A stretch of DNA of 64,000 nt from Oscillospiraceae bacterium (GTDB lineage Bacteria > Bacillota > Clostridia > Oscillospirales > Acutalibacteraceae): assembly GCA_015065935.1 (NCBI GenBank), contig SVPI01000001.1:62001-126000 (forward strand), read 5' to 3'. Shown one piece after another: positions 1-64,000 of this stretch. Position numbers and translations under genes: made by a program. Under the pieces are notes generated by a model. That model worked only from the letters and a program-made list of their open reading frames with translations. It did no database searches and was not told where the DNA came from. Each line of letters begins with the position of its first letter. Positions within the stretch are counted from its first letter, which is position 1.

Positions 1-124
1 ACAATGCTTGTTATTCGCCACAAAACAAAGCACAAACGATTTATGGTGGGTTTACCGCTGATAATATTGCTGCACGCTGTAATATTGCTGCTTGTAATAC
101 ACTATTTTCCTAATTTTCTAACAT

Positions 125-157
125 AAAAAACCGAGTACAAGAAGTACTCGGTTTTTT
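125..157. terminator. bidirectional rho-independent terminator
   Basis: CCGAGTAC-AAGAA-GTACTCGG flanked by A-run and T-run. Confidence 0.85.
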
Positions 158-160
158 GTT

Positions 161-2653
161 TTACAGTTGATTCATTTGTGTAACGTTAAATTTGCTTGCC
201 TTGCCATCTATTTTAACGGTTATAACCTCATTTGGTAAAAGGGAAAGGAAGTTTTTATCGGTTAGCAGGGGAGTATTATCCTTAGAAAATGCGCCGATTT
301 CGTTAAAATAGGCAATGCGGGGCGATCTATTTGCGATAACAAATTCACTACTACTGATTTTTATAACCTCTAAATCGCACTTTTCGGTTTTAAGAAGGGG
401 AGCAAAAAGATTTTCTTTTCCCTTTGTAAACACCCACTCACCTAAAACCCCATTAAGATTTGTGGCGGTCATTCTAACAATGTTAATTTCGCCATCAATT
501 TTAAACTTAATGTCGGCAAGGGTTATTGTGCCGCAGTCCTTAACATTTTCAAAGCTAAAGGTCTCGGTTTCCTCACCCATTTCGTTAAAGATGCTGATTT
601 GAACGGTGCCAAAATCAAAATCGTTATCGGTACAAAGGAAGGGTGTAAAAGTAATTTCACCCTTATCGTTCCCATAGGGTCTATCATATTTAAGACCGCC
701 GAGCTGATGGGAAAAGCCTTTTTTAGTTTCATAGAATGCGGGCTTTGCGTAGCCATCAAATTCCAAAAGACTTGTGTTTTGGGCATTCGGGAAGGGCTCG
801 GCACCCATCCAAACAATTAGTCCTGTTTTCTTTGAATCAAAATATCTTATTGCGGCACAGGTGGTTTTAAGGGCCTCGGCCTGAATAAAGCGGGATGCGG
901 CAATATAGGCGGCAAGCTTATCGGGATAGCTTTCAAAGTTTCCGAAAAGCTCGGTTAGCTCATCAAGGCGAATCCACCAGGCGCCTCTACTTGACCAAAA
1001 CTCTGTTTTGTAGCTTGGCGGCCAAATATCCTTTGTGCAATATTTTTTAATTGCTTCATATCTTGCGCTTGAGGGTGCGCCAACCTCCGAAAACAGCAGG
1101 CTCTTTTCCTCATAAAAATAGGTGTAATGGCGGTCTGGTCCAATATAATCCCAAGGTCCGTGGGCATCGCCGTTTATCCAGCCGCCCTCGCTATTTTCGT
1201 TAAATCGTGGGTCAGGAATGCGGGAGGGGGTATCGGGTAGGTAAAGAGTTTCGGGATTATGCTCTCTTACAAGGTTGCCGAGCGACCTAATATTATCGCT
1301 AATTTCTTCATCAACGGGCAAATAGTTGGAAAGGTAAAGCTCGTTTCCACTGCACCAATAGGTAAGGCTTACGTGGGAGCGTGCGTGGAGAATATGCTGT
1401 TTTGAAATCTTGAGCAGGTTTTCAATGTAGGCGGGGTCCTCATTTGGAGCATTATCAATGCCGCTTGAGGATTGTGGGAAATCCTGCCAGACCATAATTC
1501 CAAGCTTATCGCAAAGGTTATAAAAGGTGGTGGTTTCCTTGTTGGCGCCGCCCCAAACGCGGATAATGTTGCAGTTCATTTTTGCAAAGCGCTCTAAAAT
1601 GAAAAGATAATCCTTTTCTCTGACAGAGCCATAAAATGGGGAAAGGGGCACCCAGTCAATGCCGCGAAGTGGAATAAGGCGGTCATTTATTTTAACCGAA
1701 TAGGGCAGGCAGTTTTTGGGCGCGCCATCGGGCACAACATATTCAAGTTTTCTAAAGCCCACCTGCTTTTGGTTTGTGTCAATAATCTTTCCGTTTTTAT
1801 CATAAAGGGAAATTTCAGCGGTGTATAGGGGCTGATTTCCAAAGCCTAGCGGGAACCATTTTTCAATATTTAAACCATCAAGCTTAAGTGTAATATTATT
1901 GGTTCCTTTAATGGTAGAAAAACTACTTTCGGTTTTGCCGATAATTTTGTTATCTTTTTTAAGCGCAAGGCTTACATTAAGTTCCGTTTCATTTAAGCCT
2001 ACAAGGGTGAGCTCGCCACAAAGGGAACCGCCATTTTCGCAAAGTGTGGTTTTGGGATAAAAATCCTCTATATAAGCGCAGTTAACCGCTTCAATCCAAA
2101 CATCGCCGAAAATGCCAATGTTAACAAGGCGGGGACACCAGTCCCAACCATAATTAAAGCGAGATTTTAAAATTGAGGTTTTGCTGGTGTAGCCCACCTG
2201 GCCATCAACCTCGGGCGGCTGCAGAAAAACAATTTTAAGCTGATTTTCCTTATCGAGATAAACCGCATCGGTAACATCCACACGGTAGGGAAGCATCATT
2301 TCATTGAATTCCAAAATCTGATTATCGTTAAGAAAAACAAAGCCGTTAAAATCAAGACCCTCAAAATAAAGATAATATTTATCGGCCTTTTCGGAGATAC
2401 AAAAGGTTTTGGTGTAAACCCATTCGCGGTTTTCAATCCATTCAATGTTTCTGAAATTGGTACCTACATTCCAGTCCTCAATAATTCCGTTATTAAATAA
2501 ATCGGTTTGAACGCTGCCGGGAACGGTTGCGAGAATTTCGGGAACAACAGGGGCAGAAAAGCCGTTTGTTTCCATAACCTTGCCATAATGCCATTGGTGC
2601 TTTACCCAACCAACAAGTGTCCAGTCGTTTCCGCTTAATAAAATTTTGCTCAT
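161..2653 (-). CDS. beta-mannosidase-like glycoside hydrolase family 2
   Basis: 830 aa; GH2 architecture, WCSGNEL acid/base motif, FSEVGAPS nucleophile region, NYGWDWCPRL. Confidence 0.85.
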   Translation of the reverse strand: MSKILLSGNDWTLVGWVKHQWHYGKVMETNGFSAPVVPEILATVPGSVQTDLFNNGIIEDWNVGTNFRNIEWIENREWVYTKTFCISEKADKYYLYFEGLDFNGFVFLNDNQILEFNEMMLPYRVDVTDAVYLDKENQLKIVFLQPPEVDGQVGYTSKTSILKSRFNYGWDWCPRLVNIGIFGDVWIEAVNCAYIEDFYPKTTLCENGGSLCGELTLVGLNETELNVSLALKKDNKIIGKTESSFSTIKGTNNITLKLDGLNIEKWFPLGFGNQPLYTAEISLYDKNGKIIDTNQKQVGFRKLEYVVPDGAPKNCLPYSVKINDRLIPLRGIDWVPLSPFYGSVREKDYLFILERFAKMNCNIIRVWGGANKETTTFYNLCDKLGIMVWQDFPQSSSGIDNAPNEDPAYIENLLKISKQHILHARSHVSLTYWCSGNELYLSNYLPVDEEISDNIRSLGNLVREHNPETLYLPDTPSRIPDPRFNENSEGGWINGDAHGPWDYIGPDRHYTYFYEEKSLLFSEVGAPSSARYEAIKKYCTKDIWPPSYKTEFWSSRGAWWIRLDELTELFGNFESYPDKLAAYIAASRFIQAEALKTTCAAIRYFDSKKTGLIVWMGAEPFPNAQNTSLLEFDGYAKPAFYETKKGFSHQLGGLKYDRPYGNDKGEITFTPFLCTDNDFDFGTVQISIFNEMGEETETFSFENVKDCGTITLADIKFKIDGEINIVRMTATNLNGVLGEWVFTKGKENLFAPLLKTEKCDLEVIKISSSEFVIANRSPRIAYFNEIGAFSKDNTPLLTDKNFLSLLPNEVITVKIDGKASKFNVTQMNQL

Positions 2654-2779
2654 AACACTAACCTCACTTTAAAAAGGAGTTTAGGTAATTATAGCATACC
2701 AAAAATGCAATATCAAGAAAAAAGAGGAATAGGTTGAATAAAAATAGAATGTATGTTATATTTACTGTAAGAAGGCGAG

Positions 2780-3115
2780 GTGGCGGCAATTTTGAAAATT
2801 ACAAATTTAAAGGAAAAGCTTATTGCGATTTTTGCAATTGTTCTTGTTGCCGTTGTTTTATGGCTTTTAAAGGTGCCCTGTGTTTTTAAGGCATTGTTTA
2901 ACATAGAATGCATTGGCTGCGGAATGACAAGGGCATTCCTTTCAGCAATTAAGCTCGATTTTGTTTCAGCCTTTTCCTACCACAAAATGTTTTGGTCACT
3001 GCCTATTTTGGTACTTTATTTTTTGCTTGATGGGAAACTTTTTAAAAATAAAATCATAAATATTACAGTGCTTATTTTAATAGGCATTGGCTTCCTTTTA
3101 AATTGGGCTTTTTAA
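2780..3115 (+). CDS. DUF2752 family small membrane protein
   Basis: GTG start after AAGGCGAGG; VPCVFKALFNIECIGCGMTRA motif plus TM segments. Confidence 0.7.
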   Translation: MAAILKITNLKEKLIAIFAIVLVAVVLWLLKVPCVFKALFNIECIGCGMTRAFLSAIKLDFVSAFSYHKMFWSLPILVLYFLLDGKLFKNKIINITVLILIGIGFLLNWAF

Positions 3116-3138
3116 TTGTCGAAAAACATAAATTTTTG

Positions 3139-3168
3139 TTGACACAATATATAGCACTATGTTATAAT
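3139..3168 (+). promoter_or_regulatory. sigma70-type promoter (TTGACA-N18-TATAAT) for TM2 gene
   Basis: TTGACA 3139-3144, TATAAT 3163-3168. Confidence 0.7.
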
Positions 3169-3213
3169 TATAACAACTAAAAAGCGTTAAAAACGCAGAT
3201 AGGGGAATGTATT

Positions 3214-3603
3214 ATGTATTGTAAAAATTGTGGCGAAGTTATGAATGATAACCAGGCTATCTGCCTTAAGTGCGGTGTTAAAACCGGAGAGGGCAAGGCT
3301 TTTTGCGCTAACTGCGGTAATGCAGTTGCTGAAAATGCAGCAGTTTGCCTTAACTGTGGCGTTGCTATTACCCAGGGTGCAAACGGTGAGTACTTAAACG
3401 GCAAAGATAAAATCGTTATGGCACTTATCTGCTTCTTCCTTGGCGGTCTTGGTATTCACAACTTTATGATGGGCGAAACCAAGAAGGGCATTGTTAAAAT
3501 CGTTCTTTCTATTTGCTGCGGTATTGGCGGCATCCTTGCTCTTATCGACTTCATTAAAATCCTTACGGATAAATATGTTGTTGACCCTGAGAAGGCATTC
3601 TAA
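3214..3603 (+). CDS. double zinc-ribbon TM2-domain membrane protein
   Basis: Two CxxC...CxxC ribbons followed by ALICFFLGGLGIHNFMMG TM2 motif. Confidence 0.8.
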   Translation: MYCKNCGEVMNDNQAICLKCGVKTGEGKAFCANCGNAVAENAAVCLNCGVAITQGANGEYLNGKDKIVMALICFFLGGLGIHNFMMGETKKGIVKIVLSICCGIGGILALIDFIKILTDKYVVDPEKAF

Positions 3604-3618
3604 GAATTGTTTAAAATC

Positions 3619-3650
3619 GCCCTTGTAAAATTTTTACAAGGGCTTTTTTT
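3619..3650 (+). terminator. rho-independent terminator
   Basis: GCCCTTGTAAAA/TTTTTACAAGGGC then T7. Confidence 0.85.
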
Positions 3651-3665
3651 ATGGGAGGTTTTCTA

Positions 3666-3977
3666 GTGTTTTGTACCAATTGCGGAAGGGAAATTGATGA
3701 CAAGGCTGCAGTTTGCCTTGGTTGCGGCTGCTCCGTAAAATCAAAAAGCGATGCATCGAAGGATACAGGCAGCATCGGCTGGGGCTTCCTTGGCTTTTTT
3801 GTACCGCTGGCAGGCTTTATTCTTTGGGCGGTGCTTAATGATACACAGCCTAAAAATGCCAAGAAAGCAGGAATTGGCGCAATTATCGGCATTATTGCAT
3901 CGGTTGTTGGTGCAGTTTTACTGTATGTGCTTTATTTTGCAATATTACTGTTTATCGGAACAGGCTTGTCATTTTAA
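3666..3977 (+). CDS. zinc-ribbon membrane protein
   Basis: GTG start after GGGAGG; FCTNCG...CLGCGC ribbon plus two TM stretches; ORF track opens upstream at 3651. Confidence 0.65.
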   Translation: MFCTNCGREIDDKAAVCLGCGCSVKSKSDASKDTGSIGWGFLGFFVPLAGFILWAVLNDTQPKNAKKAGIGAIIGIIASVVGAVLLYVLYFAILLFIGTGLSF

Positions 3978-3991
3978 ATTCAAAAAGTTTC

Positions 3992-4024
3992 AAAAAAGAC
4001 CGCTCCGTGTGTTCGGTCTTTTTT
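3992..4024 (+). terminator. rho-independent terminator
   Basis: AAGACCG...CGGTCTT then T-run. Confidence 0.7.
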
Positions 4025-4047
4025 GTTTGAGAGGAAAGAATTTTTTA

Positions 4048-4797
4048 GTGTTTAATTTTTTTGTAAGTGATGAAAACAGAAACGGTAATTCCTTTTTAAT
4101 TTCGGGAAAGGACTATAACCACATTAAAAATGTTTTAAGAATGAATGTGGGAGATACCTTCTTTGTTAGCTCGGCAGGGCATAGCCATTTGTGCGCCCTT
4201 AAGGAGTTTTTAACTGACAGTCTTATTGCCGAAATTGTAGAGGAAAACTGCAATGATACAACATTGCCCATTAATATTATTTTATTCCAAGGCCTTCCTA
4301 AGGGCGATAAAATGGAGCTTATTATTCAAAAAACAGTGGAGCTGGGTGTTAGCGAAATTGTTCCCACCGAAATGAAAAACTGTGTTGTTAAAATTGAGGA
4401 TAAGAAAAAGGATGTAAAGCGCAGCCGCTGGCAGGCAATAAGCGAAGCCGCCGCAAAGCAGAGCAAATGCAATTTTGTGCCCGAAATTAGCGAAATTTCC
4501 TCTTTTAACGATGTTTTAAAGCGGGTAAAAGATACCGACTTGTTTTTGGTGCCTTATGAAAATGAGGATGGAATTTTATCAACTAAAAACTGCCTTTGTG
4601 AAATTAAAAAGGGTATGACGGTTGGTCTGCTCATTGGCCCTGAGGGCGGCTTTAATGATGCTGAAATAGAGGCTTTGAAAGCGGCGGGGGCAAAAACGGT
4701 GTCACTGGGGAAGCGCATTTTGCGCACCGAAACGGCGGCAATAACGGCGGTTTCAATGTGTATGCTCTATGCAGAAATGATGGTGGAAAATGATTAA
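4048..4797 (+). CDS. rsmE: 16S rRNA (uracil1498-N3)-methyltransferase RsmE
   Basis: In-frame GTG start within ORF 3751-4797; LLIGPEGGFNDAEIEAL and LGKRILRTETAAI motifs. Confidence 0.9.
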   Translation: MFNFFVSDENRNGNSFLISGKDYNHIKNVLRMNVGDTFFVSSAGHSHLCALKEFLTDSLIAEIVEENCNDTTLPINIILFQGLPKGDKMELIIQKTVELGVSEIVPTEMKNCVVKIEDKKKDVKRSRWQAISEAAAKQSKCNFVPEISEISSFNDVLKRVKDTDLFLVPYENEDGILSTKNCLCEIKKGMTVGLLIGPEGGFNDAEIEALKAAGAKTVSLGKRILRTETAAITAVSMCMLYAEMMVEND

Positions 4798-6145
4798 GCT
4801 GCCCGATATTTACGAAAAAAGAATGGCAGGTCTTTTAGGTGGCGAGTTTGAAAGCTACAAGCAGGCGCTAAATTTGGAGCCTTGTCGCGCATTTAGGGTT
4901 AACACAAATAAAATCTCCCTTGAAGAATTTGAAAAAATAAATCCCTTTGGCAGTGAGAAAATCCCTTACACCGAAAACGGATTTTATCTCGATTTCGAAA
5001 GGATTGGAAATAACCCTTATCACCACGCGGGGCTTATTTATGTTCAGGAGCCTGCCGCAATGGCACCTGCCGAATGTACTGATATTGAATCTGATTGGTG
5101 GGTGCTTGATATGTGTGCCGCCCCGGGTGGAAAAAGCACACAAATTGCAAATAAGCTTCACAAAAATGGCCTGCTTGTTTCTAATGAAATTATTGCATCA
5201 AGATGCAAAATTTTAAGCGGTAATATTGAGCGCTTAGGCGTTAAGAATGCCGTTGTAACCTGTGCTGATACCGCTTTTCTTGCCAAAACCTTTCCAAAAA
5301 CCTTTGACCTTATTATGGTTGATGCCCCCTGTTCGGGAGAAGGAATGTTCAGAAAGGAAGCGGCGGCTGTTAGCGAGTGGAGCGAGGAAAACGTTTTAAA
5401 ATGCGCCGCAAGGCAGGCTGAAATTTTAGAAAATGCCGTAAAGCTTTTAAAGGATGGCGGAACAATTATTTATGCCACCTGCACCTTCTCTTTAGAGGAG
5501 AATGAGATGGTTATAGACCGCTTTATTAAAGCCCACCCCGATTTTTGCCTTGTTAAACCGAAAGAAGAGGTGGTAGAGGCCACAACCGAGGGTATTAATT
5601 TTGACGGCTGTGAAACCCAAAACATTCATTTTGCCCGCCGTTTTTATCCTCACAAAGGCAGGGGAGAGGGTCAGTTTATGGCGGTTCTGAAAAATACTAA
5701 AGAAAAGCCCACCGTTAAAAGCACTGTAAAATCTACCCAAAGGATTGAGAAAATTGTTTTTGATTTTCTTGATGATATTTTAGAGGGCTATGATAAAACG
5801 GCAGTTAAAATGGTAAACGGAACCCCTGTTTATTTTGAAAGCGACTTTGATTTAAACGGAATAAAGCCGTTTTTGTGCGGCGTTACAATTGGTGAAATTA
5901 GAAAGAACTATATTTTGCCCCACCACCAGCTTTTCTCGGCTCTTGGGGATAAATTTAAAAGAAAAATTAATCTTTCGGTAGCTGATAAGCGGGTTTTGCA
6001 GTTTTTACACGGTGAGGAAATTGAGGTAGAATGCGAAAACGGATTTGCCGCCGTTCTTGTTGATGGTGCACCTCTTGGCGGTGTTAAGGTTGTAAATGGC
6101 ACCGCTAAAAACTATTATCCAAAGGGCTTAAGGATAAATTTATGA
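4790..6145 (+). CDS. RsmB/NOP2/RsmF-type rRNA cytosine-C5 methyltransferase
   Basis: DMCAAPGGKSTQIA, DAPCSGEGMFR, YATCTFSLEENE motifs. Confidence 0.9.
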   Translation: MIKLPDIYEKRMAGLLGGEFESYKQALNLEPCRAFRVNTNKISLEEFEKINPFGSEKIPYTENGFYLDFERIGNNPYHHAGLIYVQEPAAMAPAECTDIESDWWVLDMCAAPGGKSTQIANKLHKNGLLVSNEIIASRCKILSGNIERLGVKNAVVTCADTAFLAKTFPKTFDLIMVDAPCSGEGMFRKEAAAVSEWSEENVLKCAARQAEILENAVKLLKDGGTIIYATCTFSLEENEMVIDRFIKAHPDFCLVKPKEEVVEATTEGINFDGCETQNIHFARRFYPHKGRGEGQFMAVLKNTKEKPTVKSTVKSTQRIEKIVFDFLDDILEGYDKTAVKMVNGTPVYFESDFDLNGIKPFLCGVTIGEIRKNYILPHHQLFSALGDKFKRKINLSVADKRVLQFLHGEEIEVECENGFAAVLVDGAPLGGVKVVNGTAKNYYPKGLRINL

Positions 6146-6822
6146 GATATGAAAACATTGTAAAGGGCATATTTTTAAGCCGCCCAAACAGGTTTATTGC
6201 CGAGGTTTTAATTGATGGCATAAAGCAAACCGTTCATGTTAAAAATACAGGGCGGTGTAAAGAACTGCTTATAAAGGGAAATGAGGTTTGGCTCCAAAAA
6301 TCCCATAATCCTCTTCGCAAAACTGCCTATGACCTTATTGCCGTTAAAAAGGGCGATATGCTTATAAATATGGATTCCCAAATTCCAAATGCCGTAGCGG
6401 CAGAGTGGCTGAAAAAAGGACAGCTTTTTTCAAAGGAAGCGGTTATTAAAAGGGAGGTTACCTTTGGTAATTCCCGCTTTGATTTATTTATTGAGGACAA
6501 AAACCGCAAGGCTTTTATTGAGGTTAAGGGCGTAACGCTAGAAAATGATGGTATAGCAAGTTTCCCTGATGCTCCAACTCTTCGCGGTGTTAAGCATATT
6601 AACGAACTGATAAAATGTGCCCAAAACGGATTTGAGGCTTACATAATTTTTATAATTCAAATGAAGGGCGTGCGCCTTTTTACACCTAACTACGAAACCC
6701 ACGCCGAGTTTGGAGAAGCGCTTAAAAAAGCACAAGAAAACGGTGTAAATATAATTGCTCTTGACTGCAAGGTAGACGAAAACTCTATTGAAGCTGACAA
6801 CTTTATAAACGTTAAAATATAA
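6142..6822 (+). CDS. sfsA: DNA/RNA nuclease SfsA
   Basis: 226 aa; RPNRFIAEV, VHVKNTGRCKELL, FIEVKGVTLE, PDAPTLRGVKHI. Confidence 0.9.
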   Translation: MRYENIVKGIFLSRPNRFIAEVLIDGIKQTVHVKNTGRCKELLIKGNEVWLQKSHNPLRKTAYDLIAVKKGDMLINMDSQIPNAVAAEWLKKGQLFSKEAVIKREVTFGNSRFDLFIEDKNRKAFIEVKGVTLENDGIASFPDAPTLRGVKHINELIKCAQNGFEAYIIFIIQMKGVRLFTPNYETHAEFGEALKKAQENGVNIIALDCKVDENSIEADNFINVKI

Positions 6823-6855
6823 AAAACACGAATCGCTTACGCGGTTCGTGTTTTT
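6821..6855. terminator. bidirectional terminator
   Basis: CACGAATCGC-TTAC-GCGGTTCGTG with A/T flanks. Confidence 0.85.
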
Positions 6856-6858
6856 CTT

Positions 6859-9003
6859 TTAGAAGTTAAGTGCGTTAACATCTGTAACCACAGGAACGTT
6901 AATTTGATAGTGAAGCTTGTAACGGTTTTCGCCGTGGTTTTTGGTTTTTAAAACAACCTCAAAGTATTCAACGTTTTCTACATAGGGTAACACAAATTTT
7001 ACGCTATGACCTTCCTTGCTTTCATTAGCCTTAGCAGTTGCGTTCTCCCAGGTCATAAGATAATAGGATTTTCCGCCGATTTCAACCGAAACCTCAATGT
7101 CCTCTGTAACCTCTTCTACAAGGTCGTTAATAAGCCAAATAGAGGCGGTGAAGGCATCGCCTGATTTGTAGGAGAACTTTTCAATTTGAGCTGAGGCTAC
7201 AACATCGCGCAGGGAATCTTTAACGGCGTAATAAGAGGGCTTGGGTCTTGCAGGGTAGGCAAGAAGTGAGTTGCCTGCTGCAACCTTCCAAGGCTCGTTA
7301 TAGCACCAGTTAAGCGCCATTGAGCAATAAGGCTTCTGGCGGCGCGCGGCTTCGAAAATTGCCTTATAGCCCTCACGCTGGAGCCAAGCGCCATATTCGC
7401 AGCACTGCTTTGTGGTTTTCATTTCGCCGAAATAGTGCCTTAAAATATCCAAGCTTACCCAGCTTTCGGTAATCCAGGCACCCATACCGTGGTGTAATTT
7501 CCAGGTTTCGGTTGGGGTGGGGAAGTCAAGTTCTTCTTCAGGGATAATTTCCTTTAAAATGTCATATTCGGTAATCGCGCCGCAACCAAATTCGGTGTAG
7601 GCAGTGTAATGGCATTTGTTAATAAAGGCGTGAACCTCTTGGTCGTTGTAGTCGGGCATTTTGAAAAGATATGGACCGTGGCTCATTCCGCTAAGGGGAG
7701 AGGCGAAAATAAAAGGAGTGTTGCGATCTTCCTCATAACAAATTTTATCAAGAAGCCTTAATGCGTGGTATTGCTCGGTCATTCCCGACCAGCTGTTTAG
7801 CAGCTCGTTACCGCCGCACCACATAACAAGGCAGGGGTGGAAGCGAAGATTTCTTACAATAGCTCTGGCCTCGGTTTCCAAAACCTCTAAATAATGGGGA
7901 ACATTTTTATAGTTGTTGCAGGCAAGGGTAAATTCCTGCCAAACCATAATGCCGTATTTATCGCAGTAGTCATAGAAAATATCCTTTTGAACACCTGCGC
8001 CGCCCCACATTCTGAATATGTTCATATTAGCCTGAGCGGCAAGGCGAACCATATCCTCATAATGCTTATCTGTTACATTACCGGTGAAAATATCAGGTTC
8101 AACAATGTTGGAGCCTTTGGCAAAAATTCTTCTGCCATTAAGGCAAATCGTAATGGGAGGGCGTGTGCGGCTTTTGGGGAAATCGGGAAGCTCCTCCCAG
8201 GCGCCTTCGTTGGTTAAAAGCTCGGTGCGCCTAAAGCCAACGGTTCCGCTTTTTTTGCAGGTTGCGCTTTCGGCAGTCCAGGTGTAAAGGTACTGTTCAC
8301 CCTGACCGCGGCACCACCAAAGATTTGGGTTTTGCAGAGTAAAGCAACCGTTTATACTTTCGGCAACGCACGTGCCTTCCTTATCAAAAAGACTGTACTT
8401 AATTTCGGCAGTGCTGTTTACATCAAAATGAACCGTTACAAAGGAGAAATCAGCCGATAAATCATAGGAAACATTAACCTTGCCAAAATCGGTATCCTTT
8501 CGGCTTTCAATTTGAACGCCCTGCCAAAGACCCGATGGAATAAGGCGGGGATGCCAGTCCCAACCGTAGGATGCGGGGGGCTTTACCGATTCATCAGCCT
8601 GCTTTCTGCCAAAGGGGGCATCAGCCCTTTTTGGGGGAGGTAGAATTTTAATTTTAAGTGTGTTTTCGCCATTTACTAAAAGCTCGGTTATGTCACACTC
8701 AAAGCCTTCAAACATTCCTTCGTGTGTAAAGAAAAGCTTATCGTTAATATAGCATTCGCATTCATAGTCAATGCCCTTTGTAACAAAGAAAACCTTTTCG
8801 CCGTTTTCTTTGTAATCAAACTTGGCAATGTAATACCAGGTGCTATCCTCAATAGCATCGAACTTTGTGGCGTTCAGCCCAAAGTGGTGGTCACCAAAGT
8901 TTTTGAATTCGGCATAATCCTTTTGAATGTCACCCGGAACAGTTACAGGGAAAAACTCCTTTTCACCTTCACGATTACCGAGAAATTTAAGTTCGTAGTT
9001 CAT
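6859..9003 (-). CDS. beta-mannosidase-like glycoside hydrolase family 2
   Basis: 714 aa; YGWDWHPRL, WCGGNEL, YTEFGCGAI. Confidence 0.85.
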   Translation of the reverse strand: MNYELKFLGNREGEKEFFPVTVPGDIQKDYAEFKNFGDHHFGLNATKFDAIEDSTWYYIAKFDYKENGEKVFFVTKGIDYECECYINDKLFFTHEGMFEGFECDITELLVNGENTLKIKILPPPKRADAPFGRKQADESVKPPASYGWDWHPRLIPSGLWQGVQIESRKDTDFGKVNVSYDLSADFSFVTVHFDVNSTAEIKYSLFDKEGTCVAESINGCFTLQNPNLWWCRGQGEQYLYTWTAESATCKKSGTVGFRRTELLTNEGAWEELPDFPKSRTRPPITICLNGRRIFAKGSNIVEPDIFTGNVTDKHYEDMVRLAAQANMNIFRMWGGAGVQKDIFYDYCDKYGIMVWQEFTLACNNYKNVPHYLEVLETEARAIVRNLRFHPCLVMWCGGNELLNSWSGMTEQYHALRLLDKICYEEDRNTPFIFASPLSGMSHGPYLFKMPDYNDQEVHAFINKCHYTAYTEFGCGAITEYDILKEIIPEEELDFPTPTETWKLHHGMGAWITESWVSLDILRHYFGEMKTTKQCCEYGAWLQREGYKAIFEAARRQKPYCSMALNWCYNEPWKVAAGNSLLAYPARPKPSYYAVKDSLRDVVASAQIEKFSYKSGDAFTASIWLINDLVEEVTEDIEVSVEIGGKSYYLMTWENATAKANESKEGHSVKFVLPYVENVEYFEVVLKTKNHGENRYKLHYQINVPVVTDVNALNF

Positions 9004-9018
9004 AAAATTACCTCTAAA

Positions 9019-9759
9019 TTATTTAAGTCCTAACGATGTAAGATATTTATAGCTCTTGGTTAAGCATTCAATGGCATTTTCGGCGTTGCAGTTGTCCTGC
9101 TCAACCAAAAGATACTCGGTGTTTGCGGTTTCGCAAACCTTTAAAATGCTGTCCCAGTTCATATTACCACTGCCAACAGGGGTCATATCTCCTGTGTAAG
9201 CCATATCCTTTAAATGAACACAAGGGATGCGGTCTTTTAATTTTTCAAGCCACCAAGCAGGGTCGCCGCCTGCCTTTTGCACCCAATATGTATCAACAGT
9301 AAAGGAAAGCTCGTTTTTATCGAAAGCGTTTGCAAGCATTTCAAGGTAGGTCACGCCATTCTTTTTATCAAATTCGAAGTTGTGGTTATGGTAGCAGAAA
9401 TTAAAGCCGTTTGCACCAAAGGCCTTAATTGAAGGGCCAAAAGTTTCAATAAATTTGTCAAGACCCTCTTCAATAAAGTTAAAGTAGCCAAGACCTATAT
9501 TCTTGCAGCCTAAAATTCGGTGGGCCTCCATTGTAGCATCGGGGGTATCCACCATTTTTTGAGCAGGGTAGTGGGTAATGGCACATTTAAGACCATTTTT
9601 GTCAAGCTCGCCCTTAAGCCAGGCGGGGTCGTACTCACAGGTGCCCGAAACCTGAACGGTGGTGTAACCAATGTCTGCAATTCTTTTAAGGGTTTCGCTT
9701 AAACCTTGCGTATTTTGACAAAGTTCGCGAACTGTAAACATTTGTGCGCCTAAAATCAT
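9019..9759 (-). CDS. sugar phosphate isomerase/epimerase (xylose isomerase-like TIM barrel)
   Basis: 246 aa; FCYHNHNFEF, TVDTYWVQKAGGDP, VHLKDM, LLVEQDN. Confidence 0.85.
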   Translation of the reverse strand: MILGAQMFTVRELCQNTQGLSETLKRIADIGYTTVQVSGTCEYDPAWLKGELDKNGLKCAITHYPAQKMVDTPDATMEAHRILGCKNIGLGYFNFIEEGLDKFIETFGPSIKAFGANGFNFCYHNHNFEFDKKNGVTYLEMLANAFDKNELSFTVDTYWVQKAGGDPAWWLEKLKDRIPCVHLKDMAYTGDMTPVGSGNMNWDSILKVCETANTEYLLVEQDNCNAENAIECLTKSYKYLTSLGLK

Positions 9760-9777
9760 AACATAAGCTCCCTTTAT

Positions 9778-10470
9778 TTAAACGGTAAAAATGTAAATAT
9801 TAACCGAACCGTAGGATGGGTCAAGGGTAACAATAATATATTCGCAAGGTGTATCACCTGCGGGTAATGTATTATAGGTTTTTTCGGTAACATTATAGAA
9901 AAGGCAAACCGAATCGTAATAACCCACATAAGGCAAAAAATGTTTAAATAACTCGCCATCTTCTTCATATGAAATCCAGTTTTTATTTTTAACCACATCA
10001 TCTAAAAGGCCATTAAGCTTTTTATCGGGCAAATAATAACCGTAGCTTTGCACAGTTACAAATTGGCGATTTTCATCATCAAAGATTTTTTGCTCATCGG
10101 AATAGGCATCAAAGGGTGCAGGGGGCAGGGAAATACCTGTTACTGCATTTACATAATCAATTTTTGAGTTAACCGTGTCAATGTGGTCATCAGCAAGCTT
10201 TATAAAACCTGAAACTAGGCAAAGGACCAAAATAAGAATTACCGAAACCACCGAAAGAATAATAAGCGCAAGTTTACCCTCAGTTAACTTGTAAGCCGAA
10301 AATATAAGAGAAATAACCGATAAGGGAATAAAGCAAAGATAAATCCACCAAAGGGAAAATGTGGTGAAAATATTAAGAATTAAAGCACCCAAAAGGCAGG
10401 CACCTAAAATACAACAGCATAAAACGCAAATTACAAACCATAATTTACTGCGAGTTTTTGTGTCGTTCAC
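9778..10470 (-). CDS. hypothetical membrane protein
   Basis: 230 aa ORF with N-terminal TM segments; no family recognised. Confidence 0.6.
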   Translation of the reverse strand: MNDTKTRSKLWFVICVLCCCILGACLLGALILNIFTTFSLWWIYLCFIPLSVISLIFSAYKLTEGKLALIILSVVSVILILVLCLVSGFIKLADDHIDTVNSKIDYVNAVTGISLPPAPFDAYSDEQKIFDDENRQFVTVQSYGYYLPDKKLNGLLDDVVKNKNWISYEEDGELFKHFLPYVGYYDSVCLFYNVTEKTYNTLPAGDTPCEYIIVTLDPSYGSVNIYIFTV

Positions 10471-10602
10471 AAAATCACCTCATTGTATTTTTTGCAATAT
10501 TTAATTTATTGTAACATAGTAAATATTAAAATTCAAGGTTTAAAACGGTTGAAAATTGTCAAAATTTGTGTTATATATGTTAAAAGAGGTGAAAAGTCCG
10601 AA

Positions 10603-11295
10603 ATGGGAAAGTTAAAGAACTTTTTTTCAGGCAGAAATGTTTATCTTATAATATCCGTAACCGTTTTGGTTACGCTACTGCTTGCAGGCTCGTTTTTAAT
10701 TGGCCCTATGCTTGCCGATGCGGTTAAGGACCCGCAAAAATTCAGAGAAAGCCTTGGAAGCGGCTTTGAAAGCTATATTATTTTTATTGGTATTCAGATT
10801 TTACAGGTCATTTTTGCCTTTATTCCCGGTGAAGCGGTTGAATTTGCGGCAGGTTATGTTTTCGGAGCCTTTTGGGGAACGGTGCTTTGCCTTATTGGCG
10901 TAGCCATAGCAACGGCGCTTGTTTTCGGACTCACCCGATTGTTGGGTAGAAAATTTACCGAAATAATGCTGGATAAAAAGGACCTTAAAAAGCTTAAATT
11001 TTTAAATGATGAAAAAAATCTTGAATGGATTTTTGCAATTCTCTATTTTATAATTGGAACTCCAAAGGATGTTATTACATATTTTGCAGGCATCACAAAA
11101 ATTAAATTTGGCGTATTTATGGTAATCAGTACCCTGTGCCGCATTCCATCCGTTTTAACCTCTGCCATAGCGGGCCAGGCACTAGGGGAGGAAAACTATA
11201 TTCTTTCCATTATTATTTTTGTAGTGTCTGCCGTGGTGGCACTTGCAGGCTACTTTATTTACTATAAAATTTCCAAAAGAAAAGAGAAAAATTAA
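10603..11295 (+). CDS. TVP38/TMEM64 family membrane protein
   Basis: FIPGEAVEFAAGYVFGAFWGTVLCLIG and FIIGTPKDVITYFAGIT motifs; ATG at 10603 within ORF 10483-11295. Confidence 0.8.
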   Translation: MGKLKNFFSGRNVYLIISVTVLVTLLLAGSFLIGPMLADAVKDPQKFRESLGSGFESYIIFIGIQILQVIFAFIPGEAVEFAAGYVFGAFWGTVLCLIGVAIATALVFGLTRLLGRKFTEIMLDKKDLKKLKFLNDEKNLEWIFAILYFIIGTPKDVITYFAGITKIKFGVFMVISTLCRIPSVLTSAIAGQALGEENYILSIIIFVVSAVVALAGYFIYYKISKRKEKN

Positions 11296-11320
11296 GGGCG
11301 GAAAATTCCGCCTTTTTCTT
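11296..11320 (+). terminator. rho-independent terminator
   Basis: GGCGGAA-AA-TTCCGCC then T-run. Confidence 0.75.
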
Positions 11321-11343
11321 TTATAAAAATTTTGAAAAAACTA

Positions 11344-11372
11344 TTGACAAATATTAACAGTAGGTCTATAAT
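11344..11372 (+). promoter_or_regulatory. feo promoter TTGACA-N17-TATAAT
   Basis: -35 11344-11349, -10 11367-11372. Confidence 0.85.
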
Positions 11373-11379
11373 ATACAAG

Positions 11380-11395
11380 GTTAGCAAAGGCTAAC
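11380..11395. promoter_or_regulatory. candidate metalloregulator operator GTTAGC-AAAG-GCTAAC
   Basis: Perfect 6-bp palindrome just downstream of the feo -10 box. Confidence 0.65.
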
Positions 11396-11413
11396 TGTAT
11401 TTTTTGGCTATGA

Positions 11414-11429
11414 GTTAGCCTCGGCTAAT
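11414..11429. promoter_or_regulatory. candidate operator GTTAGC-CTCG-GCTAAT
   Basis: Same motif, centre 34 bp from the first site. Confidence 0.6.
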
Positions 11430-11461
11430 TTCAGATTATTTATGAATTCGCGGTGATATAA

Positions 11462-11677
11462 GTGACCTTGTCGGAAGCCCAAGAGGGAAAGGAATATATA
11501 ATTGAGCAGATTAACACCGATGATGAAGAGCTTGACGCTTTTCTGTTTTCTCTCGGTTGCTACAGCGGAGAAAAAATCACTGTTGTTTCCCATTTAAAAA
11601 ACAGTTGTATGGTGTCTATCAAGGATGCGCGATATAATATTGACAGGCAGCTTGCCGAAGCAATTGTTATTTTTTAA
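11462..11677 (+). CDS. feoA: FeoA family protein
   Basis: 71 aa SH3-like FeoA; LFSLGCYSGEKITVVSHLKNSCMVSIKDARYNIDRQLAEAI; directly upstream of feoB. Confidence 0.85.
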   Translation: MTLSEAQEGKEYIIEQINTDDEELDAFLFSLGCYSGEKITVVSHLKNSCMVSIKDARYNIDRQLAEAIVIF

Positions 11678-11682
11678 AAACT

Positions 11683-11709
11683 TATCGGCATAAAGCCGAT
11701 TGTTTTTTG
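11683..11709 (+). terminator. possible intra-operon terminator between feoA and feoB
   Basis: ATCGGC-ATAAA-GCCGAT followed by TGTTTTTT. Confidence 0.5.
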
Positions 11710-11714
11710 CAAAT

Positions 11715-11734
11715 GAGTTAGCCACCGCTAACTC
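11715..11734. promoter_or_regulatory. candidate operator GAGTTAGC-CACC-GCTAACTC
   Basis: Perfect 8-bp arms in the feoA-feoB intergenic region; same core as the two upstream sites. Confidence 0.65.
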
Positions 11735-11796
11735 AAAACTGTAAATTTTCTGAAATGATAAATATAAAGGTTATAGCCTTAAAGGAGGAATATAAA

Positions 11797-13827
11797 GTGA
11801 GAATTGCATTAACAGGCAATCCAAATTCCGGTAAAACAACGATGTATAACGCCCTTACCGGCAGCAACGAAAAGGTTGGAAACTGGGCGGGTGTTACCGT
11901 TGATAAAAAGGAACACCCCATTAAAAAGGCTTATTATAGCGGGGAAGAACAGCTTATTGCCGTTGACCTTCCCGGTGCCTATTCAATGTCGCCTTTTACA
12001 AGTGAGGAAAGCATCACAAGCTCTTATGTTAAAAAGGAAAATCCCGATGTTATTATTAACATTGTGGATGCCACTAACCTAAGCCGTAGTCTTTTCTTTA
12101 CAACCCAGCTTTTAGAACTCCAAATTCCGGTTGTTGTTGCCCTTAATAAGAGCGATATTAACGAGAAAAAGGAAACGGTTATTGATGAAAAAGCCTTAAG
12201 CGAAAAACTGGGTTGCCCTGTTGTTAGCACGGTTTCTACTGCGGCTGATGGTTTAAAGGCTGTCATTGAGGCGGCAGTTGCAAATGTCGGTAAGGAACAG
12301 AAGGCGCCTTATGTTCAGGACAATGTTGATTTAAGCGATAAAAAGGCGGTCCAGTCGGCTGACCGCAAGCGCTTTGCCTTTGTTAATAAAATTGTTGATG
12401 CCGTTGAAACCCGCAAGGTTTTAACTAAGGATAAAAACTTTGGCGATAAGATTGACGCTGTGCTTACAAATAAGTGGCTTGGTATTCCCATTTTCGCCGT
12501 TGTTATGTTTTTCGTTTTCCAAATTTCTCAGGCTTGGGTTGGTCCCTTTATTGCCGAGGGCGGCGAGCTTTTCGGCTTTGAAGTTCCCGGCCTTGTAACC
12601 CTTATTGAAATGTTTGGCGAGTGGGTTGGCGGCCTTATGGAGAATGTGCATCCGCTTCTTTCGGCCCTTGTTGTTGATGGTATAATCGGCGGCGTTGGCG
12701 CTGTTGTAGGATTTTTACCCCTTGTAATGGTAATGTATTTCCTCATTGCTATTCTTGAGGACTGCGGATATATGGCCCGCGTTGCCGTTGTTCTTGACCC
12801 CATCTTTAAAAAGGTTGGTCTTTCGGGCAAATCGGTTATTCCCTTTGTTATTGGTATTGGTTGCGCAATTCCCGGTGTTATGGCTTGCCGCACCATTCGC
12901 AACGAGCGCGAGCGCAGAGCCTCCGCAATGCTGACCCCCTTTATGCCTTGCGGCGCTAAAATCCCCGTAATTTCACTGTTTGCCGGAGCCTTCTTTGATA
13001 ATGCAGGCTGGGTAAGCTGGGCGATGTATCTTTCGGGCATTGTGATTATATTCCTTGGCGCATTGCTTATTAACCAAATTACAGGCTATAAAAACAAAAA
13101 ATCCTTCTTTATTATTGAGTTGCCTGAATATAAGGCACCATCCCTTTTAGGAGCATTTAAGTCAATGTGCTCCCGAGGCTGGTCTTACATAGTTAAAGCG
13201 GCCACCATTATTCTTCTTTGCAACACCGCCGTTCAGATTATGCAGACCTTTAATTGGAACTTCTCGGTTGCCCAAACGGCTGATACCTCCATTCTTGCTA
13301 CCATTTCAGGTCCCTTTGCCTATATCCTTGTGCCCGTTGTGGGCGTTCTTTCCTGGCAGCTTGCCGCAGCGGCCATTACCGGCTTTATTGCAAAGGAAAA
13401 TGTTGTTGGAACTCTGGCTGTTTGCTTTGTTGGCCTTGAAAACCTTATTGACACCGAAGAGCTTGCCCTTATGGAGGGCGCAGGCGCCGAAGTTGCAGGT
13501 GTTATGGCAATCACAAAGGTTGCCGCTTTGGCTTACCTTATGTTCAACCTCTTTACACCTCCTTGCTTTGCCGCAATCGGAGCAATGAACTCCGAAATGA
13601 AGAGCGCAAAATGGCTTTGGGGCGGAATCGGCCTGCAGCTTGCCGTTGGCTTTACCATTGGCTATCTTGTGTACACTGTAGGTACTCTTTTAACAGCCCC
13701 CGCAATGCTTAATGTTATCGGCGCTGTTTGCGGTCTTGTCGCCGTTCTTGTTATGGCAGGCATAATAGTTGCGCTTATCATTAACACAAATAATAAGCTT
13801 AAATCAGCGGCTGAAAAGAGTAAATAG
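11797..13827 (+). CDS. feoB: ferrous iron transport protein FeoB
   Basis: GTG start after AAAGGAGG; GNPNSGKTTMYNALTG, DLPGAYSMSPFTSEE, NKSD, gate motifs; ORF track opens at 11755. Confidence 0.95.
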   Translation: MRIALTGNPNSGKTTMYNALTGSNEKVGNWAGVTVDKKEHPIKKAYYSGEEQLIAVDLPGAYSMSPFTSEESITSSYVKKENPDVIINIVDATNLSRSLFFTTQLLELQIPVVVALNKSDINEKKETVIDEKALSEKLGCPVVSTVSTAADGLKAVIEAAVANVGKEQKAPYVQDNVDLSDKKAVQSADRKRFAFVNKIVDAVETRKVLTKDKNFGDKIDAVLTNKWLGIPIFAVVMFFVFQISQAWVGPFIAEGGELFGFEVPGLVTLIEMFGEWVGGLMENVHPLLSALVVDGIIGGVGAVVGFLPLVMVMYFLIAILEDCGYMARVAVVLDPIFKKVGLSGKSVIPFVIGIGCAIPGVMACRTIRNERERRASAMLTPFMPCGAKIPVISLFAGAFFDNAGWVSWAMYLSGIVIIFLGALLINQITGYKNKKSFFIIELPEYKAPSLLGAFKSMCSRGWSYIVKAATIILLCNTAVQIMQTFNWNFSVAQTADTSILATISGPFAYILVPVVGVLSWQLAAAAITGFIAKENVVGTLAVCFVGLENLIDTEELALMEGAGAEVAGVMAITKVAALAYLMFNLFTPPCFAAIGAMNSEMKSAKWLWGGIGLQLAVGFTIGYLVYTVGTLLTAPAMLNVIGAVCGLVAVLVMAGIIVALIINTNNKLKSAAEKSK

Positions 13828-13829
13828 TT

Positions 13830-13997
13830 ATGGAAAATTATATTATTATCGCTATTCTTGCTTTAATTATCGGTGCTATAGTGTTTTATTTGGTAAGAGC
13901 CAAAAAACGCGGTCAAAAATGTATCGGCTGCCCTTATGCTAAACAGTGCGGAGGGAGCTGCTGCGGCACAAAGCAAAACGATTTAGAAAAGAAATAA
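13830..13997 (+). CDS. FeoB-associated Cys-rich membrane protein
   Basis: 55 aa ORF absent from supplied track: MENYIIIAILALIIGAIVFYLVRAKKRGQKCIGCPYAKQCGGSCCGTKQNDLEKK; TM plus Cys-rich tail right after feoB. Confidence 0.85.
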   Translation: MENYIIIAILALIIGAIVFYLVRAKKRGQKCIGCPYAKQCGGSCCGTKQNDLEKK

Positions 13998-14000
13998 AAA

Positions 14001-14037
14001 AGAGGGATGTTGGGGAAACTCATCATCCTTTTTTTTG
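14001..14037 (+). terminator. rho-independent terminator
   Basis: AGGGATG...CATCCTT then T-run. Confidence 0.65.
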
Positions 14038-14097
14038 TTGAAAAAAGGAAGATTTTGTTTTATAATAAAAATGTAATAATCTTTTGGGGAAATGTTT

Positions 14098-15135
14098 ATG
14101 AAAAAAATCAGAGTAGTTCAAATCGGAATCGGCCATGACCACGCTTTGGATGTTCTCGATAGTATGGTGGCTATGCATGATACTTTTGAGGTTGTTACTC
14201 TGGGTGTTCCCGATAGTGAAATTGTCGATTTTAAGGAAAAAATCCAAATTTGCAGGGATAAAATGGGTTTAAATGTGGTTTCGGCAGCCGAGGCATTAAA
14301 TTTAAAAAACATTGATGCCGCCGTTATTGAAACCGAGGAGGAAAATCTTTGCAAATTTGCTTTACTTGCCGCCGAAAAGGGGCTTCACATTCATATGGAC
14401 AAACCCGGCTCGGTAAGTTTAAAAGAATTTGAAAAACTTACTGAAACTTTAAAGAAAAACAACCTTGTTTTCAGTACGGGTTATATGTACCGTTTTAATC
14501 CTGAAATAGAAAAAATTTTTGCTGCTGCCGAAAACGGCGAATTTGGCGAAATTTATGCTGTTGAAGCCCAAATGAACTGCGAGCAATCGGCTGATAAACG
14601 CAGATGGCTTAAAAAGCTTCCCGGCGGAATGATGTTCTTTTTAGGTTGCCATTTAATTGATATAATTTTAAGGCTAAAGGGCGAACCTTCGGAGATTTTA
14701 CCCCTTAATTTCAGCACCGATAAAGATGAGTTTGGCGAGGATGTGACAATGGCTGTTTTGAAATATGAAAACGGCTGCTCCTTTGCCAAGATAAGCGGTG
14801 TCGAGGCAGGCGGTTTTGCAAGGCGCCAGCTGGTTATCAGCGGTAAGGAGAAAACGGTTGAAATAAGGCCCATTGAAAGGTGGCTTACCGATAATATCTT
14901 TTCCTTTAGCGGCTGTAAAACCCGACTTAATATGTCAGCATCGGTAAGAACTGTGGGCTCAAACTGCGGCTGGGGTGCCGATGGCGCTTTTAAGGAAAGC
15001 GAGCCCTTTAATCGTTACGATTCAATGATGCGCCGTTTTGCTCAAAGGGTTAACTTTGATGATGAAAAGATTTATACTAAGGATTACGAATTAACGCTTT
15101 ACAGGCTTATTTTAAAGGCTTGTGGGGTAGAATAA
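14098..15135 (+). CDS. Gfo/Idh/MocA family oxidoreductase
   Basis: VQIGIGHDHALDVLDS N-terminus, HIHMDKPGSVSL, GCHLIDIILRL. Confidence 0.85.
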   Translation: MKKIRVVQIGIGHDHALDVLDSMVAMHDTFEVVTLGVPDSEIVDFKEKIQICRDKMGLNVVSAAEALNLKNIDAAVIETEEENLCKFALLAAEKGLHIHMDKPGSVSLKEFEKLTETLKKNNLVFSTGYMYRFNPEIEKIFAAAENGEFGEIYAVEAQMNCEQSADKRRWLKKLPGGMMFFLGCHLIDIILRLKGEPSEILPLNFSTDKDEFGEDVTMAVLKYENGCSFAKISGVEAGGFARRQLVISGKEKTVEIRPIERWLTDNIFSFSGCKTRLNMSASVRTVGSNCGWGADGAFKESEPFNRYDSMMRRFAQRVNFDDEKIYTKDYELTLYRLILKACGVE

Positions 15136-15158
15136 AGAAAAAAGAAAGGAAGTTAAGT

Positions 15159-15467
15159 ATGTCAGTATTAGTTGTTACAAAGGATAATTTCAGCGATATT
15201 TTAAAAAGCGAGAAAACAGTTCTCCTCGATTTTTATGCCGATTGGTGCGGCCCCTGCAAAATGATGGCTCCCATTGTTGATGAAATTGCAGAGGAAAATC
15301 CGCAGTACCTTGTGGGCAAAATCAATGTTGATAACGAGCCCGAATTGGCCCAGGAGTTTGGCGTTATGAGTATCCCTACACTTGTTGTCATAAAGGAAGG
15401 AAAGGTTGTAAACCAATCTTTAGGTGCAAGGCCAAAAGATGTTATTCTTGCAATGCTTTGGCAATAG
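15159..15467 (+). CDS. trxA: thioredoxin
   Basis: DFYADWCGPCKMMAPIVDEIA; ATG at 15159 after AGAAAGGAAG. Confidence 0.95.
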   Translation: MSVLVVTKDNFSDILKSEKTVLLDFYADWCGPCKMMAPIVDEIAEENPQYLVGKINVDNEPELAQEFGVMSIPTLVVIKEGKVVNQSLGARPKDVILAMLWQ

Positions 15468-15548
15468 GAGCATATTGTTTAAAAGGTATTTTCTCGTTTT
15501 GCTTAAAAAAGCAGATTGAGAAATGCAGAAAAAAAGGAGGAATAAGTT

Positions 15549-15929
15549 ATGAAAACAAACAAGGATTTACCGTTGCTGTTACTGGATAACAGCGCAATGA
15601 TGTCGGCTCTCAATGAGGGTGAATTCAAATGTCACAACCTCACTTTGGAAGAGGCCAAACATATTCTTGAAATTCACAAAGAAGAGGATGTTTTAAGGTG
15701 CTTTAGCAACAGCGATATTGAAACGGTTATGTATCAATATTTAGGTATTGCAAAGCGAGATTTTGCTTACAAGCACATCCGCAATATGCGGCCTGGACAG
15801 GATGCAATCGTTTTTAAACTTTATGTTACTCCTTCCGAAACTCAGCCCGTAGTTCATGTCGATAATGTGGAGGCCAAGAAAATTCAAAATGTTTATGTTT
15901 ATTGTCAGTACCTTATGAGGATTTCGTAA
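15549..15929 (+). CDS. DUF1874 / STIV orfB116 / YddF-like protein (AcrIII-1 / Crn2 ring nuclease fold family), presumed catalytic His replaced
   Basis: 126 aa; LLLDNSAMMS...GEF...LTLEEAKHIL...LRCFSNSDIETVMYQYLGI...MRPGQDAIVFKL resembles the DUF1874 pattern LLNSA..LTLEEAKELL..SAIGHEATA.LL..LLG..PGDKALVFKL; aligned from memory. Confidence 0.55.
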   Translation: MKTNKDLPLLLLDNSAMMSALNEGEFKCHNLTLEEAKHILEIHKEEDVLRCFSNSDIETVMYQYLGIAKRDFAYKHIRNMRPGQDAIVFKLYVTPSETQPVVHVDNVEAKKIQNVYVYCQYLMRIS

Positions 15930-15930
15930 C

Positions 15931-15968
15931 AAAAGCCAAGCTCTCCTGAAACGGGAGCTTGGCGCTTT
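15931..15968 (+). terminator. terminator-like hairpin upstream of trxB
   Basis: GCCAAGCTC...GAGCTTGGC followed by GCTTTT. Confidence 0.6.
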
Positions 15969-15991
15969 TAAAAATATTGGAAGGTTTAATT

Positions 15992-16915
15992 ATGCAACAA
16001 ATTTTTGATGTGCTCATTATCGGTGGCGGCCCCGCAGGCTACACAGCCGCGCTTTATGCCGCAAGAGCAGGGCTTGACACCCTGGTTTTAGAAAGAATGT
16101 CGGCAGGCGGTCAAATGGCGCTAACGGGGGATATTGAAAATTACCCCGGTTTTGAGGATGGGATTGATGGCTTTACCCTTGGCTTTAAAATGCAGCAGGG
16201 AGCCGAAAAGTTCGGCGCTAAAACCGAATATACCGATGTTTTAGGTGTTGATTTTTCCGAAAAAATTAAAAAGGTTAATACTACCGCAGGCGAATTTTTC
16301 GCCAAAACCGTTATTATTGCCGCGGGGGCAAATCCCAGGGAGTTGGGCCTTCAAAACGAAGCGGCATTTGTGGGCCGCGGGGTTCACTATTGCGCACACT
16401 GTGACGGCAGGTTTTATAAGGATAAAACGGTCGCCGTTATCGGTGGCGGCAACTCTGCCGCGGCCGATGCACTTTATCTTTCAAGGCTTGTAAAAAAGGT
16501 TTATTTAATCCACCGCCGAGATTCTTTAAGGGCGGATAAAATTTACCGCGATCCCTTAAAAACCGCAGAGAATGTGGAAATTTTGTGGGATAACGTAGTA
16601 AGCGAGCTTATTACAGATAAAAGGGTTACAGGTTTAAAAATTAGAAATGTCAAAAGCGGGGAAGAAGAGGAAATTTTCTGCGATGGCGTTTTTGTTAGCA
16701 TTGGCAGAAAACCTGCTACCGAGTTTTTAGGCGGCGCAGTTCGACTTGATGACAGTGGCTATATTGTTGCCGATGAAACCACAAAAACAAGCGTTAACGG
16801 TGTTTATGCCGCAGGAGATATCCGCAAAAAGGCCTTAAGACAAATTGTAACAGCCGTATCTGACGGCGCTACAGCGGTGCACTTTGCTGAGGAATATTTA
16901 GCAGAAGAGTTTTAA
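15992..16915 (+). CDS. trxB: thioredoxin-disulfide reductase
   Basis: GGGPAGYTAALYAARAG, CAHCDG, GGGNSAAADALYL, GVYAAGDIR. Confidence 0.95.
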   Translation: MQQIFDVLIIGGGPAGYTAALYAARAGLDTLVLERMSAGGQMALTGDIENYPGFEDGIDGFTLGFKMQQGAEKFGAKTEYTDVLGVDFSEKIKKVNTTAGEFFAKTVIIAAGANPRELGLQNEAAFVGRGVHYCAHCDGRFYKDKTVAVIGGGNSAAADALYLSRLVKKVYLIHRRDSLRADKIYRDPLKTAENVEILWDNVVSELITDKRVTGLKIRNVKSGEEEEIFCDGVFVSIGRKPATEFLGGAVRLDDSGYIVADETTKTSVNGVYAAGDIRKKALRQIVTAVSDGATAVHFAEEYLAEEF

Positions 16916-16916
16916 A

Positions 16917-16956
16917 ATAAAAACAGACCATCCATTTTGGATGGTTTGTTTTATTT
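16917..16956 (+). terminator. rho-independent terminator
   Basis: ACCATCCA-TTT-TGGATGGT with A/T flanks. Confidence 0.8.
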
Positions 16957-16989
16957 TGGCAACAGTTGATAATAATGATACGGTTTCGT

Positions 16990-17011
16990 ATGGTTGCATT
17001 ATGGTTGCATT
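16990..17011. repeat. tandem 11-bp direct repeat ATGGTTGCATT x2
   Basis: Exact tandem copies in intergenic DNA after trxB. Confidence 0.85.
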
Positions 17012-17076
17012 GGAGCTGCAACCCTCGTAAAAGGAGTTAGACAAATTGAAATTTGCAAATATCAAACCGATTCATT

Positions 17077-17484
17077 TTATTTGTTTTTTATCAATACTTC
17101 TTTTCCTGTTATTTCAATCAAATAATTCTCATAATAGTAAATCGTTTTATCATCTGTATCTTTTTTCTCAAATGCTTTTCTTGCCATATCTTTAACAGAT
17201 ATTTTTCCTTCATTCACTGCATCGACCAAACTGATTGTTGTCGCATCAATCGTGGTGAAATAACATTCATTTACTTTAAGACCTTCGACAAAAATATGAT
17301 ATCCCTCTAAATTGCCGATTTTAATTTTTTCTTGTTCTTCATCTATCGTTATATTCATTATGCTGCTAATTCCTGTTTTCATATTGTATTGTGCATCAAA
17401 TAAGCAATACACCGTAACCAAAAGGAATAAATTAACTAATACTGCCGCTATTATACCGATAATAACAAGCTTTTTCCTTTTCAT
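17077..17484 (-). CDS. hypothetical membrane-anchored protein
   Basis: 135 aa, N-terminal TM anchor, SD-like AGGTGAG upstream; no family recognised. Confidence 0.6.
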   Translation of the reverse strand: MKRKKLVIIGIIAAVLVNLFLLVTVYCLFDAQYNMKTGISSIMNITIDEEQEKIKIGNLEGYHIFVEGLKVNECYFTTIDATTISLVDAVNEGKISVKDMARKAFEKKDTDDKTIYYYENYLIEITGKEVLIKNK

Positions 17485-17552
17485 TTTAACTCACCTCCAA
17501 ATTCAAGTTTGTCTAACTAATTATAACATAGTTAGGTGAGAATTCAATATTC

Positions 17553-17607
17553 AAAAAATAAGACCGACCATTCAGACACTTATCGTATCAAAATGATCGG
17601 TCTTATT
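17553..17607 (-). terminator. tRNA terminator
   Basis: AATAAGACCGA...TCGGTCTTATT immediately 3' of tRNA-Pro on the minus strand. Confidence 0.75.
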
Positions 17608-17684
17608 TGGTCGAGGCGACAGGATTCGAACCTGCGGCCTCCGCGTCCCGAACGCGGCGCTCTACCAAACTGAGCCACGCCTCG
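17608..17684 (-). tRNA. tRNA-Pro (CGG), CCA encoded
   Basis: Acceptor CGAGGCG/CGCCTCG, anticodon arm CCGCG-TTCGGGA-CGCGG, T-arm GGTTCGAATCC, encoded CCA. Confidence 0.95.
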
Positions 17685-18096
17685 ACATATTAAGTTTTAG
17701 AATAAAAACTGTGTTGCAAATTTGTTTTATGTAAAGAGCGCTGCTACTCCGCTACTCTTGCGGTGCCCAAAACTTTTAACGGCTCATATCGCCTAAAAGT
17801 TTTGACCGCGGCGCCTTTTTGACTCTCGCTTTATCACTCACCGAGTGCGCTCGGTCAAAAACTACCAAACTGAGCCACGCCTCGACATATTAAGTTTTAG
17901 AATAAAAATTGTGTTGCAAATTTGTTTTATGTAAAGAGCGCTGCTACTCCGCTACTCTTGCGGTGCCCAAAACTTTTAACGGCTCGTAGCGCCTAAAAGT
18001 TTTGACCGCGGCGCCTTTTTGACCTTCGCTTCATCACTCACTGAGTGCGCTCGGTCAAAAACTACCAAACTGAGACACGCCTCGACATATTAAGTT
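17662..18096. repeat. 200-bp tandem repeat (2 full copies plus ~35-bp partial third) including the 5' part of tRNA-Pro
   Basis: CTACCAAACTGAG[C/A]CACGCCTCGACATATTAAGTTT recurs at 17662, 17862 and 18062, exact 200-bp period; only a few mismatches between copies. Confidence 0.95.
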
Positions 18097-18140
18097 TGCA
18101 ACGCATATTATTATATGACATAAAAGCTTTTTTGTCAATT

Positions 18141-18174
18141 AAAAAACCGCATTAAATTTTTAATGCGGTTTTTC
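18141..18174. terminator. rho-independent terminator
   Basis: AACCGCATTAAA-TTT-TTAATGCGGTT with A/T flanks. Confidence 0.8.
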
Positions 18175-18175
18175 C

Positions 18176-20767
18176 TTATTCTTTAATAAATTTCGGTTTA
18201 AGATACTTAAATAGTTCTCCCATACCAAGCGTAAGTGCTGCGAACAATAGCAGGAAAAGCACCTGAACAAAGCGTAGGGAATTTAGTGCAAAAGCGTGAG
18301 CTAGCGGGGTTGCCACAGTTAAAATTACAAAGATAAAGCACACTGCCGCTGTGATGCATAGGTTTTTGTTTCTGAGGAAATCAAGGTGAATAATCGAACG
18401 GTCGCTTGAAAGATTAAGTGAAATAACAATTTGGCAAAGTGAAAGTGTTGCAAACGCCAGACCGCTTCCACCAATTCTAAAGGCAATAATGCTTAAAATT
18501 GTAAGGATTACACTTTGTGAAATTGCAAGGGGAGAAATGGTACTGTCTAAGACCATAGCGTAACGCTTTTTGGGAGCCTGCTGCTTTGTGCTTAAATCGG
18601 TTGGCTGTGAACCAAGCGCAATGGCAGGGAAAAAGTCGGTTATAAGGTTTATTAGCAGTAGGTGAACTGCTGCAAGGGGCGGAACCTTAAAAATTATAAC
18701 ACACAGTAAAACACAAATAAGCTCTGCCAGGTTGCAGGCAAGTAGGTAGTGAATACATTTTTTAATGTTATCAAAAAGTCCGCGGGAGCGAAGAATTGCA
18801 CGTACAATACCCGAAAAATGGTTGTCGGTTACCAAAACATCGCAGGCACCTTGAGCCACATCTGTGCTGGTTTTACCCATTGCAAAGCCAATATCGGCAA
18901 TTTGCAGGGCGGCCTCATCCTCAACATCGGTGCCGGTTACGGCAACGGTGCGCTCCTTTGCCTGCCAGGCTTTTATTATGCGAAGTTTATCTGCCGAATT
19001 AACTCTGGCAAAAACAGAGCAGTTTTCAATAATTTCGGCAAGTGCCTCATCGCTCATAGCGCGAAGCTCCTCACCGGTTATTGCCATTTCACCCTCTTTT
19101 AAAATTCCAAGACCTTCTGCAACGGCTTTGGCGGTGCTTAAATGGTCACCTGTAAACATAACCGTTTTAATGCCCGCTTCAGAACCAACCTTAACATATT
19201 CCAAAACATCATTTTGAACATTATCGGTCATTGCAAGAAGACCAACAACCTTCAAATCGCTTTCAAGAAGCTCGGGTCTTAATATGGCGGGAATTTCATC
19301 CAGCACCTTTACGGCAATGCAAATAACGTGGAGTGATTCATTTGCGAAGGTATCAATAGCCTTAAGGTAAGCATCGTAATTTCCTGTGCAATATTTAAGC
19401 ACGGCCTCGGGGGCACCCTTAACAACGGCAACAGGGTTTCCGTCAAGCATATTTACAGTGGTCATAAACTTTCTTTCAGGGTCAAAGGGAATGCGCATAA
19501 GGGGAGGATAGAGGTTATCACAGCCTCTTTTGTTCATATTAAGCAGGCGAATACTTGCGTTAAGCACGGCCTCATCAATTTGATTTGTGGGGTGCAGCTC
19601 ATCGTTTGAAGATTCGGTGCACATAAGAGCAAGCTTTAAAAGCAGAGCGCTTTTTTCATCAAGACTTTCGGCAACCTCTACAACATCTTCACCCATAAAA
19701 ATTTTGGAAAGCACCATATTATTAGTGGTGAGAATACCTGTTTTATCGGTGCAGATAACCGAAATTCCACCCATTTTTTCAAGGGATGCTATTTTTTTGG
19801 GAACAATATTACCTGAGAGTAGGCGGGTTACACCCATTGCAATAACAACGCCGTTAATTGCTAGTAGTGATTCCGGAAGGGCGGCAACAACAAGGGAGAG
19901 GGAGATAAGCAGATTTTCAAAAAAGCGTGTAACAAAGCCAAGCTCAGAAATGGTTAATAGCAGGCTTAAAACAAAGAAAAGTGCACAAATGATTAGGGAG
20001 ATTATATTAAATATCCTTGCAAAAACGCCAATTCGTTCGGTTATGGTGGATTTTTCCTCGCCGGAATCCTTTAAAATGGTGGATTTCCTGCCCATTTCGG
20101 TGTTAATGCCTGTGTCGGTAACAACAATTTTAGCATTTCCGTGGATTACCGAGCAGCCTGCAAAAACCATATTACAGCGGGCGGTTACAGGGGCTATACT
20201 GTCAAGCACGGCATAAGGATTTTTTTCAGCAGGCACCAAGTCACCTGTGAGAATGGATTCGTTGCAGCGAAATTCGTTAGCCGAAATAATTCTGCCATCT
20301 GCAGGGATATAGTTGCCGAATTTAAGGCAAACAATATCACCCGGTACCAAATCCTTTGCGGGAACGCTTATTGTAACGCCGTCGCGAACAACCTCGCAGG
20401 TACTCATCGAAATTTCGCTTAGAGAAGAAAAAACCTCCTGCGATTTCTTTTCGAAAAATGCACCAACAAGGGCTGTTGCAATGAGGACCAGTAAAATAGC
20501 AACCGAATCCCACCAATTTGCGCCATACACTGTGTCACTAAGGGAAAAAACACCGTAAAGCACGGCCACAACCGCTAAAATAATTACATAAACATTTTTA
20601 AACTGTGATAAAACACAGCCCCAAAAGGTGTTATGCTTAGTGTCGTTTATGGCGTTTGGGCCATATTCTAAAAGGCGCTGTTCTGCAACACCGCGTGGCA
20701 GGCCCTTTTCGGCATCAACATTAAATTCGTGTAGAACTGAATTGGCATCTGCATTATGCCATATCAT
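18176..20767 (-). CDS. divergent cation-transporting P-type ATPase-like protein
   Basis: P2-type fold layout (N-terminal cation domain, KGAPE, MFTGDHLSTAKA) but altered signatures TGDL, DKTGILT, TGTDVED, PESLL. Confidence 0.85.
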   Translation of the reverse strand: MIWHNADANSVLHEFNVDAEKGLPRGVAEQRLLEYGPNAINDTKHNTFWGCVLSQFKNVYVIILAVVAVLYGVFSLSDTVYGANWWDSVAILLVLIATALVGAFFEKKSQEVFSSLSEISMSTCEVVRDGVTISVPAKDLVPGDIVCLKFGNYIPADGRIISANEFRCNESILTGDLVPAEKNPYAVLDSIAPVTARCNMVFAGCSVIHGNAKIVVTDTGINTEMGRKSTILKDSGEEKSTITERIGVFARIFNIISLIICALFFVLSLLLTISELGFVTRFFENLLISLSLVVAALPESLLAINGVVIAMGVTRLLSGNIVPKKIASLEKMGGISVICTDKTGILTTNNMVLSKIFMGEDVVEVAESLDEKSALLLKLALMCTESSNDELHPTNQIDEAVLNASIRLLNMNKRGCDNLYPPLMRIPFDPERKFMTTVNMLDGNPVAVVKGAPEAVLKYCTGNYDAYLKAIDTFANESLHVICIAVKVLDEIPAILRPELLESDLKVVGLLAMTDNVQNDVLEYVKVGSEAGIKTVMFTGDHLSTAKAVAEGLGILKEGEMAITGEELRAMSDEALAEIIENCSVFARVNSADKLRIIKAWQAKERTVAVTGTDVEDEAALQIADIGFAMGKTSTDVAQGACDVLVTDNHFSGIVRAILRSRGLFDNIKKCIHYLLACNLAELICVLLCVIIFKVPPLAAVHLLLINLITDFFPAIALGSQPTDLSTKQQAPKKRYAMVLDSTISPLAISQSVILTILSIIAFRIGGSGLAFATLSLCQIVISLNLSSDRSIIHLDFLRNKNLCITAAVCFIFVILTVATPLAHAFALNSLRFVQVLFLLLFAALTLGMGELFKYLKPKFIKE

Positions 20768-20795
20768 AAAAAACCACTCCAAAAAGCATTTAATT

Positions 20796-21161
20796 TTATA
20801 GATTTTCGTAAAATTTCTTTATTGCATCAAAGGATTCATCAGAAATCACATGTTCAATTTTGCAGGCATCAAAATCGGCTGTGGCGTGCTCTATTCCAAG
20901 CTTTTCGAGGAATGCTGTGAGCACCGTGTGCCTGTTATAAATTTTTTGAGCAATTTCTCTGCCGGTTTCGGTAAGTGAAATAAAGGAATTTTCATCAATC
21001 AAAATAAATCCGCCGTTTTTAAGAAGATTAACTGCACGGCTTACACTGGGCTTTGAATAACCTAAATGCTCAACAATATCAATGGAACGCAGGGATGGCT
21101 TTTCTTTAGATAAAATCAGAATGGTTTCAAGGTACATTTCGCCCGATTCTTGTAAATTCAT
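20796..21161 (-). CDS. DtxR/MntR family metal-dependent transcriptional regulator
   Basis: MNLQESGEMYLETILILS, LGYSKPSVSRAVNLLKNGGFI, LTETGREIAQKIYNRHTVLTAFLEKLG. Confidence 0.9.
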   Translation of the reverse strand: MNLQESGEMYLETILILSKEKPSLRSIDIVEHLGYSKPSVSRAVNLLKNGGFILIDENSFISLTETGREIAQKIYNRHTVLTAFLEKLGIEHATADFDACKIEHVISDESFDAIKKFYENL

Positions 21162-21301
21162 TGTTTTTAAACCTCCTTGCACACAAATATACATTATACA
21201 TTATATCACAAATTATTCCATTTGCAAGGAAAAATAGCGAGTTGATTTTCTTTGTGTCTTGTGGTAAACTTATTTTGTTAAATTTTAAAAAAGCTGGTGT
21301 T

Positions 21302-21727
21302 ATGATGAAAAAAATTATAGCAATTTTTCTTTGCTTTGTGCTTGTTTTCTCCTGCAGTGTTTTGCTTTGCGGCTGCGGCGATAAAAAGAATGAAAGCGAA
21401 TTCTCAACCCCCTTTGGCGAGGAGTATTATAATACCATCGGTGCTGGCAGAGGTTCTTTTTTCTTTGAACTTATTGATGAAACAGGCTTTAACCAGCGCT
21501 TCCAGATTAACACCGACTGTCTTTATCTTTTAGAGGCGCTTCGTGAAAACAATATGGTGCTGACGAGCACCGGTGAAACCATAACCGCCATTGCGGGAAT
21601 TGTTGCAGACGATTCTAACGGCAGGGTCTGGGTGCTTTATGATGAGGGCAAAAAGGTTGAAGGAAGCTATGAGGAAATTAAAATAACCGCCGAAAGAAAA
21701 TATTCCTTCATTTCTGAAAGTAAATAG
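21302..21727 (+). CDS. putative lipoprotein, unknown function
   Basis: Signal peptide MMKKIIAIFLCFVLVFSCSVLLCGCG; no family recognised. Confidence 0.65.
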   Translation: MMKKIIAIFLCFVLVFSCSVLLCGCGDKKNESEFSTPFGEEYYNTIGAGRGSFFFELIDETGFNQRFQINTDCLYLLEALRENNMVLTSTGETITAIAGIVADDSNGRVWVLYDEGKKVEGSYEEIKITAERKYSFISESK

Positions 21728-21730
21728 AGA

Positions 21731-21761
21731 AAGAGGCACGAAATTTTCGTGCCTCTTTTTA
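21731..21761. terminator. bidirectional terminator
   Basis: GAGGCACGAAA/TTTTCGTGCCTC with T-run. Confidence 0.8.
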
Positions 21762-22958
21762 TTTTTCTTTGTAAATCATTTCGGTAAACTCGGTGCCGCA
21801 GGGCAGAGGATTTTTAAGGGATAGGGCATAAAGGTCGGTGGCGTTTTTTTCAGCGTTAAAAATTTCATTCTCTTTATTTCCCAGCTTTTCAAAATCTCCT
21901 GCGCGCATAACAAGGGGAATTTTGGTAATAGAACTGAAAATCTTAATAAGCTCCTCGCCCTTTTTTGAAAATGCTAAAACGCGGGCGTAGGGTGGGGGAG
22001 ATTTTAAATAATCAGCCTTTAAATCAAGATAAGCCGATAAAACAAGGCGGCGAATGCGAGAAAGGGTGTAGCGCTTTGTTTTAATAAGAGAGTAAAGCTC
22101 ATTAAGGCTTGTGGCACTCTTTGCGGCGGCAAAAAGGCGGTTTTCTATACCTTCGCTAATATCGGGAAGCAGGCGGAAGGCGGTAGCCTCTGAGCGTCGC
22201 AGTTTTCCTAAAATATCGGTTTCAATGCGATTTATATCAGATACATTGGCATTCTTTGTAATTTCAAAGGCGTTTTCGGGGCAAAATGGCTTTATAGCGT
22301 CAATTTCATCTGCTAGAATAAGGGAGCGAATTTTAGAAGCGGAGAGGAACTGTCCCGCCGCCTCACAGCTGTCGTGAGCAACACCCCGGCGCTTTACACA
22401 GTGGGGCTTTATTGCGCTGTTTAAACGGTTTAAGGCGCTTATATATTCGGTTGCCAAAATATCGTTAGGGTTAGCAAGGATATCGGCGGCGCGCTCATCA
22501 ATTCGTCCAACTGCCGTTTGCCTTGCGGCGGCAAAGGTTACGCCGTTTTTAAGCTGAGAGGTAATAAGGTCGCGGAAATTTTTATCGCTGAAAATAAGAG
22601 AAGTGCGGCTTATAAGGTCAATATCAGCACATTCACTGCCAAAATAAAGGGAATTGACAAACACAAGGCTATTCATAATCTGAACGGCACCCTCGGCAAA
22701 GGTCTGCGCCGTTGCCATAGCCCAAGGGGTTGGCAGTTCAATGCATAAATCAACACCGTTTTGAACGGCGGCCTTGGCGCGGTCAAATTTTGAAAAAATC
22801 GCAGTATCACCACGCTGAACAAAGTTACCGCTCATAACGGCAACAACGGCATCGTTTTCTTTTTTTGCCTGCCGGATTAAATATTTATGGCCGTTGTGCA
22901 GGGGATTAAATTCGGCTATAATACCTGCAATATTCAAAAAAACACCTCTTTTTTCCAA
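21759..22958 (-). CDS. tmcAL: tRNA(Met) cytidine acetate ligase-like nucleotidyltransferase (TmcAL/YlbM family)
   Basis: GIIAEFNPLHNGHKYLI, MSGNFVQRGDTAIFSKFDRAKAA, DLCIELPTPWA; exact start uncertain (TTG/GTG). Confidence 0.85.
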   Translation of the reverse strand: MEKRGVFLNIAGIIAEFNPLHNGHKYLIRQAKKENDAVVAVMSGNFVQRGDTAIFSKFDRAKAAVQNGVDLCIELPTPWAMATAQTFAEGAVQIMNSLVFVNSLYFGSECADIDLISRTSLIFSDKNFRDLITSQLKNGVTFAAARQTAVGRIDERAADILANPNDILATEYISALNRLNSAIKPHCVKRRGVAHDSCEAAGQFLSASKIRSLILADEIDAIKPFCPENAFEITKNANVSDINRIETDILGKLRRSEATAFRLLPDISEGIENRLFAAAKSATSLNELYSLIKTKRYTLSRIRRLVLSAYLDLKADYLKSPPPYARVLAFSKKGEELIKIFSSITKIPLVMRAGDFEKLGNKENEIFNAEKNATDLYALSLKNPLPCGTEFTEMIYKEK

Positions 22959-23077
22959 AAACCCTTGAAAAAACGGAATTTATGGGATATTATATATTAG
23001 TATATGTCAGTATTAGTTTATCACAAGTTCAAAGCTTGTTCAATACTGGATTTAAAATTTAGGTAAAGGTGATTTAA

Positions 23078-24265
23078 ATGAAAATTTTCGTTGTTAATGC
23101 AGGTAGCTCCTCTCTTAAATATCAGCTTATTGATATGACCGATGAGAGCGTTCTTGCAAAGGGCCTTTGTGAAAGAATCGGCGTTACAGGCGCCATTAAA
23201 CACACAGCGGCTGATGGCCGAGTTTATGCCGCAGAAATTCCCATGCCCACCCATAGTGAGGCTTTTGAGGCCGTTGTTTATGCAATGACCAAGAGTGATG
23301 CAAAGGTTATCGACTCCTTCGATGAAATTTCCGCAATCGGACACCGCATCGTTCAGGGCGGTAGCATCTTCTCAAAATCAACAATTATCACTCCCGAGGC
23401 TTTGGCTGACATTGATGCTCTCGGCGAGTTAGCACCCCTTCACAACCCCGCACACGTTTTGGCAATCAAAGCCTGCATTAAAACCTTCGGTACCGAAATT
23501 CCCCAAGTTGCAGTGTTTGATACCTCCTTCCATCAGACAATGGAGCCCAAGGTTTATATGTATGCGCTGCCTTATGAGTATTATGAGAAATACAAGGTTC
23601 GCAAGTACGGCGCACATGGCACCTCTCACCACTTTGTAAGCCAGAGAGTTCTTGCTATTGAGGGCAGTCAGGATAAAAAGGTTATTACCTGCCATCTTGG
23701 CAACGGCTGTTCAATTACAGCTATTAAGGATGGCAAGTGCTTTGATACCTCTATGGGCTTTACTCCTCTTGATGGCTTTATGATGGGCACCAGAACCGGT
23801 ACTCTTGACCCCTCTGCTGTTACCTTTATTGCAAATAAAGAGAACTTAACTCCCGATGAAATGTCCAACATTTGTAATAAAAAATCGGGTGTGTTCGGCA
23901 TTTCGGGTGTTTCTAATGATAACCGTGATGTTGCCGCCGCTGCCGGGCAGGGAAATGAGCGCGCACAGCTTGCTATTGATATGCAGCGCTATCAGATTCT
24001 TAAATTCATCGGCTCCTACATTGCCGCTCTCGGCGGTGTTGATGCCATTGCCTTTACAGGCGGTATCGGTGAAAATGATGCCGAGCTTCGCGCCTATATT
24101 TGCGATAGCCTTGCTTTCCTTGGCGTTAAGTGCGACTACGAGGCAAACAAGGTAAGAGGTAAGGAAATTAAAATTTCTACCGATGATTCCAAGGTTAATG
24201 TTTACATTATCCCCACCAACGAAGAGCTTGCTATCGCAAGAGATACCTTGGCTCTTATTAAATAG
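23078..24265 (+). CDS. ackA: acetate kinase
   Basis: FVVNAGSSSLKYQL, IGHRIVQGG, GAHGTSHHFV, HLGNGCSI, FTGGIGEN. Confidence 0.97.
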   Translation: MKIFVVNAGSSSLKYQLIDMTDESVLAKGLCERIGVTGAIKHTAADGRVYAAEIPMPTHSEAFEAVVYAMTKSDAKVIDSFDEISAIGHRIVQGGSIFSKSTIITPEALADIDALGELAPLHNPAHVLAIKACIKTFGTEIPQVAVFDTSFHQTMEPKVYMYALPYEYYEKYKVRKYGAHGTSHHFVSQRVLAIEGSQDKKVITCHLGNGCSITAIKDGKCFDTSMGFTPLDGFMMGTRTGTLDPSAVTFIANKENLTPDEMSNICNKKSGVFGISGVSNDNRDVAAAAGQGNERAQLAIDMQRYQILKFIGSYIAALGGVDAIAFTGGIGENDAELRAYICDSLAFLGVKCDYEANKVRGKEIKISTDDSKVNVYIIPTNEELAIARDTLALIK

Positions 24266-24279
24266 GGAATAAAAAAACA

Positions 24280-25551
24280 ATGACTTTAAACGAAATTAAA
24301 ACTAAAATTCAAGAGGGGAAGCTTGATAAAAGCTTCTCCCTGCTTTATAAAGACATTTCCGAGGCTCGGAAGCGTTACTCCTGCGCCTGCGACAGCTTTT
24401 ATGCCACATTTGGGCAGATGGAGTATATCCGCCTTTTCAGCGCCCCCGGCAGAACCGAAATCGGCGGCAACCATACCGACCATCAGCACGGCAGAGTGCT
24501 GGCGGGAGCAGTAGATATGGATGTTATTGCCGTTGCTTCAAAAAACAACGATAATATTATCCGTATTGAATCGGAAGGCTTCGGTACCGATATTATAGAT
24601 TTAGCCGACATTTCTTATAAAAAAGAGTTAGAGGGAACCTCTCTTTCTCTGGTTCGCGGGATTTGCTCTTTTTTTAAGGAAAAGGGTTATAACGTTGGCG
24701 GCTTTAACGCCTACACAACATCAAATGTTTTAAAGGGCTCGGGACTTTCTTCCTCTGCCGCTTATGAGGTGCTTATTTGCACCATTTTAAACTGCCTTTA
24801 TAACGATTCAAAGCTCTCCGCAATGGAGGTTGCTCTAATTTCCCAAAAGTCAGAAAGAGAATATTTTGGCAAACCCTGTGGACTTTTAGACCAGTGCGCC
24901 TGCTCCTTTGGCGGCTTTACGGCAATGGATTTTGCCGACCCGGCATCTCCAAAGGCAGAAAAGGTTGATTTTGATTTAAGCGCTTCGGGATATACCCTTT
25001 GCGTTGTTAACACAGGCGGCAATCACGCTGATTTAACACAGGATTACGCCGATATAACCCTTGATTGCAAAGCGGTTTCGAATTACTTTGGCAAAGATTT
25101 TTTAAGAGATGTTTCGAAAGAAGATTTCTTTAATGAACTGCACAACCTTAAAGGCAAGGTTTGTGATAGAGCGATTCTTAGAGCACTTCATTTCTTTAAT
25201 GAGGATGAACGTGCCGAAAAACAAAAAAATCTTTTGAAAAACAAAGATTTCAACGGATTTTTGAAACTTGTTAAGGCATCGGGCGATTCATCCTACCGAT
25301 TCCTTCAAAATGTTTATTCCGCTACCAATTCGGCAGAGCAGGGAATAACCCTTGCTATTGCCTTAACCGAGGAAATTCTCGGCGAAAACGGCGTTTGCCG
25401 CGTTCACGGCGGCGGATTTGCAGGCACAATTCAGTGCTATGTTAAAAACGAATGCTTTGAAAACTATAAATCAGAAATCGAGGCCGTTTTCGGCAAGGAT
25501 TCCTGCATCCCCCTTAAAATTCGCTCGGTTGGCGGATATGAGGTTAAGTAA
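24280..25551 (+). CDS. galK: galactokinase
   Basis: APGRTEIGGNHTDHQHGRVL, GSGLSSSAAYEVL, GGGFAGTIQCYV. Confidence 0.95.
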   Translation: MTLNEIKTKIQEGKLDKSFSLLYKDISEARKRYSCACDSFYATFGQMEYIRLFSAPGRTEIGGNHTDHQHGRVLAGAVDMDVIAVASKNNDNIIRIESEGFGTDIIDLADISYKKELEGTSLSLVRGICSFFKEKGYNVGGFNAYTTSNVLKGSGLSSSAAYEVLICTILNCLYNDSKLSAMEVALISQKSEREYFGKPCGLLDQCACSFGGFTAMDFADPASPKAEKVDFDLSASGYTLCVVNTGGNHADLTQDYADITLDCKAVSNYFGKDFLRDVSKEDFFNELHNLKGKVCDRAILRALHFFNEDERAEKQKNLLKNKDFNGFLKLVKASGDSSYRFLQNVYSATNSAEQGITLAIALTEEILGENGVCRVHGGGFAGTIQCYVKNECFENYKSEIEAVFGKDSCIPLKIRSVGGYEVK

Positions 25552-25555
25552 AATT

Positions 25556-25587
25556 AAAAAAAGAGCGGTTAAAACCGCTCTTTTTTT
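25556..25587. terminator. bidirectional terminator
   Basis: AGAGCGGTT...AACCGCTCT with T-run. Confidence 0.8.
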
Positions 25588-28040
25588 GTTGTGTATTTTC
25601 CGTTGCCGAGAAGGATTTTCTCGCCATCGGGTGTTATTAGCGTTGCTGTGCAGTTGGGAGGAATTACAGCGTCAATAAGGTATTTATCCGAATTCCTTTG
25701 CACGTTTACGCTGATTTTTCCTCGAACACAGTGGAAGGTACAGCGAAGCTCATTTATACTATCTAAAAGCTTTGGAGCAATGGTAATTTCTTTGTAATTA
25801 TCCTTGCCTGTGATACCTGCGAAAATGCGGTAGTAATCGGCAAAAATACCCGCAAACATAGGATGGTCGCCCGACATCATACCCTCAAGATTAAGCCATT
25901 GTTCGTGCAGTGTAGTGGCGTCATATTCAAGTACCTGTCTGCCAAAGCTTGGGTACTCGGTTCCGTGGAGCATACGGTCAAGAATTTCCATACCCTCTGT
26001 GTCCTGTGACAAAACGCGAATTAAAAATCTTGTGCCGGTAATGCCGGTGTAGTGGCGGTATTCATCCACCTCGCGAATGTGCTTTTTAAGGGCAGCTAAA
26101 ATCCCTTCTCGATGTTCGGGTTTTGCCACACCCATTCCAAGTGCCACAAGATTTGGCGTCTGCTGACCAAGGGAGAAGCAGCACTTTTCCTCATCGAAAT
26201 ATTTTTCGTAGAACTCATTTAAATAAAACTCTATGAGCTCGGAGTAATATTTTTTATCTTCGGCAATCCCCAGTTTTTCGCACAGCTCACAAAGATAACG
26301 AAGCTGGTAAATGGCGGCGCAAAGTCCTGCTTCACCGCCAAAATGGAAGCATTTTTTGTAGTCGTTTTCAGGGTTGTCAATGGGGGCGCACCAATCGCCA
26401 AAGGTGGTAACAAAGCCGTTTTCCTTATAGGTGTTAAAACTCTTTTCTACTACCCATTTCATTCTCGGGTACATAAGCCTTTCAACATCCTCGTCCCCGT
26501 AATGCTCTGCCATAAGCTTTGGAAGGGTTATAATGTCGCCGTCCCAAAGGGGGAAGCAGCCGTTGGGGTCAAACTGGTTATATATATTGTTGAGCCAGTG
26601 GCGGTAGTAGCCCTGCATATCAAGGCTGTGCAGGCAAAGCTCCTCATAAGCCATAGTGTCCATAAGGCAGGGGGTGCGCTCATCTCTTACGGCACAATCG
26701 GTGGGGTGGCTCATAAAATTCGAACATACCGACCTCATAGCGTTATCGTAAAAACGCTTTATCATAGCATCATCGCAGTAAAAATCACTGTCATTTTGAA
26801 GCGCGGCGCCAATGGTAACCTTTTCGGCAGATATAAGCTGAGCTTCGCCTTCTATATGGATTTCGGCATAGCGGAAGCAGTGGTAGGTAAATCTAGGCTC
26901 ATAAACCTCGGTTTCGTCCCCTTTAAGAATATAAACATCGGTTGCCTTGGCGTTGCGGTTTGTGAAGGTGTTAAGGCTTCCATCAGGGTTAATATGCTCC
27001 GAATGGGTGATTGTAACCTTGGCACCGGGCTTACCGGCAACCTTTATACAAAGGAATCCCGCACCGTTTTCTTTAAAATCACAAAATGTGACCGCATCGT
27101 TTCGGGCAATAAGCTCTGTGCATTCCTTGCGGCTCAGCTTTTTTATGGGAGCAGTATAGGTGTTTAATATATTCTCCTGGATTTCCGATATTGTGGCTTC
27201 GGTCCAGTCGCTCGTGTCAATATACGGTTCGCTCCAACCCGCAATTTCAAGGTTCTTATCGTATGTTTCACCGTGGTATATTGATGATGAAATGATAGGA
27301 CCGCTGTGGGTTAACCAGCTTTCATCGGAGGTTATAAGTATATGGTCTCCGTCTTTAAACTGTATAGACACAGCCGCCCAAGCTCTTTTTTCACCCTCGT
27401 AAACCCAACCCCAGGGATTGAAATCCGAGATGGAATATCCCGTTCCTAACATTATGCCGATGGTATTGTTATCGGCGGTCAGCAGGGAGGTTACATCATA
27501 AGCATCGGCAGCGCAGGTGTTTGGAAAACTTTTTGGGCTAAGCATAGCGGGGGCTAAAATTCTGTCCCCAACCCTTTGGCCGTTTATGTATAGCTCATAA
27601 AATCCTCTGGCGGCAACATAAGCGGTAGCAATAGCGGGCTTTTTATTTAAAAGGAAGGTTTTTCTGAAAAGGGGATTTGCAAAATCCTTTGCTGTTATCC
27701 ACTTGGCTTGAGGGGAAACCTCATCCATAAGGCCGGTTCTAAAGCGGCTCACCCCTGTTAGATGCTCTTCGCCAAGCAAGGACTCTATAATTACCTTATA
27801 TTCCGTGTCAGGCTCTAATGGCTTTCCACTGTGCTTTACTGAAAAGGTCTTGTCCGATTCTACAAAACCGCTGTCCCAAAACAGTTCATCTGTAAAACTA
27901 ATGACCTGAATTCTGTATTCACTTTGGTATACGTTATCCTTATCACAAACAAATTCCCAGAAATAGTGGGGGAATTTAGTATCAAGACCGATTGGCTCGG
28001 AGAAATATTCAACTTTTATGTTGCAAATTTCGGATTTCAT
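25569..28040 (-). CDS. alpha-L-rhamnosidase-like (GH78)
   Basis: 823 aa; ARGFYELYINGQRVGDRILAPA, WGWVYEGEKRAWAA, CAVRDERTPCLMDTMAYEE, TTLHEQW. Confidence 0.85.
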   Translation of the reverse strand: MKSEICNIKVEYFSEPIGLDTKFPHYFWEFVCDKDNVYQSEYRIQVISFTDELFWDSGFVESDKTFSVKHSGKPLEPDTEYKVIIESLLGEEHLTGVSRFRTGLMDEVSPQAKWITAKDFANPLFRKTFLLNKKPAIATAYVAARGFYELYINGQRVGDRILAPAMLSPKSFPNTCAADAYDVTSLLTADNNTIGIMLGTGYSISDFNPWGWVYEGEKRAWAAVSIQFKDGDHILITSDESWLTHSGPIISSSIYHGETYDKNLEIAGWSEPYIDTSDWTEATISEIQENILNTYTAPIKKLSRKECTELIARNDAVTFCDFKENGAGFLCIKVAGKPGAKVTITHSEHINPDGSLNTFTNRNAKATDVYILKGDETEVYEPRFTYHCFRYAEIHIEGEAQLISAEKVTIGAALQNDSDFYCDDAMIKRFYDNAMRSVCSNFMSHPTDCAVRDERTPCLMDTMAYEELCLHSLDMQGYYRHWLNNIYNQFDPNGCFPLWDGDIITLPKLMAEHYGDEDVERLMYPRMKWVVEKSFNTYKENGFVTTFGDWCAPIDNPENDYKKCFHFGGEAGLCAAIYQLRYLCELCEKLGIAEDKKYYSELIEFYLNEFYEKYFDEEKCCFSLGQQTPNLVALGMGVAKPEHREGILAALKKHIREVDEYRHYTGITGTRFLIRVLSQDTEGMEILDRMLHGTEYPSFGRQVLEYDATTLHEQWLNLEGMMSGDHPMFAGIFADYYRIFAGITGKDNYKEITIAPKLLDSINELRCTFHCVRGKISVNVQRNSDKYLIDAVIPPNCTATLITPDGEKILLGNGKYTTKKERF

Positions 28041-28122
28041 AGTATTACCTCCTATTCAAGGAAAGTATAGCATATTAAGAAAAAACCATCAATTAAAATA
28101 TTGTTTAATGCGCAAACTTTGC

Positions 28123-28158
28123 AAAAAAAGAGTAGTTCCAGCGGAACTACTCTTTTTG
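28123..28158. terminator. terminator
   Basis: AGAGTAGTTCC-AGC-GGAACTACTCT with T-run. Confidence 0.8.
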
Positions 28159-28161
28159 TTT

Positions 28162-28899
28162 TTATTCCTCACCGTAAAGGGCGGGCATTTTTCTTTTGTG
28201 TTCGCTAACCCTATGGTAGCGGTCGATAATTGCTTTATCGTGGTCGGTGGCAATGCCCGTATCAATATATTTATCAATAGCGGCATATGTAACCCCCATT
28301 TCGGCCTCATCGGTTTGACCCTCAAAAAGACCTGCGCTGGGGGCTTTTTTAATAATGTTTTCGGGGGCACCCAAAAACTCTAAGAACTCATAAACCTCTT
28401 TTACGCTTAAATCGGCAATGGGGTTAAAATCGCAGCCGCCGTCGCCCCATTTGGTAAAATAACCCATATATCTTTCACTGCGGTTTCCTGTGCCTGCAAC
28501 AAGCAGGTTTTCTGCCGCACCTATGGCATAAAGGGTTATCATACGAAGGCGGGGAGCAATGTTTGTAAGCGCCTGATTATTAAGGCTTGTTTTATCCTTA
28601 ACGGCGTTTACAACCGATGCCTTGCAGTCGGTTAAATCAACGGTTCTGGTTTCAATGCCGAACTTTTTTGCAACCTCAAGGCCGTCATCCTTGTCTTCGC
28701 CAAAGTTTCTGGCTGATTCGCAGGGCATAATAACGCCAACGGTATTATCGGTGGCCTTTTTGCACAGAATGCCCACAAGGGCGCTGTCCTTGCCGCCGGA
28801 GTTTCCGAAAATAACCCCTTTGGCACCGCTTTCGGCTAAAAGTTTTTTAATAAACTGAACTCTGTTTTCAAGCTCAACTGCATAATCGCGCACAAGCAA
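28162..28899 (-). CDS. nadE: NH3-dependent NAD+ synthetase
   Basis: FGNSGGKDSALVG, GTGNRSERYMGYFTKWGDGGCDFNPIADL; no glutaminase domain; probable TTG/GTG start. Confidence 0.9.
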   Translation of the reverse strand: MLVRDYAVELENRVQFIKKLLAESGAKGVIFGNSGGKDSALVGILCKKATDNTVGVIMPCESARNFGEDKDDGLEVAKKFGIETRTVDLTDCKASVVNAVKDKTSLNNQALTNIAPRLRMITLYAIGAAENLLVAGTGNRSERYMGYFTKWGDGGCDFNPIADLSVKEVYEFLEFLGAPENIIKKAPSAGLFEGQTDEAEMGVTYAAIDKYIDTGIATDHDKAIIDRYHRVSEHKRKMPALYGEE

Positions 28900-28907
28900 T
28901 CACTCCT

Positions 28908-28932
28908 TAACTATAAATAAATTTTATAGTTA
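28908..28932. promoter_or_regulatory. palindrome overlapping nadE promoter
   Basis: TAACTATAAA-TAAAT-TTTATAGTTA, perfect 10-bp arms; minus-strand TTGACA (28944-28949) N17 TAAAAT (28921-28926). Confidence 0.65.
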
Positions 28933-28955
28933 GCAGTTGCTTTTGTCAAGTGCAT

Positions 28956-29552
28956 TTATTTTGTATAAGGTGCAAGTTCAACTCGGATAAAATATCCTTT
29001 ATCGTGGCTGCAAACAGGGCAGTTTTCAGGTACTGAGGTGCCTTCAAAAACATAGCCGCAGTTAAGGCAAATCCATTTGCATTTAACATCGCTTACAAAG
29101 AGCTTGTTTGTATCCAGCAGCTCCTTAAGCAGTGCAAAGCGCTGGCCGTGGCTTTTTTCAATTTCGGCAATATTATGAAAGGTTGCGGCAATCTGATGGA
29201 AGCCCTCCTCCTTTGCAATGTCACCGAAGGTCTTATAAACGGGGCTATACTCCTCAAACTCGTTATCTCCCGCGTACTGGAGCAGCTTTGATACATCATT
29301 TGTCACATTAACAGGATAATCGCCATCAACGGTGATTTTTTCACCGTCAAGCTCCTTTAAATAATTGTAAAAGATTTCGGCATGCTCCTTTTCCTGACCC
29401 GCTGTAAAGGTGAAAACAGCCTCAATAACGTGAAGATTTTGCTTTTTAGCAATAGAGGCGGCAAAGGTGTAGCGGTTTCTCGCTTGAGATTCACCTGCAA
29501 AGGCGCGCATAAGGTTTTCTTTTGTTTTGCTTTGGCTAAAACTTGTTGGCAT
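28956..29552 (-). CDS. rubrerythrin
   Basis: AFAGESQARNRYTFAA, EKEHAEIFYNYL, C-terminal CLNCGYVFEG..CPVC rubredoxin-like domain. Confidence 0.95.
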   Translation of the reverse strand: MPTSFSQSKTKENLMRAFAGESQARNRYTFAASIAKKQNLHVIEAVFTFTAGQEKEHAEIFYNYLKELDGEKITVDGDYPVNVTNDVSKLLQYAGDNEFEEYSPVYKTFGDIAKEEGFHQIAATFHNIAEIEKSHGQRFALLKELLDTNKLFVSDVKCKWICLNCGYVFEGTSVPENCPVCSHDKGYFIRVELAPYTK

Positions 29553-29600
29553 TTTAATTTCTCCTTTTTGTTTTTTTTATTTTTCTCTTTTTTTGGCAAA

Positions 29601-30539
29601 TTATGCAAATGGAAAGCAAAAGGGAACCTTTCCGTTTAAATCGGCACAGTCCATTGGGTACTCTTTAATGTTTTGATTTTCGTAGGTTTTATAGTAATAA
29701 AGCTTTTTATCTAAATCATAACCGCAGGTGTAAACGGTGGTGACATATTTATTATCATCACGTTTAACGGCACCCCGAGGCACCTGCACGCTGTTTAGAA
29801 TGTGAAAAAGCTGGTTAATGCCTTTATCCTTTTGGGCCTGTGTGGAATTTGCCTTTAAAAAGGCAGTGCGCACAAAGCGGGAAGGGGAGGAGTAATCCCC
29901 AGGCAGCCCCAGGGCTGCCTGACCGTTTGAGTAAACCTTAAGGCCATAGGCCTTTTCAAAAGCATTTTCACCTTGGGTGTTGCTTAAATTAGCGTAGCGG
30001 CAAAGGTTATTAATATGAAAATCAAAGGTGGGGTTGTTGGTTAAAACACCAACAGGGTTTTCGGTAATAACAATACCCTTTGCTATAGGCTCCACGGTAA
30101 TGGCGTGTTCCTTATCCGCAATAATAAAGTGAAGCTGTGCATTGGGCAGTTCATCTGAAAAGATCTCGCTCGTTATATTAGTTTTGTTTATAAGCTCCTC
30201 CGCTTCGGCTACATTTGCGGCTTGTGATAATACCCAGGGAATGAATTTGAACACAGGAATTTGGAAAAGTCTTTCTTTATCCGTATCGTAAACGGCGTTC
30301 CCCACAAAATTAAGGCCCGCCATTGCAAGACCTTTCTCATTTGCAGCATCGTAAAGCAGGGGAAAGCTGTCCTTAATGAACGCTGTTCCCATAACTGCAA
30401 AGGAATTTTTAGTATTTTTGACAAAACCATAGTCAAAATTGCGGGGAATAATGCAAAAACACTCCTTATAATGGTAGTGTAGGTCGAGAGTTCTGCCAAA
30501 AAAGGCAGAATTTGGGCAATAATGAATAGCAGTACACAT
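29601..30539 (-). CDS. choloylglycine hydrolase family (bile-salt-hydrolase-like) enzyme
   Basis: N-terminal Met-Cys, GRTLDL, NEKGLAMAGLNF, GVLTNNPTFDFHI, GLPGDYSSPSRFVR. Confidence 0.9.
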   Translation of the reverse strand: MCTAIHYCPNSAFFGRTLDLHYHYKECFCIIPRNFDYGFVKNTKNSFAVMGTAFIKDSFPLLYDAANEKGLAMAGLNFVGNAVYDTDKERLFQIPVFKFIPWVLSQAANVAEAEELINKTNITSEIFSDELPNAQLHFIIADKEHAITVEPIAKGIVITENPVGVLTNNPTFDFHINNLCRYANLSNTQGENAFEKAYGLKVYSNGQAALGLPGDYSSPSRFVRTAFLKANSTQAQKDKGINQLFHILNSVQVPRGAVKRDDNKYVTTVYTCGYDLDKKLYYYKTYENQNIKEYPMDCADLNGKVPFCFPFA

Positions 30540-30624
30540 AAAATTAGTCCTTTTTCAATGTATTTTAACCATTTTTATGAAAAAATTCCTTTAAAAATAC
30601 TCGCTTGTCAATAGTTTTGATGGT

Positions 30625-30734
30625 AAAAAACGGCAAAAATGCGGTAAAAATCGCAAAAAGAAACAAAAAACGCGAAAAGTTTGTGAAAAAATCACAACTG
30701 AGCATTTAAAAAATCATTTAAAACAACGAAAAAA
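30625..30734. other. helically phased A-tract array (predicted intrinsic bend)
   Basis: A-tracts start at 30625, 30635, 30646, 30655, 30665, 30675, 30686, then 30708, 30720, 30729. Confidence 0.75.
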
Positions 30735-30765
30735 TTTTTAAAGGAACTTTTTTCCGATTAACGAC

Positions 30766-30794
30766 TTGACTAGGATTTAAAGTTGTTATATAAT
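30766..30794 (+). promoter_or_regulatory. rpoB promoter TTGACT-N17-TATAAT
   Basis: -35 30766-30771, -10 30789-30794. Confidence 0.8.
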
Positions 30795-30821
30795 TTGTAT
30801 TTGATAATGATGGGGGAATAT

Positions 30822-30867
30822 GCACTTGTTTGCAAAATAAAAATGCCTGTATTTTGCAAAAAAGTGC
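30822..30867 (+). other. long leader hairpin in rpoB 5' UTR
   Basis: GCACTT-G-TTTGCAAAATA / TATTTTGCAAA-A-AAGTGC, 17 pairs around one mismatch, 10-nt loop. Confidence 0.7.
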
Positions 30868-30928
30868 TCTACCCTAAGTCGTTGCGAAAAAAGAATTCGT
30901 AAAAATTTGAAGGAGTGATTCATAACCT

Positions 30929-33900
30929 ATGAAGCCTACAGACATGGTAAAACCTGTACAAATGGGTAAAACCACTCGTATGAGTTTTTCGAAGATTAAT
31001 GAAGTCATTGACATGCCCGACCTCATTGAAATTCAAAAGAACTCCTACAAATGGTTTGTCGAGGAAGGTTTAAAGGAAGTTTTCCGTGAAATGTCATCCA
31101 TTACCGATTACACCGGAAATCTTGTTCTTGATTTCATTGACTACCGTTTGGACGAGCAGCCCAAATACGATGTAAACGAGTGCAAAGCAAGGGATACAAC
31201 CTATGCTGCACCCCTTCGTGTTAAAACAAGGCTCTTAAATAAGGAAACAGGCGAAATTAAGGAAAGCGAAGTTTTCATGGGCGATTTCCCGCTTATGACC
31301 GAATCGGGTACCTTTGTTATTAATGGCGCCGAGCGTGCTATCGTTTCCCAGCTCGTTCGTTCTCCCGGTGTTTATTTTGATGAGAAGATTGAAGAGAAAA
31401 CCGGTAAAAAGCTTTTCTCCTCAACAATCATTCCTAACCGCGGTGCTTGGCTTGAATATGAAACCTCACAAAACGAGGTGCTTTATGTTCGTATTGATAA
31501 GAACCGCAAGCTGCCTCTTACAACCCTTATCCGTGCTCTCGGCATTGCTACAAACGACCAAATCCGTTCACTCTTTGGTGAGGATGAGCGATTAAGCGTT
31601 ACAATGGATGCCGATGAAATCAACAATACAGACGATGCTTTGGTTGAGGTTTATAAAAAGCTTCGCCCCAGTGAGCCTGTAACCGTTGAGGGTGCAAAGA
31701 CCTATCTTGAGCAGTTGTTCTTTGATGTTCACCGTTATGATATGTCAAGGGTTGGCAGATACAAATATAATAAGAAGCTTTCTCTTGCACCGAGAATTAT
31801 TGGTAAAACACTTGCTCGCCCCGCTATAGACCCCATGACAGGTGAAATTCTTGCAGAGGCAGGCAACAACCTTAATCGTGAAACCGCAGTTATGCTCCAA
31901 AATAGGGGTGTAAACGAGGTTTATCTCGATGTTATGGACAGCGAAGGCAAGCGTAGCGAAGTTAAGGTTCTGTCAAACGGTATGGTTGACATTAAGAACT
32001 TTATTGACTTTGATGTTAAGGATTTAGGCATCAATGAGGATGTTTCCTTTGCAGTTCTGCGTGACATTCTTGAAAATAACGAAGGTGAAGAGGCTCTAAA
32101 AGAGGCTATTGCCGCCAGTGCCGACCTTCTTATTCCTAAACACATTACAGTTGATGATATTTTTGCATCTATCAGTTATTTCCTTGGTCTGCCTAAGGAT
32201 ATCGGCACAATCGACGATATTGACCACTTAGGTAACCGCCGCATTCGTTCGGTAGGAGAACTTTTACAGAACCAGTTCCGCATCGGTTTTACCCGTATGG
32301 AGCGTGTTGTTCGTGAAAAGATGGCTCTTCAGGCATCCGAAATCGAAAGCATTACACCTCAGTCTCTTATCAATATCCGCCCTGTTGTTGCAGCTATTAA
32401 GGAGTTCTTTGGTTCATCACCCCTTTCTCAGTTTATGGACCAGACCAACCTTCTTTCTGAGCTTACACACAAGCGCCGTTTATCTGCACTTGGTCCCGGC
32501 GGTTTGTCGAGAGACCGTGCATCCTTCGAGGTTCGTGACGTTCACTACACCCACTATGGTCGTATGTGCCCCATTGAAACCCCTGAAGGTCCTAACATTG
32601 GTCTTATTTCTTATCTTGCAACCTTCGCAAGAATTAATGAATATGGCTTTATCGAAACTCCTTTCCGCCGTGTTGATAAGGCAACAGGTAAGGTGCTTGA
32701 CGAGGTTGTTTATATGACAGCCGATGAAGAGGATGATTATGTTGTAGCACAGGCTAACGAGCCCTTAACCGATGACGGCTTCTTTGCCAACAAGAGGGTA
32801 AATGCTCGTTACCGTGATGGCTTCCAAGAGGTTGAGGCTTCTCGCGCCGATTTTATGGATGTTTCGCCTAAGATGGTTGTTTCGGTTGCTACCGCAATGA
32901 TTCCCTTCCTTGAAAACGATGATACCAACCGTGCACTCATGGGCTCTAACATGCAGAAGCAGGCTGTGCCTCTCCTTCGCACCGAAAGCCCTGTTGTTGC
33001 AACAGGTATGGAATATAAGGCCGCTGTTGACTCAGGCGCTGTTGTTCTTGCAAAGCGTGAGGGTACAGTTTCTTATGTAAGTGCCGATACCATTAAGGTT
33101 ACCGCTGAAAACGGTGAAATTGATGAGTACACCCTCATTAAGTTCCTTCGTTCAAACCACGGCACCTGTATTAACCAGAAGCCTATTGTTGAGGTTGGAC
33201 AGAAGGTTTCAAAGGGTGAGGTTATTGCCGATGGCCCTGCAACCTGCAACGGTGAAATTTCCCTTGGCAGAAACGCCCTTATCGGCTTTATGACCTGGGA
33301 AGGCTATAACTACGAAGACGCTGTTCTTATTAATGAAAAGCTTGTTCGCGAGGATATGTACACCTCTATTCACATTGAGGAATATGAGGTAGAGGCAAGA
33401 GATACAAAGCTTGGTCCCGAAGAAATTACCCGCGACATTCCCAATATCGGTGAGGATGCCCTTAAGGACCTTGATGAGCGCGGTATTATCCGTGTTGGTG
33501 CTGAGGTTAAGGCAGGCGACATTCTCGTTGGTAAGGTAACACCTAAGGGTGAAACCGAGCTTACCGCTGAAGAAAGACTGCTTCGTGCAATCTTCGGTGA
33601 AAAGGCTAGGGAGGTTAGAGATACCTCTCTGCGCGTTCCTCACGGTGAATACGGTACCATCGTTGATGTTAAGGTGTTTAATCGTGAAAACTCTTCAGAG
33701 CTTTCTCCCGGCGTAAATCTTGTTGTTCGTTGCTACATTGCACAAAAGCGTAAGATTTCCGTTGGTGATAAAATGGCCGGACGTCACGGTAACAAGGGTG
33801 TTGTTTCCAGAATTCTCCCAAGTGAAGATATGCCCTTCTTACCCGATGGCAGACCTCTTGATATCGTTCTTAACCCCCTCGGTGTTCCTTCTCGTATGAA

Positions 33901-34624
33901 CATCGGTCAGGTTCTTGAGGTTCATTTAGGCTATGCCGCAAAGGCTCTCGGCTGGAATGTTTGCACACCTGTTTTCGATGGTGCACACGAATCAGATATT
34001 AGAGAGTGCCTTAAAATGGCCGGCCTTTCTGAGGATGGTAAAACCATTCTTTACGATGGTCGTACAGGTGAGCCCTTCGACAACCCTGTAACCGTTGGTT
34101 ATATGTATTATCTTAAACTCCATCACCTTGTTGATGATAAGATTCACGCTCGTTCAACCGGTCCTTACTCCCTGGTTACCCAGCAGCCTCTTGGCGGTAA
34201 GGCACAGTTCGGTGGTCAGCGTTTCGGTGAAATGGAAGTTTGGGCTCTTGAAGCTTACGGTGCTGCATACACCCTTCAGGAAATTCTTACAATTAAGTCC
34301 GACGATATCGTTGGTCGTGTTAAGACCTATGAGGCCATTGTTAAGGGACAAAATGTTCCCAAGCCCGGCGTTCCCGAATCCTTCAAGGTTCTTATTAAGG
34401 AACTCCAGTCCTTAGGTCTTGATGTTAAGGTTCTTGATAAGTTCGATGAGGAAATCGACCTTAAGCAGACCTTTGAGGATGATGATGACATCGGCTTGCC
34501 TGTTGTAACCGATGAGCCCATTTTTGAAGAAGATAATGTTGCCGATAACCTTGAAGGCTTTGGTCTTGAGGATGAAAACGGCGAAGCAATTACGGAAGAT
34601 TATTCCGATAACGATGAAATGTAA
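30929..34624 (+). CDS. rpoB: DNA-directed RNA polymerase subunit beta
   Basis: [61 protein letters not shown]. Confidence 0.99.
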
Positions 34625-34638
34625 TGGAGGTAAGGCAA

Positions 34639-37600
34639 ATGGAAGGTATTGAATTTGAATCAATTAAAATAGGCCTGGCATCTCCCGAGCAAATCAGAAG
34701 TTGGTCATACGGCGAGGTTACAAAGCCCGAAACTATTAACTACCGCACCTTAAAGCCCGAGCAAAACGGTCTTTACTGCGAGCGAATCTTTGGCCCCACA
34801 AAGGACTGGGAGTGCCATTGCGGTAAATATAAGCGTATTCGCTATAAGGGTAAGGTTTGTGAGCGCTGCGGCGTTGAAATCACCCGCGCAAAGGTTCGCC
34901 GCGAGAGAATGGGTACCATTGAACTCGCTGCCCCTGTTTCTCACATTTGGTACTTCAAAACCAACCCCTCAAGAATGGGCTTGGCTCTTGATGTTACCTC
35001 TAAAACCCTTGAGCAGGTTCTTTATTTCTCACAGTATATTGTTACCGACCCCGGTAGCACACCGCTTGAGAAAAAGCAGCTTTTAAATGAAAAGCAGTAC
35101 CGCGATATGCGTGAAAAGTATGAGGACGATTTCGAGGCAGGTATGGGTGCCGAGGCAATTAAGAAGTTACTTTCTGAAATTGACCTTGATAAAACCTGCA
35201 CCGAGCTTCGTGAGGAGCTTGAAAGCGCCACAGGTCAAAAGCGTGTTCGCATTATTAAGCGCCTTGAGGTTCTTGAAGCATTCCGCGCTTCGGGCAACCG
35301 CCCCGAATGGATGGTTCTGGATGTAATTCCTGTAATTCCGCCCGACCTTCGCCCTATGGTTCAGCTTGATGGCGGTAGATTTGCTACTTCCGACCTTAAC
35401 GACCTTTATCGTCGTGTTATCAATAGAAATAATCGTTTAAAGAGACTTCTTGAACTCGGTGCTCCTGACATTATTGTTAGAAACGAAAAGAGAATGCTCC
35501 AGGAAGCTGTTGATGCTCTTATTGATAACGGTCGCCGCGGCAAGCCTGTTACAGGCCCCAACAACCGCCCTTTAAAATCTCTTTCCGATATGTTAAAGGG
35601 TAAGCAGGGTCGTTTCCGTCAGAACCTTCTCGGTAAACGTGTTGACTACTCCGGTCGTTCGGTTATCGTTGTTGGTCCTGAGCTTAAAATGTACCAGTGC
35701 GGTCTGCCTAAGGAAATGGCACTTGAACTCTTCAAGCCCTTTGTTATGAAACGTCTTGTTGAAGAGAAAAAGGTTGTTAACATTAAATCCGCACGTAAAA
35801 TGGTTGAGCGCGCAGGTGCTGAAATTTGGGATGCACTTGAAACCGTTATTAAGGAACATCCTGTTCTCTTAAACCGTGCTCCTACACTGCATAGACTTGG
35901 TATTCAGGCATTTGAGCCTGTTCTTGTTGAGGGTAAAGCACTTAAGCTCCACCCCCTTGTATGTACAGCATACAACGCCGACTTCGACGGCGACCAGATG
36001 GCTGTTCACGTACCCCTTTCCGCTGAGGCACAGGCTGAGGCCCGCTTTCTTATGCTGGCTGCAAACAACCTTTTAAAACCCTCTGATGGTAAGCCCGTTA
36101 CCGTTCCTACACAGGATATGGTTCTCGGTTCCTACTATTTAACCCTTGTTAAGGCAGAGGAGCCGGGTGCTAATAAGGTGTTCCGTGATACCAACGAAGC
36201 CTTAATGGCTTACAACAACGGTGTTTTAGGACTTCATGCTCCTATCCGTGTTAAAATGTCAAACGAAAATGGCTCTAAGCTTGTTTGGTGTACAGTTGGT
36301 CTTATCATATTTAACCAGTCCATTCCTCAGGATTTAGGCTTCGTTAACCGCAAAAATGCTGATGAGGCATTCAACCTTGAGTGGAGCTTTAAGGTTAAAG
36401 ACCCCTCCAAGAATGTTATTGAGTCTAACGACGACATTATTCAGAATAAGGTTGGCAAAAAGCAGCTTGGCAAAATCATTGACAGATGTATTGCTTGCCA
36501 CGGCACCAGCGAAACCGCCATTGTTCTTGATAAGATTAAGGAAACCGGCTTTAAGTATTCCACCAAGGGTGCTATCACCGTTGCTGTTATCGATGCCGTT
36601 ATTCCTCCTGCAAAGGCAGAAATTCTTGCCGATGCCGAAACACAAATTGAGCGTGTTAACCGCAACTATAAGCGTGGTCTTATTAGTGATGAGGAGCGTA
36701 GCCAGCACGTAATCAAAATTTGGAACAAAGCAACCGAGGATGTTGCCGATGCACTTAAGGGCAACCTTGATGAGTTCAACCCCATCTTTATGATGGCCGA
36801 CTCCGGTGCTCGTGGTTCCATGAGCCAGATTCGTCAGCTTGCAGGTATGCGCGGACTTATTGCTAACACCGCAGGTAAGGTTATTGAAGTTCCCATTCGT
36901 GCTAACTACCGTGAGGGTCTTAACGTTCTTGAATACTTCATTTCCTCTCGTGGTGCTCGTAAGGGTCTTGCCGATACCGCTCTTCGTACTGCTGACTCGG
37001 GTTACCTTACCCGCCGCCTTGTTGACGTTGCTCAGGATGTTATCATTCGTGATGATGACTGCGGCACCGATGAATTCCTTGTTGTTTCCGACATTAAGGA
37101 TGGCAACCACGTTCTCGAAACCTTAGAGGAGCGTCTTATTGGCAGATACCTCTTTGAGGACTTTGTTGATGAAACAACCGGTGAAATCCTTGTTTCAAAG
37201 GATAAGATGATGACCGAGGATGATGCTAAGGCAATCGTTAACACAGGTGCAACTGAAGTTAAGATTCGTTCAATTCTTACCTGCCACTCTGAACATGGCG
37301 TTTGTAAGAAGTGTTACGGCTCCAACCTTGCAACAGGTAAGCCTGTTACGGTTGGTGAGGCTGTTGGTATCGTTGCTGCACAGTCCATCGGTGAACCCGG
37401 TACACAGCTTACCATGCGTACCTTCCATACCGGTGGTATCGCATCAACCGAAGATATTACACAGGGTCTGCCCCGTGTTGAAGAACTCTTTGAAGCTCGT
37501 CGACCCAAGCGTTGCGGTCTTATCAGCAAAATTGATGGTACCGTACGTATAGTTGAGGAGAAAAAGAGCAACGTAATTGTAATCAACGGCATTAAAAATG

Positions 37601-38244
37601 GCGAGGCTGTTGAAGAAAAGGTTGTTATTCCTTACGGAATTCGTCCTCTTGTTAAGGATGGCGACCAGGTTAAAACAGGCGATTTACTCCTGCCCGGCGC
37701 AAAATATCCCCAGGATATTCTTGATGCTATGGGACCCGGCGCTGTTGAAGAATATATCATTGCCGAAATTCAAAATGCTTACCGTACACAGGGTGTTGAT
37801 ATCAATGATAAGCACATTGAAATCATTATCCGCCAGATGATGAAGAAGCTTCGTGTTACCGACCCCGGTTCAACCACACTTCTTCAGAATGTTAAGTACG
37901 ATTCAGGTGAGGTTTATGCCGCCAACGCCGAAATTCTTGCAAGAATTCAGGCAGGGGAGGAGGGCCTTAAGCCTGCACAGTATGAAGCAACACTTCTCGG
38001 TATCACAAAGGCATCTCTTGCAACCAAGTCCTTCCTTTCTGCTGCTTCCTTCCAGGAGACCACCCGTGTTCTCACCGAAGCTGCAATTAAGGGCAAGGTT
38101 GACCCGCTCTTTGGTCTTAAGGAAAACGTTATCATTGGTAAGCTCGTACCCGCAGGTACAGGTATGAAGGTCAATGAAATTAATCCTGATGATGCCGCTC
38201 CCGATTTTGAAGAGGGAACTGTGTTCACCAATGCAATCGGCTAA
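34639..38244 (+). CDS. rpoC: DNA-directed RNA polymerase subunit beta'
   Basis: [19 protein letters not shown] after AATGGAGGTAAGG. Confidence 0.99.
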
Positions 38245-38253
38245 AAATAGTGG

Positions 38254-38282
38254 TTGACAAAGCAAAGGGTTTATGATAAACT
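38254..38282 (+). promoter_or_regulatory. rpsL promoter TTGACA-N17-TAAACT
   Basis: -35 38254-38259, -10 38277-38282, starts 9 bp after the rpoC stop. Confidence 0.75.
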
Positions 38283-38290
38283 GTTAAATT

Positions 38291-38374
38291 GTGAGAAAAT
38301 GCGTTAGTTTTCTCCCACAAAATTTTATATTACGCAGGCAGGGGAGACCCTGTCTGCGTCGTATACATTTTTTT
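38291..38374 (+). promoter_or_regulatory. structured rpsL leader (two hairpins plus T-run), possible attenuator
   Basis: GAGAAAA/TTTTCTC hairpin; ACGCAGGCAGGG-GAGA-CCCTGTCTGCGT 12-bp stem with GNRA-type tetraloop; T7 at 38368-38374. Confidence 0.6.
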
Positions 38375-38388
38375 ATAGGAGGTGTAAT

Positions 38389-38814
38389 ATGCCAACCTTT
38401 AACCAGTTAGTTCGTAGTGGACGTGAAACGGTAGAGAAAAAGGCAAAGGCTCCTGCACTGCTCAAGGGTTATAACTCTATGAAGCGCCAGGCAACCGATG
38501 TTGAATCTCCGCAGAAGCGCGGTGTTTGTACTGCCGTTAAAACTGCTACACCTAAGAAGCCTAACTCTGCTCTTCGTAAAATTGCCAGAGTACGTCTTTC
38601 TAACGGTATTGAAGTTTCTGCTTACATTCCCGGTATTGGTCACAATCTCCAGGAACACAGCGTAGTGCTTATCCGTGGCGGACGTGTTAAGGACCTTCCT
38701 GGTGTGCGTTACCACATCATTCGCGGTACCTTGGATACACAGGGTGTTGCAAAACGTATGCAGTCCCGTTCTAAATACGGCGCAAAACGTCCTAAAGCAG
38801 GCGCTGCTAAGTAA
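38389..38814 (+). CDS. rpsL: 30S ribosomal protein S12
   Basis: [51 protein letters not shown]. Confidence 0.98.
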
Positions 38815-38860
38815 TTTAGGCAGCAAAACTAAAAACGACGAAATCTCTGCTAAAACTAAT

Positions 38861-38903
38861 CAAGCAGGTTTATTATATATATGTATGGTAAACTCTCTGC
38901 TTG
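38861..38903 (+). other. hairpin in rpsL-rpsG spacer
   Basis: CAAGCAG-GTTTA / TAAAC-TCT-CTGCTTG. Confidence 0.6.
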
Positions 38904-38966
38904 GTGCCACGAGAATTTTGTCACTCGAGTACCTATGATATCATAAATGTGAAGGAGGGAAGCGAA

Positions 38967-39437
38967 GTGCCAAGAAGAGGCTTTATCGCTAAACGCGATG
39001 TATTACCGGACCCGCTTTACAATTCTAAGTTAGTAACTCGTCTCATCAACAACATTATGCTTGATGGTAAGAAAGGTGTTGCTCAGAAGATTGTTTATGG
39101 CGCATTCGAAATCATCGCTGAAAAAACAGGAAAGGAACCCTTAGAGGTTTTTGAAGAGGCTATGGAAAATGTTATGCCCCAACTCGAAGTTAAGTCCGTT
39201 CGTAAGGGCGGTGCAACCTATCAGGTTCCTTTCGAGGTACGCCCCGAGCGTAAGCAGACCTTAGGTTTGCGTTGGATTTCCACCTATAGCCGTAATCGTT
39301 CTGAAAAGACAATGAAAGAGCGTCTTGCCGGCGAAATCCTTGATGCAATCAATGGAGTAGGCGGCGCAGCTAAGAAGCGTGACGACGTTCATAAGATGGC
39401 AGAAGCAAACAAAGCGTTTGCTCATTACAGATGGTAG
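38967..39437 (+). CDS. rpsG: 30S ribosomal protein S7
   Basis: GTG start after [35 protein letters not shown] track opens at 38901. Confidence 0.98.
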
Positions 39438-39464
39438 TATTTTACTAATATTTTGGAGGTTACT

Positions 39465-41543
39465 ATGCCAAGAAAGGTATCACTTGAAAAGACAAGAAAT
39501 ATTGGTATTATGGCTCACATCGACGCTGGTAAAACCACAACTACCGAGCGTATCCTTTTCTACACCGGTATTACCCATAAGATTGGTGAAACCCACGAAG
39601 GTAATGCCGTAATGGACTGGATGGCTCAAGAGCAGGAGCGCGGTATTACAATTACTTCCGCTGCTACTACCTGCTTCTGGAAAGACCATCGTATCAATAT
39701 TATCGACACCCCCGGACACGTTGACTTCACCGTTGAAGTTCAGCGTTCACTCCGCGTGCTTGACGGTTCTGTTACCGTTCTTTGCGCAAAGGGCGGTGTT
39801 GAACCTCAGTCTGAAACCGTTTGGCGTCAGGCTGATGAGTATCGTGTACCCCGTATGATTTACGTTAATAAAATGGACATTATGGGTGCCGATTTCTATC
39901 GTGTTCTTGATATGGTAAAGGAGAGATTCCAGTGTAATGCTGTTCCTATTCAGCTTCCTATCGGTGCTGAGGACACATTCAAGGGAATTGTTGACCTTAT
40001 CAATAACGATGCCGAGGTTTATTATGATGACCTTGGTAAAGATGTAAGACGTGAACCTATTCCTGAGGATATGGTAGAGCTTGCTGAGAAATACAGGTCC
40101 GCTCTTATCGAGTCTGTTGTTGAACAGGACGAAGAGCTTATGGAGAAGTATTTTGAAGGCATCGAGCCCACCGTTGAGGAAATAAAAAAGGTTATCCGCA
40201 AGGCAACCATTAACAATGATATGGTTCCCGTTTGCTGCGGTACTTCTTACCGTAACAAGGGTGTTCAGCCCTTACTTGACGCTATTGTTGATTTTATGCC
40301 CGCACCTACCGATGTTGAGGCTATCAAGGGCGTTAACCCTGACACTGAGGAAGAAGAAGTTAGACATTCTACCGATGATGAGCCCTTTGCAGCTCTTGCA
40401 TTTAAGATTGCGACCGACCCCTTCGTTGGTAAGATTTGCTTCTTCCGTGTTTATTCCGGTACCGTTGAAGCAGGTTCTTCTGTATACAACTCGGTTAAGG
40501 ATAATAAAGAGCGTATGGGACGTATTCTCCAGATGCACGCAAACCACCGTGAGGATATTGAAATCTGCTATGCCGGTGATATTGCCGCTGCAGTTGGTCT
40601 TAAAAACACCACCACCGGTGACACCTTGTGCGATGAGAAGCACCCCGTAATTCTCGAATCTATGAACTTCCCCGAGCCTGTTATTCGTGTTGCTATCGAG
40701 CCCAAGACCAAGGTTGGTCAGGAAAAAATGGGTCTCGCACTTGCAAAGCTGGCTGAAGAAGACCCCACCTTTAAGTGCTACACCGATGAGGAAACCGGTC
40801 AGACAATTATCGCCGGTATGGGTGAGCTTCACCTTGAAATTATCGTTGATAGACTTCTTCGTGAATTTAAGGTTGAAGCAAACGTAGGTAAGCCTCAGGT
40901 TGCTTATAAGGAAACCATCCGTCAGGCTGCTGATGTTGATGAGAAATATGCTCGTCAGTCCGGTGGTAAGGGTCAATACGGTCACGTTAAGATTAAGGTT
41001 GAGCCTAACGAAACCGGTAAGGGTTATGAGTTTAACAACGCCATTGTTGGTGGTGCTATTCCCAAGGAATACATCCCCGCTGTTGATGCAGGTATCCGTG
41101 GCGCAATGCTTTCCGGTGTTCTTGCAGGCTACAACGTTGTTGACGTTAAGGTAACTCTTTATGATGGTTCTTATCACGAAGTTGACTCTTCTGAAATGGC
41201 ATTTAAGATTGCCGGTTCTATGGCATTCAAGAGTGCTTGCCGCAAGGGTGACCCCGTGCTTCTCGAGCCTATTATGAAGGTAACTGTTATTGTTCCTGAA
41301 GAGTATATGGGTGACGTTATCGGTGACCTTAACTCTCGCCGTGGCGAAATCCAGGGCTTTGAGGACAGAGCAGGCGCTAAGCAGATTAACGCAAGAGTTC
41401 CTCTTGGAGATATGTTCGGTTACGCTACCGACCTTCGTTCTAAAACACAGGGCCGTGGTCAGTATGTAATGGAACCCGATGGCTACAAAGAGGTTCCCAA
41501 GAGCATTTCTGAAAAGATTATTTCTGCTAGAGCAAAGAACTAA
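39465..41543 (+). CDS. fusA: elongation factor G
   Basis: [49 protein letters not shown]. Confidence 0.99.
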
Positions 41544-41637
41544 TAACTTTTTGCAAAAAGGTCTTGAATTTTCAAAGACTTTTTGATAAAATGACTAATG
41601 TAAGTTAAAACTTAAAAATTCTAAGGAGGAAATCCAA

Positions 41638-42837
41638 ATGGCAAAGGCAAAATTTGAACGCAATAAGCCCCACGTAAACATTGGTACCATTGGCCACGTT
41701 GACCATGGTAAAACCACTCTTACAGCTGCTATCACCAAGTATCTTTCTTTAAAGGGACAGGCACAGTTCGAGGACTATGCAAACATCGATAAGGCTCCCG
41801 AAGAGAGAGAGCGTGGTATCACAATTAACACCGCTCACGTTGAGTACGAGACTGATGCTCGTCACTATGCACACGTTGACTGCCCCGGACACGCTGACTA
41901 TGTTAAGAACATGATTACCGGTGCTGCTCAGATGGACGGTGCTATCCTCGTTATCGCTTCTACCGATGGCCCTATGGCTCAGACTAAAGAACACCTTCTC
42001 CTTGCTCGTCAGGTAGGCGTTCCTTACATCGTAGTATTTATGAACAAGGTTGACCAGGTTGACGACGAAGAGCTTCTCGAACTCGTTGAAATGGAAATCC
42101 GTGAGACTCTTGACACCTATGAGTTCCCCGGCGATGATACTCCTATCATCAAGGGTTCAGCTCTTAAGGCTCTTGAAGCTTCTAATGACCCTTCCGATGC
42201 TGCTTATGCACCTATCGCTGAGCTTATGGATGCTGTTGACAGCTATATTCCTACTCCTGACCGTAAGGCTGACCTTCCCTTCCTCATGCCTGTTGAAGAC
42301 GTATTCACCATTACCGGTCGTGGTACTGTTGCTACCGGTCGTGTTGAGCGTGGACAGCTCCGCACTTCTGAAGAAGTTGAAATCATTGGTCTTACCGATG
42401 AGAGAAAGAAGACTGTTGTTACCGGTATCGAAATGTTCCGTAAAATCCTCGACTATGCAGAGGCTGGCGACAATATCGGTGCTCTTCTCCGTGGTATCCA
42501 GAGAACTGAAATCGAGCGTGGTCAGGTTCTTTGTAAGCCCGGTTCTATCAACCCCCACACCAAGTTCCGTGGTCAGGTTTATGTTCTGAACAAGGACGAA
42601 GGTGGCCGTCATACTCCTTTCTTCAACAACTATCGTCCTCAGTTCTATTTCAGAACTACCGACGTTACCGGTACTATCTCTCTCCCCGCTGGTGTAGAGA
42701 TGTGTATGCCTGGTGATAACGTTGATATGGATGTTGAGCTTATCACTCCTATCGCTATTGAAGAAGGTCTCCGCTTCGCTATCCGTGAAGGCGGCCGTAC
42801 TGTTGGTTCTGGTGTTGTTACCGCTATCAATGGCTAA
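41638..42837 (+). CDS. tuf: elongation factor Tu
   Basis: [58 protein letters not shown]. Confidence 0.99.
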
Positions 42838-42856
42838 TCACTGATTTTCAGTAAAA

Positions 42857-42893
42857 TTAAAAGCTCTAAGGTGAAAACCTTAGAGCTTTTTTG
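42857..42893. terminator. rho-independent terminator after tuf
   Basis: AAAAGCTCTAAGG...CCTTAGAGCTTTTTT. Confidence 0.85.
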
Positions 42894-42906
42894 TTTTTAA
42901 TTAATT

Positions 42907-43935
42907 TTATGGGAGTTCTGTTAGCAAATCTTTAACAATTTTTGCCATAACCGGTTGGAAACTTTCAAGATTATGCAAAGTGAACATTTTAACGTTTGTT
43001 TTTTCTCCTTCTTCGGCTAAGTGCCATTCCAGGTATCCGTCGGTATTACACTTAACAACAACCGGTTCATAAGAGAAAATACAGTCTTTTGAAAATTCTT
43101 CGGTTATACTGCCGTCGGCCTTAAGGCCCATTCCTGCGCTCATTAAAAAACCGGGTGTGCTCCACATCCAACGTACACCGGTGGCAAACTTTTCGGATAC
43201 TTCCTTATCAACTTCACCTTGAATATAAGTAAGCCAACCCTTTTCGGCTTCACAAGAGTACAAATAGTTGAAATAGTTTTTCATTTGACGGGATAAATAG
43301 GGAAGGATGTCCTCATGGTTAACCCAGTAAAAATTAGCGTGTTCAACAACCTTGCCCCATTTGTCATAATGCAAACTGTCAAAACAGGGAGACCACATTA
43401 TTTGGCAGGGGATAGTGAATATTTGCGAGAAGGAAAACGGTTCAAGGGAAACGTTATATTCAAGCATATCTTGGTCAACGTAGGTTCCTGCATTAAGAAA
43501 GATTCGCACGTTATCATTAAAAAGGTCGGGCCGCATACGATATGCCAATAAAACATCTCGGCAACTGCCGCAAAGGTGAATATCAATTTCGCCGCCTTCT
43601 TCCAATACCGAAATTATATGGTTTGCGGATGGAATTATAATGTCCGAAGACAAAACCTCCTCAATGTCGGTTTCGCATTTCATTGGTTTGTGGGAGCCAA
43701 CGGCTTCGGGTACCGAAATGCCCGAAATGTAATTAAGTTGCGCAATGGATTGAACCGAAGGGTCGCCGTAGGTTTGAAATCCCCTGACTCTGTCCGGTTT
43801 GTCCTCATCACATAAAATTCCTGCAAATTTAATAAGTTTTTTCCTTGCCAAACTGTACATAGTGGCAAGGTTCCAGTGATCGTTTGGGTCATTGTGGGGG
43901 TGATAAAGATCGGTTGTGAGTAAAACTTTTCTCAT
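42907..43935 (-). CDS. nucleoside hydrolase-like (IUNH fold) protein
   Basis: N-terminal LLTTDLYHPHNDPNDHWNLATMYSLAR resembles the IUNH Asp-rich metal-binding N-terminus; IDIHLCGSCRDVLLAYRMRPDLF. Confidence 0.6.
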   Translation of the reverse strand: MRKVLLTTDLYHPHNDPNDHWNLATMYSLARKKLIKFAGILCDEDKPDRVRGFQTYGDPSVQSIAQLNYISGISVPEAVGSHKPMKCETDIEEVLSSDIIIPSANHIISVLEEGGEIDIHLCGSCRDVLLAYRMRPDLFNDNVRIFLNAGTYVDQDMLEYNVSLEPFSFSQIFTIPCQIMWSPCFDSLHYDKWGKVVEHANFYWVNHEDILPYLSRQMKNYFNYLYSCEAEKGWLTYIQGEVDKEVSEKFATGVRWMWSTPGFLMSAGMGLKADGSITEEFSKDCIFSYEPVVVKCNTDGYLEWHLAEEGEKTNVKMFTLHNLESFQPVMAKIVKDLLTELP

Positions 43936-43998
43936 AAAAAAACATTCCCTTCGGATTGTATTTTATTTTAATTAAAATATATATCACTTTATGAAAAA

Positions 43999-44033
43999 AA
44001 GCAATTGCTTAAACGAGCAAAATTTTGTATAAT
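43999..44033 (+). promoter_or_regulatory. promoter of AraC-type gene with overlapping AAGCAATTGCTT palindrome
   Basis: TTGCTT (44005-44010) N17 TATAAT (44028-44033); palindrome 43999-44010. Confidence 0.55.
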
Positions 44034-44058
44034 ATGGTCAAGCAAAGTGTGAAAAGCG

Positions 44059-44862
44059 GTGATTATATTGGAAAATAACAATTTTGCTTTTGTACTTAAT
44101 AATCATTTTATCGTAAGGCATTGCACCGCCCGTGATGGCAGTGATACCCCTGTCGATTTTCGATGCGGTAAGGGACTTAGAAAATGGTGCCGATTTTTTT
44201 ACCTTGAAAAAGGGAAAATTGAGTTTGTCAGTCACACGGGAAAAATCGTTAATATAAGCGATAACGATATTTTATTTTTGCCGTATGACATTGAATATTA
44301 CTCATCTTGGAAAAATCAGGAAAACGGGTATTACTTTTCGGTTGAATTTATTTTAGAAAACGAAAACGGCAATATTATAAATTTGTGTGATGATATAACC
44401 TATTTGTTTCGTGATAACGGCTATTTCAAAAAAATGTTTTACGATATGGCAAAAACCGTGTCAGACGGCACCCTGGGATTTCACCTGCGTTGTCAGGAAC
44501 AGTTTATGCAACTGCTTTATCACATTGCAATGGGCGTTAAAGGTCGCAATACTGCCCATCACGAAATTCAAAGTGCAATTGAGTTGATTGAAGGTGACTT
44601 TGGCAAAGAAATAAACATAAACGAGTTGGCAAAACTCTGCCATATAAGTCCTGCAACTTTTAGAAGAAGATTTTTGGATTACGCAAATATGCCGCCAATT
44701 AAATATCGTAATATGTTGCGGCTTAATAAAGCACGTGAACTTCTCGCCACAGGAACCTACACAGTGGGCCAGGTTGCGGAAATTGTGGGCATTAATGATA
44801 TTTGTTATTTCAGCAAAATTTATAAAAAACAATTTGGTGTTAATCCCTCTTCAAAAATTTAA
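44059..44862 (+). CDS. AraC family transcriptional regulator
   Basis: Cupin-like N-terminus plus C-terminal HTH: INELAKLCHISPATFRRRFLDYANMPPIKYRNMLRLNKARELLATGTYTVGQVAEIVG. Confidence 0.9.
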   Translation: MIILENNNFAFVLNNHFIVRHCTARDGSDTPVDFRCGKGLRKWCRFFYLEKGKIEFVSHTGKIVNISDNDILFLPYDIEYYSSWKNQENGYYFSVEFILENENGNIINLCDDITYLFRDNGYFKKMFYDMAKTVSDGTLGFHLRCQEQFMQLLYHIAMGVKGRNTAHHEIQSAIELIEGDFGKEININELAKLCHISPATFRRRFLDYANMPPIKYRNMLRLNKARELLATGTYTVGQVAEIVGINDICYFSKIYKKQFGVNPSSKI

Positions 44863-44874
44863 GTGAGGTTTTTT

Positions 44875-45453
44875 ATGAAACTAATTCTTTCTTCCTGTGA
44901 TTTTAAAAATGAAAATTCAAAGCAGTTTATTCTTGATAATATTTCAAAACCCCTTGAGGAAATAAGGGTGCTGTTTATGCCTGATGACTGCGCATCAAAA
45001 AAAGAAATTTTAAGTGATAAGTTTTATGACCGCCTTGTGTCCTACGGCTTTAAAAGGGAAAATATAACGGTGCTTAATTATTACAATGCCGATAGTTTTA
45101 AAAATTTAGATATTGATATGCTTTATTTAAGCGGGGGAAACACCTTCTCGGTTTTACACCGAATCAGAAAACACGGCTTTGACACCGCTATGATAAACTA
45201 CATTAAAAACGGTGTAATTTATGTGGGCGGCAGTGCAGGAGCCCATATTGCAAGCGCAAATACCCGGCACGTTTTAAAATATGACCAAAATACCGCCCAA
45301 ATTACCGATTTTAGCGGTTTAAACCTTTTTGAAGGGATTCTTGTCTGCCATTTTTCAAATGAACGACAGGCGCATTTTGAGTCGCTTAAGCGAGAGGGAA
45401 TATATAAAGTTTTTACTTTGACAAATGATGAATCACTATTAATAGAAAAATAG
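44875..45453 (+). CDS. Type 1 glutamine amidotransferase-like / peptidase S51 family protein
   Basis: LYLSGGNTFSVLHRIR and IYVGGSAGAHIAS nucleophile elbow. Confidence 0.8.
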   Translation: MKLILSSCDFKNENSKQFILDNISKPLEEIRVLFMPDDCASKKEILSDKFYDRLVSYGFKRENITVLNYYNADSFKNLDIDMLYLSGGNTFSVLHRIRKHGFDTAMINYIKNGVIYVGGSAGAHIASANTRHVLKYDQNTAQITDFSGLNLFEGILVCHFSNERQAHFESLKREGIYKVFTLTNDESLLIEK

Positions 45454-45477
45454 CAGTCGAAAGACTGCTATTTTTTA
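45446..45477. terminator. bidirectional terminator
   Basis: ATAGCAGTC-GAAA-GACTGCTAT with A/T flanks. Confidence 0.85.
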
Positions 45478-46305
45478 TAAAAGTTTTTTAAATCTTGCAT
45501 AGTAAAAAAGATACTGTTGAACAATTCCTTCACAGCCTTTAGTTTCTTTTGGCAGACCTTCAGGAAACAGTTTTTCCATTGCACGTTTAATCCAAACGTC
45601 CCTTGGGAAAGCATCAATGCGGTACATTCCGAAAAGAAGTGTGCAATCGGCAACCTTTTCACCGACACCATAAATTTTAATGAGCTCGGCTCTTGCCTCA
45701 TCAATGGGCATTTTTGCGATTTTTTGTAAATCAATTTCACCCGATGCCACTTTTTTGGCGGCATCAATGGCATATTTTGCCCTAAAGCCACTGCGAAGCA
45801 CCTCTAAATCCTCATTGGTTAAGGATGCAATTTTTTGGGCGGTAGGGAAGGAGTAAAAACCGTTTCCAAGATTTTCACCAAAGTTTTCGCAAAGGCGCTC
45901 TATTATGCCCTTAATTCGCTCTATATTGTTGTTTTGGGAAAATATAAAGCTACACAGTGCCTCCCATGAATCCTGCCTTAAAATGCGAATGCCGGTACCA
46001 AGCTTAGCCGCTTCCTTTAAAATGGGATTATGGGATATTTTGGAAATTATCTCACCGTAATCGGTTTTGAGGTCGAAATAATTTTCCCAAAAGGCTTTGT
46101 AATCAAGCAGGGAAGTGTTATAAAGAATGAGGGTGTCATCATTCAGTTCAAGTTCTAAATATTTATCCCTTGCAACACCGCACCAAACACCTTTTTCCTT
46201 TTCTTTCCAGCGAAATGCCTGACCGCAGTCAAGGGTTTCGGAAAGCGAAAAGTTGGTAACACCCGAAATATGTAAATTGTTATTTTTCGCAACAAATTTT
46301 AACAT
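45475..46305 (-). CDS. OGG1-type 8-oxoguanine DNA glycosylase
   Basis: CGQAFRW, FIFSQNNNIERIKGIIERLCENFG, IYGVGEKVADCTLLFGMYRIDAFPRDVWIKRAM (HhH-GPD). Confidence 0.9.
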   Translation of the reverse strand: MLKFVAKNNNLHISGVTNFSLSETLDCGQAFRWKEKEKGVWCGVARDKYLELELNDDTLILYNTSLLDYKAFWENYFDLKTDYGEIISKISHNPILKEAAKLGTGIRILRQDSWEALCSFIFSQNNNIERIKGIIERLCENFGENLGNGFYSFPTAQKIASLTNEDLEVLRSGFRAKYAIDAAKKVASGEIDLQKIAKMPIDEARAELIKIYGVGEKVADCTLLFGMYRIDAFPRDVWIKRAMEKLFPEGLPKETKGCEGIVQQYLFYYARFKKLL

Positions 46306-46368
46306 TAAATTTCACCCTTTTACATTATATCATTTTTATGTTATACTTACAAGGAGGTGTTTTAAATT

Positions 46369-47058
46369 ATGAGAGATGATATTTGCACTATTCCCATAAG
46401 TGAGGTCTTTGAAGAAAACGACGGTTGCCCTATTTGCCGAATGTACAAAACGGTAGAGGAGCACATTGTATCCTACATTATGGGCGCTGCAATGATGGAG
46501 CCTGATGTTCGCCAGGTGACCAATAAAACAGGCTTTTGCGAAAAGCATTACCGCCAAATGCTGGAAAGGCGTGGCAGGCTTCAGCTTGCGCTAATGCTGG
46601 AATCCCACCTTGATGATATAAATGCCAACATTTTATCAAATAAGCTTTTCCGAAGTGATAAATCAAAGGGTGATAAAGCAAAGGCTGTTACCGATTCCTG
46701 CTTTATTTGCGATAAGATAGAGTGGGGAATGTCGAGAATGATTGAAACTCTTTATAAAACCTATGAAAATGAAAAAGATTTTAGGGAAATGTTTAACTCT
46801 CAGGAAATGTTCTGCATGCCGCATTTCGAACTTTTAATGGCGGGCGCCGATAAGAAAAAGATGCATTCACAGTGTGGTGAGTTTGTTAAAAACCTCACTC
46901 GCATAACCCAAAATTACTCTGATGAACTGTATAAGGATGTTAAAAAATATTGCACAATGTACGATTACCGAAATGCAGGCGAAAATGCCGACTGGGGTAA
47001 TTCTAAGGATTCCGTTGAGCGCACAATTTCATTTTTAATCGGCACAAAAATAGAGTGA
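46369..47058 (+). CDS. DUF6062 family protein
   Basis: CPICRMYKTVEEHIVSYIMGAAMMEPDVRQVTNKTGFCEKHYRQML; CFICDKIE. Confidence 0.7.
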   Translation: MRDDICTIPISEVFEENDGCPICRMYKTVEEHIVSYIMGAAMMEPDVRQVTNKTGFCEKHYRQMLERRGRLQLALMLESHLDDINANILSNKLFRSDKSKGDKAKAVTDSCFICDKIEWGMSRMIETLYKTYENEKDFREMFNSQEMFCMPHFELLMAGADKKKMHSQCGEFVKNLTRITQNYSDELYKDVKKYCTMYDYRNAGENADWGNSKDSVERTISFLIGTKIE

Positions 47059-47102
47059 TAATTTTATAACAGTGGGTTACATAAAACGACAAAATCTCCT
47101 TT

Positions 47103-47210
47103 TGTGGATAAAAAAATGGGGAAAAATGGCTTAAATATGCCAAGTTGTTCAACTTACCCACCGAGTTATCCACATTTTTATGTAAACTTAAAAACTACTA
47201 CGGTGGATAA
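47103..47210. promoter_or_regulatory. cluster of DnaA-box-like 9-mers
   Basis: TGTGGATAA 47103-47111, TTATCCACA 47166-47174, GGTGGATAA 47202-47210. Confidence 0.6.
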
Positions 47211-47289
47211 CTTTCTCTATGAAAAATTGAATATAACTGTAAAAAAATAGCAATAATAGTTTTAAGAGAAACTGAAAGGCTGTGTTTTT

Positions 47290-47580
47290 ATGGTTAAGGG
47301 TGTTAATAAAAAAATCATTGAAATTAATAATACCGAAAATGAATTTTTTGAAAAAATTATTCTTTATGTATCCCCAAAGGCGGGTGCACCTAATTCCGCT
47401 AAGGTTAAAAGAGCGGCAAATGAGCTGGTTTCAAACTTGTCGGGTGATTCACCTAAAACAAAGGGGCTTAGAGAAATTTTAGAGCAAAAGAAAAAACAGA
47501 AAAGGCATATTATAATTGTTTCCATTTGCGTCGCGGCACTGCTGACTGTAGCAGCACTTCTGATTTTTCTATTAATTTAA
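47290..47580 (+). CDS. hypothetical small protein with C-terminal TM
   Basis: 96 aa, C-terminal hydrophobic helix IIIVSICVAALLTVAALLIFLLI. Confidence 0.55.
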   Translation: MVKGVNKKIIEINNTENEFFEKIILYVSPKAGAPNSAKVKRAANELVSNLSGDSPKTKGLREILEQKKKQKRHIIIVSICVAALLTVAALLIFLLI

Positions 47581-47608
47581 GGACAGGGCAAAATGCCTTG
47601 TCCTTTTT
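47578..47608 (+). terminator. rho-independent terminator
   Basis: GGACAGGGCA-AAA-TGCCTTGTCC then T-run. Confidence 0.75.
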
Positions 47609-47693
47609 CCATATCTAATGTTTGTCGAATTTTGTCTTGAATAAAGGGGCGACTTGCTGTATAATATTCATTAGATTATTGAGGTGAGCTATT

Positions 47694-48563
47694 ATGGCGA
47701 AAAAGCGTTTTGGTGACCGTAAAGAGGGAAGAAAGCTTCGCAGTATTGACCCTATGACGGCGGTTGCACCGTATATTATGAAAACCCGTTCGGGCTCTTC
47801 AAATATGATTTCCGATTCCATAGATATTGAAAATCTTGAAAAGTACATACATAAAAAGCGCCAGGAGGGGCTAAAAGGCTTCGGTATTTTAGATGTTATA
47901 ATTGCGGCATATGTTCGCACCGTGGCACAACGCCCGGGCGTTAACCGTTTTGTTTCCGGGCAGAGAATTTATGCCAGAAACGAAATTTCGGTTGCTTTTG
48001 TTATAAAGAAGGAGTTACGCCTTGACTCTCCCGAAACCGTTATTAAGGTTGTTTTTGAACCCGGTGATACGGTTGAGGATATTTATTTAAAAACAAAGAA
48101 GGCGGTTGATGATAACCGCAATGAAGGTGATGACAGCGCCTTCGATTCAGCGGCACGTTTTTTCAGATTTATCCCCGGGCTACTGCTTAAATTCGTTATG
48201 TTTATTCTTAACCTTATGGATTATTTTGATTTGCTGCCTAAAAGCCTTATTAAAATCAGTCCCTTCCATTGCTCACTGTTTTTAACCTCAATGGGCTCCC
48301 TTGGTATTCCGCCTGTTTTCCACCATCTTTATGAATTTGGAAATGTACCTATGTTTTGTTCTTACGGTGCAAAGCGAAGTGCCGTTGTGCTTAATAAGGA
48401 TGGCAGCGTTGAGGAAAGAAAGTTTATTGATTACACCGTTAACACCGATGATAGAATTTGTGATGGACATTACTATGCTTCGGTTATGAAAATGATTAAG
48501 GATTATCTTAAAAATCCCGAAAAGCTTGATATAATTCCTGAAATTAAGGAAGATGTTAAATAA
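47694..48563 (+). CDS. 2-oxoacid dehydrogenase E2 / CAT-fold acyltransferase-like protein without lipoyl domain
   Basis: GFGILDVIIAAYVRTVAQRPGVNRFVSGQRIYARNEISVAFVIKK, SLGIPPVFHHLYEFGN; C-terminal TDDRICDG in place of DHRxxDG. Confidence 0.75.
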   Translation: MAKKRFGDRKEGRKLRSIDPMTAVAPYIMKTRSGSSNMISDSIDIENLEKYIHKKRQEGLKGFGILDVIIAAYVRTVAQRPGVNRFVSGQRIYARNEISVAFVIKKELRLDSPETVIKVVFEPGDTVEDIYLKTKKAVDDNRNEGDDSAFDSAARFFRFIPGLLLKFVMFILNLMDYFDLLPKSLIKISPFHCSLFLTSMGSLGIPPVFHHLYEFGNVPMFCSYGAKRSAVVLNKDGSVEERKFIDYTVNTDDRICDGHYYASVMKMIKDYLKNPEKLDIIPEIKEDVK

Positions 48564-48600
48564 AAAAGTGAGTGTTCAGCAGAACACTCACTTTTATTTT
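48563..48600. terminator. bidirectional terminator
   Basis: AGTGAGTGTTC-AGCA-GAACACTCACT with A/T flanks. Confidence 0.85.
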
Positions 48601-49127
48601 TGGTTAAAAAGGCTTGCACCTGCCGAATCAACGCCCACAATAAGGGGGAAATTCTCTAAAACAAGCTCCTTTATGGATTCACAGCCAAGGTCATTAAAGG
48701 CAATTACCTTTGATGATTTTATGCAGGTGGCATAGAGTGCTCCGCACCCACCAATGGCGCAAAGATAAACTGCGCCATTTTGTTTTAAGGACCGACAAAC
48801 CTCATCGCTCACATTGCCTTTTCCGATGATGCACTTAAGACCTAAGTCAAGAAGCGTTGGGGTGTAAGGGTCCATTCGGGAAGAGGTTGTGGGGCCACAA
48901 CTGCCAATGGCAAGATTATCGGGTGTAGGGGTTGGCCCTGCATAATAAATAGCGGCATTTCTAATTTCAAAAGGTAATTTTTCGCCATTTTCAAGCAGTG
49001 AAGAAATTCTTTTGTGCGCTGCATCACGAGCGGTATAAACGGTGCCTGAAAGCAAAACCCTGTCGCCGATTTTAAGGTCCTTAATATTCTGACTTAACTC
49101 GCTGACATTCAATTTATGTGTTATCAT
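48594..49127 (-). CDS. fumarate hydratase/tartrate dehydratase beta-subunit (Fe-S hydro-lyase C-terminal domain)
   Basis: GDRVLLSGTVYTARDAAHKRI, YYAGPTPT, IGSCGPTTSSRMDPYTP, GGCGALYA. Confidence 0.9.
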   Translation of the reverse strand: MITHKLNVSELSQNIKDLKIGDRVLLSGTVYTARDAAHKRISSLLENGEKLPFEIRNAAIYYAGPTPTPDNLAIGSCGPTTSSRMDPYTPTLLDLGLKCIIGKGNVSDEVCRSLKQNGAVYLCAIGGCGALYATCIKSSKVIAFNDLGCESIKELVLENFPLIVGVDSAGASLFNQK

Positions 49128-49675
49128 TTTTCGGTCAGACTTTCAAAAACGGCTTCAAATTCTTCCTCGCTCTTTTTTGCCGAGTCGATGTTTTCCTCAA
49201 CCTGATTTTTAACATCCTTTAAGGAACTGAGCAGGGAATCTATTTCGCTCATAAAACCATCAGAGGTTTTGTTAAGCTGCTCTTTAAGAGCGGCAAGGGA
49301 GGACTGTGCCTCATCAATGGCAATGAGATTTTTTGAAATTTCCTCATTTGTAATACGGGAATTTTCGCTTGTTCTTTCAATTATTGCCTTTGCATTTGCC
49401 TGGGCAACAAGATAAAGCTTGCCGATAACCTCGCTAAGGCGCTGAATTTCGGCGTATTTTTCCTCAAACTCGTTAAGCCTTGCGGCGATTTCATCCTTCT
49501 CCTTTAAAAGGGAATCGTAATTCTCTTTAGAAAGGGAAAGTTCACCGTTTAATTTTTCAAGCTCGTTATTAAGGGTTGTTTGCTTATCCTGAAAGGCGGT
49601 ATGCATTTTATCGATGTAGTTTATAACATCGTTTGTGTTAAAGCCGAAAAGACTTTTTCTAAAACCGATAGCCAT
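49124..49675 (-). CDS. DivIVA-like coiled-coil protein
   Basis: N-terminal FRKSLFGFNTNDVINYIDKMH followed by long coiled coil. Confidence 0.5.
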   Translation of the reverse strand: MAIGFRKSLFGFNTNDVINYIDKMHTAFQDKQTTLNNELEKLNGELSLSKENYDSLLKEKDEIAARLNEFEEKYAEIQRLSEVIGKLYLVAQANAKAIIERTSENSRITNEEISKNLIAIDEAQSSLAALKEQLNKTSDGFMSEIDSLLSSLKDVKNQVEENIDSAKKSEEEFEAVFESLTEK

Positions 49676-49858
49676 TTTTTTGCTCCTTTATACAGCAAAT
49701 TTCGACACCTTGGTCGTTTTTCACTCTCATTATAGCAATATTTTATTTTTTTTACAAGTATTATTAATATATTCTCATAATATTTCTTGAAAAATTGCAC
49801 CCAATGTAGTAGAATATAAAATGAATAATTATGAATATTTATGAAAGCGGTTTTGTTT

Positions 49859-50245
49859 ATGACAAGAAAAGAAGCAAGAGAACAAGCATTTGTTTTGATT
49901 TTTGAAAAAATGTTTCGAAACGATTCTCCCGAGGAAATTTTAGAATACGCAAAGGAGATTCGCGAAATTCAAATTGATGATTATTCAAAAGAGGTTTTCC
50001 TTGGCGTTTGCGAAAAGTGTAATGAGCTTGATGATAAAATTTCAGCTCACCTTAAAAACTGGAAAATTGAAAGAATTTCAAAGGTTGCTCTTGCCATTCT
50101 TCGCCTAGCGGTTTATGAGATTAAGTTTATAGAGAGCGTTCCTGAATCGGTTTCAATTAACGAAGCGGTTGAGCTTTCCAAAAAGTTTTCAGTGGCAGAG
50201 GATGCCTCCTTTGTTAACGGAGTGCTGGGAAATATTGTAAAATAG
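49859..50245 (+). CDS. nusB: transcription antitermination factor NusB
   Basis: MTRKEAREQAFVLIFEKMF, SVSINEAVELSKKFS...FVNGVLGNI. Confidence 0.93.
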   Translation: MTRKEAREQAFVLIFEKMFRNDSPEEILEYAKEIREIQIDDYSKEVFLGVCEKCNELDDKISAHLKNWKIERISKVALAILRLAVYEIKFIESVPESVSINEAVELSKKFSVAEDASFVNGVLGNIVK

Positions 50246-50246
50246 G

Positions 50247-51479
50247 GTGAGTTTTGTGCAGGCGGCAATAACGGTAAGACAACTGAATATGTATGTCAAA
50301 TCGCTATTGGATGCAAATCCAAAGCTCAGTTCCATTTGCGTTTGCGGTGAAATTGCAAACTTTCAAAATCATTATGCAAGCGGGCACCTTTACTTTGCCC
50401 TTAAGGATGATGCGGCCACCGTTCGCAGCGTAATGTTTAGAAGCAGCGCATTAAGGCTAAAATTCACACCCCAAAACGGTCAGAAGGTTATTTGTTTTGG
50501 CAGGGTTTCCCTTTATGAAAAGGATGGGCAGTATCAGTTTTATGCCGAAAATATGCTCCCCTTTGGCGAAGGTGAGTTAGCGGCTGATTTTGAGCGCATT
50601 AAGGCCGCCCTTTTAAAGGATGGACTTTTTGATGAAAAGCGGAAAAGAGCCCTTCCTAAATTCCCAAAGCGTGTGGGTGTTGTAACCTCCTCAAGCGGTG
50701 CCGCCATTCACGATATTACAAGCGTTTTAAACAGGCGTTACCCCATTTGCACAGCGGTTTGTTACCCTGTTAATGTTCAGGGGGCGGGTGCCTCGCAGGA
50801 TATGGTTAATGCCCTTAAAAAAATATATGAAACTGAGAATGTTGATGTTATAATCATTGGTCGCGGCGGCGGCTCATCCTATGACCTTTGGGCATTTAAC
50901 GATGAAGCCTTGGCCAGAACCATTGCACAAAGCCCTGTGCCGGTTATTTCGGCGGTAGGGCACGAGAGTGATTATTCTATTTGCGATTTGGTTGCCGATG
51001 TTCGCGCGGCAACACCTTCGGTTGCTGCTGAGCTTGCTGTGCCTAATATGGAGGAGCTTTTAAAGGAGCTTAAATTTAAAAAGCATTTGCTGTGCTCGCT
51101 TCTTAAAGCAAAAGTACAGGTTTTAGAAAATGAACTAATTGCATTAAAAGATAGTGACGTTTTTAAGGATACAAACGGTGTAATAATAAATAAAAGGGAA
51201 CAGCTTCAGCTTGAAGCGGTACAGCGCTTTAGACAGAGCGTTAACAACCTGATTTTAAAGAATGAAACCGAGCTTCGGGAAAAAATTCTAAAGCTTGATT
51301 CTTTAAGTCCCCTAAAGGTGCTTGCCCGCGGCTACAGCGTTGTTGAAAAGAAAAACAGCGTTATTACAAGTGCCACTGAGCTTTCGGTGGGCGATGAAAT
51401 AAAAATCACCCTTAATAAGGGTAAAATCAATTGCAGTGTAATTTCAAAGGAGGAAAATGATAATGGCAGCAGAGTTTGA
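50247..51479 (+). CDS. xseA: exodeoxyribonuclease VII large subunit
   Basis: CVCGEIANFQNHYASGHLYFALKD, VVTSSSGAAIHDI, IIGRGGGSSYDLWAFNDE. Confidence 0.97.
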   Translation: MSFVQAAITVRQLNMYVKSLLDANPKLSSICVCGEIANFQNHYASGHLYFALKDDAATVRSVMFRSSALRLKFTPQNGQKVICFGRVSLYEKDGQYQFYAENMLPFGEGELAADFERIKAALLKDGLFDEKRKRALPKFPKRVGVVTSSSGAAIHDITSVLNRRYPICTAVCYPVNVQGAGASQDMVNALKKIYETENVDVIIIGRGGGSSYDLWAFNDEALARTIAQSPVPVISAVGHESDYSICDLVADVRAATPSVAAELAVPNMEELLKELKFKKHLLCSLLKAKVQVLENELIALKDSDVFKDTNGVIINKREQLQLEAVQRFRQSVNNLILKNETELREKILKLDSLSPLKVLARGYSVVEKKNSVITSATELSVGDEIKITLNKGKINCSVISKEENDNGSRV

Positions 51480-51660
51480 TTTTGAAACCGCATTATCACA
51501 GCTTAATGAAATTGTTGATAAAATTGAATCGGGTGAGTGCTCACTCGAGGAATCAATAAAGCTTTTTGAGCAGGGCATTGAACTGTCTGACACCTGTACT
51601 AAGAAGCTTGATGAAGCTAAGAAAAAGGTGCTTCAGCTAACCTCAAAGGAGGAGCAGTAA
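51457..51660 (+). CDS. xseB: exodeoxyribonuclease VII small subunit
   Basis: FETALSQLNEIVDKIESGECSLEESIKLFEQGIEL. Confidence 0.95.
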   Translation: MIMAAEFDFETALSQLNEIVDKIESGECSLEESIKLFEQGIELSDTCTKKLDEAKKKVLQLTSKEEQ

Positions 51661-52538
51661 TGAGCGCATCATTTATTAACGAATATTCCGATATGGTGGA
51701 GGCCTGCCTTGAAAAAAATCTTGTAGGCGCAAGTGATTCCTACAAGGCTGTTATTGAGGCAATGCGTTACAGCACCCTTGGCGGCGGCAAAAGAATTCGC
51801 CCCGCAATAATGCTTATGTTTTATAAGCTGTGCGGCGGCACAGCCGACAGCGCTGTTAACTTTGCGGCGGCCCTTGAAATGATACATACCTATTCACTTA
51901 TTCACGATGATTTACCCTGTATGGATAATGATGATATGCGCCGCGGTAAGCCCTCTTGCCATAAGGCGTTTACCGAAAACATTGCACTGCTTGCAGGTGA
52001 TGCCCTTTTAACCGAGGCATTTGGCCTTGCGGCAAAAACCAAGGGAATTGCGGAATATCGCATTATCGAAAGTCTTTCGGTTTTAGCCGAATGCGCAGGT
52101 GTTAACGGTATGATTGGAGGTCAGGTTATTGACCTTCAAGGTAACGGCAATATAAATTCAATTGAAACCTTAACCGAAATGTATCACCGTAAAACAGGCG
52201 CTCTTATCTGTGCCGCCGTTAAAATTGGTACAATTCTCGGCGGTGGTAATAATAAACAGGTTCTGGCAGGTGAGAAATTCGCCTACAACCTTGGTCTTGC
52301 CTTCCAAATTATTGATGACATTCTTGATGCCACAGGTGATGAGCAGGAGCTTGGCAAACCCATTAACAGCGATATTAAAAACGGTAAATTTACCTTTGTG
52401 ACCGCCCTTGGAATTGATGCCTGCCGTGAAAAGGCAAGGCAGCTTACAAACGAGGCAAGGGAAGCACTAAACGTCTACGAGGGCAACAAAAAGGAAATTT
52501 TAACCCTTACAGAACAGCTTTTAAACAGAACATATTAA
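51660..52538 (+). CDS. ispA: polyprenyl (farnesyl/geranylgeranyl) diphosphate synthase
   Basis: GGGKRIRPAIML, IHDDLPCMDNDDMRRGKPSCHK, FQIIDDILD. Confidence 0.95.
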   Translation: MSASFINEYSDMVEACLEKNLVGASDSYKAVIEAMRYSTLGGGKRIRPAIMLMFYKLCGGTADSAVNFAAALEMIHTYSLIHDDLPCMDNDDMRRGKPSCHKAFTENIALLAGDALLTEAFGLAAKTKGIAEYRIIESLSVLAECAGVNGMIGGQVIDLQGNGNINSIETLTEMYHRKTGALICAAVKIGTILGGGNNKQVLAGEKFAYNLGLAFQIIDDILDATGDEQELGKPINSDIKNGKFTFVTALGIDACREKARQLTNEAREALNVYEGNKKEILTLTEQLLNRTY

Positions 52539-52548
52539 TGATTGGACT

Positions 52549-54399
52549 GTGAATTTTTTGGATTATAAATTTTTAAGGCAGATTAACTCGCCTGATGATG
52601 TTAAAAAACTTAATAACAGTGAACTGAAGGTTTTGTGTGAGGAAATCAGAGACTGCCTTATTAAAACGGTTTCAAAAACAGGTGGACATTTAGCCTCAAA
52701 CCTTGGTGTTGTTGAGCTTACCGTGGCACTGCACAGTGTTTTTTCCACACCTAAGGATTCAATTATTTTTGATGTTGGCCACCAGTGCTACACCCACAAG
52801 CTTTTAACAGGCCGCTTTGACCGCTTTGACTCCCTTCGCAAGGAGGGTGGACTTTCCGGGTTTATGCGCCCCGCTGAGAGCGAACACGATTCCTTTATAA
52901 CAGGGCATAGCAGTAACTCTGTCTCTGCGGCTTACGGAATTTTCGAAGCAAAATCCCGAAAGGACAGCACCCATGCATCTATTGCAGTTGTTGGCGATGG
53001 CGCTATGACAGGCGGTATGATTTATGAGGCCCTTAATAACGCAGGTGATGCAGAGGGCCCCTTTATAGTTGTTCTGAACGACAATAAAATGTCCATTTCT
53101 AAAAATGTGGGTGCAATGGCAAGGTATTTCAGCGTTATTCGCACCAAGCCTCGCTACTATCGTTTTAAACACCATTTCCAAAAGTTTTTAAAGAGTATTC
53201 CTCTAGGCAAATATATCTATGCGGCAATGTTCAGGTCAAAAAGAGCCCTTAAAAATGCAATTTACAAATGCAATATTTTTGAAAGCATGGGCTTTAGTTA
53301 CCTTGGCCCTGTTGATGGACACGATATTGTCAAGCTTAAAAATATTTTCACCATTGCAAAGGAGCAAAATCGCCCTGCAATTGTTCATATTATGACTAAG
53401 AAGGGTAAAGGCTATCCCTTTGCTGAGGAAAGCCCCAACGCCTACCACGGTGTTTCCTCTTTTGATATTGAAAAGGGCGTGGAGACATCTTCAAAAGAAA
53501 CATTTTCCTCGGTTTGCGGTAAAACCCTTTGTGAGCTAGCACAAAAGGATGATAAAATTTGTGCCATAACCGCCGCAATGTGCGAGGGCACAGGGCTTAG
53601 CGCCTTTGCTGAAAAATTTCCCGACCGATTTTTTGATGTTGGCATTGCAGAGGAGCACGCTATGACCTTTTCGGGCGGTCTTGCCGCAGGAGGTATGAAA
53701 CCCTTTTTCGTGGTTTATTCTTCCTTCCTGCAAAGGTCTTATGACCAAATCATTCACGATGCCGCCATTGCTAATATTCCTGTTAAAATTTGTATTGACA
53801 GAGCCGGCGTTGTAGGTGAGGATGGCGAAACACACCAAGGCCTTTTCGATGTTGCTTTTTTAAGCACCGTTCCCAATATGCAAATTTATTCCCCCGCAAA
53901 CCTTGCAGAGCTTGAATTTACCCTTAAAAAGGTGGCAGAAAATAATGAGCTTTGCGCCGTTCGGTATCCTAGAGGAACAGTTAATAATAAAACCCCCTTT
54001 ACCTACGATGATAAGGAATTCACCGTTATTGGCGATAAAAGCGATGTTGCCGTTTTAACCTACGGCAGGGAATTTAACGAGGTTTACGCCGCCTATGAGG
54101 AGCTTAAATCAAAGGGTGTAAACATTACTGTTATAAAGCTCAATAAAATTTATCCTTTGAGTGATGAGCTTGTAAATACTGTTTCGGGCTTTAAAAAGGT
54201 TTATTTTTACGAGGAAAGCATTAAATCAGGCTCGGTTAGCGAGCATCTCGCCGCAAGGTTGCTTGAGAATTCATTTAGCGGTAGCTTTAAGGCGGTTAAC
54301 ATTAATAACACCTTTGTTCCCGCGTGTGATGTTGCAGGGACAATAAGGAAATTTAAGCTTGATACACAAAGCATTGTTAAAACACTGGGAGAAAACTAA
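52549..54399 (+). CDS. dxs: 1-deoxy-D-xylulose-5-phosphate synthase
   Basis: DVGHQCYTHKLLTGR, VVGDGAMTGGMIYEALNN, DVGIAEEHAMTFSGGLA. Confidence 0.97.
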   Translation: MNFLDYKFLRQINSPDDVKKLNNSELKVLCEEIRDCLIKTVSKTGGHLASNLGVVELTVALHSVFSTPKDSIIFDVGHQCYTHKLLTGRFDRFDSLRKEGGLSGFMRPAESEHDSFITGHSSNSVSAAYGIFEAKSRKDSTHASIAVVGDGAMTGGMIYEALNNAGDAEGPFIVVLNDNKMSISKNVGAMARYFSVIRTKPRYYRFKHHFQKFLKSIPLGKYIYAAMFRSKRALKNAIYKCNIFESMGFSYLGPVDGHDIVKLKNIFTIAKEQNRPAIVHIMTKKGKGYPFAEESPNAYHGVSSFDIEKGVETSSKETFSSVCGKTLCELAQKDDKICAITAAMCEGTGLSAFAEKFPDRFFDVGIAEEHAMTFSGGLAAGGMKPFFVVYSSFLQRSYDQIIHDAAIANIPVKICIDRAGVVGEDGETHQGLFDVAFLSTVPNMQIYSPANLAELEFTLKKVAENNELCAVRYPRGTVNNKTPFTYDDKEFTVIGDKSDVAVLTYGREFNEVYAAYEELKSKGVNITVIKLNKIYPLSDELVNTVSGFKKVYFYEESIKSGSVSEHLAARLLENSFSGSFKAVNINNTFVPACDVAGTIRKFKLDTQSIVKTLGEN

Positions 54400-55212
54400 A
54401 TGAGTGATAAAATCAGGCTTGACACGGCAGTTTTTGAGGCAGGCTATGCCGAAAGCCGTGAAAAGGCCAAAACCCTCATAATGGCAGGCAATGTCTATGT
54501 AAACAACCAAAAAGCAGACAAGGCCGGTATGACAATTAAAACAACCGATGCTTTAGAGGTTCGCGGCGCAACACTTAAATTTGTGAGCCGTGGAGGACTA
54601 AAGCTTGATAAAGCAATGAACGTTTTTGGCATTGATTTAAAGGATACCGTTTGCGCTGATATTGGCGCTTCAACAGGCGGATTTACCGACTGTATGCTAC
54701 AAAACGGCGCCAAAAAGGTTTATTCCATTGATGTTGGCTACGGTCAGCTTGCCTGGAAGCTTCGCTGTGATGAGCGTGTTGTTAATTTAGAGCGCACAAA
54801 CTTTAGGTATGTAACTGCCGAGCAGGTACCCGATGCTCTTGATTTTGCATCTATTGATGTTTCTTTTATTTCACTTGCCCTCATTTTACCCGCTTTAAAC
54901 CCTCTTTTAAAGGATAGCGGAAAAACCGTATGCCTTATTAAACCTCAGTTTGAGGCAGGTAAAGAAAATGTGGGCAAAAAGGGTGTTGTTCGCGACCCTG
55001 CCGTGCACATTGCAGTCATTGAAAAAATTAAGGGCGTTATTTTGGATAACGGCTTTAGCATTTTAGGTCTTGATTTTTCACCTATCAGAGGGCCTGAAGG
55101 CAACATTGAATATCTGGCCTTTATTGAAAAAGACACCACCCCTGAGGATAAAAGCGGGGTTGACACTAAGAAACTTGTTGAGAGTTCTCATATATTAACA
55201 GAAAAACAGTAA
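54400..55212 (+). CDS. tlyA: TlyA family rRNA (cytidine-2'-O)-methyltransferase
   Basis: S4 domain plus VSRGGLKLDKAMNVF, DIGASTGGFTDCMLQNGAKKVYSIDVGYGQL. Confidence 0.95.
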   Translation: MSDKIRLDTAVFEAGYAESREKAKTLIMAGNVYVNNQKADKAGMTIKTTDALEVRGATLKFVSRGGLKLDKAMNVFGIDLKDTVCADIGASTGGFTDCMLQNGAKKVYSIDVGYGQLAWKLRCDERVVNLERTNFRYVTAEQVPDALDFASIDVSFISLALILPALNPLLKDSGKTVCLIKPQFEAGKENVGKKGVVRDPAVHIAVIEKIKGVILDNGFSILGLDFSPIRGPEGNIEYLAFIEKDTTPEDKSGVDTKKLVESSHILTEKQ

Positions 55213-55221
55213 AGGAGGGAA

Positions 55222-56064
55222 ATGCAAGTGAAGGTTGCAGTTTTACCCAATCTTGATAAACGCGGCTGTCCTGAAACGGTTGATGCTATTGGAAAGCTGA
55301 TGAAAAACCTGGGTATTGAAGCCTACCTGCCCGAGGATATTTGCGGCAGCTATTATCTCCACGCAAGTGAAGAGGAGCTTTTTAAAACAGCCGATGTTAT
55401 TATAACGGTGGGCGGCGATGGAACCATTATTCGTTTTTCAAAGATTGCCGCGAAATATGATAAACCCATAATTGGAATTAACGCGGGTCGCCTTGGCTTT
55501 CTTGCCAACATTGAGCCCAGCGAAATTCAGCTTCTTTCAAAGCTTAAAACAGGGGAGTATACCACCGAAAAAAGAATGCTGCTTGATATAAAGGTTTGTG
55601 AAAACGGCAAGGAGGTTGGCTCATTTTGTGCAATGAACGATGCCGTTATCACCTGTGGCTTTATGTCCAGAATTATTGATGTAAGCGCCTATGTTGAAAA
55701 CGACAGCATTAACTACCGTGCCGATGGCATAATTATTTCCACTCCAACAGGCTCCACGGCCTATTCAATGTCGGCAGGCGGTCCTATTGTTGACCCAAGC
55801 GTTGAAAATATGACGGTTACCCCTATTTGCTCACATTCCCTCACTGCAAGGCCTATTATTTTAGGCGGCGACAGGGTTGTAAAGCTAAAGGCATTTTCCA
55901 AAAAGAGAGCCGATATTTTCCTTTCGGTGGATGGCAGAAAATCCTTCACCGTTAAGCCCTACACCGAAATTTATGTTACAAAATCCGAGAACAGTGTTAA
56001 GCTTATTCGTCTAAACGACCGTTCCTTTTATAAAACACTTTCTATGAAATTCAGGGAGCACTAA
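55222..56064 (+). CDS. nadK: NAD kinase
   Basis: TVGGDGTIIRFSKIAAKYDKPIIGINAGRLGFLA, ISTPTGSTAYSMSAGGPIVDP. Confidence 0.96.
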   Translation: MQVKVAVLPNLDKRGCPETVDAIGKLMKNLGIEAYLPEDICGSYYLHASEEELFKTADVIITVGGDGTIIRFSKIAAKYDKPIIGINAGRLGFLANIEPSEIQLLSKLKTGEYTTEKRMLLDIKVCENGKEVGSFCAMNDAVITCGFMSRIIDVSAYVENDSINYRADGIIISTPTGSTAYSMSAGGPIVDPSVENMTVTPICSHSLTARPIILGGDRVVKLKAFSKKRADIFLSVDGRKSFTVKPYTEIYVTKSENSVKLIRLNDRSFYKTLSMKFREH

Positions 56065-56065
56065 A

Positions 56066-56530
56066 ATGAACAAAGCTAAACGACAGGAAACAATTCTTAA
56101 AATAATTGAAAACAACATTATCGTAACTCAGGATGACCTGCAAAATGCCCTTTTAAATGCGGGTATCGAGGCAACACAGTCCACAGTTTCAAGAGATATT
56201 AAGGATTTAAGAATTATTAAAGCCCTTGATAGAAACGGCACATATCGATACATAAATCCTGCAAAGGAAAAGGGCGAAAAGGTGGTAAAGCCGCCTTATA
56301 ATCATTATGCCGATGTTTTTGGCCACGCTGTGGTTTCAATTAACAGCGCAATGAACGATGTTGTAATTAAATGCTATCCCGGTATGGCAAGCAGTGCCTG
56401 TGTTGCTGTTGATAACCTTTTTGGTGATGACATTCTCGGTAGCCTTGCAGGGGATGATACAATTTTCATTATTACTCGTGATACCGAAAAGGCCACTAGA
56501 CTTGTGGCAAAGTTAAAAAATCTTTTATAA
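56066..56530 (+). CDS. argR: arginine repressor
   Basis: TQDDLQNALLNAGIEATQSTVSRDIKDLRIIK, GSLAGDDTIFIITRD. Confidence 0.94.
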   Translation: MNKAKRQETILKIIENNIIVTQDDLQNALLNAGIEATQSTVSRDIKDLRIIKALDRNGTYRYINPAKEKGEKVVKPPYNHYADVFGHAVVSINSAMNDVVIKCYPGMASSACVAVDNLFGDDILGSLAGDDTIFIITRDTEKATRLVAKLKNLL

Positions 56531-56545
56531 TCTTGGCGGTGTGAT

Positions 56546-58207
56546 ATGTTAAAATATCTGCATATTGAGAATATTGCGGTTATTGAACAATCAAATATTG
56601 ATTTCACAAATGGATTCAATCTCCTAACCGGTGAAACCGGTGCGGGTAAATCCATTATTATTGATGCCATAAATGCGGTGCTGGGCGAGCGCACCTCAAA
56701 GGAGCTTATTCGAAACGGCGCCGAAAAGGCTACCGTTTGCGCCCAGTTTGACTGCCTTACCGAGGATGTTATGAACGCCCTTTCTGAAAACGGACTTTCT
56801 CCTGATGAAAACGGTGAGCTTTACATATCCCGCGTTTTATCCCTAGAGGGTAAAGGCAGTATTAAAATTAACGGAATCCCGGTGACAGCCGCGGTTTTAA
56901 GGGAAATCGGCAAGCTTCTTATCACTATTCACGGTCAGCACGATAACCAGAACCTATTAAACCCTGATATGCACATTTTTTATGTTGACCGCGTTGCCGA
57001 AAACGAAAAACTGCTGGATGATTACCTTCAGGAATATAGGCGCTTTAAAGAAATTAGAAAAGAAATTGCAAGCCTTGAAACCGATGAGGATGAAAAGGCA
57101 AGAAAAACCGATTATCTTAAATTCCAGATAAACGAGCTTGAAACCGCCGATATTAAGGTGGGCGAGTTTGATGAGTTAAAGGAAAAAATCGCCATTGCAA
57201 GAAGTTTTGAGCATAATTTAAAGCTTTTAAGCAAGGCCACCGCAGTATTCAGCGGCAGTGAAGGGGAGAGCGGCGTTATTGATGGGGTTGATTCGGTTAA
57301 AAATCTGCTCCTTTCTACAAAGCTTAAAGAGTATGATAACGATATAAGCTCCCTTGAAGAAATTTTGTTAAAAATTCGGGACATTGCCTCTCATATTGAA
57401 AATTTCATTTCAAATGATGAATTCAGCAGTGAAAACCTTGATAAAATGACCGAAAGACTTGATTTACTCCGCCGTGTTATGTTAAAATACGGTGACAGCG
57501 AGGAAAAACTGCTCCAAACCTTAAGTGAAGCAAGGGCTGAACTTGATAAAATCACCTTTAGCGATGAGCGCATTGAGGAATTGGAGGAACAGTTAAGTCA
57601 GTCTCAAGAGCGGCTTATTGCAAAGGCAAATGCCCTTACTGCCTCAAGGCAAAAAGCGGCAAAGGACTTTGAAAAAAAGGTTTGCGAAATCCTTTCCTTC
57701 CTCAATATGCCTGATGTTAAGTTTGTGGTTGAGTTTAAAAAGGGAAAATATACTCGTCTCGGTTGTGATGAGGTGCAGTTCTTAATCAGCGCCAACGCAG
57801 GCGAAAATGCAAAGCCCCTTTCAAAAATTGCCTCAGGCGGTGAGCTTTCCCGCGTTATGCTGGCAATTCAAAATGTACTGCTAAATAAAAACGAGGTTCC
57901 AACCCTTATTTTTGATGAAATTGATGCGGGCATCAGTGGCCGCGCCGCCGATAAGGTTGGCAATGTTCTTAAAAACGTTGCAGGCAGCCATCAGGTTATC
58001 TGCATAACCCACTTAGCGCAGATTGCCGCCAACGCCGATACCCATTTCCTTATTGAGAAAACCACAAGCGGCGGCAGAACCTTTACAAACCTTACAAAAC
58101 TCAGTTATGAGGGAAGAATTCACGAGCTTGCCCGAATTATGTCGGGTGCCGATATAACAGAAAATATGTATAATTCCGCTAAGGAATTGTTAGATAGGAG
58201 AAGTTAA
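56546..58207 (+). CDS. recN: DNA repair protein RecN
   Basis: [67 protein letters not shown]. Confidence 0.97.
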
Positions 58208-58208
58208 A

Positions 58209-59429
58209 ATGGAAATTTATGAAGAACTTGTTGCCCGCGGACTTATTGCCCAGGTAACCGATGAAGCTGAAATCAGAGAGCTTGTAAATTCGGGCAAAGC
58301 CGTTTTCTATATTGGTTTTGACCCCACTGCCGATAGTTTGCATGTTGGCCACTTTATGGCTCTTTGCCTTATGAAGCGTTTGCAAATGGCAGGCAACCGC
58401 CCCATTGCCCTTATCGGCGGCGGTACAGGTTATATTGGTGACCCTTCCGGTAGAAGTGATTTAAGAACAATGATGACCCCCGAAATGATTCAGCACAACT
58501 GCGACTGCTTTAAGGAGCAAATGTCAAAGTTTATTGAATTTGGCGAGGGCAAGGCTCAAATGGTTAACAACGCCGATTGGCTTTTAAAGCTTAATTATAT
58601 TGATGTTCTCCGCGAGGTTGGTGCCTGTTTCTCCGTTAATAATATGCTTCGTGCCGAGTGCTATAAGCAGAGAATGGAAAAGGGCCTTTCTTTCCTTGAA
58701 TTTAACTATATGATTATGCAAAGCTATGACTTCTATCATCTTTATAAGGAGTATGGCTGCAATATGCAGTTCGGCGGTGATGACCAGTGGTCAAATATGC
58801 TTGGCGGTACCGAGCTTATCCGTAAAAAGCTTGGTAAAGATGCCTACGCTATGACCATCACCCTGCTTATGAACTCTGAGGGTAAAAAAATGGGCAAAAC
58901 AGCCAACGGTGCAGTTTGGCTTGACCCCAAAAAGACAAGCCCTTATGAATTTTATCAGTATTGGCGCAATGTTGGCGACCAGGATGTTTTAAAATGCATC
59001 AGAATGCTTACCTTCTTACCACTTGAAGAAATTGATGCTATGAACGACTGGGAAGGAAGCCAGCTTAACGAGGCTAAGGATATTCTTGCTTTCGAGCTTA
59101 CGAAACTTGTTCACGGCGAGGAAGAGGCAACCAAGGCAAGAGAGGTTTCAAAATCCCTTTTCGGCGGCGGTGCCGATAACGCTAATATGCCTACAACAAC
59201 GCTAACCGATGATGATTTTACCGATGGTAAAATCGGTCTTTTAGACCTCCTTGTTAAGGCAGGTCTCGCCCCCTCAAAGGGCGAAGGCAGACGCCTGGTT
59301 CAGCAGGGTGGCGTTTCGGTTGATGATGAAAAAATAAGCGATGTTGCACTTCAAATTGAGAAGGAAAAAATCGCAAACGGCATCATTATTAAAAAGGGTA
59401 AAAAGGTATTCCATAAGATAACACTTTAA
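58209..59429 (+). CDS. tyrS: tyrosyl-tRNA synthetase
   Basis: [55 protein letters not shown]-terminal S4 domain. Confidence 0.98.
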
Positions 59430-59439
59430 TAAAAGCATA

Positions 59440-59480
59440 AAAAAGACCTCACGGTTTAACCGTGAGGTCTTAATTTTTTT
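59440..59480. terminator. bidirectional terminator
   Basis: AAGACCTCACGGTT/AACCGTGAGGTCTT with T-run. Confidence 0.85.
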
Positions 59481-59482
59481 AT

Positions 59483-60253
59483 TTAGAATTTTATGACATC
59501 ATTCATATCATACATTCCCGGTTTTTTGCCTACGATAAACTTTGCGGCTTTAACCGAGCCTGCGGCAAAAACCTGCTTTGAGCCGGCAGAGTGTGAGAGG
59601 GTTATAACCTCATCACGGCCTGCAAAAATAACATCGTGTTCGCCAACTATTGTGCCGCCTCTAACTGAATGTATGCCAATTTCGTTTTTTGCGCGTTTTT
59701 GGCGCTTTGAATGGCGGTCATACTCGTACATCATTTTATCATCAAAAACGCTGTTAAGCGCATTTGCGAGCATAATTGCGGTGCCCGAGGGGGCATCAAG
59801 CTTTTGATTGTGGTGCTTTTCAACAATTTCAATGTCAAAATCATTTCCAAGCACCGCTGCAGCCTTTTTGGAAAGGGCTACAAGGAGGTTTACACCTAGG
59901 GAGAAATTGAAGGTAAAGAAAACAGGAATTTCCTTTGCGGCTTCCTTTATTTTTTCAATTTCATTTTCAGTATAGCCTGTGGTTGCCAAAACAACCGGAA
60001 TATTTTTTGCCTTTGCAAGCCTTAAAATTCCATCAAGGGCACTGGGGTGGGAAAAGTCGATAATAACATCGGCTTTTTCTTTAATGTCCTCGGCTGATTT
60101 ATAAACAGGATAGCCGCGGGAAACATTTTCATTTATATCAAGACCGCAAACAATGTTAGCGTTTTCATCGTTTGCCACAATGTCGGTTATAACACCGCCC
60201 ATTTTTCCGCCGCAACCACTTAAAATGATATTGGTCATTTTTTCACATCCCAT
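59483..60253 (-). CDS. dapB: 4-hydroxy-tetrahydrodipicolinate reductase
   Basis: SGCGGKMGGVI, IVEKHHNQKLDAPSGTAIMLA, GEHDVIFAG. Confidence 0.97.
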   Translation of the reverse strand: MGCEKMTNIILSGCGGKMGGVITDIVANDENANIVCGLDINENVSRGYPVYKSAEDIKEKADVIIDFSHPSALDGILRLAKAKNIPVVLATTGYTENEIEKIKEAAKEIPVFFTFNFSLGVNLLVALSKKAAAVLGNDFDIEIVEKHHNQKLDAPSGTAIMLANALNSVFDDKMMYEYDRHSKRQKRAKNEIGIHSVRGGTIVGEHDVIFAGRDEVITLSHSAGSKQVFAAGSVKAAKFIVGKKPGMYDMNDVIKF

Positions 60254-60259
60254 TTAATT

Positions 60260-61150
60260 TTATTTTAAAAGGCCGTATCTTTTAAGAAGGGCAAGCATTT
60301 GTGCCTTGTGCTCATCATCCATTGTTAAAAGGGGAAGGCGTAAGGGGCCAACGTTTATACCCAGCATTGACATTGCGTCCTTAACGGGGATGGGGTTAAC
60401 ATCCATAAACAGGCCGTTCATAATGTCTAAATAATATTCTTGCATTTCTTTACATTTTGCTTCGTTACCGTTAAAGAAATGCTGGCAAAGCTCGTGAAGC
60501 TCACCGGGGAAAATATTGGAGAACACCGAAATAACACCAATACCGCCAAGCTTTAAAATATCATAAACCTGGTCGTCATTACCTGAATAAATGTCAAGGT
60601 CATCACCGCAAAGCTCACGGATTTTAGCAACAAGCTCAAGGTCACCGCTGGCTTCCTTGGTTGCAACAATGTTGTCAATTTTAGAAAGCTCCTTGTAGGT
60701 TTCGGCAGCGATTCTCATACCGGTTCTCGAGGGAACATTGTAAAGAATCATAGGAAGGTCAACGCTTTTTGCAATTTCGGTATAGTGGGCAATAAGACCG
60801 CGCTGGGAGGTCTTATTATAGTAAGGGGTAACCTGCAAAAGTGCATCGGCACCAAGAGCGGCGGCTTCCTTTGAAAGTTTAACCGAATAAGCGGTGTCGT
60901 TACTGCCGGTTCCTGCAACAATGGGAACTCGGCCATCTGCTGCCTCAATAGCCTCAGCAATAACCTTAACGTGCTCCTCGTGAGAAAGGGTGGAGCCTTC
61001 GCCTGTTGTTCCGCAGATGATAAGGGAGTCAATGCCCTTTTCAATTTGGTCGTTAACAAGGAAGCGGAGTGCATCATAGTTTACGCTGTAATCTTCATTA
61101 AAGGGGGTAACAAGCGCGGTGCCTGCACCGGTAAAGATTCTTTTTTTCAT
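60260..61150 (-). CDS. dapA: 4-hydroxy-tetrahydrodipicolinate synthase
   Basis: GTALVTPFNEDYSVN, CGTTGEGSTLSHEEH, YNVPSRTGM, KEASGDL; internal ATG at 61150 preferred over ORF start 61210. Confidence 0.97.
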   Translation of the reverse strand: MKKRIFTGAGTALVTPFNEDYSVNYDALRFLVNDQIEKGIDSLIICGTTGEGSTLSHEEHVKVIAEAIEAADGRVPIVAGTGSNDTAYSVKLSKEAAALGADALLQVTPYYNKTSQRGLIAHYTEIAKSVDLPMILYNVPSRTGMRIAAETYKELSKIDNIVATKEASGDLELVAKIRELCGDDLDIYSGNDDQVYDILKLGGIGVISVFSNIFPGELHELCQHFFNGNEAKCKEMQEYYLDIMNGLFMDVNPIPVKDAMSMLGINVGPLRLPLLTMDDEHKAQMLALLKRYGLLK

Positions 61151-61172
61151 AAAAAACACCTTTTTAAAAAAA

Positions 61173-62258
61173 TTAGTCCATATAACCTTCAGCGCAAAGA
61201 AGCTCGGCAAGTAAAACTGCGCCGCCGGCTGCGCCTCTTAATGTGTTGTGGGAAAGGCAAACAAACTTATAATCGTACTGTGAATCCTCTCTGAGTCGAC
61301 CGATAGAAACTGCCATACCGCCCTCAAGGTCACGGTGGAGCTTGGTTTGAGGCATATTATCCTCGGTGAAATAGTGGAGGAACTGTTTAGGTGCGTGGGG
61401 AAGGGCAAGCTCTTGGGGACGGCCGCTGTAATTTGCCCAGGCTTCAAGAATTTGCTCTTTAGTGGGCTTTTTGCCATCCTTAAAGGAAACGAACACGGCA
61501 GCCATGTGGCCATCGGAAACGGGAACACGAATGCACTGTGCGGTAAACTTAGGCTCGGTGGCATTAACAATTTCGCCGTTTTTAACCTCGCCCCAAATTT
61601 TAAGGGGCTCCTGTTCGCTTTTTTCCTCCTCGCCGCCAATAAAGGGAATAACATTATCAACCATTTCGGGCCAACGCTCAAAGGTTTTGCCGGCACCTGA
61701 AATTGCCTGATAGGTGCAAACCAAAACTTTATCTACACCAAATTTTGAAAGAGGATAAATTGCGGGAACATAGCTTTGAAGCGAGCAGTTGGATTTAACA
61801 GCAACAAAGCCGCGCTTTGTGCCAAGGCGTTTTCTCTGGCTCTCAATAACCTTTGCGTGGTCGGCATTGATTTCGGGAACAATCATAGGAACATCCTTAG
61901 TGCCGCGGTGTGCGCTGTTATTGGAAATAACGGGGCACTCGTGTTTTGCATAAAGCTCCTCAAGTGCTTTAATTTCATCCTTTTTCATGTCAACTGCGCA
62001 GAAAACAAAATCTACCTGACTTACGATTTCCTCAATATCCTCAGTTGCACTTAAAACAACCATGCTTTTAAGTTTTTCGGGAATTGGTGCAGTCATTGCC
62101 CAGCGGTCTTTAACACATTCCTCAAACTTTTTGCCCTTGGAACGGGGGCTTGCGGCAAGAACTGTTACTTCGAAATTGGGGTGGTCGGCTAAAAGAAGGC
62201 AAAAGCGCTGACCTACCATACCTGTAGCGCCGATAATACCTACTTTGTAATTTTTCAT
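61173..62258 (-). CDS. asd: aspartate-semialdehyde dehydrogenase
   Basis: GIIGATGMVGQRFCLLL, VKSNCSLQSYVPAIYPL, QAISGAGKTFERWPEM. Confidence 0.96.
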   Translation of the reverse strand: MKNYKVGIIGATGMVGQRFCLLLADHPNFEVTVLAASPRSKGKKFEECVKDRWAMTAPIPEKLKSMVVLSATEDIEEIVSQVDFVFCAVDMKKDEIKALEELYAKHECPVISNNSAHRGTKDVPMIVPEINADHAKVIESQRKRLGTKRGFVAVKSNCSLQSYVPAIYPLSKFGVDKVLVCTYQAISGAGKTFERWPEMVDNVIPFIGGEEEKSEQEPLKIWGEVKNGEIVNATEPKFTAQCIRVPVSDGHMAAVFVSFKDGKKPTKEQILEAWANYSGRPQELALPHAPKQFLHYFTEDNMPQTKLHRDLEGGMAVSIGRLREDSQYDYKFVCLSHNTLRGAAGGAVLLAELLCAEGYMD

Positions 62259-62334
62259 TTTGAGTCACTTTCCTTTGAAAAAACTTTTGGTTGCTATTAA
62301 GAGGAATTTGCAATATAATACTAAAGAGCAAGCC

Positions 62335-62388
62335 TTAATTAATATATAACCATTAATTAAATATAACATTGCTGAATTGGTTTGTCAA
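62335..62388 (-). promoter_or_regulatory. asd promoter with adjacent palindrome
   Basis: Minus strand TTGACA (62383-62388) N17 TATATT (62360-62365); TTAATTAAT-N8-ATTAATTAA at 62335-62360. Confidence 0.65.
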
Positions 62389-62426
62389 ATATATTTTATT
62401 CGTTATGGCGCTGAAAGGTTAATATT

Positions 62427-63449
62427 ATGAAAAAAAGCGATTTTTACTATGATTTACCCGAAAACCTTATTGCACAAACACCAATAGAGCCGAGAAATTC
62501 ATCAAGGCTTATGGTGCTAAATAAAACAAATGAGGAGATTTTACACACTAGCTTTAACCACCTTGATGAATTTTTAAAGGCGGGGGACTGCCTTGTGCTT
62601 AATAATACAAGGGTTTTACCCGCAAGAATTTTCGGCACAAGAATAGATACAGGCGCAGTGGTTGAGTTTGTTCTTTTAAAGCAGGAATCAGCGCTTGTTT
62701 GGCAGGGTATTGCAGGTCCCGGAAAAAAAGCAAAAACAGGAACCAAGTTTAAATTTTCGGACAAGCTTTCAGCAACCGTAATTAATGTTTTGCCTGATGG
62801 CAACAGGGTTTTAGAGTTTAAATGCGATGGCGAGTTTTTCAGTGTTTTAGATGAGGTAGGTCAAATGCCGCTTCCGCATTATATTAAGGAAAAACTCAGT
62901 AACAGCGAACGCTATCAAACAGTTTATTCAAAGGAACTGGGCTCTGCCGCAGCTCCCACCGCAGGGCTTCATTTTACAAACGAAATGCTTGAGGATTTAA
63001 AGAAAAAGGGCATAAAAATTGCCTATGTCACCTTGCACGTGGGCCTTGGCACCTTTAGACCTGTTAAGGTTGATGAAATAACCGAGCATAAGATGCATAG
63101 TGAATGGTACTGTATAGGGGAAGAAGCCGCAAAAACCATAAATGAAACTAAAGCGGCAGGAGGCAGGGTTATTTGTGTGGGCACCACAAGCTGCCGAACT
63201 TTAGAGAGCGCCGCAACAAAATTCGGCGTAATAAAAGAGTGTTCCGATTCCACCGATATTTTCATTTACCCGGGTTATAATTTTAAATGCATTGATGGCC
63301 TTATAACCAATTTCCACCTGCCCGAAAGCACGCTTATAATGCTTGTCAGCGCTTTTTATGGCTATGAGAAAACAATGAAGGCTTATAAAACCGCAGTAGC
63401 TGAAAAATACAGATTTTTCAGCTTCGGAGACGCAATGATAATTCAGTAA
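62427..63449 (+). CDS. queA: S-adenosylmethionine:tRNA ribosyltransferase-isomerase
   Basis: [59 protein letters not shown]. Confidence 0.97.
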
Positions 63450-63463
63450 AGGATTTTTTAGTT

Positions 63464-64000
63464 ATGTATAAACTTTTAAAGCAAGAGGGGAATGCACGAC
63501 GGGGTGAGTTTATAACCAACCGAGGCGTTATTAAGACCCCCGCATTTATGAATGTTGCCACCTGCGGCGCCATTAAGGGCGCTGTTTCGGCACAGGATTT
63601 AAAAGAGGTTAACTGCCAGGTTATGCTCTCAAATACCTACCATCTCCACGTTAGAACAGGGGATGAAAATATAAAGAAAATGGGAGGACTCCATAAGTTC
63701 ACCACCTGGGATGGACCAATTTTAACCGATAGCGGCGGCTTTCAGGTTTTCTCCCTTGCCCAACTGCGAAAAATTAAGGAAGAGGGCGTAACCTTTTCCT
63801 CCCATATTGATGGCAGGAAAATTTTTATGGGGCCGGAGGAAAGCATGCGAATCCAGTCAAATTTAGGCTCAACTATTGCAATGGCATTTGATGAGTGTGT
63901 TGAAAACCCGGCTGAACATTCCTATGCCAAGCAGTCTTGTGCCAGAACAACCCGCTGGCTTAAGCGCTGTAAGACCGAAATGGCTAGACTAAACACCCTT
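63464..64000 (+). CDS. tgt: tRNA-guanine transglycosylase, truncated at window end
   Basis: MYKLLKQEGNARRGEFITNRGVIKTPAFMNVATCG, LSNTYHLHVRTGDE, ILTDSGGFQVFSL. Confidence 0.95.
   Translation, partial: MYKLLKQEGNARRGEFITNRGVIKTPAFMNVATCGAIKGAVSAQDLKEVNCQVMLSNTYHLHVRTGDENIKKMGGLHKFTTWDGPILTDSGGFQVFSLAQLRKIKEEGVTFSSHIDGRKIFMGPEESMRIQSNLGSTIAMAFDECVENPAEHSYAKQSCARTTRWLKRCKTEMARLNTL

Follow-up and report, generated by a model that had tools for sequence, protein, structure and literature searches.

A clade of proteins with the predicted DUF1874 fold, spread sporadically among gut Clostridia, lacks the catalytic histidine of ring nucleases

Within the 64,000-nucleotide stretch of Oscillospiraceae bacterium DNA that we analysed (hereafter the window), a real open reading frame with an ATG start lies between the thioredoxin gene trxA and the thioredoxin reductase gene trxB, and its 126-residue product has the sequence given in an earlier note on this DNA (Table 1). 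The hairpin that separates it from trxB folds at -22.6 kcal/mol over 61 nt (z -4.4). Further out, a feoB ferrous iron transporter gene and a regulator of the iron-dependent-repressor family flank the trx region (window 11755-13827 and 20796-21194). Elsewhere in the same genome (G000:C5:26361-27263, locus L114), a second thioredoxin-reductase-like gene with 44% identity to the window TrxB carries one in-frame TAA, and a similar interrupted copy is present in the relative G024.

Table 1. Features of the locus, in window positions.
Feature	Position	Strand	Basis
trxA, thioredoxin; flanking, outside the family's conserved context	15159..15467	+	PF00085, E 1e-29
Extra segment of about 0.5 kb (approximate), by comparison with a same-genus genome whose trxA-trxB spacer is 27 bp	15468..15973	+	locus comparison
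Ribosome-binding site AAGGAGG, 8 bp upstream of ATG	15534..15540	+	sequence
DUF1874-fold protein without catalytic His, 126 aa	15549..15929	+	Pfam, homologue alignment, AlphaFold model, structure and profile comparisons
N54 codon, at the ring-nuclease catalytic His position (H47 of SIRV1 gp29, H45 of AFV3-109)	15708..15710	+	hhalign pairing; column 54 in 56 homologues
Intrinsic-terminator-like hairpin and T-run, between the DUF1874-fold gene and trxB	15935..15969	+	RNA fold
trxB, thioredoxin reductase; flanking	15992..16915	+	PF07992, E 1e-51

The earlier note had called the thioredoxin setting unexpected and proposed surveying its gene order across relatives; our comparisons lend no support to any significance of that setting. 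In a same-genus genome (G001), whose RpoB is, after rounding, 100% identical to that of the window genome across 998 compared columns, trxA and trxB stand 27 bp apart with no DUF1874-fold gene in the spacer, and rpoB lies on the same contig as the trx pair at about the same distance as in the window genome. The two genes are adjacent in two further relatives as well, and the window genome has about 0.5 kb extra at this locus, made up of the gene and its terminator. Insertion into the trxA-trxB spacer is the simplest reading of the window locus, because loss in the relatives would take several events; a search for flanking repeats able to explain an insertion found none. The trxA-gene-trxB order is kept in no other homologue. 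Since the pair is intact without the gene in G001 and the neighbours are not conserved, we reject a functional tie to thioredoxin and regard the setting as an accident. A thioredoxin gene lies 141 bp downstream of the homologue in one unrelated genome (L019:5660-6492); of about 60 loci, this and the window locus are the only two with such a neighbour.

Assignment of the protein to a family was evaluated at the levels of sequence, profile and predicted structure. PF08960 was its single Pfam match (19.5 bits, E 0.0011), below the gathering cut-off of 26 bits, and a PF08960 search of its own genome at E 0.001 returned no match. Family members behave alike: 43 of the 47 scanned singly match PF08960 weakly (best E 1.3e-4), no other Pfam family recurs among them above chance level, and the His-less clade falls outside the curated limit of PF08960. 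Profile-profile comparison by hhalign with canonical DUF1874 members gathered from Firmicutes and viral contigs gave a probability of 96 and an E of about 2e-9. With an AlphaFold2 model built from a 47-row alignment (pLDDT 86.6, pTM 0.78) as query, Foldseek against the PDB placed DUF1874 structures at all of ranks 1-15 (prob 1.00, TM about 0.5-0.6), among them entries 8y7f/8y7g (Csx1-Crn2), 2x4i, 2j85, 2j6b and 6scf and the proteins SIRV1 ORF114, STIV B116, AFV3-109 and AcrIII-1, with mostly unrelated folds past rank 15. A structure search against viral models likewise had a THSA-485A phage protein and STIV B116 among its top matches. Sequence searches for solved structures gave nothing or chance matches, and searches of PHROGs and NCBIfam with the 126-residue protein gave no match. 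Because the Pfam, profile-profile and structure levels concur, we consider the predicted DUF1874 (STIV B116 / AcrIII-1 / Crn2) fold secure; the earlier note had proposed it, naming the lack of a structural match as what would count against it, and the proposal stands.

Its second proposal, that Asn occupies the catalytic His position, also holds and reaches further than the window copy. Both hhalign profile alignments place N54 opposite the His of the GHxxT motif, which carries the catalytic residue of AcrIII-1 and Crn2, and across 56 distinct homologues column 54 holds Asn in 42, Asp in 11 and Arg, Ser and Gly once each, never His. A conserved His elsewhere, which the earlier note held would undo its claim, was sought in every column of these 56 homologues and not found; all of them carry either His or Tyr at position 43. 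AFV3-109 has Asn6, His45, Thr48, Arg64, Arg83 and Glu86 at its conserved pocket and dimer contact (PMC1796864), and we mapped these residues onto the clade through the profile alignment. Asn6 corresponds to the invariant N14 (56/56), Glu86 to E97 (retained in 52/56) and Arg64 to position 76 (R, H or K in 47/56), while position 57, for Thr48, is mostly Ile or Leu and position 94, for Arg83, is Thr in 51/56. Of the Asn6/Thr48/Arg83/Glu86 set expected of AcrIII-1/Crn2, the window protein thus keeps the Asn and the Glu, with Ile57 for the Thr and Thr94 for the Arg. Read through these alignments, loss of the predicted ring-nuclease catalytic site is shown to be clade-wide. In AcrIII-1, H47 acts as general acid (PMC12830947; PMC7371418), and the H495A substitution in Csx1-Crn2 abolishes cA4 cleavage (PMC7293037); by this His chemistry, canonical ring-nuclease activity is not to be expected of the clade. 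Canonical Firmicute members of PF08960 differ in this respect, as six of seven retain the catalytic His and the clade never does; the remaining one (L073, genome G541) has Tyr in its place (RIGYPATADY). Polar residues that are invariant, or nearly so, and peculiar to the clade are K75, R78, N79, Q84, D85, Y92, S96, Q99, K110, K111, Q113 and N114.

More than 55 homologues were recovered, at 51-86% identity over almost the full length and all in other Clostridia genomes: 52 loci came from one scan of genome contigs, and an order-level search added carriers. Conservation on this scale puts the reading frame well past anything expected by chance. Carriers are mostly gut metagenome genomes (many of them metagenome assemblies), and named strains include [Clostridium] asparagiforme DSM 15981. 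Within the order, the gene is present in about 11 of 295 genomes. An order-wide profile search for intermediate sequences with the His returned none, its matches being either at E < 1e-59 or noise, and by this measure the clade is sharply bounded. Mean column identity in the homologue alignment is 74% and dN/dS is 0.003-0.07 in pairs with measurable dS, values that indicate strong purifying selection on the gene. For this gene the RpoB topology is rejected (delta lnL 133, p-AU 3e-17), and pairwise gene identities do not correlate with those of RpoB (Mantel r 0.09, p 0.31). As the gene tree conflicts with RpoB and genomic context is unshared, these comparisons show that it has moved laterally from one host lineage to another as a stand-alone single gene. 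Carrier GC3 tracks that of the host (r 0.88), so in most lineages the transfers are not recent. The distribution among gut Clostridia is sporadic and chromosomal, and we read it as that of a gene which moves between lineages, persists long enough to ameliorate and is retained by strong selection.

The surroundings of the homologues describe the same unit. Around about 60 homologues no recurring neighbour families were found: 100 adjacent genes (called by a simple ORF rule) hold 133 Pfam families, each at most twice, neighbour clusters are common to a few loci only, and the neighbours are mostly housekeeping genes. Where close homologues lie in different surroundings, DNA similarity takes in the gene itself plus at most about 160-220 bp of upstream sequence, beyond which it is lost. 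Of 55 homologues, just 1 is followed by a same-strand gene at 60 bp or less, and most have a downstream hairpin followed by a T-run. Given the rarity of close downstream genes, these 3' ends and the unshared neighbours, we conclude that the family is a monocistronic, self-contained gene unit. A perfect 12/12 sigma-A promoter, TTGACA-(16-18)-TATAAT, stands upstream of 24/56 homologues as compared with 8/144 neighbouring genes with similar spacers, which served as the control set; matches of at least 11/12 occur in 37/56 homologue upstream regions versus 29/144 (Fisher p about 1e-9 for the enrichment). Judged by these predicted promoters, the family would be highly expressed. The window copy has no consensus promoter (9/12 at best), which fits its probable co-transcription with trxA up to its own terminator. 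No conserved operator was found at the homologue promoters, save an AT-rich upstream region. Near-perfect sigma-A promoters precede most homologues, L007, L010, L013 and L023 among them, and in some homologues inverted TTGCAA-type repeats lie across the -35 box and could be operator sites.

We then consider association with defence systems and mobile elements. The earlier note had seen the window to be free of type III CRISPR genes, and this extends to the genome, where the Cas10 palm domain is absent from the 87.5%-complete assembly. Among carriers, some of them from outside the background order, Cas10 occurs in 4 of 50 (2 over cut-off) as against 26 of the 295 genomes of the order (17 over cut-off), and a SMODS CD-NTase occurs in 1 of 50. 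With Cas10 at background rate and CD-NTases this rare, a link to type III CRISPR or CBASS is rejected, and since most carrier genomes have neither Cas10 nor CD-NTases, cyclic oligoadenylate becomes a less likely ligand. Searches of INPHARED phages and IMG/VR viral contigs, sensitive mainly to close relatives, found no homologues. The association with type III loci or viruses that typifies AcrIII-1 and Crn2 is thus not seen in this clade, and we also reject phage or plasmid carriage, as the sole 'plasmid' match looks chromosomal. That match (L074; OY725849.1, Subdoligranulum 'plasmid 15') carries genes read by eye as dnaK, grpE and an adenine-deaminase-like gene and resembles a chromosomal contig.

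Taking these observations as a whole, we favour, on balance, a domesticated, His-less, laterally spread DUF1874 clade, other than a ring nuclease, whose members would be non-catalytic dimeric cradles binding a host nucleotide-type ligand. Most likely the product would form the usual DUF1874 homodimeric cradle, and this would bind a nucleotide-type ligand of the host or nucleic acid with no His-driven cleavage; the protein may then be a constitutive, strongly expressed binder, acting as sensor or sequestering protein. An old anti-CRISPR fold is probably doing a strongly conserved host job. More tentatively, the anti-CRISPR ring-nuclease fold might have been domesticated as a widely transferred, strongly expressed receptor or sequesterer of a nucleotide signal that gut Clostridia would use independently of CRISPR and CBASS. 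The members presumably lack catalysis, yet an alternative site made from the clade's own invariant or near-invariant polar residues might exist, and a phosphodiesterase or RNA-processing enzyme with its active site rearranged on such residues is the alternative that we weigh most seriously, while thinking it unlikely. Many of these residues are foreign to canonical DUF1874 and E97 is retained, but the catalytic His, Thr and Arg are all replaced and no conserved His is available as general acid, position 43 holding His or Tyr.

Two other readings strike us as rather improbable, and to about the same degree. As a host sponge or decoy, the protein would bind cyclic oligoadenylate, or the cyclic nucleotides of CBASS, and leave them uncleaved, thereby modulating or blocking type III CRISPR or CBASS signalling. 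It shares its fold with AcrIII-1/Crn2, whose His-to-Ala form (AcrIII-1) retains high-affinity cA4 binding (PMC7213978), and a strong promoter would fit a stoichiometric sponge; the frequencies of Cas10 and CD-NTase given above speak against it, however, as do the absence from phages and viral contigs, the mostly housekeeping neighbours and the replacement of the Arg83 equivalent and the site Thr. A transcription-factor-like DNA binder was once proposed for AFV3-109 from the shape of its cradle, its dimer resembling the E2/EBNA1 DNA-binding modules (PMC1796864), and the near-invariant basic residues K75, R78, K110 and K111 would suit such a role, but the family behind that proposal later proved to contain ring nucleases and the homologues share no common operator upstream. 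Least probable is a redox role in functional connection with the thioredoxin system: the position between trxA and trxB, the thioredoxin gene at L019 and the nearly invariant Cys51 and Cys119 would speak for it, whereas the intact trxA-trxB pair of the same-genus genome, the count of just two loci in about 60 near trxA and neighbour families seen at most twice each tell against it.

Automatic 'anti-CRISPR' or 'ring nuclease' names for clade proteins would mislead, and homologues in named strains such as the one above make the clade testable. Set against known systems, the clade resembles AcrIII-1/Crn2 (PF08960; 6scf, 2x4i, 8y7f) in predicted fold, size, the pocket Asn and Glu and the 'GxxAxVFKL' strand, and differs in lacking the site His, Thr and Arg, in its C-terminal motif (TPSETQP...EAKKIQNVYVYCQYL) and in standing outside any CRISPR, phage or defence-island context. 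Csx15, Csx16, Csx20 and Crn4 are small proteins of the wider ring-nuclease field, and none of them is named in the first 50 PDB matches; 25% of Csx15 cases likewise lack a type III locus (PMC12409355). With AFV3-109, STIV B116 and B. subtilis YddF the clade shares the fold, the stand-alone single domain and the existence of Firmicute members, but YddF lies in an integrated element and members of the AFV3-109/STIV B116 type are virus-borne (PMC1796864), whereas this clade is chromosomal amid housekeeping genes. In the literature that we found, DUF1874 figures solely as a cA4 ring nuclease that is viral or linked to CRISPR; the spread through gut Clostridia of a clade that is large, highly constrained, CRISPR-independent and site-less suggests at least one further role for the fold.
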